From contig JAJPHE010000106.1 in NCBI GenBank assembly GCA_021325435.1, positions 1-49,722 on the forward strand: 49,722 bases of DNA. Direction: 5' to 3'. Both the position numbers and the translations under genes were made by a program. Below, in pieces: positions 1-49,722 of this stretch. The stretch is from Actinomycetota bacterium. GTDB taxonomy: Bacteria; Actinomycetota; Acidimicrobiia; Acidimicrobiales; JAJPHE01. The notes beneath the pieces are model-generated. The model was not told the DNA's origin. It did no database searches and saw only the letters and a program-made list of their open reading frames with translations. The number at the start of each line of letters is the position of its first letter. Position 1 is the stretch's first letter.

Positions 1-405
1 GGATACCAGCATCCCCATGGGGTGGGCGTCGTAGTGGAAGCCGTCCATGAACCGCTTGCGCATGTTCTCGTGGATGAACGTGTGGTAGGTGATGTCGTGG
101 CGCCACGCCTCGAACTGCTGGGGGGTCGGCAGCTCACCGTGGATGAGGAGGTAGGCGACCTCGAGGTAGGTGGACTGCTCGGCCAGCTGCTCGATCGGGT
201 AGCCCCGGTAGCGGAGGATCCCCGCCTCTCCGTCGAGGTAGGAGATGGCGCTCGAGCAGGCCGCCGTCTGCATGAAACCGGGGTCGTAGAACCAGACGTC
301 GGGGAGGAGCTTGTGCCACTCCCCCGCCGAGATGCCCCCGTTCTGGATGGGTATCTCGATGGTCTCGCCGGTGCGGTTGTCGGTGATCGTGACGCTCTCG
401 GCCAT
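1..405 (-). CDS. gltA: citrate synthase, N-terminal part (cut by window edge)
   Basis: The 135 visible residues begin MAESVTITDNRTGETIEIPI and continue with LPDVWFYDPGFMQTAACSS, ISYLDGEAGILRYRGYPIEQ and LLIHGELPT. These are the N-terminal blocks of bacterial type II citrate synthase, which condenses acetyl-CoA and oxaloacetate in the cytoplasm as the first step of the TCA cycle. The reading frame is open to base 1; the catalytic histidines and aspartate lie outside the window. ATG at 405 is the natural start because the family N-terminus aligns there. The divergent neighbour starts at 514, leaving a 108-bp shared promoter region in which I see no clear operator. The 2-methylcitrate synthase subfamily usually lacks this N-terminal beta domain, so true citrate synthase is preferred. 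Confidence 0.93.
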   Translation of the reverse strand, partial: MAESVTITDNRTGETIEIPIQNGGISAGEWHKLLPDVWFYDPGFMQTAACSSAISYLDGEAGILRYRGYPIEQLAEQSTYLEVAYLLIHGELPTPQQFEAWRHDITYHTFIHENMRKRFMDGFHYDAHPMGMLVS

Positions 406-513
406 TCCACCCCTCGTGCTGGTCCCCGGAGCGGGCTTCCTCCCGTCCGGCGTCCTGTCCGGGCCATCCTATGGCCGCATCGGCGAGGCGCCACCCGGTG
501 CTAGATACGGGGG

Positions 514-2274
514 ATGTCGAGGCCAGCCCGGTCGGCGGCGGCGGTGGTGGTGCTGGGGGCTGTCGGCTCGCTGCTGCCCGGCGCGCCCACGGGGGCGGCG
601 GCGGCAGCGTCCGCCCCCACCGTGCAGCCGGCTGGTAGCCCCGCCTTCGCCCAGGACGCACCCGACCCCGACGTGATCCGGGTGGGGACGACCTACTACG
701 GCTACACGACCGGCACCACGTGGGGTAACTACATCGGGGTCCTCACCAGCACGGCGCCGTCGTCGGGATGGCGGACCGCCGACGGCCAGACCTACGGGTC
801 GACGGCGATGGGGCCGCTGCCGTCGTGGGAGAAGGTCAACACCCAGACCTCCCCCGGGGTCTTCGCCTGGGCCGGGCGCTACGTCATGTTCTACGACGCC
901 TTCGACCCGTCGGTCGGCCACTGGTGCCTGTCGGTCGCCACCGCCTCCTCCCCGACCGGTCCGTTCGATGACAACTCGGCGGCCCCGTTCGAGTGCCAGG
1001 CCGACGGCTCGGTGGACCCGAGCCCCTTCGTGGACGCCTCCGGGCAACCCTGGTTGTACTGGAAGGAGAACGACGGCTCGGCCTCCACCCCCGCCTACAT
1101 CTGGGCCGCCCCCCTGGCGCCGACGGGAACGGCGCTGGCGTCGTCGCCGACCCAGGTGCTGACCCAGGACACGGTCAACCACCCGTGGGAGACGACGGTG
1201 GAGAACCCCGACATGGTGCTCGCCGCCGGCTCCTATTACCTCTTCTTCTCCAGCGGCAGGTGGGACTCGTCGGGCTACGCCGAGGGCTACGCGGTGTGTG
1301 ACGGCCCCGCCGGACCGTGCACCCAACCCCAACCCGGCCCCCTGCTGGCGTCCTACGGCCAGGTGGCCGGCCCGGGGGCGGCCACCGTGTTCGCCGACCC
1401 GTCCGGCGCCACGTGGATGGCCTACGCGGCGTGGACCTCGCCGTGCACCTCCTACTCGTGCGGGGGGCAGCGCCGGCTGTACGTGGCGCCCCTCACCTTC
1501 GGCGGGCCGGCGTGCTCCCCACCGGCACGACCGGCCGGCTACCGCTTCGCCGCCGCCGACGGAGGGGTGTTCGACTTCGGCAACCTGCCCTACTGCGGTT
1601 CGGCGGCCGGGGCGGCCGGGGCGACGGTGGTCGGCCTGGCCGCCACCCCCGACGAGGGCGGTTACTGGTTGGCCACCGCCTCGGGGCGGGTGGCGGCCTT
1701 CGGCGACGCCGCCTTTAAGGGCGACGCCTCCGGCATGGCCCTGGCCGCCCCGGTGGTCGGCCTGGCCGCCACCCCCGACGGGGCCGGTTACTGGCTGGCC
1801 TCGGCCGACGGAGGGGTCTTCGCCTTCGGCGACGCCGCCTGGTACGGGTCGATGGGCGGCACCCGGCTGGCGTCCCCGGTGGTCGGGATGGCGGCCGACC
1901 GCACGACCGGTGGCTACTGGCTGGTCGCCGCGGACGGAGGGGTGTTCTCCTTCCACGCCGCCTTCCGCGGCTCGGCCGGGGCCATCCGCCTCAACCGGCC
2001 CGTGGTCGGCATGGCCGCCACCAGCGACGGCGGCGGCTACTGGCTGGTGGCGTCCGACGGCGGCATCTTCACCTACGGGGACGCCGCCTTCCTCGGCTCG
2101 GCCGGGGCCATCCGCCTCAACCGGCCGGTGGTCGGAATGGCCGCCACCAGCGACGGCGCCGGCTACCGGCTGGTGGCCTCCGACGGCGGGGTGTTCTGTT
2201 ACGGCGACGCCCCCTTCTACGGGTCGACCGGGTCGATAACTTTGGCCCAGCCGGTGACGTCGATCGGCGGCTGA
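514..2274 (+). CDS. exported GH43-like glycosidase with C-terminal repeat propeller
   Basis: A 586-residue protein. Residues 1-30 form a signal peptide (RPARSA, hydrophobic stretch, Ala-rich cleavage region). Residues 45-335 resemble a five-bladed GH43 (arabinanase/xylosidase type) catalytic domain. All three expected acidic residues are present: D51 in APDPDVI (general base), D168 in SVDPSPFVD (pKa modulator) and E230 in VENPDMV (general acid). Residues 343-585 hold six copies of a roughly 42-residue unit with consensus DGGVFSFGDAxFxGSxG followed by PVVGMAATxDGxGYWLVA. The same unit recurs in the copper protein at 38946-40949. The exported location suggests action on a plant or microbial polysaccharide; the substrate cannot be read from sequence. 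ATG 514 follows a GGGGG ribosome binding site, with a possible -10 (TAGATA) very close upstream. Confidence 0.85.
   Translation: MSRPARSAAAVVVLGAVGSLLPGAPTGAAAAASAPTVQPAGSPAFAQDAPDPDVIRVGTTYYGYTTGTTWGNYIGVLTSTAPSSGWRTADGQTYGSTAMGPLPSWEKVNTQTSPGVFAWAGRYVMFYDAFDPSVGHWCLSVATASSPTGPFDDNSAAPFECQADGSVDPSPFVDASGQPWLYWKENDGSASTPAYIWAAPLAPTGTALASSPTQVLTQDTVNHPWETTVENPDMVLAAGSYYLFFSSGRWDSSGYAEGYAVCDGPAGPCTQPQPGPLLASYGQVAGPGAATVFADPSGATWMAYAAWTSPCTSYSCGGQRRLYVAPLTFGGPACSPPARPAGYRFAAADGGVFDFGNLPYCGSAAGAAGATVVGLAATPDEGGYWLATASGRVAAFGDAAFKGDASGMALAAPVVGLAATPDGAGYWLASADGGVFAFGDAAWYGSMGGTRLASPVVGMAADRTTGGYWLVAADGGVFSFHAAFRGSAGAIRLNRPVVGMAATSDGGGYWLVASDGGIFTYGDAAFLGSAGAIRLNRPVVGMAATSDGAGYRLVASDGGVFCYGDAPFYGSTGSITLAQPVTSIGG
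1540..2271 (+). repeat. six tandem ~42-residue propeller units within the GH43-like protein
   Basis: Coding repeat, residues 343-585. Each unit opens with xxADGGVFxFG, has a GSxG turn in the middle and ends with VVGMAATxDGxGYW. Units 4 and 5 are nearly identical (both contain GSAGAIRLNRPVVGMAATSD), which suggests recent duplication or gene conversion. Unit 2 is the most diverged (ASGRVAAFGDAAFKG) and the sixth unit is cut short after its PVTSIGG end. Six units of this size fit a beta-propeller closed by the last unit (inference). Confidence 0.8.
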
Positions 2275-2321
2275 CGCCCGGCCGCCCACACCGGGCCGGC
2301 CCGAGACTGGGGAGGATCGCC

Positions 2322-3248
2322 ATGCCGTTGGACCCGCAGGTCCGCCAGGCCCTCGATCTGTTGGAGCAGCTGGGCTTCGCCGGGTTCGCCGCCTCCGGCC
2401 TTCCCCCCGACCAGGTCCGGGCTCTGATGTCGGCCCTGCCCCGTGAGGCCGGCGAGGAGCTGCCCCGCGTCGAGGACCGCACCGTCCCCGGGCCCGCCGG
2501 CGAGGTGCCGGTGCGCATCTACGACCCCACGGCGCGGGGTGACGCCCCGGTGGTCGTGCACTTCCACGGCGGGGGGTGGGTGGTCGGCGACCTCGACACC
2601 CACGACCACACCTGCCGGGCCCTGGCCCGGGCCTGCGGCGCGGTGGTGGTGAGCGTCGACTACCGGCTGGCCCCCGAGCACCGCTACCCGGCGGCGGTGG
2701 AGGACTGCTGGGCGGCTACCCGGTGGGTGGCCTCCCACCCGGCCGAGGTCGGCGGGGACACGACCCGTCTGGCGGTGGCGGGCGACTCGGCCGGAGGCAA
2801 CCTCGCTGCCGTGGTCTCGCTCATGGCCCGCGACTCCGGCGGGCCGGAGCTGGCCTTTCAGCTACTCGTCTACCCGGCGGTCGACGCTCGCATGGGGTGG
2901 CCGTCGATCGACGAGAACGCCGAGGGCTACCTGCTCACCAAGCAGGACATGATCTGGTTCTACGGCCACTACGGATGTCCTGACCCGACCGACTGGAAGG
3001 TCTCGCCCCTGCTGGCCGAGAACCACGCCGGGCTGGCGCCGGCGCTGGTCATCACGGCCGAGTTCGACCCGCTGCGCGATGAGGGCGAGGCCTACGCCGA
3101 GAAGCTGCGGGCCGCCGGCGTCAACGCCACCGCCACCCGCTACGACGGGATGATCCACGGCTTCTTCGGCATGAGCGCCACCATCGACCGGGCCGGCGAC
3201 GCGATGAAAGAGGCGGCCGAGGCGCTGAGCCGGGCCCTCAACGACTAG
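2322..3248 (+). CDS. alpha/beta hydrolase of the HSL (hormone-sensitive lipase) family
   Basis: 308 residues, typical length for the bacterial HSL esterase family. The oxyanion-hole motif HGGGWVVGD is at residues 82-90. The nucleophile S156 is in GDSAGGN, the acid D249 in EFDPLRDEGEAYA, and the catalytic histidine H279 in GMIHGFF. No signal peptide or membrane segment, so it is probably cytoplasmic and acts on short acyl esters. It starts 47 bp after the GH43-like gene on the same strand and could be co-transcribed; ATG 2322 has GGAGG upstream (GGGGAGGATCGCC). Substrate unknown. Family call is secure, specific function is not. Confidence 0.9.
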   Translation: MPLDPQVRQALDLLEQLGFAGFAASGLPPDQVRALMSALPREAGEELPRVEDRTVPGPAGEVPVRIYDPTARGDAPVVVHFHGGGWVVGDLDTHDHTCRALARACGAVVVSVDYRLAPEHRYPAAVEDCWAATRWVASHPAEVGGDTTRLAVAGDSAGGNLAAVVSLMARDSGGPELAFQLLVYPAVDARMGWPSIDENAEGYLLTKQDMIWFYGHYGCPDPTDWKVSPLLAENHAGLAPALVITAEFDPLRDEGEAYAEKLRAAGVNATATRYDGMIHGFFGMSATIDRAGDAMKEAAEALSRALND

Positions 3249-3256
3249 GCGACCGG

Positions 3257-3291
3257 GGGCCGCCGCCCGCCGGGGCGCCGCCCGGCGGCCC
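3257..3291. terminator. hairpin between convergent genes, candidate bidirectional terminator
   Basis: GGGCCGCCG (3257-3265) pairs with CGGCGGCCC (3283-3291) across a 17-base GC-rich loop. It lies between the ends of two convergent genes and touches the last base of the minus-strand stop codon. There is no U-tract, so it is a candidate only. Confidence 0.4.
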
Positions 3292-4430
3292 TACTGGGAG
3301 ACCCAATCGATGATGGCGAGGCACATCTCGTCGCTCGATCCGTCGCCCCACGTGACGAATCGGGGCGGCAGCCGCCGCAACGCCGGCAGCATCTGGTGCA
3401 GGGCCGGGTTGTAGGTGCAGTTCACCTGGATGCGGTCCGCCGGCGTGACCGCCACGCCCGGGCTGACGTCGTAGGACCGCTGGTAGTCGAAGTTGAAGTT
3501 GGTGACGTCGAGGAGCACGTGCTGTTGGGGCGTGCCCGGGTCGAGGACGATCGACATGTCCTTGCCCAGCAGGTGCATGTGGGCGGTGAGGCGCAGGATG
3601 CGCCCGGAGAAGGGCACCGGCCAGGTGCAGCTGGTCGAGTCGCCCGCCGGCGGGTTGTTCGCGTCGCGGCCGCACACCGTCTCGATGGCGTCGACGAAGC
3701 GGGGCAGCTCGGGCCCGAAGCGCTGGCCCAGGTCGGCCAGCGACGCCTGCCGGTCGCACAGCGGGCCGCTGACCCCGGCGGGGCACGGCACGTCGGGAGG
3801 CGCCGGCAGCAGGGTGAGCTTGAGCGGAGCCAACTTGGTGGTCGCCGGCACCGTCTGAAGGACGAGCTTGCTCTTCACCGGGGCGTGGCCCACGAGCAGG
3901 TTGTAGTGCACCTGCATGACCACCAGGCTGCCGGCGGGGAACTGGATGCCGGTGCCGGCCGGAACCACGTCGAGACCGTGCCCCGGCGCCCACGCCGACA
4001 GCCATGGGGTCCGCCCCAGCCCGGCCAGTCCCTGCTTGGGCAGCACCGACTCACCGAAGCAGGTCCACCCCTGTCCGTCCCCGTCGGCCGCCTTGGCCTG
4101 CTGGGCGAGGTCGGGTGGGATCAGGAACAGGATGGCGTGATGGACCTCCGGGCTCTCCGGGAAGAAGTGGCTGGCCACGATCATCGAGTCGGCCTTGAGG
4201 CCCGGGTCCACCAGGGTGCAGTGGTAGTCGTCGGTGCCGCCGCCCGGCGGGGGCACCGGCTGGTACGGATGGGCGGACTCGAGCGTCATGGCCACCGCCC
4301 CCGGCTGCATCTGGTCGGCGGCGGTGGCCGTGGCCGTGCCGGTGGCGGCCTTAGGAGGCTGGGCGGTCCCGCAGGCGGCCGCGGCCAGGGCGCCGACCAC
4401 GACGAGAGCCAAAAGGCGAGAGGCGCGCAT
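3291..4430 (-). CDS. exported PHM/DBM-like type 2 copper monooxygenase, probable lipoprotein
   Basis: 379 residues from ATG 4430; a longer in-frame extension to 4661 is low-complexity and covers the upstream gene, so it is rejected. Residues 1-20 form a lipoprotein-like signal ending AAAAC20. The rest matches the two-domain fold of peptidylglycine alpha-hydroxylating and dopamine beta monooxygenases, with every expected copper ligand visible: H97-H98 (EVHHAILF) and H175 (MQVHYN) for the CuH site, H284 and H286 (TAHMHLLGKDM) and M369 (SSDEMC) for the CuM site. Several cysteines (71, 124, 216, 225, 253, 268, 338, 370) suggest disulfides, consistent with export. These enzymes hydroxylate C-H bonds using O2 and a reductant; bacterial substrates are mostly unknown. 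It follows the SRPBCC gene on the same strand. A second copper protein is encoded at 38946-40949. Confidence 0.8.
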   Translation of the reverse strand: MRASRLLALVVVGALAAAACGTAQPPKAATGTATATAADQMQPGAVAMTLESAHPYQPVPPPGGGTDDYHCTLVDPGLKADSMIVASHFFPESPEVHHAILFLIPPDLAQQAKAADGDGQGWTCFGESVLPKQGLAGLGRTPWLSAWAPGHGLDVVPAGTGIQFPAGSLVVMQVHYNLLVGHAPVKSKLVLQTVPATTKLAPLKLTLLPAPPDVPCPAGVSGPLCDRQASLADLGQRFGPELPRFVDAIETVCGRDANNPPAGDSTSCTWPVPFSGRILRLTAHMHLLGKDMSIVLDPGTPQQHVLLDVTNFNFDYQRSYDVSPGVAVTPADRIQVNCTYNPALHQMLPALRRLPPRFVTWGDGSSDEMCLAIIDWVSQ

Positions 4431-4953
4431 GGTCACACCAGTTTGGCGGCATATCGCTCCTCGAGCCCGTCGGCGGGGGCGGGGACGCCACCCCGTCGAG
4501 CCGGGCGGCGATGCGGTCGAGGAGCCGGTGCCAGCCCGCCCCGGTGCGGGGGATCTGGGTGGTCGGGTCGCCGGCCCACGAATAGCGCTCGGCGGACCGG
4601 CGCAGGTCGGACATGGTGAGCACGTGGGTGAGGGTGAGGCGGCAGCCGCCGTGCTCCTCATCGAGCCGGTAGGTGACCCGCGCCTCAGGGTTCACGTCCT
4701 CCCAGAAGGTGTGCTCGAGGAGGTGCGGCGGCTCCACCCGCACGATCCGGTCGACCACCCGATCGCCGGTCTGGTGGCGGGTCACGAACCGGCCGCCGGG
4801 GCGCAGGTCGATCTCGACCTCCCACCCCGACCAGGCCGCCACCTCCTCCGGGTCGGTGATCGCCCGCCACACCGCCTCCACCGGATGGGCCAGATGCCGT
4901 TCGTAGTGGAGGGTGACCGTCTCGCCCGACCGCTCGATCGAGCCTTCGTTCAT
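4351..4953 (-). CDS. SRPBCC (AHSA1/START-like) protein, apparently frameshifted near the C-terminus
   Basis: From ATG 4953 the frame encodes an activator-of-Hsp90-ATPase-like START domain: GETVTLHYERHLAHPVEAVW, ITDPEEVAAWSGWEVEIDL, GGRFVTRH and GGCRLTLTHVL. The start overlaps the arsR stop as ATGA (4950-4953), so the two are translationally coupled, a very common ArsR-SRPBCC arrangement. After residue ~160 the frame becomes low-complexity (SPPPPTGSRSDMPPNW) and runs 80 bp into the next gene. A different frame encodes GVPAPADGLEERYAAKLV then TGA at 4433-4435, a typical family C-terminus ending just before the next ATG. From 4953 to 4433 is 521 bp, one base short of a multiple of three. I therefore suspect a one-base deletion (real or sequence error) near 4485. 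Ligand unknown. Confidence 0.8.
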   Translation of the reverse strand: MNEGSIERSGETVTLHYERHLAHPVEAVWRAITDPEEVAAWSGWEVEIDLRPGGRFVTRHQTGDRVVDRIVRVEPPHLLEHTFWEDVNPEARVTYRLDEEHGGCRLTLTHVLTMSDLRRSAERYSWAGDPTTQIPRTGAGWHRLLDRIAARLDGVASPPPPTGSRSDMPPNWCDHARLSPFGSRRGRRPGRGRLRDRPAS

Positions 4954-5264
4954 GGCTTCTCCTCTCGTGTCCGGTCGAGGTGGGCCTCGAGGGCGTCGAG
5001 CCGACCGGTCCACAACTGGCGGTAGGCGGCGATCCAGTCGTCGATGGCCCGCAGCCCCTCGGGCTCGACCCGGTAGCGCCGGTGCTGGGCTTCGACCCGA
5101 CAGGCGACCACGCCGGAGTCGCGCAGGATGCGCAGATGCTTGGACACCCGCGGCTGGCTCAGGCCGAGCGCCTCGACGAGCTCGCCCACATGACGCTCAC
5201 CGTGGCGCAGCTCGTCGAGGAGCTGGCGCCGGGTTGGGTCGGCCACGACCGTGAAGGCATCCAC
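4950..5264 (-). CDS. ArsR-family transcriptional regulator
   Basis: 104 residues, a complete winged helix-turn-helix. VADPTRRQLLDELRHGERHV and LVEALGLSQPRVSKHLRILR are the DNA-binding helices; DSGVVACRVEAQHRRYRVEP is the wing. The N-terminal metal motif ELCVCDL of metal-sensing ArsR proteins is absent, so a metal ligand is unlikely; it belongs to the group usually paired with SRPBCC proteins. Its stop overlaps the START of the SRPBCC gene by 4 bp. A perfect 16-bp AT-rich palindrome 18 bp upstream of its start codon is the probable autoregulatory operator. Confidence 0.92.
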   Translation of the reverse strand: MDAFTVVADPTRRQLLDELRHGERHVGELVEALGLSQPRVSKHLRILRDSGVVACRVEAQHRRYRVEPEGLRAIDDWIAAYRQLWTGRLDALEAHLDRTREEKP

Positions 5265-5281
5265 GGCCGCAGTATGCCCTA

Positions 5282-5297
5282 GACGTTATATAACGTC
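5282..5297. promoter_or_regulatory. 16-bp perfect palindrome, probable ArsR operator
   Basis: GACGTTATATAACGTC is a perfect dyad, very AT-rich against this background. It lies between the end of the potassium channel gene (5306) and the arsR start (5264), where the arsR promoter must be. ArsR dimers commonly bind AT-rich dyads over their own promoter, so autorepression is the likely role (inference). Confidence 0.65.
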
Positions 5298-5305
5298 AAG
5301 GGAAT

Positions 5306-6328
5306 CTAAGTGCCCAGGCTGGTGGGGCTGGTCGGGCTTTCGACCAGCCGGGTCAGGTCCCCCAGCTGGGTTTCGGTTCCTATGGCGATGAGGACCTGAT
5401 CGGCGGTGACCACCGTGTCGGGGGACGGGTTGGTGATGAAGCTGCCGTCGGGTTGGCGCAGGGCGAGAACCAGGGCGCCGGTCCGGGCCCGCAGCCGCGA
5501 GTCGCGCAGGGTCTGGCCGGCCAGCGGAGAGCCGGTGGGCAGGCGGACCTCCTCGAGACGGAACTCGACGTCACCCCCGTGGCTGACCACGTCGAGGAAC
5601 TCCGACACGTGGGGCTGCAGGAGGAGGGCGGCGATCCGCGACCCGCCGATGGCCTGGGGGTTCACCACCCGGTTGGCCCCGGCCCGCAACAGCTTCTCTT
5701 CCGATGACGTCACCCGGGCCCGGGCCACGATGAAGATGTCCGGGCGCAACGTCCTCCCCGAGAGGGTTACGTAGAGGTTGTCGGCGTCGGAGCTCATGGC
5801 GGCGACCAGGGCCCGGGCCCGGTCGATGCCGGCCTCGCGCAGCACGGCGTCGTCGGTGGCGTCCCCCACCACCGCCGGATGCTCGATGTTGGCGACCCGC
5901 GAGGCGTCGATGTCGACCACCACGAGGGGCACCTCCTTGTCCGAAACCCGGTCGGCGATCACCCGCCCGACCCGGCCCCAGCCGCACACGACCACGTGGT
6001 CGCTCATGCCGGCGATCTTGCGTTCCATGCGGCGCCTCCCGAACATCTCGGCGAGCTGTCCCTCGATCAGCGCCTCGAGGAGGACGCCGAAGGTGTAGAG
6101 CGCCGTTCCGACGCCCACGAGGATCAGCACGATGGTGAAGACCTTGCCGGCGGTGGTCAGCGGGTGGACCTCGCGGAAGCCGACGGTGGTGATGGTGGTG
6201 ACGGTCTGGTAGACGGCGTCCAGCGGGGAGAAGCCGAGAGCCCAGTAGCCGAGCGTCCCTCCCAGCACGACGAGGGTCAGAGCGGTGGCCGCCGCCCGGA
6301 TCCTCACTCCCACCCGCGAGTCAGGCAC
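5306..6328 (-). CDS. two-TM potassium channel with RCK (TrkA-N/TrkA-C) domain
   Basis: 340 residues. TM1 is about residues 11-31, a pore loop with filter TTVGF at 47-51, and TM2 about 62-84. An RCK domain follows: HVVVCGWGRVGRVIADRV is the NAD-type Rossmann start at 111-128, with VVVDIDASRV and VVGDATDDAVLREAGI later. A TrkA-C domain sits near 258-335 (LPTGSPLAGQTLRDSRLRAR). The architecture is that of MthK-like ligand-gated K+ channels, active as membrane tetramers with an octameric gating ring. The filter has TVGF where TVGYG is more usual, common among bacterial 2TM-RCK proteins. The GTG start at 6328 overlaps the previous gene's stop by 8 bp (GTGCCTGA), so translation is probably coupled. 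Confidence 0.92.
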   Translation of the reverse strand: MPDSRVGVRIRAAATALTLVVLGGTLGYWALGFSPLDAVYQTVTTITTVGFREVHPLTTAGKVFTIVLILVGVGTALYTFGVLLEALIEGQLAEMFGRRRMERKIAGMSDHVVVCGWGRVGRVIADRVSDKEVPLVVVDIDASRVANIEHPAVVGDATDDAVLREAGIDRARALVAAMSSDADNLYVTLSGRTLRPDIFIVARARVTSSEEKLLRAGANRVVNPQAIGGSRIAALLLQPHVSEFLDVVSHGGDVEFRLEEVRLPTGSPLAGQTLRDSRLRARTGALVLALRQPDGSFITNPSPDTVVTADQVLIAIGTETQLGDLTRLVESPTSPTSLGT

Positions 6329-7433
6329 AGGCGCCGGCCAGGGTGGACAACTCGATGGCCCGCACCGAGTGGCGGGCGGTGTTGCGGTCGAGGCCGTTGG
6401 TCACGTAGCTGAACGACAGCCCCGAGACCGGATCGGCCCACGCCACCTGCCCGTAGGCGCCGTCGTGGCCGAAGGTCCGGGGCGACACCGAGCGGCCGAA
6501 CCACATGCGCAGCCATCCGTAACCGTCGTCGCCGGCGACCACCAGGCCGCGCGTCCGGTTGGCCGGTATGCCGTCGCGGCTGGGGTCGGCGAGCCGGTTG
6601 CGGATGACGCTGGTCGCGTCGGCGATGACCGCCGGGTCCCACACCTCGTCGGGCGGCCGCAGGAGGGCCTGGTAGTAGAGGGCGATGTCGGAGGCGGTGC
6701 CGATCAGCCCGCCGGCCGGAATGCCGATGGCCCGGGCCCCGGGGTCGTTCAAGGCCAGGGCGAACGGATCCATCGACAGGTCGCCGTCCGGCGGCGCCGG
6801 CAGGCCGGCGGCGACGTGCTCGCCGGGGGCGGCGGGCTCGCCCGCCAGCACCATGTCGACGACGTCGGACTGGCGGTCGGGGTCCTCGCCGAGACGCAGA
6901 CGGGTCAGGCCCAGCCGGTCGAGCACCCGATGGTGGAGGAAGGCCCGGTAGTCCTCGCCGCCGAGCGTCTCGATCAGCTCGGCGACCACCCAGTAGCTGG
7001 AGACGGGGTGGTAGGCGTAACGGGTGCCGGCCGGCCATTCGAGCCTCCAGCGCGAGAAGGCCCGGCGCCGGCTCTGGCTGGACCCCCACTCGTCAGGGGC
7101 GAGAGGGGCGAGCGGAAAGCCGGCGGTGTGCAGCAGCAGGTGCTCGACGGTCACCGCCTCCTTGCCGTTGTCGCCGAAGCCGGGCAGGTAGGAGGCGACC
7201 GGCGCTTCCGGGTCGAGCCTTCCCTCCGAGAACAGGGCCCACGCCGCCGAGGCGGTGACCCCCTTGGCCACCGACCAGGCCAGGTAGCGGCTGTCGTCGC
7301 TCGCCTCCCCGAAGGTGGCGGCGGCCACGATCTCCCCGTGGCGGGCCAGGGCCAGCTGGCAGGAGGGAAGCAGGCCGTCGTCGACCTCGCGCCGGGCCCG
7401 GGCCATCAGCGCCTTCACCTTGTTGTTGTCCAC
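6321..7433 (-). CDS. serine hydrolase of the beta-lactamase/D-alanyl carboxypeptidase-like family
   Basis: 370 residues from GTG 7433 (VDNNKVKALMARARREVDDG), chosen because AAGGGGGCGGCA precedes it; longer in-frame extension is low-complexity. The SxxK nucleophile motif is in YLAWSVAKG. A second motif lies around YAYHPVSSYWVVAELIE and the third, HDGAYGQVAW, replaces KTG as in class C-like esterases. No signal peptide is visible, suggesting a cytoplasmic esterase (EstB-like) rather than a periplasmic lactamase. It overlaps the K+ channel gene downstream and is divergent from the BtuF-like gene (88-bp gap). Substrate unknown. Confidence 0.88.
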   Translation of the reverse strand: MDNNKVKALMARARREVDDGLLPSCQLALARHGEIVAAATFGEASDDSRYLAWSVAKGVTASAAWALFSEGRLDPEAPVASYLPGFGDNGKEAVTVEHLLLHTAGFPLAPLAPDEWGSSQSRRRAFSRWRLEWPAGTRYAYHPVSSYWVVAELIETLGGEDYRAFLHHRVLDRLGLTRLRLGEDPDRQSDVVDMVLAGEPAAPGEHVAAGLPAPPDGDLSMDPFALALNDPGARAIGIPAGGLIGTASDIALYYQALLRPPDEVWDPAVIADATSVIRNRLADPSRDGIPANRTRGLVVAGDDGYGWLRMWFGRSVSPRTFGHDGAYGQVAWADPVSGLSFSYVTNGLDRNTARHSVRAIELSTLAGACA

Positions 7434-7521
7434 TGCCGCCCCCTTCACCTGGGCTCTGACTACCACGTCGGGGCCCCGGGCGCGCCCGAGGGCGGGGCGC
7501 AGGCGGCGCGACCATCTGGCG

Positions 7522-8214
7522 GTGAGGGTCGTGAGCCTGGTGCCGTCCGTCACCGAGACACTGGTCGCCTGGGACCGGGTTCCGGTGGCCTGCACCCGGT
7601 TCTGCGAGCAGCCCGGCCTCCGCCAGGTCGGGGGCACCAAGAACCCCGACGTGGCGGCCATCGTCGCCCTTCGCCCCGACCTGGTGGTGGTCGACGAGGA
7701 GGAGAACCGGCGCGAGGACCACGACGCCCTCGTCGCCGCCGGCCTCGACGTCCTGGCCCTGGCCGTGCGCGACGTGGCCGACGTCGACCGGGAGATGTGG
7801 CGCCTGGCCGACCGGGTCGGCGCCCGCTGGACGCCGGCGCCCCCCTTTGAGATCCGGCCGGTGCGGCTGCGGGCGTTCGTGCCCATCTGGCGGCGGCCGT
7901 GGATGGCCCTCGGCCATCCGACCTACGCCACGTCCTTGCTGCGCCTCCTCGGCGTGGCCAACGTGTTCGCCGGAGACGGCGCCTATCCGGAGGTGTCGCT
8001 GGACGACGCCGCCGGGCGCCACCCCGACGTGGTGCTGGCCCCCTCGGAGCCCTACCCGTTCGGCGAGCGTCACCGGGCCGAGCTGGAGGTGGTGGCCCCG
8101 GTGACCTGGGTGGACGGAAAGGACCTGTTCTGGTGGGGGTGGCGCACGGCCGCCGCCCGGCGCCGGCTCGACGGGCTGGTGGCCGGCCTGGAGCCGCCCC
8201 CGGCCGCGGGGTGA
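7522..8214 (+). CDS. BtuF-like helical-backbone metal receptor without signal peptide
   Basis: 230 residues from GTG 7522 (VRVVSLVPSVTETL), the family's usual first strand; upstream in-frame sequence covers the divergent gene and is not coherent. VGGTKNPDVAAIVALRPDLV is the classic BtuF/FhuD-like block, followed by FVPIWRRPWMALGHPTYATS and HPDVVLAPSEPYPF. Periplasmic members bind vitamin B12 or metal chelates for ABC import, but this copy has no export signal and no permease or ATPase beside it. It belongs to the cytoplasmic-looking subgroup often called cobalamin-binding protein. No strong ribosome binding site is visible. It ends 3 bp before the converging ABC transporter gene. Confidence 0.83.
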   Translation: MRVVSLVPSVTETLVAWDRVPVACTRFCEQPGLRQVGGTKNPDVAAIVALRPDLVVVDEEENRREDHDALVAAGLDVLALAVRDVADVDREMWRLADRVGARWTPAPPFEIRPVRLRAFVPIWRRPWMALGHPTYATSLLRLLGVANVFAGDGAYPEVSLDDAAGRHPDVVLAPSEPYPFGERHRAELEVVAPVTWVDGKDLFWWGWRTAAARRRLDGLVAGLEPPPAAG

Positions 8215-8217
8215 CTG

Positions 8218-10113
8218 CTAGGCAGGGATGACGCTCTCGCCGGCGGCCGCCGGCAGGAACTGGGTCCGGTACAGCTCGGCGTACAGGCCGCCGGCGGCCA
8301 GCAGCGTCTCGTGGTTGCCCGTCTCCACGATCCGCCCGTCGTCGACCACGAGGATCTTGTCCGCCTGGCGCACGGTGGAAAGGCGGTGGGCGATGACCAG
8401 CGACGTGCGGCCGGCCAGGGCGGTGGCCAGCGCCTGTTGCACGGCCAGCTCCGACTCCGAGTCGAGGTGGGCGGTGGCCTCGTCGAGCACCACGATGCTG
8501 GGCGCCTTGAGCAGCAGGCGGGCGATGGCCACCCGCTGCTTCTCTCCCCCGGACAGGCGGTAGCCCCGGTCACCGACGACGGTGTCCAACCCGTCGGGCA
8601 GGTCGGCGATGAGGTCCCAGATCTGGGCGGCCTGCAGAGCCGTCACCAGATCCTCGTCGGTGGCGTCGGGCCGGGCGTAGGTGAGGTTGGCCCGGATGGT
8701 GTCGTGGAAGAGGTGAGCGTCCTGGGTGACCACCCCGATGGCCGAGCGCAACGAGCGCTGGGTGACGTCGCGCACGTCGTGGTCGCCGATGCGCACCGCT
8801 CCTCCGGTCACGTCGTACATGCGGGTGACCAGCTGGCTGATGGTCGTCTTGCCTGCCCCCGAGGGCCCGACGAGGGCGACCATCTCCCCCGCCTCAGCCC
8901 GGAAGGTGACGCTGTGGAGCACCGGCTTGTCCGGGGTGGCGTCGAGGGTCGCCACCGCCTCCAGCGAGGCGAGGGACACCTGGGAGGCGGTCGGGTAGCG
9001 GAAGTCGACGTGGTCGAACTCGATGGTGTCGGCGGTCGCCGGCAGCTCCACCGCCTCGGGCTTGTCGTCGACCATCGGCGCCAGGTCGAGCACCTCGAAC
9101 ACCCGCTCGAAGGAGACGAGGGCCGTCATCACGTCGACGTTCACGTTCGACAGGGAGGTGAGCGGGCCGTACAGACGGGTCAGGTAGGCGGTGAGGGCCA
9201 CGACCGTGCCGACGTCGAGGGCGCCCTTGACGGCCATCCAACCGCCCCACCCGTACACCAGGGCGGTGGCCAGGGCGGCGGTCAGCATCAGCGAGGCGAA
9301 GAACACCTGGGAGTACATGGCCGAGATGACCCCGATGTCGCGCACCCGCCCGGCCCGGCGAGCGAAGGAGGAGTCCTCGGCCTCGGGCCGGCCGAACAGC
9401 TTGGTGAGCAGGGCCCCGGCCACGTTGAAGCGCTCGGTCATGGTGGCGGTCATGGCCGCGTTCAGGTTGTAGCTCTCGCGGGTGATGGCCTGCAGCCTCC
9501 GGCCGACCCGGCGGGCGGGCACCACGAACATCGGCAGCAGCACCAGGGCGACGAGGGTGATGCGCCACGAGAGGGTCATCATCACCCCCAAGGTGATGCC
9601 GACACCGAAGACGTTGCTCACCACGCTGGAGAGAGTGCCGGTGAAGGCCGACTGGGCGCCCAGCACGTCGTTGTCGAGCCGGCTGACGAGGGCGCCGGTC
9701 TGGGTGCGGGTGAAGAAGGCGATCGGCATGCGCTGAACGTGGGAGAAGACGCGGGTGCGCATGTCGAAGATGAGACCCTCGCCGATGCGGGCGGAGAAGT
9801 AGCGCTCGGCCAGGGCCAGGCCGGCGTCGGCCACGGCGATGGCCGCCACCACCGAGGCCAGGGCGACGACGAGGCCGCCCCGGTGCCCCAGGATCCCCCG
9901 GTTGATGATCTGGCGGTAGATGAGCGGGTTGGCCGCGCCGATCAGGGCGTCGACCCCGATGAGGGCGACGAGGACGGTGATCGACCGGCGGTAGGGGCGG
10001 GCGAATCCGACGATGCGCCGCAGGGTGCCGGGAGGAAGCTTCCGCTTGGTCACCGACGCGTCACGCCGGAATGACCGCATCGTCCCCCACATCTGGCCGT
10101 TGCCGCTGATCAT
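8218..10113 (-). CDS. ABC transporter, fused membrane and ATPase domains (MDR/lipid A exporter type)
   Basis: 631 residues from ATG 10113, preceded by AAAGGAG. The N-terminal half carries about six membrane helices (SITVLVALIGVDALIGA; LVVALASVVAAIAVADAGLA; VVSNVFGVGITLGVMMTL). The C-terminal half is a complete ATPase with Walker A GPSGAGKTT, Q-loop VVTQDAHLFHD, signature LSGGEKQRVAIARLLL, Walker B IVVLDEATAHLD and H-loop VIAHRLSTV. Such half-transporters work as homodimers or heterodimers at the membrane to export lipids, peptides or drugs. The ATG overlaps the mug stop as ATGA, so it is coupled to mug. A partner half-transporter is not in the window. Substrate unknown. Confidence 0.93.
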   Translation of the reverse strand: MISGNGQMWGTMRSFRRDASVTKRKLPPGTLRRIVGFARPYRRSITVLVALIGVDALIGAANPLIYRQIINRGILGHRGGLVVALASVVAAIAVADAGLALAERYFSARIGEGLIFDMRTRVFSHVQRMPIAFFTRTQTGALVSRLDNDVLGAQSAFTGTLSSVVSNVFGVGITLGVMMTLSWRITLVALVLLPMFVVPARRVGRRLQAITRESYNLNAAMTATMTERFNVAGALLTKLFGRPEAEDSSFARRAGRVRDIGVISAMYSQVFFASLMLTAALATALVYGWGGWMAVKGALDVGTVVALTAYLTRLYGPLTSLSNVNVDVMTALVSFERVFEVLDLAPMVDDKPEAVELPATADTIEFDHVDFRYPTASQVSLASLEAVATLDATPDKPVLHSVTFRAEAGEMVALVGPSGAGKTTISQLVTRMYDVTGGAVRIGDHDVRDVTQRSLRSAIGVVTQDAHLFHDTIRANLTYARPDATDEDLVTALQAAQIWDLIADLPDGLDTVVGDRGYRLSGGEKQRVAIARLLLKAPSIVVLDEATAHLDSESELAVQQALATALAGRTSLVIAHRLSTVRQADKILVVDDGRIVETGNHETLLAAGGLYAELYRTQFLPAAAGESVIPA

Positions 10114-10685
10114 CGCGGCTCCTTTCGCCTCCTTGCGCCCAACACCGCCGCCGTTTGGGTATTCCGCTCCGCCTCGGCCCACGCCGTTCTCCGCAGAGCG
10201 GCGAAGGCGTCGACCAGCTCGGGAAGCTGGTAGCGGGCCTGGAGTCCGCTGGGGTTGGGCAGCAGCCACAGCCCGGCCGGACCCAACCGCTCGTGCTGGG
10301 CGCCGATGGTCGCCCGGGGACGGCCGAAGGCGCTCCGATAGGCCTGCATACCCACCACCGCCACCCAACCGGGGCGCAGCCGCGCCGCCTTTGTCTCGAG
10401 GCGCCGGGCGCCGGCCCGCAGCTCGTCGGCGGAGAGCTCGGCGGCGGTGGCGGTGGCCCGCGCCACGAGATTGGTGATGCCGATCCCCAGCGACGGAAGG
10501 ACCTGCTGGTCATCCGGGTCCAGCTGGCGGTCGGTGAAACCGGAGAGGTGCAGCACCTTCCAGAACCGGTTGCCGGGGCGGGCGAAGTGGCGGCCGACCG
10601 CCGCCGACCAGAGGCCGGGGTTGATGCCGCAGAAGAGAACCCGCAGGTCGGGTCCCGACACATCCCGGATCGAGCGTCCGGCCAC
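10110..10685 (-). CDS. mug: G/U mismatch-specific uracil-DNA glycosylase (Mug)
   Basis: LRVLFCGINPGLWSAAVG contains the Mug active-site motif GINPG. HFARPGNRFWKVLHLSGFT and LLPNPSGLQARYQL (NPSGL, the second catalytic region) complete the family. It removes uracil and ethenocytosine opposite G in base excision repair. The coordinates use GTG 10685, but homologous sequence continues upstream in frame (RRPTPDQLAAVAGRSI), so the native start is probably further 5'. The only plausible codon is CTG at 10739, overlapping the alcohol dehydrogenase stop as CTGA. The 3' end overlaps the ABC transporter start. Confidence 0.9.
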   Translation of the reverse strand: MAGRSIRDVSGPDLRVLFCGINPGLWSAAVGRHFARPGNRFWKVLHLSGFTDRQLDPDDQQVLPSLGIGITNLVARATATAAELSADELRAGARRLETKAARLRPGWVAVVGMQAYRSAFGRPRATIGAQHERLGPAGLWLLPNPSGLQARYQLPELVDAFAALRRTAWAEAERNTQTAAVLGARRRKEPR

Positions 10686-10735
10686 CGCGGCCAGCTGGTC
10701 GGGGGTGGGGCGGCGTCCGCCGGGCGCCGAGGGGC

Positions 10736-11851
10736 TCAGTGGTGCGCTCCGGCGGGGACCACCACGCCGTGGACCGGACGGCGCCCGCCGCCCTCCCCCG
10801 CCATGTCGGTGATCAACTCCTCCAACCCGTCGAGTCCCACGGTGCGGCGGGGCAGATCGGCGAACGGATAGCGCCCCGCCGCCAGCAGGTCGAGGGCGGC
10901 CCGGTAGGAGGGGGCGTCCACGCCGAGGGCGCCGAGGATGCGCAGCTCCTTGTAGACGATGTGGTCGGGCCAGAAGCCGGGAGTGTCGGGGACCCCCCGG
11001 GTGCCGGCCAGCACGACGGTGCCGCCCGGCCGGGCCAGGGCCACCGCCTGGGCGAGGGCGGCCGGCGCTTTGGCGGTCACGTCCACCACGACGTCGGCCA
11101 GTCCCCCCGTGGCCTCACGCAGGGCGGCCACCGGGTCGGTGTCGGCCACGTCGACGGCGAGATCGGCGCCGAACGTCCGGGCCCAGGCGAGGCGCTCGGC
11201 GTCGGCGGCCCCGTGGCCGGTTACGGCCACGAACCCGGCGCCAGCCTGGCGGGCGGCGGCCAGCACGGAGAGGCCTCGGATGCCCGGGCCCAGCACCACG
11301 ACGATGTCGCCGGGGGACGTGGCCGGCACGGTCACCCCCCACCGGATGCCGGCCCCCAGCGGATTGAACAGGGTGGCGACGACGGGGTCGAGGCCGGCCG
11401 GTACGGGCAGGAGCATCGAGTCGGGGGCCAGGTACTGGTGGGTGGCGTAGCCACCCCAGAGGCCCGGAGGTCGGTCCAGGGGCACGAAGCCGTACATGTC
11501 GCGCATCCCGTGCGAGCGACAGCGGCGGTAGTCGCCGGCCGCGCACTGATCGCAGGACCGACAGGACAGGAACACCTCTACCGCCACCCGGTCCCCGGCC
11601 GACACCCCCCACCGGGCGGAGGCGGCCGCGCCGATCTGCTCGATGACCCCGACCGACTCGTGCCCGGGCACGAAGGCGAAGCCCGGAGCCAGCTCGCCGG
11701 TGTACTGCTCGTGGTCGGTGCCGCAGAGGCCGCACGCCTCGATGCGGAGGAGCCCGTCGTCGTCGCCCACGTCGGGGATCGGCAGGTGACGCTCCACCAG
11801 GCGCCGGGGCGCTTCGAGAACCAGGGCCGTCGCCTTTGCCACCGGCCCCAT
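10736..11851 (-). CDS. zinc-dependent alcohol dehydrogenase (MDR superfamily)
   Basis: 371 residues. Catalytic zinc ligands are C40 in EACGLCGTDH and H64-E65 in VPGHESVG. A structural zinc site is marked by SCRSCDQCAAGDYRRC. The NAD(P) Rossmann region shows VVVLGPGIRGLSVLAAARQA. These enzymes oxidise primary or secondary alcohols with NAD(P)+ in the cytoplasm; the exact substrate cannot be inferred. The start is 41 bp from the divergent thioesterase gene, so they share a promoter region. Downstream genes mug and the ABC transporter follow in tight succession on the same strand. Confidence 0.9.
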   Translation of the reverse strand: MGPVAKATALVLEAPRRLVERHLPIPDVGDDDGLLRIEACGLCGTDHEQYTGELAPGFAFVPGHESVGVIEQIGAAASARWGVSAGDRVAVEVFLSCRSCDQCAAGDYRRCRSHGMRDMYGFVPLDRPPGLWGGYATHQYLAPDSMLLPVPAGLDPVVATLFNPLGAGIRWGVTVPATSPGDIVVVLGPGIRGLSVLAAARQAGAGFVAVTGHGAADAERLAWARTFGADLAVDVADTDPVAALREATGGLADVVVDVTAKAPAALAQAVALARPGGTVVLAGTRGVPDTPGFWPDHIVYKELRILGALGVDAPSYRAALDLLAAGRYPFADLPRRTVGLDGLEELITDMAGEGGGRRPVHGVVVPAGAHH

Positions 11852-11892
11852 TGTGGTCGCTAGGTTGCGGCCCGACCGACGAGGGAGGACCG

Positions 11893-12333
11893 GTGCCCGA
11901 CCCAGCGCCGTTGACCGAGGACCAGCAGGAGACCCGGCGCCGGGCGGTGGCCGACATGATGCCGAAGACTCCGTTCCTGGCCGGGCTCGGCATCGTGTTC
12001 GACCGCTACGAGCACGACGACGTGATCGTGCGCCTTCCTTTCCGTGACGACCTCACCAACGACGGCACCTACTACCACGGCGGGGTGGTCGCCTCGGTGA
12101 TCGACACGGCGGGGGCGGCGGCCGCCTGGTCGAACCATGACTTCGACAAGGGGGCGCGGGCGTCGACGGTCGCCATGAGCATCCAGTACGTCGGCGCCTG
12201 CAAACGGTCGGACCTGGTATGCCACGCCCGCACCGTGAGGAGGGGCAAGGAGCTGACGTTCACGGAGATCACCGCCACCGATGCCGAAGGCAAGGTGGTG
12301 GCCCACGGCCTGCAGACCTACCGGATCGTGTGA
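11893..12333 (+). CDS. PaaI-type hotdog-fold thioesterase
   Basis: 146 residues from GTG 11893, chosen because GGGAGGAC precedes it. The hotdog core is GIVFDRYEHDDVIVRLPF, TYYHGGVVASVIDTAGAAAA (HGG turn with the catalytic Asp nearby) and VAMSIQYVGACKRSDL. Members hydrolyse acyl-CoA thioesters in the cytoplasm. The stop is 8 bp before the nitronate monooxygenase start, so the two form an operon, suggesting a shared catabolic role. Substrate chain unknown. Confidence 0.88.
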   Translation: MPDPAPLTEDQQETRRRAVADMMPKTPFLAGLGIVFDRYEHDDVIVRLPFRDDLTNDGTYYHGGVVASVIDTAGAAAAWSNHDFDKGARASTVAMSIQYVGACKRSDLVCHARTVRRGKELTFTEITATDAEGKVVAHGLQTYRIV

Positions 12334-12341
12334 GGGGACCG

Positions 12342-13322
12342 ATGATCAAGACGCGCCTGACCGAGCTGCTTGGGATCCGCCACCCGGTGATGCTGGCCGG
12401 CATGGGCGGCGTCTCCTACCACCGACTGGCCGCGGCGGTGTCCGAGGCGGGCGGCTTCGGCTGCCTGGGCGCCTCGACCATGCGGGTCGAGGAGATGGTC
12501 GACGAGATGCGGGCGGTGAAGTCGCTCACCGACGAGCCCTTCGGGGTCGACCTGTTGACGGCGGCGGCGGCGGACCTCACCCCCCAGGTGGGCAAGATCA
12601 TCGAGGGAGGCGCCAGCGTGTTCGTAGCCGGCCTCGGCGTGCCCCTCGACGTCATCGAGCTGTGCCACAAGCACGGCGTGCTGGTGATCAACATGTGCGG
12701 CAAGGTCGACCACGCCCGGCGGGCGGTGGCCGCCGGCTGCGACATCGTCGTGGCCCAGGGCACCGAGGCCGGTGGCCACACCGGCCAGGTGGCGACCATG
12801 GCCCTCGTCCCCCAGATCGTCGACGCCGTCGCCGGGCAGGTCCCGGTGGTGGCCGCCGGGGGGATCTTCGACGGTCGCGGGCTGGCCGCCGCCCTGTCGC
12901 TCGGGGCCGACGGAGTGTGGGTCGGCACCCGCTTCATCGCCACGCCGGAGGCCCGGGCCCAACGGGGATACAAGGACACGTTGCTGCGGATCGCCGAGGA
13001 CGGGACCGTCGTGAGCCGGGCCTACACCGGCAAGACGTGCCGGGTGGTGCGCAATGAGTACACCCGCTACTTCGACGAGCACCCCGAAGAGCTCCAGCCC
13101 TTCCCCATGCAGGTGATGAAGTCGATCCAGGACGGGGCCAACCACCTGGGCGGCCCGGAGGACGCCGAGGTCGACCCGGGCCGCGAGTTCTACCCGTGCG
13201 GGCAGGGGGTGGGCGCCATCGGCGCGCTGGTGCCGGCCGGCGAGCTGGTGCGGCGTTTCGTCGACGAGGCCGAGGCGGTCCTCGGACGCATCAGCCGTCA
13301 GGTGGTTGCCGCTCCTGGCTAG
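12342..13322 (+). CDS. nitronate monooxygenase / NPD-like FMN protein
   Basis: 326 residues from ATG 12342. TELLGIRHPVMLAGMGGVSY is the N-terminal FMN-binding strand of the 2-nitropropane dioxygenase family. AQGTEAGGHTGQVATM holds the conserved glycines and the catalytic-region histidine, and VPVVAAGGIFDGRGLAAALS with GADGVWVGTRF binds the phosphate. In Actinobacteria many members reduce enoyl or oxidise nitronate substrates; without structural data the reaction is open. Its TAG stop is part of a CTAG shared with the converging thiolase-like gene. Confidence 0.88.
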   Translation: MIKTRLTELLGIRHPVMLAGMGGVSYHRLAAAVSEAGGFGCLGASTMRVEEMVDEMRAVKSLTDEPFGVDLLTAAAADLTPQVGKIIEGGASVFVAGLGVPLDVIELCHKHGVLVINMCGKVDHARRAVAAGCDIVVAQGTEAGGHTGQVATMALVPQIVDAVAGQVPVVAAGGIFDGRGLAAALSLGADGVWVGTRFIATPEARAQRGYKDTLLRIAEDGTVVSRAYTGKTCRVVRNEYTRYFDEHPEELQPFPMQVMKSIQDGANHLGGPEDAEVDPGREFYPCGQGVGAIGALVPAGELVRRFVDEAEAVLGRISRQVVAAPG

Positions 13323-14797
13323 CCGACCCTGACCTCACCGGAGGCGGCCAGCTGCGCCGGCCGACCGATGAACTCGTCCTTGGTCATGGCCACCATGGTG
13401 TCGGCGTCGGTGGTGTTCCCCCACGCCCGGCGGCCGTCGGGCAGGAGGCAGGCGACCAGCGCCTTCTCCGGTCCCTCGCGCCCGTGCATGACGGTGTACG
13501 CCTCGATCTCCACCGCCCCCTCGTGTTCGTCGACCGACTCCCGGGTCGGCTCGGCGTCCACCTGGGGCTGCACGTCGTCCCATCGGTAGCCGGCCGGCGG
13601 CGGCTCGGTGGAGTACACGCCCATGGCGTGCTTGGTCAGGTAGCCGCCGTTGGCGGTTACCAGCCCCACGCTGCCGGGATCCGACCGCAGCACTCCGGCC
13701 ATGGTGGCGACCGAGTGGGTCACGTAGTTGTTGAGCGGTCCGCCGGCGAAGGTGAGACCACCGGTGACGGTCAGCTGGCGATCCTCGGCCAAGCCGATCT
13801 CCGCCGCCGCCACCTGGACGGCGGAAGGAAAGCAGCTGTAGAGGTCCACGTGGGCCAGGTCGTCGGCGCCGACGCCGGCCAGCTCCAGCACCCGCCCCCC
13901 GGCGGCGCGGATGGCGGGCGAACGCCCGAGTGACCACCGGTTGGACACGAGGAGGGTGTCGTGGGCGTCGGCGCCGGCGTGCAGGAACACCCAACGATCG
14001 CGGGGAACGCCGGCCGCCTCGGCCGCCCCGGCCGAGCACAGGATGACGGCGGCGGCCTGGTCGAGGTCCCAGTTGGAGTTCATGGCCTTGGTGTAGGGGA
14101 AGCCCACCATGCGGTTGTCCGGCGACGGGGTGCGGATCTCCTCGGCCGTCATGGGCTTGCGGTACCAGGCGTAGGGGTTGGCCACGGCGACGGCGTTGAA
14201 CCGGGCCCACAGCTGGGAGATGCGGACCCGGTGCTCCTCGATCGTCTCGCCCCGGTCGTGGCGGACGGCGCTCTCGAACGTCGGGTAGAAGTGGACGGGT
14301 AGCTCGAATCCCCGGGCCCGTTCGTTCTCGCTGCTCATCGGGATCTCGCTGCCGATGACCTCGTCGGGCCGGGCGTCGGCGGGCTGCTGGGTGACCGCAC
14401 GCTCCACGCCCGCCGCCCGCATCCGCCGTCGGCTCCAGATGCCCTCGGCGCCGACCAGCACGGCCACGTCCAGCTGACCGGCGGCGATGCGTGCCGCCAG
14501 CCGGTTGATAACCGACTGGGGGGTGTTGCCCCCGTCGCCGGTGATCGCCGTCCGCGCCTCCGAGGCGCCGAAGCGTTCGGCGATCAGCCGGCCGGGGTCG
14601 GCGTAGCGCCAGGCCCCCTTGACCACCGCCACCAGGTCGGACCGGCCGGCGATCGCTTCGGCGCCGGAGTCGGCGGCGGCGGCCGCCACCGCCTCGGCCA
14701 TCATGGCCACCGGCTCGAGGGCCTCCTCGAGGTTCTCCGGCCGTTGGACGAACTGGCCGGCGCCCACCAGGACCGGGGACCGGGGGTCGACGCTCAT
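13319..14797 (-). CDS. thiolase-like (SCP2-type) acetyl-CoA acetyltransferase
   Basis: 492 residues from ATG 14797; a TTG three codons upstream is the alternative. Thiolase-fold blocks include SPVLVGAGQFVQRP, GGNTPQSVINRLAARI, AVLVGAEGIWSRRRM and DLYSCFPSAVQVAAAEIGL, with GGLTFAGGPLNNYVTHSVAT and GLVTANGGYLTKHAMG as the C-terminal catalytic-region blocks. The cysteine in DLYSCFPSAV and the histidine of NNYVTHS fit the SCP2-type group. It probably acts in lipid or steroid side-chain degradation, but could be a non-decarboxylating condensing protein lacking classical activity. The stop overlaps the convergent nitronate monooxygenase stop at CTAG 13319-13322. Confidence 0.85.
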   Translation of the reverse strand: MSVDPRSPVLVGAGQFVQRPENLEEALEPVAMMAEAVAAAAADSGAEAIAGRSDLVAVVKGAWRYADPGRLIAERFGASEARTAITGDGGNTPQSVINRLAARIAAGQLDVAVLVGAEGIWSRRRMRAAGVERAVTQQPADARPDEVIGSEIPMSSENERARGFELPVHFYPTFESAVRHDRGETIEEHRVRISQLWARFNAVAVANPYAWYRKPMTAEEIRTPSPDNRMVGFPYTKAMNSNWDLDQAAAVILCSAGAAEAAGVPRDRWVFLHAGADAHDTLLVSNRWSLGRSPAIRAAGGRVLELAGVGADDLAHVDLYSCFPSAVQVAAAEIGLAEDRQLTVTGGLTFAGGPLNNYVTHSVATMAGVLRSDPGSVGLVTANGGYLTKHAMGVYSTEPPPAGYRWDDVQPQVDAEPTRESVDEHEGAVEIEAYTVMHGREGPEKALVACLLPDGRRAWGNTTDADTMVAMTKDEFIGRPAQLAASGEVRVG

Positions 14798-14901
14798 GGG
14801 CGGCAAGTTACTCAGCCCCTCTGTCCGGTTACGCGGCCTACCGGCACACCTGCGCCCGGATATGTGCTCAACGGGGCGGACCCAGACACCGAGAATCCCC
14901 C

Positions 14902-15621
14902 ATGGCTCCCAGCGGGGTGCTGCGCCTGGCCCTCGGCCGCACCGAGGACGGCGTCCGTTTCGGGCTGGCCGAATGCTGGCGTCGTAACCGGGGCCGCAGC
15001 ACCGAAGAGGACGAGACCGAACTGCGCCGTTCCATCCGGGCCACCGATGCCGTGCTGGTCTCCGGCCACCGGCTGCTGGTGGCCATCGCCGGCGACGAGA
15101 CCGCCTGCCGGCTGGCGGCGGACCGCCTGGGCCGGATGGGGTGGGAGGTGCGGCCCCTGGAGGAGCCCTACGTGGACGACATGGCCGCGGCGGCCGGTCT
15201 GGTGGTGTCCGGGCAGGTCGCCCTCGGCCGCCGGCTGGACCCGAGGTCTCGGGGCGGGCGGGGCGGGGGCCGGCTCTTGCTGCTGGTGGAGGACGACCCC
15301 GAGATGCGTCATTTCCTGCGCGACCTGCTCGAGAAGGAGGGCTGGGAGGTCGTGTCGGCGGCCAGCGGGGACGCCGCCTTTCGGGCCTGGACCGAGCGCA
15401 CCCCCGACCTGATGGTGGTGGACTACTACCTGCCCGACACCAACGGCGCCGAGCTGTGCCTGCTGGCCCGGCGCTCGGGCTGTGAGTTCCCGGTCCTCAT
15501 CTGCTCCGGTGCGGTCACCTCGGAGATGGTGCGCGAAGCGGAGCGGGCCGGCGTGGGGGTGGTCAGCAAGCTGCACCGTCTCTATCTCACCGCCGGGCTC
15601 GCCGCTCTCGTCGCCCCCTGA
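14902..15621 (+). CDS. response-regulator receiver protein with degenerate N-terminal domain
   Basis: 239 residues. Residues 125-235 are a CheY-like receiver: acidic pocket E130-D131-D132 (LLLLVEDDPEMRHF), phospho-acceptor D174 (LMVVDYYLPDTNGAE), S202 (ICSGAVTS) and K223 (VVSKLHR). There is no C-terminal output domain. Residues 1-115 are unusual: SIRATDAVLVSGHRLLVAIA followed by GDETACRLAADRLG resembles the spacing around the GGDEF loop of diguanylate cyclases, with SGHRL in place of GGDEF. This is a weak inference; the domain could equally be unrelated. No histidine kinase is nearby. It ends 3 bp before the convergent sialidase-like gene. Confidence 0.82.
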   Translation: MAPSGVLRLALGRTEDGVRFGLAECWRRNRGRSTEEDETELRRSIRATDAVLVSGHRLLVAIAGDETACRLAADRLGRMGWEVRPLEEPYVDDMAAAAGLVVSGQVALGRRLDPRSRGGRGGGRLLLLVEDDPEMRHFLRDLLEKEGWEVVSAASGDAAFRAWTERTPDLMVVDYYLPDTNGAELCLLARRSGCEFPVLICSGAVTSEMVREAERAGVGVVSKLHRLYLTAGLAALVAP

Positions 15622-15624
15622 TCG

Positions 15625-17118
15625 CTAACCGCTGGGGAACTGGAGCCAGCCGGCGACCGCCCCGCTGGCCTGCGGATCCCCGCTCTGGCCCGCGCATCCG
15701 GGGCTGGTGCTGCCGGAAGGGCACGAGGTGAAGAAGCTGGCCCACGGGGTCCCGTCGGGGCCGATGTCGGCGCCGATGAAGTCGTCGCGGGCCTGGGCGG
15801 GGGCGCCTTGCACCAGTGGGTGACCGGGCGGGTTGACGGTGGCGCTCCACAGCAGCGGCCGCGGGCTGAGGGCGTCGCGGGTGGCGCTGATGTAGCCGTC
15901 CAGATCGGCGGAGCCGGAGGTGGCGCCGAGGTAGGAGACGGCGATCTCGGAGCCGCGCTCGGCCGCGTACCACTCGGCGATCGAGGTGACCCCGGGCGCG
16001 GTGAGGTTCACCGGCGCCGACCAGTCGAGGCCGCCGTCCCGCGAGGTCCGCAGCAGGAGTCGGGCGCCGTCCTGGTGCAGCGAGTAGAGGTTGCCGCGCT
16101 CGTCGACTCGCAGCTCGTCGGTGGCCGGGATGACGAGCGGGCGGCCGTGACGGTCGTGCAGGATCGGCCACGAGGAGGCCTCGTCGGTGCTGCGGGCCAG
16201 GAACGTGGCCGACCCGCAGTGGACCGTCACGTAGAGCGAGCCGTCGGGCGCCGGCTCCGGGTAGTTGCCGTCGCCGGCGTCGAACACCTCCGAGTTGGTT
16301 CCGCACTCGGGATGGGCCGGCAGGGGCCGCGAGAACAGCAGCGACGTCTGGGACCAGCTCCGCCCCCCGTCGAGCGAGCGGTAGCAGGCGCGGTAGGCGG
16401 GGACGTCCGGCGCCGCCCAGTAGAAGAGCATGTCGTTGCCGCACCAGTAGGTGACGTCGGGGTAGTTCACCGGACGGGGACCGTGGGCGGCCGGCGGCCC
16501 GGCGGCGAAGCGGGGGTTCTCGGACTCGACGTAGGGGCTCAGCGCCGCGTAGCTCCACGTCCGCCCGTCGTCCCCGCTGGCCATCAGGTGGGCGTGGCCG
16601 GCCGGCTCCTGGTCGGCCACGGGCGCCGCCCCGGACTGGGGGGCCGGGTTGGGGCTGAGGGCGTAGTAGAAGATCCGGCCGGTGCGGCGGTCCACGTACA
16701 GCTGGTCGTCCTGGGCCACCCACGTGAGCCCGGCGGGCTTCACGAACCGCCAGGTGGCGCCGTGGTCGCGGCTCAGGGCGAGGCCGCCCGGCTGCAGGCT
16801 GGTCGACGGCCGGGGCCCGGGCGCCCCCGGCACGAAGCCGGTGCCGGCCAGCCCGGGGGTGACGGTGGCGGGCTCGTAGACGACGGTGCCGTCGGAGCTG
16901 ACCGCGATCCGTGTCTCGGCCCCGCCGAAGCCGGTCTGCGTCTCGCACACCAGCGGCGCCGGACCCGGGCTGACCGCCGCCGTGCCGGCCTGGTTCGCCT
17001 GGGCGTGGCGGGGGCCGCAGCCGGGGGGAGCCGGCCGGCCCTGGGCGGCCAGCACCCCGGGGGCCAGCCCGGCGGCGAGCCCGGCGACGGCGGCGATGGT
17101 CAGGACACGCCGGATCAC
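15625..17118 (-). CDS. exported Asp-box (BNR) sialidase-like protein
   Basis: 497 residues from GTG 17118, which begins a signal peptide (VIRRVLTIAAVAGLAAGLAP). The mature part has at least four Asp-box turns with the pattern SxDxGxTW: LSRDHGATWRFV, MASGDDGRTWSYA, SLDGGRSWSQT and TSRDGGLDWSAPV, the hallmark of six-bladed sialidase/VPS10-type propellers. I cannot see the full arginine triad of true sialidases, so exo-alpha-sialidase activity is not assured. The GTG start overlaps the upstream gene's stop as GTGA (17115-17118), making a translationally coupled two-gene exported unit with the EXORDIUM-like protein. Confidence 0.82.
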   Translation of the reverse strand: MIRRVLTIAAVAGLAAGLAPGVLAAQGRPAPPGCGPRHAQANQAGTAAVSPGPAPLVCETQTGFGGAETRIAVSSDGTVVYEPATVTPGLAGTGFVPGAPGPRPSTSLQPGGLALSRDHGATWRFVKPAGLTWVAQDDQLYVDRRTGRIFYYALSPNPAPQSGAAPVADQEPAGHAHLMASGDDGRTWSYAALSPYVESENPRFAAGPPAAHGPRPVNYPDVTYWCGNDMLFYWAAPDVPAYRACYRSLDGGRSWSQTSLLFSRPLPAHPECGTNSEVFDAGDGNYPEPAPDGSLYVTVHCGSATFLARSTDEASSWPILHDRHGRPLVIPATDELRVDERGNLYSLHQDGARLLLRTSRDGGLDWSAPVNLTAPGVTSIAEWYAAERGSEIAVSYLGATSGSADLDGYISATRDALSPRPLLWSATVNPPGHPLVQGAPAQARDDFIGADIGPDGTPWASFFTSCPSGSTSPGCAGQSGDPQASGAVAGWLQFPSG

Positions 17119-18224
17119 GGGTAGCTGACCACGCAGCCTCCCTGGCCCTGGTTGAAGGCGTTGCTCCACAGCGACTGCACGGCGAACTGTCCGGTGCTGA
17201 GCGACAGGTTGGTGGCCCCGCCGGGCTGGCCCGGTGAGATCCAGGCGCACTTGTCGCCGTTCTCGTTGGTGGAGATGTCGTTCCAGCCGTCCTGGAACGG
17301 CCAGGCGTCCGGATCGGTGACGGCTTCGGCGTACTCGTGGCCCGACACGATGCTGAACCCGTCGAAGATCCCGTTGCCGGAGGCGGTGTTGGTCTTGTTG
17401 ACGTAGTTCATGCCGCAGCTTCCGAGGGCGGCGCCCGGACCGAGGTCCACGTCGAGCAGGTACGGGATGAACGCGTAGCGCAGGCCGTGCCCGGAGGGGT
17501 TGGTGACCTCACTGTGGTAGCCGCAGTAGGCGCCGAACGGCGTGGCCCCGGTCGCCACCCGGCCCGGCGGGGCGAACACGAAGAAGGTGGCGTTGAGGTC
17601 GGTGGCGTCGCCGAAGTGGGCGGCGGCGCTCTTCGCCTCGGTCGCCACCGGGTCGGGGACGGCGTTCTCGGCCAGGCCGAGCGTGTCGATGACCGCCGGA
17701 GCCGCCGAGGTGTCGTTCCAGACCCCCGCCAGCACCGAGCTGGGGTTGGTTACCGAGCTGATGCCTGAGCTGTTGGCACAGGTGAGGTCACCGATCGACC
17801 CGCCCTGGCAGTACTGGGTCTGGATGTTGTTCCACGCCGTTCCGCCCACGCCGGAGAAGAACGAGACGATGTAGTTCTGCAGCTGGCCGAGGTTGTAGTC
17901 GGACCCCGACGGGCTCTTGACCGGGATCTGGTACGCCGGGTTGGTCGGGTCGGTCCACTCGCTGCCCCAGAAGGTCAGGTAGACCTTCGGCGTCGTCTCC
18001 ACCGCCCCGCCGTGGTAGATGAGGTTGTTGGCGGTGGCCGTCGACAGGCTGGCCGCGCTGCGCACGCCCCGAGCCCAGAACACGTGCTTGCCGTTGATGT
18101 TGAGGGGGGCGACGCCGCCGGCTCCGGCCGGGCCGGGACCCGACGCCCGGGCCGCGCCCATTCCGACCGCCCCCAAGGCGGTGACCAGCCCCAGGCCCAT
18201 GGCCCCCAGGCGTCGTGCTCGCAT
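17115..18224 (-). CDS. exported EXORDIUM/phi-1-like protein with HExxxE-type metal motif
   Basis: 369 residues with a signal peptide at 1-28. NLIYHGGAVETTPKVYLTFW matches the entry block of the plant EXORDIUM (phosphate-induced protein 1) family and its bacterial relatives. VSGHEYAEAVTDPDAWPF (H296, E297) followed by DGWNDISTNENGDKCAW is that family's HE...E...TDP signature, which looks like a metal-binding site; peptidase activity is not shown. Cysteines at 139, 149, 234, 270 and 326 fit an exported fold. A 15-bp-paired hairpin covers the ribosome binding site upstream. The next gene starts within its stop codon. Family recognition is moderately firm; biochemical role unknown. Confidence 0.72.
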   Translation of the reverse strand: MRARRLGAMGLGLVTALGAVGMGAARASGPGPAGAGGVAPLNINGKHVFWARGVRSAASLSTATANNLIYHGGAVETTPKVYLTFWGSEWTDPTNPAYQIPVKSPSGSDYNLGQLQNYIVSFFSGVGGTAWNNIQTQYCQGGSIGDLTCANSSGISSVTNPSSVLAGVWNDTSAAPAVIDTLGLAENAVPDPVATEAKSAAAHFGDATDLNATFFVFAPPGRVATGATPFGAYCGYHSEVTNPSGHGLRYAFIPYLLDVDLGPGAALGSCGMNYVNKTNTASGNGIFDGFSIVSGHEYAEAVTDPDAWPFQDGWNDISTNENGDKCAWISPGQPGGATNLSLSTGQFAVQSLWSNAFNQGQGGCVVSYP

Positions 18225-18280
18225 CCGGACCCCTCCGTCGAATCACGCTTTTGTCGACAAATTCGACGAAGGGTCCGAAT
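18225..18280 (-). promoter_or_regulatory. hairpin that includes the ribosome binding site of the EXORDIUM-like gene
   Basis: On the minus strand CGGACCC (18277-18271) pairs with GGGTCCG (18232-18226) and CGTCGAAT (18268-18261) with ATTCGACG (18243-18236), separated by a 2/3-base internal loop. The terminal loop of 17 bases contains the palindrome TTGTCGACAA (18251-18260). The ribosome binding site GGAGGGG (18236-18230) lies in the 3' arm, and the ATG follows directly. Formation would hide the ribosome binding site. A DNA operator role is the alternative. Confidence 0.55.
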
Positions 18281-18319
18281 AGTCCTCTTCCCCCGCCGGC
18301 TACCGGGGGTCGGTCGGCG

Positions 18320-18335
18320 CTGACCGGCCGGTCAG
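18320..18335. repeat. 16-bp perfect palindrome at the end of the 104-residue gene
   Basis: CTGACCGGCCGGTCAG is self-complementary and contains the TGA stop of the minus-strand gene ending at 18332. Upstream on the plus strand CCCCCG/CGGGGG (18292-18308) can also fold. Either could end transcription of the small gene, but no U-tract is present and role is uncertain. Confidence 0.45.
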
Positions 18336-18646
18336 AAGAGCGACGCCGAGGTCTGCACGTCCTGGATGCCCTCCTGGAGATGCAGCGACGGCAGGATGCG
18401 CACGCTGTTCCACTGGGGAAGGCGCGACTCGACGAGGAAGCGGTCGAGGTCCTCGCTGCTGCCGGCCTCGACGACGACCACCGTCGTGTGCTGGCGGTTG
18501 ACCCACGGACCCGACAGGATGCTGACGCCGCACTTCTCGGCGATCTTCGGGATGTCGGCGGCGGTGTCCAACAGCAACTGGCGGGTGCGGCTGTTGCTCG
18601 TCGGGCAGATCTCCGGGCTGTGCTCGCCCAATAGGACGTAATGCAT
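18332..18646 (-). CDS. small conserved protein, probable ferredoxin-like (dimeric alpha/beta) fold
   Basis: 104 residues from ATG 18646, preceded by GGGGGAGGG. The sequence YVLLGEHSPEICPTSNSRTR, KCGVSILSGPWVNRQHTTVV and FLVESRLPQWNSVRILPSL looks like a conserved family with a small alternating beta-alpha-beta pattern. I recognise the CPTSN and WNSVRILPS blocks as conserved in hypothetical proteins but know no function. It stands alone in a 132-bp-flanked position between the EXORDIUM-like gene and the nucleotidyltransferase, all on the minus strand. Confidence 0.75.
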   Translation of the reverse strand: MHYVLLGEHSPEICPTSNSRTRQLLLDTAADIPKIAEKCGVSILSGPWVNRQHTTVVVVEAGSSEDLDRFLVESRLPQWNSVRILPSLHLQEGIQDVQTSASLF

Positions 18647-18778
18647 GTGGCCCTCCCCCTGCGCTCTCGCGCTTCGGTGACCTGCGAAAGGCAGATCGCC
18701 GTTCAGGTAAGCCCGGGAACGGAGCGGCGGCAATAGCGCGGATTGACGATGACAGCGGCGCCGGGAAGGGCGGTCGGC

Positions 18779-19516
18779 CTAGCGGGTCCAGACGTCGTCC
18801 TGGACGGCCAGAAGTCCGGCCACCGTCCCGACCAGCGCGGGCAGGTCCCCCCGGTGTCGCCGTAGGGCGTCGTTCACCTCCGACAGCCCGGCGCGCTCCA
18901 CGATGCGCTTCTCGTTGAGGGCCCACTGCCCGGCGGCGGCCAACCGGGCCTGGGCGGTGGCCAGCACCGCCTGGGTGAGGTTGGCGAGGCAAGCGGCGTC
19001 GTCGCCGCGCCGGGCGTAGACCTCGGCGAAGCTCAGGGCTCCGCCGGCCAACCGGTTCCACACGGTCGGCGCCGTACGGCGCAGCTCGGACGGGAACTCC
19101 GGTCGGGGCAGGGCCAGCTCGCCGGCCAGGACCCTTCCCACCGCCAACTCGCCGGCGAGGACGTAGGTGGCGATGCCGGCCACGTACCCGACCTCGCGTT
19201 GGATCTCGAACCGTCCCCGCTCGGCCTCCGCCGTCCAGTGGGCGACCTCGTCGATCTGGCGGTAGACGAGGTCCACCCGGGCCCCCTCGACGGTGAGCCA
19301 CGCCCCGCCGTTGACGAGCCGACCCCACTCTCCAGGAGCGAACACCTGGCCGGGCCAGCCCAACGCCCGCACGTCGTCGGGTCGGATGGTGCCGCGGTAG
19401 TAGAGGCCGAAGTCCCAGTCGGAGTCCTCGCCGGCCGCGCCCGTGGCTCGCGATCCGCCGAGGGTGACGGCCTCGACCCCGGGAATGCGGGCCAGCTGCT
19501 CGGCCAGGTGCTCCAC
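18779..19516 (-). CDS. nucleotidyltransferase-domain protein (DNA polymerase beta-like)
   Basis: 245 residues from GTG 19516. VEAVTLGGSRATGAAGEDSD followed by WDFGLYY is the NT-fold signature GS-x(n)-SDxD, with the two metal-binding acids D41-type/D43-type in SDWDF; a third acid is in GARVDLVYR. The C-terminal helical part (LANLTQAVLATAQARLAAAG) resembles the domain of aminoglycoside or lincosamide nucleotidyltransferases. It may transfer AMP to a small molecule, or be part of a toxin-antitoxin-like NT group, but no HEPN partner is adjacent. Substrate unknown. Confidence 0.82.
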   Translation of the reverse strand: MEHLAEQLARIPGVEAVTLGGSRATGAAGEDSDWDFGLYYRGTIRPDDVRALGWPGQVFAPGEWGRLVNGGAWLTVEGARVDLVYRQIDEVAHWTAEAERGRFEIQREVGYVAGIATYVLAGELAVGRVLAGELALPRPEFPSELRRTAPTVWNRLAGGALSFAEVYARRGDDAACLANLTQAVLATAQARLAAAGQWALNEKRIVERAGLSEVNDALRRHRGDLPALVGTVAGLLAVQDDVWTR

Positions 19517-19862
19517 CGGGATCAGCTGGGCCCGCAGCCGAGGCCGTTCATGTCCAGGGATGGTCCCATCGGTGACCCATGGCGAGCCATAGCCCGCGCG
19601 AGGGATGACAGTGCCGGTGAGATTCGTGGCCTAACGGAGGCGATGGGCGGAAGCGTCACCCTCTGTCACTACCACCAGTGACAGAGGGATCAGAGCGAAC
19701 GCGCCGAGGGCCGCGCACAGTGGTGTGCCGCTCCCGTTCCGCGAGCACCGGGCCCGCTGTCAATGGCCTTTCCCCGCTCGGAAGCGTCATTCTGCCCAAC
19801 TGTGCTTTACATCCCGGTCGAGCCCATGGACCATCGGCGCTGACAAGGTGGAGGTCAGGCGG
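19517..19862. other. 346-bp gap between divergent genes
   Basis: No convincing gene. It contains the 12-bp dyad listed separately and two copies of GGAAGCGTCA (19649-19658 and 19780-19789). The plus-strand gene starts at 19863 after GGAGG. A short AT-richer stretch around 19790-19812 (AACTGTGCTTTACATC) may hold its promoter. Reading frames across the gap lack coherent protein features. Confidence 0.5.
19659..19688. repeat. 12-bp inverted repeat with 6-base loop
   Basis: CCCTCTGTCACT (19659-19670), loop ACCACC, AGTGACAGAGGG (19677-19688). The arms match perfectly. It is not followed by a T-run on either strand and lies between divergent genes, so an operator is more likely than a terminator. 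Confidence 0.6.
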
Positions 19863-20552
19863 ATGCTGGCGAGACTGGTGGTGGGTCGGATGGACCCGCA
19901 ACACATCGACTGTCGTAGCTGGGTGATCACCGACGAGCTCGTACCGGGGTTCGTGGCCAGCTCCGAGCCCGAGCGGATGGGCCTGTGGATGGTCGACCGG
20001 AGGTCCGGCCGGGCGCTGGAGCTGACCTGTTGGCCCGACCACGAGACCCTCGACCGAGCCCGGGTCGAGGACGCTGCCGATCGGGCCCGTCTGGCCGAGC
20101 TGCTCGGCTTGCAGATCTCCGCTTCGATCACCGCCGAGGTGATCGGCCAGAGGCGCCCGGTCGGGCCGGAGGACGGCCGGGCGCCGAGGTGGGCCCGGAC
20201 GACCTGGGTGAGTGGCCTCACCCGTGACCACCACGACCTGTTGCGGGCACTGCACGCCCAGGTCAAGGCGCTCGATTCCCCGGGCTTCCTGGGCGGCTGC
20301 TGGGTGGCGGACTACGCCTCGGGCAACGGGATGGGCCTCAGCCTGTGGGCGGACGCCGCCAGCATGTGCGCCAGCGGTTTCGCCGTGCGCGGCTTCCGCC
20401 GGCACTTCCGGCGCACGGTGCCCTGCACCATCGGGACCGTCGAGGAGTACCAGGTGATCGCCAGCGTGCCGCCGATGGGGGCGCGGACGATCGACCTGGC
20501 GGGCGAGGCCACCGACCCGGCCGGCGCTCAGCCTTCCAGCGTCTTGCGGTAG
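19863..20552 (+). CDS. tandem dimeric alpha/beta-barrel (ABM-like) protein, function unknown
   Basis: 229 residues from ATG 19863, 7 bases after GGAGG. Two halves look alike. The first has LVPGFVASSEPERMGLWMVD and ALELTCWPDHETLDRARVED; the second has LDSPGFLGGCWVADYASGNG and GLSLWADAASMCASGF. The pattern PGF(V/L)xGxW...L(T/S)xW is typical of antibiotic-biosynthesis-monooxygenase/stress-responsive barrels, so a duplicated barrel is likely. No catalytic residues can be assigned. The last 25 bp overlap the converging GNAT gene. Confidence 0.68.
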   Translation: MLARLVVGRMDPQHIDCRSWVITDELVPGFVASSEPERMGLWMVDRRSGRALELTCWPDHETLDRARVEDAADRARLAELLGLQISASITAEVIGQRRPVGPEDGRAPRWARTTWVSGLTRDHHDLLRALHAQVKALDSPGFLGGCWVADYASGNGMGLSLWADAASMCASGFAVRGFRRHFRRTVPCTIGTVEEYQVIASVPPMGARTIDLAGEATDPAGAQPSSVLR

Positions 20553-20965
20553 ACGTTCGTCTCGCGCCGCTCGAAGCCGAGCTTCTGGTAGAGGCGGTTG
20601 GCGGCCTCCCGTGACGGACGGGAGGTCAGGTCGACGTCGCGACAACCCTCGGCGGTCGCCCGCCGCAGGGCGGCGTGGGTCAAGGCGGCTCCGACACCCT
20701 TGCCCCGGGCGGCGTCGTCGACCACGACGTCTTCGATGATGGCCCGCAACCCGGTGGGGATGCGGAACAGCACCAGGGTCAGGCTTCCGAGGATGCGACC
20801 TTCCTCGCGGGCGACGAAGAGGACGCACGCCGGGGATTCGACGATCTGTCGCAGCTCGTCCGGTCCGGGAGCAGGAGCGGAGCTCGACAGCTGCGGCACC
20901 AGACCGGCGATGGCGGCGACCAGCTCGTCGTCGACCGCGGTCGCCTCCTCCACCACCACGCTCAT
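20528..20965 (-). CDS. GNAT-family N-acetyltransferase
   Basis: 145 residues from ATG 20965 (MSVVVEEATAVDDELV). The acetyl-CoA motif A is IIEDVVVDDAARGKGVGAAL (R/QxxGxG/A), and motif B is EGCRDVDLTSRPSREAANRL with LYQKLGFERRE. These proteins transfer an acetyl group from acetyl-CoA to an amine; the target is unknown. It lies 7 bp downstream of the nei gene, so it may belong to the lhr-nei transcript. Extension to 21064 is out of the family N-terminus and is rejected. Confidence 0.9.
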   Translation of the reverse strand: MSVVVEEATAVDDELVAAIAGLVPQLSSSAPAPGPDELRQIVESPACVLFVAREEGRILGSLTLVLFRIPTGLRAIIEDVVVDDAARGKGVGAALTHAALRRATAEGCRDVDLTSRPSREAANRLYQKLGFERRETNVYRKTLEG

Positions 20966-20972
20966 GAGCCGG

Positions 20973-21770
20973 TCATGGTATCGGTGAGGACGGTGAGGCC
21001 TGGCAGCTCGGGCACCAGTACACGCTGCGGTTGCCCAGCGGGCTGCGGGCGACGGACGTGCCACAGCGCCGGCACGGCCGCCCGGCCCTGCCGTAGACGA
21101 GCGGACGGCCGGGGCCGGCGCCGGTGTCGCGGGCGAACCCGAGTCGCGGCGACAGGTTGGCCCGCAGCATGGCGGCCGCCGCGGCGACCAGGGCGTCGAG
21201 CTCCTCGGCTCCGAGGTCGGCGACCGGCGCCCACGGCCAGAGGCGCCGGGCGAACAGCGCCTCGCACCGGTAGACGTTGCCGACGCCGGACACGACCCGC
21301 TGGTCGAGCAGCAGCTCGCCGGCGGTGGCCCCCGCGGGCAGGGCCGCCGCCCGCCGGCGCACCTCCCCGAGGTCGAGGGGCTCCACGCAGGCGTCGGGGC
21401 CGAGGTCAGCCACCCGGACGGAGGCGTCCCGGACGTCGAGGACCTCGACCACGGGCGCGTCGAAGCAGGCGGCGTGGCGATCGCCGGCTTCGAGCACGAT
21501 GTCGGCCCGGCTCATCGACCGCCGCCAGGACGACGGCGCCGGCTTGACCCTCCACGAGCCGGTCATGCCGAGGTGGGTGTGGACCACCAGCCGGTCGTCG
21601 ACGGTGAGGAGAAGGTGCTTGCCCTTGGCCTCGACCCCGGTGACCACCCCGCCGACCAACCGCGCCGCGCCGAGGGCGACGTGCCGGCTGGTGGCGGCGG
21701 TGAGGGTGCGCCCGGCCAGCCACTGACGCAGGGTGGCGGCGCTGCGGTGGATGGTGTCGCCTTCGGGCAC
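20973..21770 (-). CDS. nei: Fpg/Nei-family DNA glycosylase/AP lyase (endonuclease VIII-like)
   Basis: 265 residues from GTG 21770. The processed N-terminus PEGDTI supplies the catalytic P2 and E3. HTHLGMTGSW holds the conserved lysine/threonine region, and VSGVGNVYRCEALFARRLWP is the helix-2-turn-helix. The zinc finger is CRRCG-x(n)-CPSCQ preceded by RPLVYGRAGRPC. It cuts oxidised pyrimidines from DNA with beta,delta-elimination. It directly follows lhr (start 4 bp from the lhr stop); the lhr-nei pair is also found in mycobacteria. Confidence 0.93.
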   Translation of the reverse strand: MPEGDTIHRSAATLRQWLAGRTLTAATSRHVALGAARLVGGVVTGVEAKGKHLLLTVDDRLVVHTHLGMTGSWRVKPAPSSWRRSMSRADIVLEAGDRHAACFDAPVVEVLDVRDASVRVADLGPDACVEPLDLGEVRRRAAALPAGATAGELLLDQRVVSGVGNVYRCEALFARRLWPWAPVADLGAEELDALVAAAAAMLRANLSPRLGFARDTGAGPGRPLVYGRAGRPCRRCGTSVARSPLGNRSVYWCPSCQASPSSPIP

Positions 21771-21773
21771 CGG

Positions 21774-24700
21774 TCAGGCGTAGCGGACCAGGCCCCGTGG
21801 CGTGGGCACGAAGTCGGCCTGGCGCAGGTGGGGCTCGAGGGCGGCGTCGAAGCGGGCCACCGAGAGTCGGGGCAGGCGCCCGTCCTCGACCAGCCCGGCG
21901 AGGGCGGCGACCGCCACTCCCTCCCAGGTGCCGTCGAGGGGACGCAGGGCGACGAGGGAGCGGCCGCCCCGCTCGAGGTAGAGGCAGGCCGCCCCGTCGA
22001 CGGTCACCACGTAGGAGCCGGCCGCCCGCTGCGGGCCCCGGACCGGCCAGGGCAGGGCGGCCCCGTAGGGGTTGGCGGGGTCGGTGGACGCCAGCACCAG
22101 GGCGGGCGGGTCCCCCTCGTCGGCGCCCGAGCGGGCGGCCCTCAGCCGGTCCACCGCACCCGGCACCGAGAACTGGGCGCCGCCCAGCCCGGCGACGAAA
22201 TAGCCCCGGCGCACCCGCCCCGACTCCTCCATGGCCCGCAACACGGGATAGACCGAGGCGAAGCCGCCGGGCACGCCCTCGGCCCGCACCGCCTCGCGGG
22301 TGAGCACGCCGTAGCGCTCGAGCAGCGTCTCGGCCACCGCCACCGTGGCGGTGGTGGGGTCGGGCGCCGCGCCGGTGAGCCCCACCTCTCGTGCCACCAG
22401 CGACCAGCGGCCCTGGGCCCGGGGCGGCCCCATGGCCACCAGCGAGCCGGGGCGGGGACGGCGGGGCCGCCCGCCTCGGCCGGCGCCGCCGGGCCTCACC
22501 GGACGGGCGGCCACGGCGGCCCGCACGGCGGCGAAGGTGTCGTTGGTGACCTCGCCGGCCCACACCAGGTCCCAGAGCGCGTCGAGGGTGGGGGCTTCGC
22601 CGGCCCGCCCCAACGACGAGGGCGGCGCCAGGTCGGTGAAGAAGCAGGCGCCTCGCTCGGAGAGCACGGAGCGGATGCGCTCGTGCTCTTCGCCGTGAGG
22701 CTTCTCCTCGCCCGAGCCGGGAGCCAAGCGCGACACCAGCAGCGGCGCCGTCTGGCGCATGAGCAGCATCACCCGCCCGTCGTCGCGACCGATCGGGCCG
22801 GCGCCGACCCACATCACCAGGCCCGAGGCGATCAGCTCGTCGAGGAGGCGGGGTGAGTAGTCGGCCACCCGGCCGGCCAGCACGTCGCGTTCGAGGACGC
22901 TGGCCGGTAGGGCGAGCCCCTGCAGCTGGGTGACGGCGTCGAGGCACCGGTCGAGTCCGGTGCGCCCTGATCCCAGGCCGTGCCACGCCGGCAGGAAGCG
23001 GGCCAGGGCCTCGGCCGAGGCCGGTTCGACCTCGCGCCGCAGGGCGGCCAGCGACCGTTGGCGCACCAGCCGCAGGACTTCGACGTCGCACCATTCGGTG
23101 CCGGTGCCCCCGGGCCGGAATCCACCCCGGGTGATGACCCCGGCCTGCTGCCCGAGCACGGCTTCGACCACCCCCACCGGAAGCCCGAATCGGGCGGCCG
23201 GCTCGCCGGGGAGGAAGGGGCCGTGGGTGCGGGCATAACGGCGGATCAGCTGGCCCAGGGCGTCGTCCACCGGCTCGAGGAAGGCGTCGGGCAGCCCGGC
23301 GGGAGGAGACACGCCCAGGGCGTCGCGGTAACGGCCGGCGTCCTCGGCGGCGATCAGGCGCTCCTCCCCGGCGACGCGCACCCGGACCGCCCGGCGCGAC
23401 GAGACCAGCTCATCGACCGGGTCCAAGCCGGCGCAGCGCCGGCGCAGCTCGTCGGGGGAAAGGTCTCCCAACCGCCGGAGCAGATCGTGGGCGCCGTCGA
23501 CGCTGGTCGCCCGGCGGTCGTCGGCCAGGCGCTGGAGCTCGTCTTCGAGCGCTTCGAGCGCCTCGGCGTCGACGAGCTCGCGCAGCTCGTCGGACCCGAC
23601 CAGCTCGGCCAGCATGGCCCGGTCCAGGGTGAGGGCCTGGGCCCGCCGCTCGGCCATCGGCGCGTCGCCCTCGTACATGAAGGCGGCGACGTAGCCGAAG
23701 GCGAGCGACGCCGCGAACGGTGATGGGGCGGGAACCTCCACCGACGCCACCCGCAGCCGGCGCGACGCGACGTCGGCCATCAGCTGACGCAGGGCCGGCA
23801 GGTCGAACACGTCGGCCAGGCACTCGCGGTAGGTCTCCATGACCACCGGGAAGGACGGGTGCTGGGAGGTCACCGCCAGCAGATCGGCCGCCTTCTGACG
23901 CAGCTGCCACAACGGCGTGCGCGAGCCGGGGCGGCGCCGGGTGAGCAGCAGGGCCCGGGCCGCGTTCTCGCGGAAGCGGGCGCCGAACACGGCGCTGGTC
24001 GCCACCGCGGTGACGACGAGGTCCTCCACTTCGTCGGGGTCGAGGAGGACGGCGTCCGCCGGGGGGCACTCGTCAGCCTCGGGCAGGCGCACGACGATCC
24101 CGTCGTCGCTCCAGATGGCCTGCACCTCGAGCCCGAGGCGGTCCCGCGCCTTGGCCTCGATGGCGAGGGCCCACGGGGCGTGGACCCGGGCGCCGAACGG
24201 CGACAGCACGCACACCCGCCAGTCCCCGAGCTCGTCGCGGAACCGTTCGACCACCAGCTGGCGGTCGGTTGGCAGCAGGCCCCCGGTCGCTTCGCGCTCC
24301 TCGGCCAGGTAGGCGCGCAGGTTGGCCACCGCCTTGTCGTCGAGGCCGCACTCCTCGGCCAGGCGGGCGTCGTCCCACCCGTCCACCTCGCCCAGGAACC
24401 GCCCCATGGCCCGCCCCAGCTCGACCGGTCGGCCCACCCGGTCGCCGTGCCAGAAGGGCATCTTGCCCGGCAGCCCGGGGGCCGGGGTGACGATCACCCG
24501 GTCCCTCTGGATCTCCTCGATCCGCCACGTGGTGGCGCCGAGCACGAAGGTCTCCCCGGGGCGGGCCTCGTACACGAACTCCTCGTCGAGCTCGCCGACC
24601 CGGCTCCCTTCGGGGGTGAAGGCCCCGTACAGGCCCCGCTCCGGGATGGTGCCCCCGCTCGTCACCGCCACCATGCGGGCTCCGGGACGGGCCGACAGGG

Positions 24701-26228
24701 TGCCGGTGACCCGGTCCCACCGCAGCCGGGGGCGCAGCTCCGCCAGCTCGAGGGTCGGGTAGCGACCGGCGAGCATGTCGAGCACCGACTCGAGGGCGCC
24801 CGCCGACAGCTCGCAGTAGGGGTAGGCGCCCCCGGCGATGGCGGCCACGTCGTCGACGGTCAGGTCCTCCACCGCCGTCATGGCCACGATCTGTTGGGCG
24901 AGCACGTCGAGGGGGTTGCGGGGCACCCTGGTGTGCTCGACGGCGCCGGCCATCATCTGCTTGGCCGTCACCGCCGCGGCGACGAGGTCCCCCCGGAACT
25001 TCGGCACCACTATCCCCTTGGAGGGCTCCCCCACCCGGTGACCGGCCCGGCCGATGCGCTGCAGCCCGCTGGCCACCGACGCCGGCGCCTCGACCTGCAC
25101 GACCAGGTCGATGGCGCCCATGTCGATGCCGAGCTCGAGGCTGCTGGTGGCGACCAGCGCCGGCAGCGCACCCGCCTTGAGGAGGTCCTCGATCTCGCGG
25201 CGCTGGTCAGCGGCGATCGACCCGTGGTGGGCCCGAGCCAGCTCCTCGCCCGCCGTCTCGTTGATCCGGGCGGCCAGCCGCTCGGCCAGCCGGCGGGAGT
25301 TGACGAACACCAGCGTCGAGCGGTGGGACCTCACCAGCTCCACCAGCTGGGCGGCCACCGCCGGCCAGATCGACGAGCGCACTTCGGGGTCACCGGCCGC
25401 CGGACCTTCGAGGACGGGCTCGCCGTCGGCCATCAGCGGACGGCCCGGGTCGGCCATGTCCTCGACCGGCACCACCACCCGCAGGTCGAGCTGGCGGCCC
25501 CGGCCGGCGTCCACGACCGTCACCGGTCGGGCCTCCCACCCGTGCGCCGTGCGCCGTCCGCCACCGAGGAAGCGGGCGATCTCGTCCAGCGGTCGCTGGG
25601 TGGCCGACAGGCCGATCCGCTGGGGGGAGCGCCCCCCGCCCCGCTCGACCAGCTGCTGGAGGCGCTCGAGGGACAAGGCCAGGTGGGCGCCCCGTTTGGT
25701 GCCGGCCACGGCGTGGATCTCGTCGACGATCACCGCCTCGACCGAGGCGAGGATCCCCCGCTGGGAGGAGGTGAGCATGAGGTACAGCGACTCGGGGGTG
25801 GTGATGAGGATGTCCGGCGGGTGCCGGCCGATGCGGCGCCGCTCGTCCTCGGGGGTGTCGCCGGTCCGGGTCGCCACCCGCAGCTCCGACACCGGCTGGC
25901 CCACCCGCCCCGCCTCGATGGCGATGCCGGCGAGAGGCGCCCGCAGGTTGCGCTCGACGTCGTAGGTGAGGGCCCGCAGGGGCGACACGTACAGGACCCG
26001 GCACCGCTTCGACTCCTCGGGCAGGGGCGCGGCCATCAGCCGGTCGATGGCCCACAGGAAGGCGGCGAGGGTCTTGCCCGACCCGGTGGGGGCGAGGATG
26101 AGGGTGCTCTCACCGCGGCTGATCGCCGGCCAGCCCCGCGACTGCGCCGGCGTGGGCCGGTCGAACGTGGCGTCGAACCAGCCCCGGGTCGCCGGCGAGA
26201 AAGGCTCCAGGGCCACCGCGGCCACCAT
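21774..26228 (-). CDS. lhr: large Lhr-type superfamily 2 helicase
   Basis: 1484 residues from ATG 26228, the usual length of Lhr. Extension to 26438 overlaps the divergent gene and is rejected. Motif I is LILAPTGSGKTLAAFLWA, motif II VIVDEIHAVAGTKRGAHLAL, motif III GLSATQRPLDEIARFL; C-terminal helicase motifs include VFVNSRRLAERLAARI, ATSSLELGIDMGAIDLVVQV and LQRIGRAGHRVGEPSKG. The long C-terminal half contains the Lhr winged-helix and beta-barrel part (e.g. HVGHxx-like segments, GRVRRGYFVAGLGGAQFSVP). Lhr is an ATP-dependent 3'-5' DNA or RNA:DNA translocase linked to repair. Its stop is 3 bp from the nei start, so the two are coupled. Confidence 0.95.
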   Translation of the reverse strand: MVAAVALEPFSPATRGWFDATFDRPTPAQSRGWPAISRGESTLILAPTGSGKTLAAFLWAIDRLMAAPLPEESKRCRVLYVSPLRALTYDVERNLRAPLAGIAIEAGRVGQPVSELRVATRTGDTPEDERRRIGRHPPDILITTPESLYLMLTSSQRGILASVEAVIVDEIHAVAGTKRGAHLALSLERLQQLVERGGGRSPQRIGLSATQRPLDEIARFLGGGRRTAHGWEARPVTVVDAGRGRQLDLRVVVPVEDMADPGRPLMADGEPVLEGPAAGDPEVRSSIWPAVAAQLVELVRSHRSTLVFVNSRRLAERLAARINETAGEELARAHHGSIAADQRREIEDLLKAGALPALVATSSLELGIDMGAIDLVVQVEAPASVASGLQRIGRAGHRVGEPSKGIVVPKFRGDLVAAAVTAKQMMAGAVEHTRVPRNPLDVLAQQIVAMTAVEDLTVDDVAAIAGGAYPYCELSAGALESVLDMLAGRYPTLELAELRPRLRWDRVTGTLSARPGARMVAVTSGGTIPERGLYGAFTPEGSRVGELDEEFVYEARPGETFVLGATTWRIEEIQRDRVIVTPAPGLPGKMPFWHGDRVGRPVELGRAMGRFLGEVDGWDDARLAEECGLDDKAVANLRAYLAEEREATGGLLPTDRQLVVERFRDELGDWRVCVLSPFGARVHAPWALAIEAKARDRLGLEVQAIWSDDGIVVRLPEADECPPADAVLLDPDEVEDLVVTAVATSAVFGARFRENAARALLLTRRRPGSRTPLWQLRQKAADLLAVTSQHPSFPVVMETYRECLADVFDLPALRQLMADVASRRLRVASVEVPAPSPFAASLAFGYVAAFMYEGDAPMAERRAQALTLDRAMLAELVGSDELRELVDAEALEALEDELQRLADDRRATSVDGAHDLLRRLGDLSPDELRRRCAGLDPVDELVSSRRAVRVRVAGEERLIAAEDAGRYRDALGVSPPAGLPDAFLEPVDDALGQLIRRYARTHGPFLPGEPAARFGLPVGVVEAVLGQQAGVITRGGFRPGGTGTEWCDVEVLRLVRQRSLAALRREVEPASAEALARFLPAWHGLGSGRTGLDRCLDAVTQLQGLALPASVLERDVLAGRVADYSPRLLDELIASGLVMWVGAGPIGRDDGRVMLLMRQTAPLLVSRLAPGSGEEKPHGEEHERIRSVLSERGACFFTDLAPPSSLGRAGEAPTLDALWDLVWAGEVTNDTFAAVRAAVAARPVRPGGAGRGGRPRRPRPGSLVAMGPPRAQGRWSLVAREVGLTGAAPDPTTATVAVAETLLERYGVLTREAVRAEGVPGGFASVYPVLRAMEESGRVRRGYFVAGLGGAQFSVPGAVDRLRAARSGADEGDPPALVLASTDPANPYGAALPWPVRGPQRAAGSYVVTVDGAACLYLERGGRSLVALRPLDGTWEGVAVAALAGLVEDGRLPRLSVARFDAALEPHLRQADFVPTPRGLVRYA

Positions 26229-26316
26229 ACCGCCGGCCTGTGACAGCTCGGCCAGGCCTTTTACGTATGCCGACTGGGCGGAGCGGGACCCCGGCCGGCG
26301 GACGGTAGGGTGGCCC

Positions 26317-27189
26317 ATGGATCCGATCCGCTGGCAGGATCGCCCGCGGCTGCGTCGACCGATCATGGTGGCCGCCTTCGAGGGTTGGAACGACGCGGCC
26401 GATGCCGCATCCACCGCCGCCTCGCACGTGGCCCGCACCTACGACGCCACCCGGTTCGCCTCGCTCGACCCCGAGGACTTCTACGACTTCACCGAGACCC
26501 GTCCCCGGGTGACGCTCGAGGACGGGGTGACCCGGCGGATCCAGTGGCCGGCCAACGACTGGTCGGCCGCCCGCCTCCCCGACGCCGTGCACGACCTGGT
26601 GGTGTTCACCGGGGTCGAGCCGCAGCTGAAGTGGCGCTCCTTCTGCGAGGCGTTCATCGACGTGGCCCGCACGTTGCGGGTGGAGATGGTCCTGACCCTG
26701 GGCGCCCTTTTGGCCGACGTGGCCCACACCCGGCCCGTCCGGGTGACCGGCACCGCCGCCGACCCGGAGCTGGTCGCCCGGCTGCACCTGCAGCGCTCGC
26801 GCTACCAGGGCCCCACCGGCATCGTCGGAGTGCTGGGGGACGCCCTCACCAGCGACGGGATCCCCTCGGCGTCGCTGTGGGCCGCCGTGCCCCACTACGT
26901 GGGCCAGACCCCGTCCCCCAAGGCCGCCCTGGCCCTCATCGAGCGGACCTCGGCGCTCATCGGCGTGCCGATCTCGGCGGTGGACCTGGAGATCGCATCA
27001 GCGGCCTATGAGCGTCAGGTGACCGAGCTGGTGGAGCGCGACCCGGACGTGGCCGAGTACGTCTCCCAGCTGGAGCAGGACTCCGACGACGGGGACGACG
27101 AGCGCGACGACGAGGCGCTGTCCTCCGCCGAGTCCCTGGCCGAGGAGGTCGAGCGCTTCCTGAAGGAGCACGGCTCCTCGGGCGGGTGA
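26317..27189 (+). CDS. PAC2-family protein (proteasome-assembly-chaperone-like fold)
   Basis: 290 residues from ATG 26317. RPIMVAAFEGWNDAADAAST is the PAC2 family N-terminus (AFxGWND). Further blocks are FASLDPEDFYDFTETRPRV, LVVFTGVEPQLKWRSF and VLTLGALLADVAHTRPVRVT, then PHYVGQTPSPKAALALIERT. The C-terminus is acidic (DSDDGDDERDDEALSSAESL), a linker common in actinobacterial members. Actinobacterial PAC2 proteins are linked to proteasome biology in some lineages, but no proteasome gene is in the window. It is divergent from lhr, with an 88-bp gap. Confidence 0.9.
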   Translation: MDPIRWQDRPRLRRPIMVAAFEGWNDAADAASTAASHVARTYDATRFASLDPEDFYDFTETRPRVTLEDGVTRRIQWPANDWSAARLPDAVHDLVVFTGVEPQLKWRSFCEAFIDVARTLRVEMVLTLGALLADVAHTRPVRVTGTAADPELVARLHLQRSRYQGPTGIVGVLGDALTSDGIPSASLWAAVPHYVGQTPSPKAALALIERTSALIGVPISAVDLEIASAAYERQVTELVERDPDVAEYVSQLEQDSDDGDDERDDEALSSAESLAEEVERFLKEHGSSGG

Positions 27190-27212
27190 CCGGCGGCGGG
27201 TGACCCCGCCGG
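27190..27212 (+). terminator. hairpin immediately after the PAC2 stop codon
   Basis: CCGGCG-(GC)-GGG pairs with CCC-CGCCGG around a TGA loop. It begins at the first base after the stop. There is no U-run, so termination is plausible but not proven. Confidence 0.35.
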
Positions 27213-27288
27213 CGACCGCCACAGCATCACACCCCTCGAGCCCCTCGCCCCGTATCCTCACGGGCCGGGAGCGGGCGCAGAGGTGACG

Positions 27289-27567
27289 ATGACAACCACG
27301 TCTGCCGTGCGACCCGACCTGTGGGCCGCTGGACCCGCCGCCCCGACCGCCGCCGGGATCCCGGACCTCCTCCTCGAGTCGATCAGCACCATCCAGTCCT
27401 GCGTGGGTGAGCTGCGCGACGAAGCCCCGTGGCTCGGCCGGGGCGACCGGGTGGAGATCCTCGAGAGCATCGCCCGCCACGCCACCTTCGTGCGGGGCAT
27501 CCTCAACGGGCTGGTCCGGGGTCTTCCCCCCGAGGTGACCGCCGCCCTCGACGCCGGCGCCTGGTGA
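27289..27567 (+). CDS. small hypothetical protein
   Basis: 92 residues from ATG 27289; GTG 27283 is an alternative two codons upstream. AGAGGTG lies just before the ATG. The sequence is predicted helical: GIPDLLLESISTIQSCVGEL, GDRVEILESIARHATFVRGI and LNGLVRGLPPEVTAALDAGA. I do not recognise a family. It ends 4 bp before the converging amidase stop. Confidence 0.6.
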   Translation: MTTTSAVRPDLWAAGPAAPTAAGIPDLLLESISTIQSCVGELRDEAPWLGRGDRVEILESIARHATFVRGILNGLVRGLPPEVTAALDAGAW

Positions 27568-27571
27568 CCGC

Positions 27572-28990
27572 TCAGGCCGCCCGGCGGGGCCAGCCGGGCG
27601 CCGTCCTGGGCCACGGGCGGGCCTGCTCGAGGATGCGGGCCAGGCGCAGGGCGACCTCGTCGGCGTGACGGCGGACCATCACCTGCACGCCCACCGGTAG
27701 CCCGGAAGCGGTGAGGCCGGCGGGCACGGAGATGGCCGGGTTCCAGCACAGGTTGGCCAGCATGGTGAACGGCACCGCCATCACCGCCTCGACGTCGACC
27801 CCGGCGATCTGGCGGGGCATGCGGCCCTCGGCCGGAAAGGCGGGCACGGCGGTGGTCGGGGTGATGACCACGTCCACGTCGGCGAAGAGATCGCCGACCT
27901 CGTCCTCCAGCTGCCAGCGCCGCTGCAGGGCCCGGGCGAAGCGGGCGACGGGGTAGTCGGCCGTCAGCCGCAGCGCCCGCTGCACCGGCGGGTCGAAGTC
28001 CTCTTCCCGGTCGGGGTACATGCCCGGCTCGAGGTTGGTCCAGGTGTCGGCCGAGCCGCACGAGAGCCACACCCGCACCGGGTCGGTGAGCTGGATGGGC
28101 CGGTCCACGTGGTGCAGGCGGGCGGCGGCGATCAGGTCGCGGGCGGCGGCCTCGGCGATCTCGGCCACCTCGGGGTCGACGGGGGCGAAGCCGAGGTCGG
28201 CTGACCACACGGCCCGCAGCCCGCTGACGTCGAGCTCCTCGATGGCCGCCTCGTAGCGGACCGACGGCGCCGGCAGGCTGGTCCGGTCGCGCGGATGGGG
28301 GCCGGCCGTCACGTCGAGGTGGCGGGCGGCGTCGGCCACCGTCGTGACGAGGGCGCCGAACGAGGTGGTCTCCGATGCGCCGGGGTGGGGGTGGGGGATG
28401 CGGCCGAAGCTGGGCTTGTGCCCGACGAGGCCGGCGAAGGCGGCGGGGATGCGGGTCGAGCCTCCGCCGTCACTCGCCGTGCAGAACGGCACCATGGCCG
28501 CGGCGACGGCGGCGGCCGACCCGCCACTCGAGCCGCCCGGCGTCATCGCCGGGTCCCACGGGTTGCGGGTGGTGCCCCACGCCTTGGTCGAGGTGAAGCA
28601 CGTCGTGCCGAACTCGGGGGCGGCCGTCTTGCCGATGGGCACGGCCCCGGCCGCCCGCAGGCGGGCCACGGGCACGGAGTCCTCGGCGACCGGGCCCCGG
28701 CCCTTGTAGAGGAGCGATCCGTGGCTGGTCGGCATGCCGGCGCAGTCCTCGAGGTCCTTGACGCCGAACGGCACGCCGGCGAGGGGCCCGGGGTCGCGGC
28801 CTTCGGCCACGGCCCGGTCGACCTCTTCGGCCGCCCTCCGGGCCGAGTCCGGGTCGAGATGGACGAAGGCGGTGAGCTCGCCGTTGCCGGACTGGATGCG
28901 GTCGAGGCATTCGTCGAGCAGCTCGGTGGCTTTGATCTCGCCCCGGCGCACGGCGTCGGCCGTCCCCACCACCGAGAAGTCCAGGTCCAT
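27572..28990 (-). CDS. amidase (amidase-signature family)
   Basis: 472 residues from ATG 28990, preceded by GGGGGAGACGACG. The catalytic triad of the signature family is visible: K in PFGVKDLEDCAG, the cis-Ser and Ser nucleophile in MTPGGSSGGSAAAVAAAM, then DGGGSTRIPAAFAGLVGHKP. The C-terminus has VVITPTTAVPAFPAEG and NPAISVPAGLTASGLPVGVQ. These enzymes hydrolyse amides in the cytoplasm. There is no GatB/GatC nearby, so it is probably a catabolic amidase and not the GatA tRNA amidotransferase subunit. Substrate unknown. Confidence 0.92.
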   Translation of the reverse strand: MDLDFSVVGTADAVRRGEIKATELLDECLDRIQSGNGELTAFVHLDPDSARRAAEEVDRAVAEGRDPGPLAGVPFGVKDLEDCAGMPTSHGSLLYKGRGPVAEDSVPVARLRAAGAVPIGKTAAPEFGTTCFTSTKAWGTTRNPWDPAMTPGGSSGGSAAAVAAAMVPFCTASDGGGSTRIPAAFAGLVGHKPSFGRIPHPHPGASETTSFGALVTTVADAARHLDVTAGPHPRDRTSLPAPSVRYEAAIEELDVSGLRAVWSADLGFAPVDPEVAEIAEAAARDLIAAARLHHVDRPIQLTDPVRVWLSCGSADTWTNLEPGMYPDREEDFDPPVQRALRLTADYPVARFARALQRRWQLEDEVGDLFADVDVVITPTTAVPAFPAEGRMPRQIAGVDVEAVMAVPFTMLANLCWNPAISVPAGLTASGLPVGVQVMVRRHADEVALRLARILEQARPWPRTAPGWPRRAA

Positions 28991-29062
28991 CGTCGTCTCC
29001 CCCGCTCCCCGGCCGATCTCGGCCGTGGCCCGAAAATCTACCGCCGCACCTATGTTGCGGGC

Positions 29063-29554
29063 ATGCCCGGCCGACTGGTGCCGACCTGTGTGTGGCGGGT
29101 GACGCCCGAGCTGGTGGTCGACCTCGACACCCGATTCGGGGAGCCGGTCGACACCTATGTGAACGGCTCGCAGGTGTGGCTGCGCGACGACGGTCCCGGT
29201 GGGGTGGCCCTCGAGTGGAGGCTGCATCCGGCGGCGGGATACCGGCGACCCGACGGCGTGGCGACCGAGGAGGTCTTCGCCACCACCGCCCTCGCCCTGG
29301 CGACGGGCGGCGACCCGCCCGCCCCGTTGGATCGGCTGTGGGACGGGCTCGAGGCCTTCCCGGCCTACGGGGAGGAGGGGGACCCGGTCGAGCTGTCGGC
29401 AGCGTGCGCCGCCGCCCTCGGCACCGACCCGGACGCGTGCGGCCTCGCCGACCACGACGCCGTCGGTGACGCCTGGGAGAGGACGCGTGGGGCGGTGTCC
29501 ATCACCGAGCTGTTGATCGCCCAGCTCCGCCCGGAGGGCCCGGCCGGCGGCTAG
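29063..29554 (+). CDS. hypothetical protein, function unknown
   Basis: 163 residues from ATG 29063, divergent from the amidase. VPTCVWRVTPELVVDLDTRF and VNGSQVWLRDDGPGGVALEW with VEWRLHP-type strands suggest a mostly beta N-terminal part followed by a helical C-terminal part (AVGDAWERTRGAVSITELLI). I do not recognise a family. Its TAG stop shares CTAG (29551-29554) with the convergent Nudix gene. No ribosome binding site stands out. Confidence 0.6.
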   Translation: MPGRLVPTCVWRVTPELVVDLDTRFGEPVDTYVNGSQVWLRDDGPGGVALEWRLHPAAGYRRPDGVATEEVFATTALALATGGDPPAPLDRLWDGLEAFPAYGEEGDPVELSAACAAALGTDPDACGLADHDAVGDAWERTRGAVSITELLIAQLRPEGPAGG

Positions 29555-30300
29555 GAGGGCGGGGCCGGCGGCTCCGGGGAGGTGGCCGGCGCCTCGCGCC
29601 AGGCGGGGACGCGGGGCGGGTCGAACAGGACGTCGAGATCCTCGCCCCGGATGGCGGCGAACGCCTGCGGCCCCCAGCGCTCCCTACCGGCCAGCGGGTG
29701 GGGAAGGTCGTGCTCGGGGAACCAGCCCACGTCGGCCGTCTCGAGCGGGTGCCGGCGCAGCTCGCCGCCGACGGCGCGGCAGTGGAACACCAGCGAGTAG
29801 AGGGGTACGTGGGTGATGCCCATGCGCAACCCGTCGAGCACGGCGATGAGGCGCACCGGCTCCGCTTCGATGCCGGTCTCCTCCGCCACCTCTTTGACCG
29901 CCACCTCCGAGGCGGAGTAGCCGACGTCGGCCCAGCCGGTGGGATAGAGCCACACCCCGGAGTCGGCCCGCTGCACGAGGAGGATCTCCCCCCGCTCGTT
30001 GCCGACCACCGCGCCCACCGCCACCTTGGGTGTCACGTAGCCGGCGACGCCGTCGCCCACCGTGCGCAGCCAGTCCTGCACGACCGCTTCGGGGTTGTCG
30101 ACGCCGTCGGGCAGGCTGGCGTCGATCTCGGCGGCGGCGGCCATGCGGATGTCGGCCGCCACCCGCAGCACCTCTTCGAAGCGTTCGCGCTCGTAGAGGC
30201 TCTCGGTGAACCCGAGACCGGTGCGGGCGATGGCGGAGAGCGCCTCGCTCCACCGGAGCAGCTCCTGGACGGTCACCCGGCCGGCGTCCACGCCGGCCAC
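29551..30300 (-). CDS. Nudix hydrolase with N-terminal helical domain
   Basis: 249 residues. Residues 1-90 are a helical N-terminal domain (LLRWSEALSAIARTGLGFTE). The Nudix domain has GWADVGYSASEVAVKEVAEE then TGIEAEPVRLI. The Nudix box departs from GX5EX7REUXEEXGU by Y for the first E and K for R, as in the YjhB-like subgroup with an N-terminal helper domain. These enzymes hydrolyse nucleoside diphosphate derivatives such as ADP-ribose; the exact substrate is open. It precedes glnD by 1-2 bp on the opposite side of no gap, so transcription direction is shared with glnD but whether they are one operon is uncertain. Confidence 0.88.
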   Translation of the reverse strand: MAGVDAGRVTVQELLRWSEALSAIARTGLGFTESLYERERFEEVLRVAADIRMAAAAEIDASLPDGVDNPEAVVQDWLRTVGDGVAGYVTPKVAVGAVVGNERGEILLVQRADSGVWLYPTGWADVGYSASEVAVKEVAEETGIEAEPVRLIAVLDGLRMGITHVPLYSLVFHCRAVGGELRRHPLETADVGWFPEHDLPHPLAGRERWGPQAFAAIRGEDLDVLFDPPRVPAWREAPATSPEPPAPPS

Positions 30301-30301
30301 G

Positions 30302-32503
30302 CTAATCGGGGCTAAGTGCCTCCATGAGAGCCGCCTCCAGCCGTCCGAGGCGGTCGGCGTCAGTGATCTTGCGTCCGTCGCCGTCGCGCACGTAGAAGGC
30401 GTCCACCACCTCGTGGCCGAGGGTGGACACCTTGGCCGTCACCACGTCGAGCCCCTCCTCGGCGAGGGTGCGGGTGATCCGGTGGAGGACGCCGACGGCG
30501 TCGGGTGAGCGGACCTCGACGACGGTGGCGGCGCCCGAGGCGTCGTTGTCGACGATCACGCGCGGCTCGGCCGGTCGGGCGGCGCCCGGCCGTCGGTGCA
30601 GCGCCGAGGCCCGCTCGCGCTCGGCCAGTCGGGGCTCGAGCGGCAGCCGGCCGTCGAGGGCGGCTTCGAGGTCGCGCCCGACCGCCTCCGGGTCGATGGG
30701 CCGGTCCGGCGGGACCTCCACCTGGAACACCTCCACCGCCATGGCGCCCTCGGACGCGGCGGAGGCGGCGAGGATGCCGAGACCGTGGAGGGCGAGCACG
30801 CCGGCCGCCGCCGACAACAGCCCCGGCCGGTCGGGGGCGACCAGGGTGAGGGTGTCCCCCTCCCCGATCACGTGAAGCCCACCGTCGGCCATGAGGCGGC
30901 GGTGCTCGTCGGTCGGCAGCCCCGAGGGGGGCTCGGGCGGGGCGCCCCGGAGGAAGCCCTCGGTCCTGCGCACCAGGGTCTCGACCAGCCCCGCCTTCCA
31001 CGGCCCCCACGCCGCCGGACCGGTCGCACGACCGTCCGCCTCGGCCAGCACGGCCAACAACTCGAGGGTCTCGGAGTCCTCGACGGCCGCGGCCACCGCC
31101 TCGACGGTGGCGGGATCGTCGAGGTCGCGCCGGGTGGCGGCGTCGGGGAGCAGAAGGTGGTGACGGACCATGGCCACCAGCGTCTCGACGTCGGCCGGCT
31201 CGAAGCCGAGCCGGGCCCCGACCCGGCGCACCACCTCGATGCCGGAGTCGGTGTGGTCGCCGGGGTAGCCCTTGCCGATGTCGTGCATCCACGCCCCCAC
31301 CAGCAGCAGGTCAGGGCGGCGGACCCGCCGGACGAGCTCGGCGGCGTTGGCCGCCGTCTCCGACAGGTGCCGGTCGACGGTGAAGCGGTGGTAGGCGTTG
31401 CGCTGGGGCCGGTTGCGCACCGGCTCCCACTCCGGTAGGAGGCGGGCGAGCACGCCCGCCCCGTCGAGGGCTTCAAGGGCGGCGATGGCGGGGCGGCCCG
31501 TGCCGAGCAGGGCGACCAGGGCGTTGCGGGCCGTTGCCGGCCAGGGGGCGGGCACCTCGGCTGGCACCCCCGCCGACAAACGCTCGAGGCAGGAACGGGC
31601 CAGGGGCGCCCCCGCCTCGGCCGCGGCGGTGGCCGCCCGCAGGGCGATCCACGGGTCGGTGGACGGATCGGCTCCGGGGGAGAGCACCACCTCCCCGTCG
31701 CGCAGCACGACCCCGGGGGCGAGGGGGCGGTCGTTGCCCGCCGTGCGCCCTTTGGGGCCGGCCAGCCAGGAGGCCACCCGCCGCCAGGCGTCGTCGCTGG
31801 TCGCCGCCACCGTGCGGGCGGCGGACGCCACCGCCTTCATCAGCTCGTCGGCGTCGGTGTAGCCGAGGGTGGCGGCGGCCCGGTCCTGCTCCTGGAGGAG
31901 GAGGCGGTCCTGGGCTCGGCCGGTCTGGCGGTGCAGCTCGACCCGGACCGACAGGAGGATCTCGTGGGCCTCCACCAGGGCGGGGTTGCGGCGCGGGTCT
32001 TCCACCACCGGGGAGGCGGCGGCCGCCGCGCCCAGGGCGGTGACGTCGCGCAGCCCGCCCCGGCCCTCCTTCAGGTCCGGCTCCAGCAGGAAGGCGATCT
32101 CGCCGAACTGGTGGTGGCGCTGGGCGACCGACCCGGCCAGATCGCCGAGCCAGCGCGAGGCCCGCCTGCGCCACCGCTCAGCGGCGCCGTCGAACAGCTG
32201 CGACGCCAGCTCGAGATCGCCGGCCACCAGGCGGGCGTCGAGCAGGCCGAGGGCGACTTTGAGGTCGTCCTCGGCCATGCCGAGGGCCTGCTTCAGGTTG
32301 CGCACACTGTGGTCGAGGCCGACGCCGGTGTCCCACACCGGATACCAGACCGCCTCGGCGGCGGCTGACGCCGCGTCGGACTTCACCCGGTGCACGATGG
32401 TGAGGTCGAGGTCGCTGCCCGGACACAGGTCGCGCCGGCCGTAGCTGCCGACGGCCAGCAGGGCGATGCCCGAGCCGTCGGTTATGCCGGCCCCGGCCGC
32501 CAC
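30302..32503 (-). CDS. glnD: PII uridylyltransferase/UR enzyme (GlnD), probable N-terminal truncation by start choice
   Basis: 733 residues from GTG 32503. The nucleotidyltransferase motif LLAVGSYGRRDLCPGSDLDL is near the N-terminus, an HD domain follows (FTVDRHLSE, LLVGAWMHDIGKG), and two C-terminal ACT domains are marked by LTLVAPDRPGLLSAAAGVLA and VEVRSPDAVGVLHRITRTLA. It uridylylates PII when glutamine is low and removes UMP when it is high. Homologous sequence extends upstream in frame (FRAARQALLSGAGLTGSTFC) to near 32660 without an ATG, GTG or TTG. An ATG overlapping the glnB stop (TGATG, 32659-32663) is one base out of frame, so the native start is probably there and the gene looks one base short. 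Confidence 0.9.
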   Translation of the reverse strand: MAAGAGITDGSGIALLAVGSYGRRDLCPGSDLDLTIVHRVKSDAASAAAEAVWYPVWDTGVGLDHSVRNLKQALGMAEDDLKVALGLLDARLVAGDLELASQLFDGAAERWRRRASRWLGDLAGSVAQRHHQFGEIAFLLEPDLKEGRGGLRDVTALGAAAAASPVVEDPRRNPALVEAHEILLSVRVELHRQTGRAQDRLLLQEQDRAAATLGYTDADELMKAVASAARTVAATSDDAWRRVASWLAGPKGRTAGNDRPLAPGVVLRDGEVVLSPGADPSTDPWIALRAATAAAEAGAPLARSCLERLSAGVPAEVPAPWPATARNALVALLGTGRPAIAALEALDGAGVLARLLPEWEPVRNRPQRNAYHRFTVDRHLSETAANAAELVRRVRRPDLLLVGAWMHDIGKGYPGDHTDSGIEVVRRVGARLGFEPADVETLVAMVRHHLLLPDAATRRDLDDPATVEAVAAAVEDSETLELLAVLAEADGRATGPAAWGPWKAGLVETLVRRTEGFLRGAPPEPPSGLPTDEHRRLMADGGLHVIGEGDTLTLVAPDRPGLLSAAAGVLALHGLGILAASAASEGAMAVEVFQVEVPPDRPIDPEAVGRDLEAALDGRLPLEPRLAERERASALHRRPGAARPAEPRVIVDNDASGAATVVEVRSPDAVGVLHRITRTLAEEGLDVVTAKVSTLGHEVVDAFYVRDGDGRKITDADRLGRLEAALMEALSPD

Positions 32504-32660
32504 CCCCGACAGCCAGTCGTCGGCCAGGCTCGAATACGCCCGGCAGAAGGTGGACCCGGTGAGCCCGGCGCCGGACAGCAGCGCCTGGCGGGCGGCGCGG
32601 AAGGCGCCCGGCGAGGTCTCGGCGGCCGCCCCGTCCGGGTCGGCGGCCGCCTCGGAGGCA

Positions 32661-33041
<381 letters not shown>

Positions 33042-34331
33042 TCACTGGATCCGCCCGAGGCCGGCGGCGGCATAGGCGCTTTCGGCGTGCTGGCTGGTGT
33101 CCAGCCCCTCGGCCTCGTCGTCGGGACTGACCCGCAGGCCGATGACGGAGTGGACGACCCGGGCGATCAGGTAAGTGGCGCCGAAGGCGTAGGCCATGCT
33201 CACCACGGTGGCGAGCAGCTGCTGGCCGAGGAGGTGGAGCCCGCCGTGGGAGGCCAGCCCGTTGGACCCGGCCGGGTTGATGGCGTGGGCGGCGAACACG
33301 CCGAGCAGGACCATGCCCACGATCCCCCCGATGCCGTGCACGGCCACCACGTCGAGCGAGTCGTCGTAGCGGAACCGGAACTTCAGCCGCACGGCCAGCA
33401 GGCACACGATGCCGGCGGCGAAGCCGATGGCGATCGACGGCAGGGTGCCGACGAAGCCGGCGCACGGGGTGATCGCCACCATGCCGGCCACCGCCCCGGA
33501 GGCGGCGCCGAGGGTCGTGGGCTTGCCGTCGGCCCGGACCGCCTCGAGGAAGATCCAGCCCAGCAGGCCGGCCGCCGCCGCCAGCTGGGTGTTGACCAGC
33601 GCCTGGGTGGCCACCCCGCTGGCGCCGAGGGCCGAGCCGGCGTTGAAGCCGAACCACCCGAACCACAGGATGCCGGCGCCGAGGAGGGTGAAGGGCAGGG
33701 AGTGGGGTGACATCAGCTCCTCCGGCCAGCCCCGGCGCCGCCCGACGACCATGGCGGCGGCGAGGGAGGAGAACCCGGAGTTGATCTCCACGACCGTCCC
33801 CCCGGCGAAGTCGAGCACCCCGCGGTGGTACAGCCAGCCCCCGGGGCTGAAAGACCAGTGGGCGATCGGCGCGTAGACCAGCAGCAGCCACACCGACACG
33901 AACACCACGAAGCCGGTGAACCTCAGCCGGTCGGCGGTGGCCCCGGTGATGAGCGCCGGCGTGATGATGGCGAACATCATCTGGAAGACCATGAACGCCA
34001 GCGGCGGGATGGTGAGGTGGAACCCGGGGACGCCGTTGGCGATGTGGCGCAGGCCGACCATGTCAAGGCCGCCGATGAGCCCGTGGCCGGCGTCGGGCCC
34101 GAAGGCGAGGGTGAAACCGATCAGCACCCACAGCACGCTGACGATGCCCATGCAGAAGAAGTTCTGCATGATGATGCCGAGCACGTTCTTGGCCCGGACC
34201 ATGCCGCCGTAGAACAGGGCCAGGCCCGGGGTCATGAACAGGACCAGCCCGGCGGAGACCAGCACCCATGCCGTGTCTCCCGGGTTCGATCCGCTGCCGG
34301 TGGCCGTGACGGCCAGAACGCTTCCGCCCAT
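33042..34331 (-). CDS. amt: ammonium transporter (Amt)
   Basis: 429 residues from ATG 34331; extension to 34451 overlaps the divergent gene and is rejected. Around eleven membrane segments can be traced, with Amt motifs VLFMTPGLALFYGGMVRAKN, FQMMFAIITPALITGATADR, GILWFGWFGFNAGSALGASG and GIGGIVGMVLLGVFAAHAI. Two conserved histidine regions of the pore fit DVVAVHGIGG and FxMMFAII-type blocks. It imports ammonium and is gated by PII from the next gene. I do not see a GlnR-box in the 93-bp divergent region. Confidence 0.95.
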   Translation of the reverse strand: MGGSVLAVTATGSGSNPGDTAWVLVSAGLVLFMTPGLALFYGGMVRAKNVLGIIMQNFFCMGIVSVLWVLIGFTLAFGPDAGHGLIGGLDMVGLRHIANGVPGFHLTIPPLAFMVFQMMFAIITPALITGATADRLRFTGFVVFVSVWLLLVYAPIAHWSFSPGGWLYHRGVLDFAGGTVVEINSGFSSLAAAMVVGRRRGWPEELMSPHSLPFTLLGAGILWFGWFGFNAGSALGASGVATQALVNTQLAAAAGLLGWIFLEAVRADGKPTTLGAASGAVAGMVAITPCAGFVGTLPSIAIGFAAGIVCLLAVRLKFRFRYDDSLDVVAVHGIGGIVGMVLLGVFAAHAINPAGSNGLASHGGLHLLGQQLLATVVSMAYAFGATYLIARVVHSVIGLRVSPDDEAEGLDTSQHAESAYAAAGLGRIQ

Positions 34332-34424
34332 GTCGCAACCTCGCCTCGCCGGTGGACCGGCGCAAGCTAGCGGCGCCTCGCCGGGAGGGACAGATGGGCG
34401 CCCGCCGTCTGGCACCATGGACGG

Positions 34425-34616
34425 GTGGGAGTACGCGAAGACTGCCGTCACTACGTGATGCAGACCAACCGGGCCGGCGAGAAGCTGGAGCGGTGCCGGG
34501 TCGGCGCCAACGCTGACCTGCCCTTCGCCTGCCCGGAGGGCTGCCTGTTCTTCGAGGCCCGCAACGTTTCCGCCGCCGGCTGGAAGATCGGCGACGACCA
34601 GCGCCCCAACCGGTAG
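34425..34616 (+). CDS. small four-cysteine conserved protein
   Basis: 63 residues from GTG 34425. Four cysteines at 7, 24, 36 and 40 lie in DCRHYV, ERCRVG and FACPEGCLFFE. The spacing C-x16-C-x11-C-x3-C and the conserved PFACPEGC block fit a small metal-binding protein I recall as widespread but uncharacterised in Actinobacteria. It is divergent from amt (93-bp gap). No ribosome binding site is obvious, so the GTG choice is tentative. Confidence 0.65.
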   Translation: MGVREDCRHYVMQTNRAGEKLERCRVGANADLPFACPEGCLFFEARNVSAAGWKIGDDQRPNR

Positions 34617-34634
34617 CAGGCCGCCCCGCGAGGC

Positions 34635-35090
34635 CTAGCCGCCCGGGGAGGGCCGGCCGTGCCGGCGACGATGCTCCCACGCCTTGGCCGCCCCCCAGGC
34701 GATGGCGGCCTCCCCCGCCTCCTCGCTCAGGTCGGCCATGGTCGCCGGGGTGAGGTCGTAGACGTCGTCGGGGAACCGCTCGACGGTAAAGGCGTCGCGC
34801 TCGACCGGTGGGACCCCCCGGGTGGCGAGGATCCGGGCGGGCCACGCCACTGCCTGGCGGACCAGGGCGAGCGGCGTGGTGGACTGTGCGTCGATGTCGG
34901 CTTCCAACAGCGCCCGCAGCCGGGGGACCAGCTCGCCGGCGGCGGCCCGCCCCGCTTCCTGCGCCTCGGTCCGGGCCAGGGGGTCCACCGTCCCGAACGC
35001 GTCGTCGAGGCGGCGCTCGACGCAGGCGAGCACCCAGCCCGGTAGGGCGGACTCGACCGACTCGAGCAGCCGGAGGGCGACGTCGTCCAC
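34635..35090 (-). CDS. hypothetical helical protein
   Basis: 151 residues from GTG 35090, preceded by AGGATG; a longer frame to 35177 would overlap the divergent gene and lacks features. LRLLESVESALPGWVLACVE, GRAAAGELVPRLRALLEADI and PLALVRQAVAWPARILATRG are strongly helical, then DVYDLTPATMADLSEEAGEA. It has the look of a soluble all-alpha actinobacterial protein. No family recognised. Confidence 0.65.
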   Translation of the reverse strand: MDDVALRLLESVESALPGWVLACVERRLDDAFGTVDPLARTEAQEAGRAAAGELVPRLRALLEADIDAQSTTPLALVRQAVAWPARILATRGVPPVERDAFTVERFPDDVYDLTPATMADLSEEAGEAAIAWGAAKAWEHRRRHGRPSPGG

Positions 35091-35132
35091 GCCGACATCC
35101 TGGCCCGGAACGGCGCCGGAGACGGCCCCCCG

Positions 35133-35417
35133 ATGAGGATCCGGGCCCTGTCGGTGTTCGAGGGCGTCGTCTACCACTGCTACGCGGTCACTGACGACAA
35201 CCCGTGCCGGCCGACCCTGGAGGTCGACGCCCGCACCGGGCCCGGCGACCTCGACGCCGGCCCGCTAATGGTCACCTGGGGCGACTACGTGCGCATGGCC
35301 GGGTTGGAGCGGGCCGAGCAGTGCGTGGAGGAGCTGCGCCGGAGAAACCGCCTGGTAACCCACCTGGGCGTGGTGCACGTGTCCTTCCCGACGTGGACGC
35401 CGGTGGCGGACGACTAG
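35133..35417 (+). CDS. small hypothetical protein
   Basis: 94 residues from ATG 35133. IRALSVFEGVVYHCYAVTDD and VTWGDYVRMAGLERAEQCVE precede RLVTHLGVVHVSFPTWTPVA. It appears as a compact alpha/beta protein, with no catalytic motif. It starts 43 bp from the divergent helical protein and ends 12 bp before the convergent NIL protein. No family recognised. Confidence 0.58.
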   Translation: MRIRALSVFEGVVYHCYAVTDDNPCRPTLEVDARTGPGDLDAGPLMVTWGDYVRMAGLERAEQCVEELRRRNRLVTHLGVVHVSFPTWTPVADD

Positions 35418-35429
35418 AGGGCGGGCCCG

Positions 35430-35669
35430 CTATCCCTCGACGATGTCGGCCAGTAGGTCGACCTGCACGCCGAGGTCGCGCATCCAGCCGATGGCCCGCT
35501 CGAGGGCGTCCTGCTCGCCTCCGAGCTCGCAGATGATCCAGCCCATCGTCTCCTCGACGTTGGCCCGGCGGATGTTGGGCAGCACGTCGAACTCCCTCAC
35601 CATGCGGCCGATGATCGGCTGTTTGACGAGTTGCTCCGGGAAGGTGAGCTTCACCCTGACGTGGGTCAT
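35430..35669 (-). CDS. stand-alone NIL-domain protein
   Basis: 79 residues from ATG 35669, preceded by GGAGG. THVRVKLTFPEQLVKQPIIG and FDVLPNIRRANVEETMGWII with ICELGGEQDALERAIGWM are the NIL domain (a ferredoxin-like ligand-binding domain known from methionine ABC transporters and sulfur-metabolism ferredoxins). The ATG overlaps the larE stop as ATGA, so the two are translationally coupled. It has no [4Fe-4S] motif, unlike NIL-ferredoxins. Role probably in sulfur or sulfur-amino-acid metabolism (inference). Confidence 0.88.
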   Translation of the reverse strand: MTHVRVKLTFPEQLVKQPIIGRMVREFDVLPNIRRANVEETMGWIICELGGEQDALERAIGWMRDLGVQVDLLADIVEG

Positions 35670-36472
35670 GGTTCCTCCGTGGCGAGGGCCCGGTTCAGGT
35701 TGCCGGAGCGGAATCCCTCGAGGTCCAGGGTGGCATACCCGTAGCCGGCGGCGCGCACGGCGTCGGCCACCTCGCGCCGCAGCTCGAGGGCGCGGGCCAG
35801 CTCGTCCTCGGCCAGCTCGATGCGGGCCACATCCCCGTAGTGGCGGACCCGCAGCTGGCGGAACCCGAGCGCCCTCAGCGCCGACTCGGCCCGGGCGACC
35901 GATGACAGCACCCCGAGGGTCACCGGGGTCCCATAGGGGACGCGCGAGGCGAGGCAGGCGGCCGCCGGCTTGTCCCACGTGCGCAGGCCGAGCCGGCGCG
36001 AGTCCTGACGCACGCCCGCCTTGTCGTATCCGGCCTCGACGAGCGGGAACACCGCGCCTGCCTCCGCCGCCGCCCGCTGCCCGGGGCGGTGGTCCCCGAG
36101 GTCGTCGAGGTTGACGCCGAGGACGACGGTGGCGCCGGCCCCATGGGCGGCCGGGCCCAGCACGGACATCAGCGCCGACTTGCAGTGGTAGCAGCGGTCC
36201 CCGTCGTTGGCCGCGTAAGCCGGGTCGGCGAGCTCACCGGTCTCCACCTCGGTCCAGACCAGGCCCCACTCGGCCGCCAGGGCGGCGCAGTCAACCCGCT
36301 CCTCGGGAGCAAGCGACGGCGACACCGCCGTGAAGGCCGGGGCCGACTCGCAACCCAGGGTGTCGGCCGCCACCCAGGCGAGGAAGGCCGAGTCGGCCCC
36401 CCCGCTGAACGCCACCGCCACCCTTCCGAGGCCTTGGAGGACGCGGCGGAGGTCTCCGAGTTCGCCGGCCAC
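35666..36472 (-). CDS. larE: ATP-dependent sacrificial sulfur transferase LarE-like
   Basis: 268 residues from GTG 36472. The PP-loop is VAVAFSGGADSAFLAWVAAD. Other LarE blocks are NDGDRCYHCKSALMSVLG, VVLGVNLDDLGDHRPGQRAA, RTWDKPAAACLASRVPYGTP (a LarE signature with the candidate sacrificial cysteine ACLASR) and FRQLRVRHYGDVARIELA. In lactic acid bacteria LarE adds sulfur to build the nickel-pincer cofactor, using LarB and LarC; neither is present here. It begins 1 bp after the chdC stop and overlaps the NIL gene, a tight three-gene operon. The role here may be a different sulfur insertion. Confidence 0.9.
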   Translation of the reverse strand: MAGELGDLRRVLQGLGRVAVAFSGGADSAFLAWVAADTLGCESAPAFTAVSPSLAPEERVDCAALAAEWGLVWTEVETGELADPAYAANDGDRCYHCKSALMSVLGPAAHGAGATVVLGVNLDDLGDHRPGQRAAAEAGAVFPLVEAGYDKAGVRQDSRRLGLRTWDKPAAACLASRVPYGTPVTLGVLSSVARAESALRALGFRQLRVRHYGDVARIELAEDELARALELRREVADAVRAAGYGYATLDLEGFRSGNLNRALATEEP

Positions 36473-36473
36473 C

Positions 36474-37157
36474 TTAGGAACGCCCCAAGCGGTTGAGCAG
36501 CTCGTCGACGTCGGCGACCATGCCGGCGTAGAACGGGCCGAACTCGGCGTAGCGGGCCGAAGCCGGGTCGAAGCGCATGGTGTACACGACCTCTTTGAGG
36601 TCATCGGGGGTGCGTCCGAACAGTGTGACGCCCCATTCCCAGTCGTCCAGGCCGGTGGAGCCGGTGATGAGCTGCAAGATGCGCCCGGCGAACTTGCGGC
36701 CCACGGCTCCGTGGCCGTACATGAGCTCCTTGCGATCGTCGAAGGGCAGCTCGTACCAGTTCTGCTCGGGCTGGCGCCGCTTCGACATCGGGTAGAAGCA
36801 GATCGCCGGCATCCCCTCGGGTGGGAGCCGCGGGTAGAGGCGAGCCCGCTTCATCTCGTCGGGGACGCCGGCGGCGTACTCAGACAGCTCGGTGAGCGAC
36901 ACGTACGACGACGTCAGTTCGAGCCCGGCGTCCTGCAGCGACGACTGAAGGGCTCGCAACCGCCACAGGTCCGGTCCCAGGGCGAAGAACCCGGCGTCCG
37001 CCTTGTGACCGAGCACGGCGAACGACACCACCTGATGGTCGTCCTCACCGCAGGCCTTGACGGCCGCGGCCACGGCCCCGCGGTCCACGCCGGGGCCCAC
37101 CCGAAAGAACAGGTGCAGCGCCCCCCACCCGACCGACGGGCTCACCGGCGTGCTCAT
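36474..37157 (-). CDS. chdC: coproheme decarboxylase (ChdC/HemQ)
   Basis: 227 residues from ATG 37157. The chlorite-dismutase fold is marked by ICFYPMSKRRQPEQNWYELP (YPMSKRR, the ChdC signature) and MYGHGAVGRKFAGRILQLIT, which contains the proximal heme histidine; DDWEWGVTLFGRTPDDLKEV follows. The distal Q or L position is not assigned here. It converts coproheme III to heme b in the Gram-positive coproporphyrin pathway. It heads the chdC-larE-NIL operon and is divergent from the SpoIID-like gene (62-bp gap). Confidence 0.93.
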   Translation of the reverse strand: MSTPVSPSVGWGALHLFFRVGPGVDRGAVAAAVKACGEDDHQVVSFAVLGHKADAGFFALGPDLWRLRALQSSLQDAGLELTSSYVSLTELSEYAAGVPDEMKRARLYPRLPPEGMPAICFYPMSKRRQPEQNWYELPFDDRKELMYGHGAVGRKFAGRILQLITGSTGLDDWEWGVTLFGRTPDDLKEVVYTMRFDPASARYAEFGPFYAGMVADVDELLNRLGRS

Positions 37158-37219
37158 CGACCCAATCCTACGGGCGCCCCGCTTGGCCCAAGGCCCCGAC
37201 GCTGGCCCACCATGTCGGG

Positions 37220-38893
37220 GTGCCCCGGGCCCTGGTCGCCGTCGCCGCCGCCCTGGCGTTGGCGTCGGCCCTGCCGCCGGCGGTCGCCGACAGCGGCGGC
37301 GTGCCGGTGGTGGTGATCACCGGGCGGGGCTTCGGCCACGGCGTGGGCCTGTCCCAGGACGGGGCCTACTGGATGGGCCGGGCCGGGTACGGGACGCTGC
37401 AGATCCTGGGCCAGTTCTTCCCGGGGACCTCGCTGGCCACCGCCGGGGGCCAGATGAGGGTGCTGGTGGACACGGCCGCCGGCTCCGGCTCCGGCGCCCA
37501 GACGGTCGTGTCCTTCCCTGACGGCGGCCAGGTGCAAGACGCCCTGTCGGGCCAGCAGTCGCCCGGGTTCCCGGTACGGGTGCCGGCTGGCGGCGCCGCC
37601 ACCATCTCCTGGTCTGCCGGCCGCTACCGGGTGTCGGTTTCCGGCGGCGGGTCGGCCGCCCCCGGGTCCGCCGAGTGGACGGCAGCCCGGATCGCCGCCC
37701 CGTCGGTGTCGGTGCCGACCAGCTCGACCACCACCACGACCAGCCCGTCCATCACCGTGCCGTCGAGCACGACGACCACCACCTCTCCGCATCCGACCGT
37801 GCCGGCCACCCCGACCACGACCACGACGGCGACGACGGTCCCCCCGTCCACCACCAGCACCACGACGGGGGCGCCCCCGCCCGGTGGCGGCCCGACCTCG
37901 GGCCGGCCCTTGTGGGCGGTGCCCGACAACAGCTCGGTGGTGGGGGTGACGGCCACCGGCCGCACCTACCGGGGGGTGCTCGAGACGGTGGCCAACACCG
38001 GCGCCACCACGTCCCTCGACGTCGTCAACCAGCTCGACGTCGAGCAGTACCTGCGGGGCATGGGCGAGGTGCAGAACCCGTCGTGGCCGCTCACGTCGTT
38101 GCAGGCCCAGGTGATCGTGGAGCGGACCTACGCCCTGCGGGCCATGGCGGCCGCCGGCGAGATCTGCGCCGACACCCGGTGCCAGGTGTATCTCGGCACC
38201 CAGGGCGAGTATTCGGCCCAGGACCGGGCCGTGTCGAGCACCCGCGGTTACGTGCTCGCCTGGAATGGGGCGCTGGCCGCCACGGTCTTCTCGGCCAACG
38301 GCGGCGGGTTCAGCGCGTCACCGCAGGAGGGGTTTGGCACCTCGGACGCCGGCTACCCCTACCTGCGGGCCGCCCCGTACCTGACGCACGACCCGATGCC
38401 GTGGAACCTGACGGTGGCGTTGTCCGACGTGGCCGCCCGACTGGGCTACTCCGGCCCGGTGTCGGACGTGCACGTGACCGCCACCGGGCCGTCGGGACGA
38501 GCGACCGCCGTCACCGTGGACGGGGCCAGCGGAAGCCTGACGGTCACCGGCATCGCCTTCGCCGGCGCCCTCGGCCTCAAGTCGACCCTGTTTCAGCTCA
38601 GCGGCGGGGTGTCCGCCACCGCGCCCCCGCCACCTCCCCCGGCCGCGCCACCGACCCAGGCCCTGCCCAGTGACGGCCCGGCCATCAGCCGGGCGGTGAC
38701 GTCTCCGGCCCCGAACGTGTCGCCGTTCGGCGCCCTCGACGCCGGGCCTGCCGGGGGCACCGGTCACCGCCAGCCGTGGAGTGGCCCGTGGCAGCTGACG
38801 GCGTTGGCCCTCGCCCTGGCGGTGGAAGGCTTGACCACCGCGACCGTCGTACGCCGGCGCGACGAGGTCCTCTTCGTCCTGCGCCGGATGTAG
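37220..38893 (+). CDS. exported SpoIID/LytB-domain protein with permuted motif order and C-terminal TM
   Basis: 557 residues. Residues 1-24 are a signal peptide. GRGFGHGVGLSQDGAYWMG (35-53) is the SpoIID GHGVGxSQ block, followed by ILGQFFPGTSL. A Thr/Ser/Pro linker (about 167-225) leads to LDVVNQLDVEQYLRGMGEVQ, with candidate general acid E283, then SWPLTSLQAQVIVERTYALR and YSAQDRAVSSTRGYVLAW. In SpoIID of Bacillus the GHGVG block comes last; here it comes first, an order I recall in other actinobacteria. A C-terminal membrane segment (WQLTALALALAVEGLTTATV) and basic tail anchor it. It may cut or remodel peptidoglycan. Confidence 0.85.
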   Translation: MPRALVAVAAALALASALPPAVADSGGVPVVVITGRGFGHGVGLSQDGAYWMGRAGYGTLQILGQFFPGTSLATAGGQMRVLVDTAAGSGSGAQTVVSFPDGGQVQDALSGQQSPGFPVRVPAGGAATISWSAGRYRVSVSGGGSAAPGSAEWTAARIAAPSVSVPTSSTTTTTSPSITVPSSTTTTTSPHPTVPATPTTTTTATTVPPSTTSTTTGAPPPGGGPTSGRPLWAVPDNSSVVGVTATGRTYRGVLETVANTGATTSLDVVNQLDVEQYLRGMGEVQNPSWPLTSLQAQVIVERTYALRAMAAAGEICADTRCQVYLGTQGEYSAQDRAVSSTRGYVLAWNGALAATVFSANGGGFSASPQEGFGTSDAGYPYLRAAPYLTHDPMPWNLTVALSDVAARLGYSGPVSDVHVTATGPSGRATAVTVDGASGSLTVTGIAFAGALGLKSTLFQLSGGVSATAPPPPPPAAPPTQALPSDGPAISRAVTSPAPNVSPFGALDAGPAGGTGHRQPWSGPWQLTALALALAVEGLTTATVVRRRDEVLFVLRRM

Positions 38894-38900
38894 GCGCGCC

Positions 38901-38926
38901 GAGGGGGCGCCCGAAGGCGCCCCCTC
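38901..38926. terminator. bidirectional terminator hairpin between convergent genes
   Basis: GAGGGGGCGCC (38901-38911), loop CGAA, GGCGCCCCCTC (38916-38926): an 11-bp perfect stem with a tetraloop. It sits between the SpoIID-like stop and the cupredoxin stop, the expected place for a shared terminator, though U-tracts are weak. Confidence 0.7.
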
Positions 38927-38945
38927 TGAACGAGCGTGTTGCAGC

Positions 38946-40949
38946 TCAGCTGACCAGCACGACTCCGGTCATCATCTGGTGGAAGCCACACTGGAACGGG
39001 TAAGCGCCAGCGTCGGCGAAGGTGAACGTGTAGCTGGTGCGGGTGGGTAGGGCGTTGGGGTTGCCAGCGGGGATGTTGATCAGGATCCCCGAGCTGCCCA
39101 GGCTGTAGGTGCCGTCGATGCCGACCACGGGAGCGTTGAGCTTCATGGCGCCCGTCGAGCCGTGGAAGGTGGCGTCGCCGAAGCTGAACACGCCGCCGTC
39201 CTTGCCCACCAACCAGTAGCCCTGGCCCGTCGGCGTGGAAACCATGCCCACGATCGGGGCAGCCAGGTGGAGGTTGCCGGTCGAACCGTGGAAGACGGCA
39301 TCCCCGAAGGTGAAGATGCCGCCGTCACTGGCCACCTCGTAGTACCCGCCGCCGTCGGCCGTGCCGGTGATCCCCACTATCGGGGCGTTGAGCTTCTTGC
39401 CGCCCATCGACCCGAGATACGGCGCCCCGTTCAGGGTGAAGATGCCGCCGTCCTTGGCGACCAGCCAGAAGCCGGGCGGACCGCCGGGGTTGTTGGCCGG
39501 GGCGGCGCCGACGATGGGCGCGGCCAGATGTCCGGGCACCTGACCCGACGCCACCGGAGGCGCCCCGGGCCCGAAGCTGTAGGTGGAGCCGTCGGCCCCG
39601 AAGAGGATGTAGCCCTGTCCGAAGGGGTCGGCCAGCATCGACACGATCGGGGCGGCGATCTTCTTGCCGCCCTCGGAACCGAAGAAGCCGGCGTCGCCGT
39701 AGGTGAAGATGCCGCCGTCGGCGGCCACCTCGTAGTAGCCGCCCTGGTCACCGGTGGTGGCGGTGGCCACGATGGGCGAGTTCAGACGGATGTTTCCTGC
39801 CGACCCGTAGAACTTGGACTGGCCGAAGTCGAAGATGCCGCCGTCGGAGGCGACCATCCGGTACGCCGGCGACTGGATGGTCGCCGTACCCCGGGGCGCC
39901 GGCAGGAACGAAGCCTCGAAGTTGGCCCCCGAGGCGCAGCCGAAGTTGGGTGGGCCAGCCTGCAATCCGCCCTGCGAAGGCGTGTCGCCGCTGGCACCCT
40001 CGCACAGGCCGTTGAAGTCGAACGGGCTGTAGACGTGCGTAGCCTGGGGCGGGAACTCGACCGTGTGCGGTTCGCTCTTGCTGCCGTAGTTCCACGTGAC
40101 GTGGTCCCCGTGGGCGATCTTGAGCGTTCCCGGCAGGAACTCCATGAGCTCGACGTACTGGGTGGCCACTCCCGCGTTCACCGTATGGGTGTGGGTGCCG
40201 TCGGCGTTGGTGGTCACCTGGTCCACGTTGGCGGCCGACTCGGCGGCGAGGGCGTCAGAGGTGTCCGATTGCGCCTGTGATTGAGCGGCGGTGTTGAGGT
40301 CGGACTGGGCCGACGCCGCCGCGCTGTCGGCGACCACGTTGATCGTCGCCGACGGATTGACGATCGGGTGGCCGAAGTCGACGGCGTTGACACTGCCGGT
40401 GAAGCCGGAAGGCAGGGCCAGCTTCACGAAGAAGTCCGAGCCGGGCCCGACCTGACCGGACGAGACCTGGGCGCTGCCGTCGTAGGGGCAGGGGGTGGTG
40501 GCGTCACCGCAGGCGCCTGGAACGCCCGACCCCGGCGGGGGTGAGCTCGGGCCGAAGATGCCCAGGTTCTGCAGTGGGTTGGCGCCGGACTCGTCGCTGT
40601 CCGGCGAGACCAGTGCGTTGGCCGGGTCGGCGAAGGCCTGGTTGACGCTCTCCCCCTGCTTGAGGATGCCGACGATGTGAAGGCCGTCGCTGGAGGCGGT
40701 GGACGGCACCTTGAAGTCGACGACGTCGCCGTTGTGGACGTTGATGCCGCTGCGGGGGAAGAAGTCGGTGTACTCGAAGTTGTGCCCCGCCGGGGAGCTC
40801 CAGTCCACTCCGACGGTGTAGGTGGTGGGCGTGGTCTGGGCCTGCGAAGAGGCGGCGGGCACCAGCCACACGGCACAGCTGCCGAGGGCGGCGACCACGG
40901 CCATCGCGCCCCGACGAAGCCGCGACCGGGGACTGCTTGTCTGATTCAT
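38946..40949 (-). CDS. exported multidomain cupredoxin with six-unit propeller inserted into the second copper domain
   Basis: 667 residues with a signal peptide (1-37). Residues 43-208 form a first cupredoxin-like domain (YTVGVDWSSPAGHNFEYTDF ... GLHIVGILK ... VDFGHPIVNPSATINVV) that lacks Cys and Met ligands. A second begins at about 255: VELMEFLPGTLKIAHGDHVT and SEPHTVEFPP provide ligand H295. Six 42-residue propeller units then occupy 362-623. The fold resumes with TSYTFTFADAGAYPFQCGFH and MMTGVVLV, giving C654, H657 and M659 or M660, the CxxHxxM cluster of type 1 copper sites. The copper site is therefore split by the inserted propeller. A Ala/Gln/Ser-rich spacer (208-240) separates the two domains. 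Possible role: electron transfer or copper-dependent redox at the cell surface. No partner enzyme is adjacent. Confidence 0.85.
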   Translation of the reverse strand: MNQTSSPRSRLRRGAMAVVAALGSCAVWLVPAASSQAQTTPTTYTVGVDWSSPAGHNFEYTDFFPRSGINVHNGDVVDFKVPSTASSDGLHIVGILKQGESVNQAFADPANALVSPDSDESGANPLQNLGIFGPSSPPPGSGVPGACGDATTPCPYDGSAQVSSGQVGPGSDFFVKLALPSGFTGSVNAVDFGHPIVNPSATINVVADSAAASAQSDLNTAAQSQAQSDTSDALAAESAANVDQVTTNADGTHTHTVNAGVATQYVELMEFLPGTLKIAHGDHVTWNYGSKSEPHTVEFPPQATHVYSPFDFNGLCEGASGDTPSQGGLQAGPPNFGCASGANFEASFLPAPRGTATIQSPAYRMVASDGGIFDFGQSKFYGSAGNIRLNSPIVATATTGDQGGYYEVAADGGIFTYGDAGFFGSEGGKKIAAPIVSMLADPFGQGYILFGADGSTYSFGPGAPPVASGQVPGHLAAPIVGAAPANNPGGPPGFWLVAKDGGIFTLNGAPYLGSMGGKKLNAPIVGITGTADGGGYYEVASDGGIFTFGDAVFHGSTGNLHLAAPIVGMVSTPTGQGYWLVGKDGGVFSFGDATFHGSTGAMKLNAPVVGIDGTYSLGSSGILINIPAGNPNALPTRTSYTFTFADAGAYPFQCGFHQMMTGVVLVS
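39081..39866 (-). repeat. six ~42-residue propeller units in the cupredoxin protein
   Basis: Residues 362-623. Units start with xVASDGGIFDFG, AADGGIFTYGDA, GADGSTYSFGPG, AKDGGIFTLNGA, ASDGGIFTFGDA and GKDGGVFSFGDA. Unit 3 is expanded by a Pro/Gly-rich insertion and unit 6 ends GSSGIL as the cupredoxin resumes. They are the same repeat type as in the GH43-like protein. Confidence 0.8.
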
Positions 40950-41040
40950 CAGGCGCTTCGCCCTTTCTCTCCGCCCGGGGTGGGCTCTCGCCGCGCCTCA
41001 CCCAGACGGGGCGGCGCGTTTCATCGAACGACGGTACCGG

Positions 41041-41090
41041 CGCCTGTTTCGTGAACCAAGTACCTCGCACCGGTTTTCTCGTAACAGGCG
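41041..41090. repeat. 8-bp inverted repeat upstream of the cupredoxin gene
   Basis: CGCCTGTT (41041-41048) and AACAGGCG (41083-41090) are inverted; extending the arms to 13 bases gives 11 matches. The 34-base spacer is AT-richer than average, as expected of a promoter. It lies 92 bp or more upstream of the cupredoxin start, a reasonable operator position (inference). Confidence 0.45.
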
Positions 41091-41165
41091 ACCATTTTCG
41101 GACCGTTGACAGCGCCATCGCTCGGTGACGCTGAGTGGTTAGTTGACCTTGACGGGGGAAACAGA

Positions 41166-41194
41166 AGAGGGGCGCCCCAGCGGGGCGCCCCTCT
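41166..41194 (-). terminator. groEL terminator
   Basis: Read on the minus strand, a 13-bp perfect stem (arms 41166-41178 and 41182-41194, AGAGGGGCGCCCC type) with a 3-base loop, followed by TCTGTTT. It lies 50 bp downstream of the groEL stop. The short T-run supports intrinsic termination. Confidence 0.75.
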
Positions 41195-41211
41195 GTCACT
41201 GCTCTTGGCAT

Positions 41212-41231
41212 CGGCCGCCGAAAGGCGGCCG
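41212..41231 (-). other. second hairpin in the groEL 3' UTR
   Basis: CGGCCGCC, GAAA tetraloop, GGCGGCCG; an 8-bp stem between the groEL stop and the terminator. It may stabilise the mRNA end against 3' decay (inference). Confidence 0.5.
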
Positions 41232-41243
41232 GCAATGGTGGGA

Positions 41244-42939
<1,696 letters not shown>

Positions 42940-42966
42940 CAGAATTCCACGTGGCGGGCCGGCGTG

Positions 42967-42993
42967 CAAGCGCTCGCCCCCGGCGAGTGCTAA
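42967..42993. promoter_or_regulatory. second, degenerate CIRCE element
   Basis: CAAGCGCTC, 9-base spacer, GAGTGCTAA. The right arm (42985-42993) is perfect and extends to AAC; the left arm matches 6 of 9. The spacer length is exactly conserved, which supports a real tandem site rather than chance. Confidence 0.65.
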
Positions 42994-43011
42994 CGCCCCG
43001 GGCGGGCGGGC

Positions 43012-43287
43012 TCAGCCCCCGGCGACGGCGGGGACGATCGAGAGGGTCTGGCCGTCGGCGACCGGGGTGTCGAGACCCTGGAGAAAGCGGACGTCCTCGT
43101 CGGCGAGGAACACGTTCACGAACCGGCGCAGCTCGCCGGCCGGGTCGAAGAGCCGCTCCCCCATGCCCGGGTGGGCGGCGTCGAGGGCCTTCAGGGCCTG
43201 GCCCACGGTCGAGCCATCGACGGCCACCTCTCCCTCGCCGCCGGTGAGGGTGCGCAGCTGGGTGGGGATGCGGATCTTGACGCTCAT
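43012..43287 (-). CDS. cysO: CysO-like sulfur-carrier protein (MoaD/ThiS fold)
   Basis: 91 residues from ATG 43287. SVKIRIPTQLRTLTGGEGEV, LFDPAGELRRFVNVFLADED and VRFLQGLDTPVADGQTLSIV lead to the C-terminus PAVAGG with the activatable Gly-Gly. It resembles the mycobacterial cysteine-biosynthesis carrier CysO (VNxxVxDEDVRF, ILPAVAGG). In that pathway the carrier thiocarboxylate gives sulfur to O-phosphoserine; no cysM or mec gene is in the window. It is 8 bp downstream of thrC on the same transcript, below the SAM riboswitch. Confidence 0.92.
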   Translation of the reverse strand: MSVKIRIPTQLRTLTGGEGEVAVDGSTVGQALKALDAAHPGMGERLFDPAGELRRFVNVFLADEDVRFLQGLDTPVADGQTLSIVPAVAGG

Positions 43288-43295
43288 GGGTTCGG

Positions 43296-44543
43296 TCAGG
43301 CCCGGGCGTCGTCGCCGAGCTGGACGGCGTCGGCGAACGCCTCGAGGGTGGGGTCGATGGTAGCCGTGGGCCCGACGTGGGGGCCGACGGCCTCCACCGT
43401 CTTCAGGCCGTGGCCGGTGACGTAGGCGACGACCAGCTCGTCGCGCCGGACCACCCCCTCGGCGGCCAGCTTGGCCAGGGTGGCGATGGTGACTCCGCCG
43501 GCCGTCTCGGCGAAGATCCCCTCGGTCCGGGCCAGGAGGCGGATGGCGTCGATGATCTCGTCGTCGGTCACGGCGGCGAGGGCGCCCCCGGTGCGGCGGA
43601 CGACGTCGAGGGCGTACCAGCCGTCGGCCGGGTTGCCGATGGCCAGGGACTTGGCGATGGTCGAGGGCTTCTGGGGGCGGATGGCCTCGGTGCCCTCAGC
43701 GAAGGCGGTGGCCACCGGTGAGCACCCGGCGGCCTGGGCGCCCGACACCCGGACGTGGGGCTCCTCGTCGAGCAGGCCGACCTTGGCCAGCTCCCCGAAT
43801 CCCTTGTGGATCTTGGTCAGCTGGCTGCCCGAGGCGACCGGCACGACCACGTGGTCGGGGGCCCGCCAGCCGAGCTGCTCGGCCACCTCGAAGGCCAGCG
43901 TCTTGGACCCCTCGGCGTAATAGGTGCGCACGTTGACGTTGACGAAGGCCCAGGACGGATGCTCGGAGGTGAGCTCGGCGCACAGCCGGTTCACGTCGTC
44001 GTAGTTGCCCCGCACGGCAATGAGGTGGCCGCCGTAGACCGCGGTGGTCACGATCTTGGCCACCTCGAGGTCCTGGGGGATGAACACCACCGACTGCATG
44101 CCCGCCCGGGCGGCGTGGGCGGCCACCGAGTTGGCCAGGTTGCCGGTCGACGCGCAGGCCGCCACCTTGAACCCCAGCTCGCGGGCCTTGGTGAGGGCGA
44201 CGGAGACCACCCGGTCCTTGAACGATCCGGTCGGGTTGACCGTGTCGTTCTTGATCCACAGCTCGCCGAGGCCCAGCTCGGCCGCCAGCCGGTCGGCCCT
44301 GACGAGAGGGGTGAAGCCGGCGCCCAGATCGACCGGGGCGGTGCCGTCGACGGGCAGGAGGTCGGCGTAGCGCCAGATGGTGTGGGGCCCGGCGGCGATC
44401 CTCTGGCGGCTTATCGAGGCGCTTACCGCGTCGTAGTCGTAGCTGACCTCGAGGGGCCCGAAGCAGAAGTCACAGACGTGCAGGGCCTCGACCGGATAGG
44501 TGTGGCCGCATTCGCGGCACCTCAGCGCTTCGACGAACGGCAC
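43296..44543 (-). CDS. thrC: threonine synthase with N-terminal zinc ribbon
   Basis: 415 residues from GTG 44543; GAGGAGG lies 5 bases before it. The N-terminus EALRCRECGHTYPVEALHVC (with CDFC) is a zinc ribbon. The PLP lysine is in NDTVNPTGSFKDRVVSVALT; ACASTGNLANSVAAHAARAG and VPVASGSQLTKIHKGFGELA are further PLP-fold blocks. It converts O-phosphohomoserine to threonine. Branch-point control by SAM is logical, since O-phosphohomoserine is shared with methionine synthesis; the upstream riboswitch fits. It is co-transcribed with cysO. Confidence 0.95.
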   Translation of the reverse strand: MPFVEALRCRECGHTYPVEALHVCDFCFGPLEVSYDYDAVSASISRQRIAAGPHTIWRYADLLPVDGTAPVDLGAGFTPLVRADRLAAELGLGELWIKNDTVNPTGSFKDRVVSVALTKARELGFKVAACASTGNLANSVAAHAARAGMQSVVFIPQDLEVAKIVTTAVYGGHLIAVRGNYDDVNRLCAELTSEHPSWAFVNVNVRTYYAEGSKTLAFEVAEQLGWRAPDHVVVPVASGSQLTKIHKGFGELAKVGLLDEEPHVRVSGAQAAGCSPVATAFAEGTEAIRPQKPSTIAKSLAIGNPADGWYALDVVRRTGGALAAVTDDEIIDAIRLLARTEGIFAETAGGVTIATLAKLAAEGVVRRDELVVAYVTGHGLKTVEAVGPHVGPTATIDPTLEAFADAVQLGDDARA

Positions 44544-44548
44544 TGCGA

Positions 44549-44648
44549 CCTCCTCATCGATCGGGCATTGGCACCTGGCGCATGCGTTCGCGGCTGCGCT
44601 GGTTGCCGCGGCGTCATCGGGCCCGTCCCTCGACCGCTCTGGATGATG
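44549..44648 (-). promoter_or_regulatory. SAM-I/IV-type riboswitch upstream of thrC
   Basis: Minus strand. Core: CAGAG at 44641-44637, AGGGAC then GGGCCCGATGA, CC..GGCAACC, and GGTGCCAATGCC, nearly matching the SAM-I core in order and spacing. P2 uses GCGG/CCGC. P3 is GCGCA/TGCGC. The 5' arm TCATC (44646-44642) can pair with GATGA (44558-44554), which overlaps the thrC ribosome binding site GAGGAGG (44555-44549). P4 seems absent: GGTGCCAAT is followed by only ~11 bases before the 3' arm. SAM binding would close P1 and block translation. Confidence 0.8.
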
Positions 44649-44657
44649 TCGCCATCA

Positions 44658-45602
44658 ATGGTGACCGACGGTGGCGGAGCCGTCAAAGCGCTATTCCAGG
44701 TAAGACTGGCAGTCGTGCAGTCCGTGCGGCGGTTCCATCACGGCCAGTTCTCCCCGCCTGAGCTGGCCGCGGCCAAGGCCGCCTCCGGAGCATCGGTGAC
44801 GGTGTGCCTCCCGTGTCGCGACGAGGCCGCCACCGTCGCCCCCATCGTCGCCTGCCTCCGGTCGGTCCTGGTGCCGACCGGCCTGGTGGACGAGGTGCTG
44901 GTGGTGGACGACGCCTCGAGCGACGAGACGGCGGCGGTCGCCGCCCGGGCCGGCGCCCGGGTGGTGGCGGCCGGAGCCGGCCCCTGGGGGCCGGGCAAGG
45001 GCGGAGCCATGTGGGAGGGGCTGCGGGCGGCCGAGGGCGACATCGTGGTCTTCTGCGACGCCGACGTCGTCAACTTCGGCCCCCACTTCGTGACCGGCCT
45101 CCTCGGCCCCCTGCTGGCCGACCCGGCCCTGGCCCTGGTGAAGGCGTTCTACGACCGCCCCCTCGACGGAGTCCCCGGCGGCGGCGGGCGGGTCACCGAG
45201 TTGGTCGCCCGGCCGGTCATCTCGCTGCTGTTCCCCCACCTCTCCACGGTCGTGCAGCCCCTCGCCGGCGAGTGCGCCGGCCGCCGGTCCGCCCTCGAGC
45301 AGCTTCCGTTCACCCACGGCTACGGGGTGGAGCTCGGGCTTCTGATCGACCTGGCCTCGCGCTTCGGCGTCGGGGCCCTGGCCCAGGTGGACCTGGGCGA
45401 GCGCATCCACCGCAACCGGCCGCTGTCGGAGCTGTCGGGCCAGGCGACCGCCGTGCTCCGGGCCGCCCTCGACCGGGCCGGCACCACTGACCGGTCGAAC
45501 TGGTCGGCCCTCCTGCTGCCCGGCGGTGAGGCGCTGCCGGTGGCGGCGGGGGCCCACCCGCCCGTGGCCAGCCTCGAGGGTTACGACCGCCGCTCGGCCT
45601 GA
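44658..45602 (+). CDS. gpgS: glucosyl-3-phosphoglycerate synthase (GT81)
   Basis: 314 residues from ATG 44658. Start uncertain: ATG 44643 or GTG 44715 or 44724 are alternatives; a later one is attractive because the SAM riboswitch occupies bases up to 44648 on the other strand. GT-A motifs are VDEVLVVDDASSDET, GKGGAMWEG and FCDADVVNF (DxD at 134-136). GpgS-specific blocks are GGGRVTELVARPVISLLFPH, VVQPLAGECAGRRSALEQLP, GYGVELGLLIDLASRFGVGA and AQVDLGERIHRNRPLSEL. It transfers glucose from NDP-glucose to 3-phosphoglycerate in the first step of glucosylglycerate and methylglucose lipopolysaccharide synthesis. The last 22 bp overlap the converging glycerate kinase gene. Confidence 0.92.
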   Translation: MVTDGGGAVKALFQVRLAVVQSVRRFHHGQFSPPELAAAKAASGASVTVCLPCRDEAATVAPIVACLRSVLVPTGLVDEVLVVDDASSDETAAVAARAGARVVAAGAGPWGPGKGGAMWEGLRAAEGDIVVFCDADVVNFGPHFVTGLLGPLLADPALALVKAFYDRPLDGVPGGGGRVTELVARPVISLLFPHLSTVVQPLAGECAGRRSALEQLPFTHGYGVELGLLIDLASRFGVGALAQVDLGERIHRNRPLSELSGQATAVLRAALDRAGTTDRSNWSALLLPGGEALPVAAGAHPPVASLEGYDRRSA

Positions 45603-46573
45603 AGCCGCTCGGCCACCACCTCGGCCACGCAGGCGGCCGGCTCGGCCAGCGACCGCTCGGCCCCGAACCGGACGGTGAGGGAGACGGTTTCGACACCGGG
45701 GTCGGCGAGCACCTCCCCGGCGACCACCAGCACCGGCACGCGGGCCAGGCTGCACAGCTCCACCACCCCGCCGACGACCTTGCCGTGGAAGGACTGCTCG
45801 TCGACGAAGCCCTCCCCGGTCACCACCAGGTCGGCCCCCTCGAGGCGCTCCTCGAGGCCGACCCGGTCGGCGACCAGCTCGAACCCGGGGACGAGGGTGG
45901 CGCCAAGGGCCGCCAGCCCGCCGGCGAGGCCGCCCGCCGCCCCGGCCCCGGGCAGGGCGGAGACGTTGACGCCGTAGCGCTGCAGGTACAGCTGGGACAG
46001 GCGTTGGAGCCGGCGCTCGAGCAGCGACACCTGCTTGGGGCTGGCCCCCTTCTGCGGGGCGAACTCGGTTGCCGCCTCCACGAAGCCGATGTCGACGTCG
46101 CAGGCCACCACCACCTCGACACCCCGCAGACGATCGGGCCCGCCCACCGCCTCGATGGCGCCGAGCCCGCCGTCGGTGGTGGCCGAGCCGCCGACACCCA
46201 CGACGATCCGGCGGGCGCCGGCGGCCACCGCGGCCAGGATCAGCTCGCCCGTTCCCCTGGTGGTGGCGGCCAGGGGATCGTTGCCGTCCGGGCCGCCGGC
46301 CAGGACCAGGCCCGACGCCCGGGCCGTCTCGACCACGGCCGTGTCGCCCTCCATCCGCCAGGCGGCCTCGACCGGCTGGCCGAGGGGGCCCGTCACCCGG
46401 CTGCGGCGGTTGGGGCCGCCGAGCACCTCGAGCAGGCCCTCCCCTCCGTCGGCCAGCGGCGCCTGGTCACAGGTCCAGCCCGCCTCCACCGCCGCCCGGC
46501 ACACGGCGGCGGCCACCTCGGCGGCGGTGGCGGTGCCCCGGAACTTGTCGGGCGCGGCGACCAGGTGCGGCAC
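45581..46573 (-). CDS. glycerate kinase (GlxK/GarK family)
   Basis: 330 residues from GTG 46573. HLVAAPDKFRGTATAAEVAA is the family N-terminus; PLADGGEGLLEVLGG, VVVGVGGSATTDGGLGAIEA and LVVTGEGFVDEQSFHGKVVG are further conserved blocks. It phosphorylates glycerate to 2-phosphoglycerate. Adjacent to gpgS, it may recycle glycerate released by hydrolysis of glucosylglycerate; this link is an inference. It is divergent from otsA with a 59-bp gap. Confidence 0.92.
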   Translation of the reverse strand: MPHLVAAPDKFRGTATAAEVAAAVCRAAVEAGWTCDQAPLADGGEGLLEVLGGPNRRSRVTGPLGQPVEAAWRMEGDTAVVETARASGLVLAGGPDGNDPLAATTRGTGELILAAVAAGARRIVVGVGGSATTDGGLGAIEAVGGPDRLRGVEVVVACDVDIGFVEAATEFAPQKGASPKQVSLLERRLQRLSQLYLQRYGVNVSALPGAGAAGGLAGGLAALGATLVPGFELVADRVGLEERLEGADLVVTGEGFVDEQSFHGKVVGGVVELCSLARVPVLVVAGEVLADPGVETVSLTVRFGAERSLAEPAACVAEVVAERLQAERRS

Positions 46574-46632
46574 GGGCCCATCCTGCCCGACCAGGGCCAG
46601 GATCCCGCCCGGCGGGTAGGGTGCCCTCGCCG

Positions 46633-48024
46633 ATGAAGCCGATGGACCGGGCCCAGCTCGTGATCGCGTCGAACCGGGGGCCGGTCTCGTTCGGCCGCGA
46701 CGACGACGGGCGCCTCGTGCCCCGCCGGGGCGCCGGCGGGCTGGTCTCCAGCCTGGGGCCGCTGGTGGCCGGGTCGGGGGCCACGTGGATCGCCGCTCCC
46801 ATGTCGGACGCCGACCGCGAGGCCGCCGCCTCCGGGCGGATCGACGTCGAGGGCTTCCGCTTCCACTGCGTGGACGTGGACCCTGCCGTCTACCGGATGG
46901 CCTACGACGTGGTGTCCAACTCGACGCTGTGGTTCCTTCACCACCACCTGTTCGACCTGCCCCGGCGCCCCCGCATCGACCGCACGTGGCGCCAGGCGTG
47001 GGAGGGCTACCGCGCCTACAACCAGGCCTTCTCGCGCACCCTGGCCGACGACTCCCCCGACGGGGCCGTGGTGCTGGTGCAGGACTACCACCTGTCCCTG
47101 GTGCCGGCCCAGCTGGCCGAGCTGCGCCCCGACGTGCGCGTCGTGCACTTCCTCCACACCCCGTTCTGCGACCCCACCTGGCTGCGGGTGCTGCCGGCCG
47201 GAGCCGTCGATGAGCTGATCGGGGGCCTGGCCGGCGCCACGGCTGTCGGGTTCCACTCGCGCCGGTGGGAGGACGCCTTTCTGGGCTGCTGTCGGGAGGT
47301 GCTCGGCCGCCAGCCCTCCACCTTCGTCTCCCCCTTGGCGCCCGACCCCGACGACCTGGCGTCGGTCGCCGCGTCCGACGCCTGCGCCGAGGAGGCGGCC
47401 CGCCTCGACGAGGCGGTGGGGGACCGCGCCGTCATCGTGCGCGTCGACCGGATCGAGCCCTCCAAGAACGTGCTGCGCGGCTTCCAGGCCTTCGACGAGC
47501 TGCTGCGGGCCCGGGCGGACCTTCGGGGCCGGGTCTGCTTCGTCGCCTGCGTGTACCCGTCGCGCGAGGGGCTGGCCGACTACGTCGCCTACCACCTCGA
47601 GGTGGAGACCCTCGCCCGCCATCTCAACGACCGGTGGGCCGAGCCGGGATGGACCCCCGTCATCCTGCACACCACCGACAACTTCCCCCGGTCCGTCGCC
47701 GCCCTCCGCCGCTACGACGTGCTGCTGGTCAACCCCGTGCGCGACGGGCTCAACCTGGTGGCCAAGGAGGGCCCGGTGTTGAACACCCGCCACGGCGTCG
47801 TCGCCCTGTCGCGAGAGGCGGGGGCCTGGGACGAGCTGCGCCGGGCGGCCATCGGCCTCAACCCCTTCGACGTCACCGACACGGCCGAGGCGCTGGCGGC
47901 CGCCCTGGACATGGACGCCGGGGAGCGCTCACGGCGCTCGCGCCTGCTGGCGGAGCTGGCCTCGGCCCGCTCCCCCACCCACTGGCTGTCCGACCAGCTG
48001 GTGGCGGCGGGCGTCGCCGCCTAA
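46633..48024 (+). CDS. otsA: GT20 trehalose-6-phosphate synthase (OtsA-like)
   Basis: 463 residues from ATG 46633 (ATG 46642 also possible). Blocks: VIASNRGPVSFGRDDDG, RRGAGGLVSSLGPLVAGSGA, DVVSNSTLWFLHHHLFDLP, QDYHLSLVPAQLAELRPDV and RVVHFLHTPFCDPTWLRVLP. The nucleotide-sugar region reads VRVDRIEPSKNVLRGFQAFD, where many OtsA proteins have VDRLDYTKGI, placing it in the actinobacterial SKN-type GT20 clade. It joins UDP- or ADP-glucose and glucose-6-phosphate. A glucosylglycerol-phosphate synthase cannot be excluded. otsB lies convergent, 3 bp from its stop. Confidence 0.87.
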   Translation: MKPMDRAQLVIASNRGPVSFGRDDDGRLVPRRGAGGLVSSLGPLVAGSGATWIAAPMSDADREAAASGRIDVEGFRFHCVDVDPAVYRMAYDVVSNSTLWFLHHHLFDLPRRPRIDRTWRQAWEGYRAYNQAFSRTLADDSPDGAVVLVQDYHLSLVPAQLAELRPDVRVVHFLHTPFCDPTWLRVLPAGAVDELIGGLAGATAVGFHSRRWEDAFLGCCREVLGRQPSTFVSPLAPDPDDLASVAASDACAEEAARLDEAVGDRAVIVRVDRIEPSKNVLRGFQAFDELLRARADLRGRVCFVACVYPSREGLADYVAYHLEVETLARHLNDRWAEPGWTPVILHTTDNFPRSVAALRRYDVLLVNPVRDGLNLVAKEGPVLNTRHGVVALSREAGAWDELRRAAIGLNPFDVTDTAEALAAALDMDAGERSRRSRLLAELASARSPTHWLSDQLVAAGVAA

Positions 48025-48027
48025 CTG

Positions 48028-48819
48028 CTAGCCACCCGCCCGCTCGGCCAGCTGTCCGAGCAGCGCCAGCACCTCCTGGGGCCCGTCGACGGTCACGTCC
48101 GCCGCGGCCAATAGCTCGCTCGGCGCCTCGCTGCTGCGCACCCCGACCTTCACCGCCCGGCCCCCGCCGGCGGCGAAGCGGTCCAGGGCGGCGAAGGCCG
48201 GCAGGTCACCGAGGTCGTCGCCGGCGAAGCAGGCGACCTCGAACCCGGCTACCAGCGACTCGACAGCCGTGCCCTTGTCCACCGCCACCGGCGGACGCAG
48301 CTCCACCGAGGCCCGGGCCAGGTGGGCGGCCAGGCCCAGGCGGCCGGCCGCCCGCTCGGCGAAGTCCTTGGCCCACCCTTCGGCGCCCGGCGCCCGGCGC
48401 CAGTGCAGGGTCACCGTCAGTCCCTTGCGCTCGACACCCATCTCGGCCGGGCCATCGGCTTCGGCCTCGTCGGCCGCCAACGCCACCGCGTCACGCCACT
48501 GCTCGGCGTCGGGTGCCACCACCACCTCCCCGTGGGGGCCGAGGCTCTCGAGCCCGTAGAGCCCGACCACAAAGAGATGGTCGGGGACGCCGCCGGCCAG
48601 GCCCAGCCGCTCGGATAAGAAGGTCGCCGGACGGCCCGACACCACCGCCACCCGCCCGAAGCGTCCGGCCAGCCGGCCCAGGGCCTCCGGCGCACCGGGC
48701 AGGGGGGCGGCGTCCTCGGGGCGGGCCACGATCGGCGACAAGGTGCCGTCGAAGTCGGTGACCACGCAGGTCGCCTCGGGCCGGTCGGCCAGGACCGCCA
48801 GCGCCTCCTCCGGGGTCAC
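48028..48819 (-). CDS. otsB: trehalose-6-phosphate phosphatase (OtsB)
   Basis: 263 residues from GTG 48819. HAD motif I is VVTDFDGTLSPIVARPE (D22, D24), motif II VAVVSGRP, the KGTAVE lysine in VAVDKGTAVESLV, and motif IV CFAGDDLGDLPAFAAL. VVGLYGLESLGPHGEVVVAP and VERKGLTVTLHWRRAP are OtsB cap blocks. It dephosphorylates trehalose-6-phosphate. Convergent with otsA rather than in an operon. A glucosyl-3-phosphoglycerate phosphatase role is possible, given gpgS nearby, but the blocks favour OtsB. Confidence 0.92.
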   Translation of the reverse strand: MTPEEALAVLADRPEATCVVTDFDGTLSPIVARPEDAAPLPGAPEALGRLAGRFGRVAVVSGRPATFLSERLGLAGGVPDHLFVVGLYGLESLGPHGEVVVAPDAEQWRDAVALAADEAEADGPAEMGVERKGLTVTLHWRRAPGAEGWAKDFAERAAGRLGLAAHLARASVELRPPVAVDKGTAVESLVAGFEVACFAGDDLGDLPAFAALDRFAAGGGRAVKVGVRSSEAPSELLAAADVTVDGPQEVLALLGQLAERAGG

Positions 48820-48826
48820 CGCTCGA

Positions 48827-49357
48827 TCAGCCCGACGAAGAGGAAAGGCTCGACGTGAGGTCGGGCCCGATGATCACCACGACCTGGGCCCCTTTGGTGT
48901 CCGACACGGGCACGGACGACGTCATCGCCTGCAGGGCGCCGGCGGTGAGGCCCGACGCCTGGGCGACGGCGGCGGCGTCACCCTGGTACCCGGAGGCGTA
49001 GTAGACCGCCGACGCGCTGGCCGAAGACGAGGTGTTGGTCGGTGACAGCACGTCGTAGCCGGCGTTGGTGAGCTTGGAGGCCAGCTTGCCTCCCAGGCCC
49101 GAGGTGCTGGTGCCGTTGGCCACCAGCACCTTCACCTGGCTCGGCTGGTGGGTGGCGAGGGTGGTGGAGGTGGTGGTCGACGAGGCGCCGGCGGTCGTGG
49201 AGGTGGTGGTGGGCGCCGATCCGGCCGCAACCCGCGAGCTGGCGCCCTGCGGAAGATTGGCGAGCACCGCCGCGCCGATGGCCACGGCCACCAGCACGAG
49301 CATCAGTCCTCGGGCCGGGGCGCCGCGGCTTCCGTGATCGGCGCCGGGCGACGTCAC
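48827..49357 (-). CDS. membrane-anchored LytR_C-domain protein (VirR-like)
   Basis: 176 residues from GTG 49357. A membrane anchor is at 17-35 (GLMLVLVAVAIGAAVLANL), then a Thr/Ser linker (TTTSTTAGASSTTTSTTLAT), then a LytR_C domain: VKVLVANGTSTSGLGGKLAS, LTNAGYDVLSPTNTSSS and AVYYASGYQGDAAAVAQASG. The domain stands alone, without the LCP catalytic part, as in mycobacterial Rv0431 (VirR). The start overlaps the DUF3263 stop as GTGA, and that pairing also matches Rv0430-Rv0431 (recalled, not searched). Likely an envelope factor. Confidence 0.88.
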   Translation of the reverse strand: MTSPGADHGSRGAPARGLMLVLVAVAIGAAVLANLPQGASSRVAAGSAPTTTSTTAGASSTTTSTTLATHQPSQVKVLVANGTSTSGLGGKLASKLTNAGYDVLSPTNTSSSASASAVYYASGYQGDAAAVAQASGLTAGALQAMTSSVPVSDTKGAQVVVIIGPDLTSSLSSSSG

Positions 49358-49614
49358 CTGGCCCGGGGGCCGTCAACCGAACGACCCTCGAACCGGGCCC
49401 GGCGGCGCCGGTCCCTCATCTGCCGCAGGCGCAGGACCACCAGCGGATCGTAGGCGTAGGCGTCGCTCGAGTCGATCAGCGTCGTCAGCAGTCGGTAGTA
49501 ACGCGACGGCGACATGCGCAGCCTGGATCGAATCTGGGCTTCCTTGGGGCCCGGTCCCTGCCACCAGGAGCGCTCGTAGTCGATCACCGCCCGCTCCTGC
49601 TCGGAAAGCGCCAT
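49354..49614 (-). CDS. DUF3263-family protein, HTH-like
   Basis: 86 residues from ATG 49614. ALSEQERAVIDYERSWWQGP and KEAQIRSRLRMSPSRYYRLL with DAYAYDPLVVLRLRQMRDRR form the DUF3263 pattern, a small helical protein with an HTH-like SPSRYYRLL segment. Function unknown; it is coupled to the LytR_C gene. A longer frame to 49683 runs almost into the tRNA gene and is rejected. Confidence 0.88.
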   Translation of the reverse strand: MALSEQERAVIDYERSWWQGPGPKEAQIRSRLRMSPSRYYRLLTTLIDSSDAYAYDPLVVLRLRQMRDRRRRARFEGRSVDGPRAR

Positions 49615-49683
49615 CGGAGACAACCCTGCCAACCACCGGCCCCCAAAGCAAGCATCCTCGGGTCGGTAGGGTTGACCCACCAC

Positions 49684-49722
49684 GCCCGAGTAGCTCAGTT
49701 GGTCAGAGCACCCGCCTTGTAA
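49684..49722 (+). tRNA. tRNA-Thr(UGU), 5' part only
   Basis: Acceptor arm GCCCGAG, TA, D-arm GCTC-AGTTGGTCA-GAGC, A, anticodon arm CCCGC with loop CTTGTAA, giving anticodon TGT (Thr). The window ends in the anticodon loop, so the T-arm and 3' acceptor are not seen. The DUF3263 gene is divergent. Confidence 0.88.

Follow-up and report, generated by a model that had tools for sequence, protein, structure and literature searches.

A predicted type 1 copper domain split by an inserted six-unit beta-propeller in a tandem cupredoxin of an Acidimicrobiales bacterium

Sequence comparisons indicate that the second domain of a tandem cupredoxin encoded by an actinomycetotal bacterium (order Acidimicrobiales) is of the amicyanin/plastocyanin type and breaks off after the histidine H295, to continue about 320 residues further along the chain, with a propeller of six 42-residue units lying in between. 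The gene was identified in a 49,722-nt stretch of DNA (contig JAJPHE010000106.1; here, the window), and the same architecture was found in two other genomes of the order. Neither a cupredoxin nor a six-bladed propeller is in itself a new kind of domain; what appears to be new in these three genomes is their nested arrangement. The sequence and the structure models together point to a likely identity for the product, namely, an extracytoplasmic electron-transfer protein with a type 1 copper site split around the propeller, which would act as a tethered docking module.

Results

The gene occupies positions 38946 to 40949 of the window on the minus strand (as do all of the features of this protein given below) and is an open reading frame of 667 codons with orthologues at loci L026 and L027. 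Its product, which is presumably secreted, begins with a signal-like sequence judged by eye (residues 1 to 38; positions 40836 to 40949), in which C25 fits a simple lipobox-like pattern; the two orthologues do not fit it. There follow a first cupredoxin-like domain (residues 42 to 207; 40329 to 40826), delimited by a domain profile, the orthologue alignment, and a copper-cluster profile, and an alanine-rich helical linker (residues 208 to 244; 40218 to 40328), for which the first structure model has a helix at residues 215 to 239. The second cupredoxin comes in two parts. The N-terminal part (residues 245 to 301; 40047 to 40217), based on NCBIfam, a PDB alignment, the domain profile, and a model, contains the predicted copper ligand H295 (40065 to 40067). 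The C-terminal part (residues 619 to 667; 38949 to 39095), based on Pfam, the PDB alignment, the domain profile, and a model, contains C654 (38988 to 38990), H657 (38979 to 38981), and M660 (38970 to 38972). Between them lie a linker (residues 302 to 360; 39870 to 40046; orthologue alignment and model) and the propeller (residues 363 to 615; 39105 to 39863), which was recognized by a unit profile, the model pLDDT, and VIA-align.

The neighbors of the gene in the window are SpoIID-like and groEL-like genes (the latter identified by Pfam), and no neighboring gene points to a redox partner. A terminator-like hairpin of 13 pairs, 11 of which are G-C, is located between the upstream groEL-like gene and the cupredoxin gene (41166 to 41194, minus strand; 1 found versus 0.3 expected from shuffles), suggesting that the cupredoxin gene is transcribed separately. 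Judging by eye, the gene neighborhood differs among the orthologues, with other genes surrounding loci L040 and L041.

The original prediction, made from the sequence alone, had placed a histidine ligand in the motif SEPHTVEF at residue 295 and a Cys-His-Met cluster in CGFHQMM at residues 654 to 660, with cupredoxin strands resuming right after the propeller units. These positions were confirmed: the first motif starts at residue 292, the second begins at residue 654 and yields C654, H657, and M660, and the strand segments SSGILINI and TSYTFTF start at residues 619 and 638, respectively. H295 and the cluster are about 360 residues apart along the chain. Amicyanin from the PDB (1sfd) aligns with the protein as two pieces (residues 266 to 300 and 635 to 666), and counting along the alignment pairs H295 with H53 and C654, H657, and M660 with C92, H95, and M98, the copper ligands of amicyanin. 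All four type 1 ligand positions (i.e., two His, the Cys, and the axial Met) are therefore matched at homologous sites in the second cupredoxin. The place of the insertion holds about 14 residues in amicyanin versus about 334 in the window protein.

A domain-2 profile, built from the second domains of nine uninterrupted tandem cupredoxins of related genomes, matches residues 246 to 313 (model positions 1 to 67) and 619 to 666 (model positions 87 to 136), which are co-linear and complementary pieces without overlap. It also matches the first domain weakly (residues 40 to 146; 12.5 bits). Both halves are needed for the score, because shuffling either of them lowered the 60.4 bits of the joined halves, to at most 46.7 bits for the C-half and at most 25.3 bits for the N-half (200 shuffles each). 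Joining the halves by script brought no gain over the whole protein (60.4 versus 63.6 bits), since the profile finds both pieces anyway. A domain profile of 20 rows, including the three orthologues, finds amicyanin at 8.2e-19 as well as many plastocyanins. General models of the family see the whole protein in fragments, which is itself a sign of a split domain: the best stretch for the NCBIfam plastocyanin model is residues 268 to 300, that for the amicyanin model is residues 636 to 666, and Pfam PF00127 scores 21.0 bits, below its cutoff of 21.2, with its best stretch at residues 639 to 666. The PF00127 scores of the orthologues fall on either side of the cutoff (25.2 for L026 and 20.6 for L027, the latter with its best stretch in domain 1), and those of two uninterrupted tandem relatives, taken as whole proteins, are 68.3 and 55.3.

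When N-half and C-half profiles were run over all fetched loci, 83 pairs were obtained, with a median distance of 16 residues between the halves. The distance is 10 to 105 residues outside the three orthologues and 333, 334, and 337 residues within them; a further pair, 321 residues apart (L127), was left out because a closer C-half, at 105 residues, is already the partner of that N-half.

The propeller-bearing version is present in three genomes, i.e., the window's own, one from another genus of the same family (G002, carrying L026), and one from another family of the order (G040, carrying L027). Over the aligned length, L026 and L027 are 55% and 50% identical to the window protein (range, 50 to 56%). 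H295, C654, H657, and M660 are invariant in all three proteins, and the insertion point is common to them, with SSG or TSG following the last unit. The two complementary half-domains, the conserved ligands, the six units, and the common insertion point are all seen in the sequence itself. Homology to relatives that lack the interruption, the two similarly built orthologues, and the model described below give good support to the central claim of the prediction, that a whole propeller is inserted in a loop of a copper-binding domain.

With the N-terminal part as the query, matches were found in 7 of 59 relatives at an E value of 0.001 (own genome included) and, at 1e-12, in 8 of 397 genomes of the order and 4 of 395 genomes of a class sample, the samples overlapping. 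The C-terminal part matched 66 of the 397 genomes of the order at an E value of 0.01, and among the best 30 loci for this query, a propeller (at least three units in frame) was present only in the three orthologues. Of the 366 genomes in the phylum sample, 30 matched at an E value of 0.001, and none of the loci fetched from it contained a further split cupredoxin. The split copper domain seems to be rare.

The first cupredoxin had been described as lacking the copper cysteine. This is true of the window protein, in which H91 and H194 are kept and the copper Cys is gone, and of L026 (VDFGHPI), whereas L027 retains it (CIVHPGM). The copper-cluster profile scores the three first domains at -3.3, 1.6, and 18.6, respectively. 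The Cys-His-Met cluster of L027 lies at residues 187 to 193 of its 653-residue reading, and judging from these motifs, two coppers may be bound by the L027 protein, compared with one by the window protein. Decay of the first site in two of the three orthologues, set beside retention of the split site in all three, offers a modest argument, drawn from three sequences, that the split site is under selection. Two Cys pairs are also kept in all three proteins: C147 and C154 in domain 1, and C316 (40002 to 40004) and C338 (39936 to 39938) in the linker preceding the propeller, which may form a disulfide stapling that linker.

The six 42-residue units that had been reported between the pieces of the copper domain were all found by a unit profile, at residues 363 to 404, 405 to 446, 447 to 490, 494 to 535, 536 to 577, and 578 to 618. 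The third is degenerate (3.4 bits versus 68.6 to 78.2 bits for the other five). Units from all three orthologous proteins went into this profile, and their matches to it therefore arise by construction. L026 and L027 likewise have six units each; extra matches of at most 0.2 bits fall in first domains (the one in the window protein was set aside). No Pfam family for the unit matched the window protein, and neither WD40 nor any other propeller family matched it at E values up to 10; a WD40 identity was rejected, the WD40 sequence signature being absent. The best VIA-align matches to the model are the propellers of nidogen, LRP6, and megalin (Z, 17 to 18, across model residues 117 to 378), which are six-bladed. 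Together with the designed propeller Pizza6, these span Z scores of 16 to 18, 208 to 243 aligned residues, and root mean square deviations of 3.3 to 3.8 at 8 to 11% identity, a likeness of fold only. The top Foldseek ranks are other propellers (e.g., WD-repeat and RCC1-like), and a designed seven-bladed propeller also matches in VIA-align (Z, 15.9). As six- and seven-bladed chains both match, the number of blades rests on the unit count, from which the insert is most likely a six-bladed beta-propeller.

The propeller is one member of a family of modules with many copies in the window's own genome, frequently on secreted proteins. In this genome (G000), the query matched 78 times, at about 38 places and nearly always in the propeller repeat, and the module has 56 matches in G002 and 77 in G040. 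The unit consensus resembles YWLVASDGGIFSFGDAxFxGSTGxxxLxxPIVGMAxTPDGxG and recurs in dozens of proteins of the three genomes. The loci fetched from these genomes contain 43 distinct arrays that are complete (five arrays interrupted by contig ends excluded), of which 35 have six units, 6 have five, 1 has four, and 1 has seven; 30 of the 43, including those of the three cupredoxins, end at most 60 residues from the C terminus. Six of eight scanned proteins carry a Pfam domain beside the module (GH99, NlpC/P60, CAP, a chlorophyllase-like hydrolase, laminin-G, and FG-GAP-like), and two carry the module without such a domain. The window itself encodes, at positions 514 to 2271 on the plus strand, a GH43 protein (PF04616; 117 bits) that ends in a six-unit copy (L009). 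One candidate for a second copy of the whole architecture in the same genome (C105) turned out to combine repeats of another kind with a propeller truncated where the contig ends.

In a tree of 42 arrays, the propellers of the window protein and L026 are sisters (99/99, the bootstrap being unsettled), apart from the other propellers of both genomes, and that of L027 falls among the rest, without a resolved place and not grouped with these two. By plain identity, the array nearest to the window propeller is L014 of its own genome (57%), with L026 equally close. A direct search of G002 and G040 with the window propeller returned the L026 propeller as by far the best match (4.6e-77, full length); the L027 propeller was not the top match within its genome. 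Based on the sister relationship and this best direct match, the insertion was probably inherited in the window and L026 proteins. In L027, judging from the placement of its propeller, a paralogous module may have replaced the original one, or a second, separate insertion may have struck the same site.

Two structure models were computed. The first used an alignment of the orthologues and propeller rows only and gave pLDDT values of 27 to 40 for the C-half and, by block, 40 to 72 for the N-half. For the second, 24 uninterrupted cupredoxins were added (35 rows in all), and the block values became 76 to 91 for residues 241 to 300, 61 for residues 631 to 640, and 84 to 90 for residues 641 to 667; the C-half was confident only with these rows in the alignment. 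Because every uninterrupted row in that alignment already places the two halves together, the second model is not independent of the homology claim. Short loop pieces of these rows fall in the propeller columns. Strands are predicted in both halves, the last three cupredoxin strands coming solely from residues 639 to 666. A complete domain formed by residues 250 to 360 without residues 620 to 667, the arrangement that had been weighed against the prediction, is contradicted by this model, which has no strand at residues 302 to 360. Residues 302 to 358 and 618 to 632 are modeled as low-confidence coil, although the shallow alignment may also lower the confidence of these linkers. The ordered N-half continues for 6 residues past H295, and from the homologous position of this histidine we infer that it adjoins the C654 cluster in space. 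The propeller is confident in the second model (pLDDT of 83 to 96 by 10-residue block, except for 61 at residues 461 to 470), and across both models its block values are 60 to 96, mostly above 80. The Foldseek and VIA-align lists are filled by propellers and are uninformative about the cupredoxin part. A joint alignment of full tandem relatives and propeller rows, in which the C-terminal halves of the relatives fell into the propeller, was not used for prediction.

Discussion

Amicyanin and plastocyanin (PF00127, TIGR02657, and TIGR02656) share with the split domain both halves, the four type 1 ligand positions, and the C-x2-H-x2-M spacing, but amicyanin has no large insert, and the window protein has in addition another, degenerate cupredoxin in front. 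The nine tandem cupredoxins without an interruption (L028 to L031, L036, L038, L039, L042, and L043), which come from the same class, have the same domain order with an alanine-rich linker between the domains. Unlike the window protein, they lack a propeller and retain the Cys and the following His in both domains. The N terminus fits a lipobox-like pattern in six of the nine, but the window protein fits it too, so a lost lipid anchor is a weak correlate of the propeller. One of these relatives, L031 (697 to 1734, minus strand), has an axial Gln in both domains (CMLHPFQ and CTIHPGQ), as in stellacyanin.

These comparisons suggest a route to the nested protein. A propeller from the widely copied module family would have entered the second domain of a tandem cupredoxin, in a loop flanked on one side by the strand that follows the first ligand and on the other by the strand that precedes the Cys; the length of this loop already varies in the lineage. 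Since the two ends of a closed propeller lie together, the host barrel could still close and bind copper, with H295 supplied from before the propeller and C654, H657, and M660 from after it. The site would pass single electrons, and the propeller, held outside the barrel on two linkers, would most likely be a docking element whose target is the cell envelope, a polymer, or a redox partner. Copper binding, electron transfer, and docking are roles that we infer for the window protein.

The competing reading that fares best, although we regard it as unlikely, is that recombination left an N-half and a C-half around a propeller as two nonfunctional half-domains with no copper site. The halves may indeed differ in origin: the spacing of the split domain is C-x2-H-x2-M, versus C-x2-H-x4-M in eight of the nine uninterrupted second domains, and the C-half is scored alike by domain-1 (22.8 bits) and domain-2 (25.0 bits) profiles. 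In eight of the tandem relatives (L028, L029, L030, L036, L038, L039, L042, and L043), domain 1 has the C-x2-H-x2-M spacing and domain 2 the longer one, so the C-half could, on the basis of this motif, derive from a domain-1-type cupredoxin. Loss of the copper Cys of domain 1 in two of the three orthologues also counts for this reading. However, that Cys was free to go, unlike the ligands of the split site, and both the ligands and the strand pattern of the two halves are kept in all three orthologues at 50 to 56% identity, a modest argument given three sequences.

A sensory role for the propeller, in which a bound ligand would put strain on the copper site or shield it and thereby tune the redox potential, is assigned a low probability. 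It would take the form of a ligand-gated redox switch: a polymer or partner bound to the propeller would pull on both ends of the barrel and change whether, or at what potential, electrons pass. The nesting of the propeller at the same site in three genera and the short distance from H295 to the end of the ordered N-half would suit such coupling. The low-confidence coil on both sides of the propeller instead suggests a loose tether, and it is this looseness of the linkers that makes tuning of the copper improbable; in amicyanin, moreover, the insertion loop lies away from the C-x2-H-x2-M ligand loop. If true, the switch would make the protein a sensor or a docking-triggered electron carrier.

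The same linkers, long and of low confidence in the second model, would permit a domain swap, with H295 of one chain completing the C654/H657/M660 site of another so that the protein works as a dimer. We consider this quite improbable, since nothing requires a swap and low-confidence linkers about 57 and 15 residues long would let the site close within one chain. A nitrous oxide reductase-like enzyme, with a second metal center carried by the propeller beside the cupredoxin, is very unlikely: NosZ does combine a cupredoxin with a beta-propeller in a single chain (PMC11573801), but it has seven blades, a tandem order, and CuA and CuZ centers, whereas the window protein has six units, nested domains, a single Cys (C654 in CGFHQMM) and hence no CuA pair, and no propeller histidine conserved among the three orthologues (the invariant histidines are 72, 91, 194, 253, 295, and 657).

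The preferred reading, a functional copper site split around a tethered docking module, also departs from what is usual among domain insertions. A 2026 survey of A1-B-A2 architectures, which likewise place one domain within another, gives an insert smaller than its host in 77.0% of events, with medians of 115 and 199 residues (PMC13114784). A propeller, with its ends close together, suits the role of the insert, but the window protein differs from the usual case in that survey in having an insert (about 253 residues) more than twice the size of its host (about 106 residues). The words cupredoxin, propeller, plastocyanin, and copper are absent from the main text of the survey (PMC13114784). A 2009 paper on length variation treats cupredoxins as beads on a string and does not consider whole-domain insertions (PMC2659687). 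Among the matches listed in the open-licence literature, to which the search was confined and which leaves subscription papers outside its scope, none reported the nested architecture or the propeller repeat.

Genes of this kind can be missed, as profiles pick up the copper domain only as fragments and the Pfam score is slightly under the cutoff. Cupredoxins are a standard model of a rigid barrel that tunes a metal. Copper ligands separated by a full domain of 250 residues, larger than its host, show how far the cupredoxin fold tolerates insertion, and the split protein is a natural, testable template for designs in which a redox site is coupled to a domain that binds a ligand.
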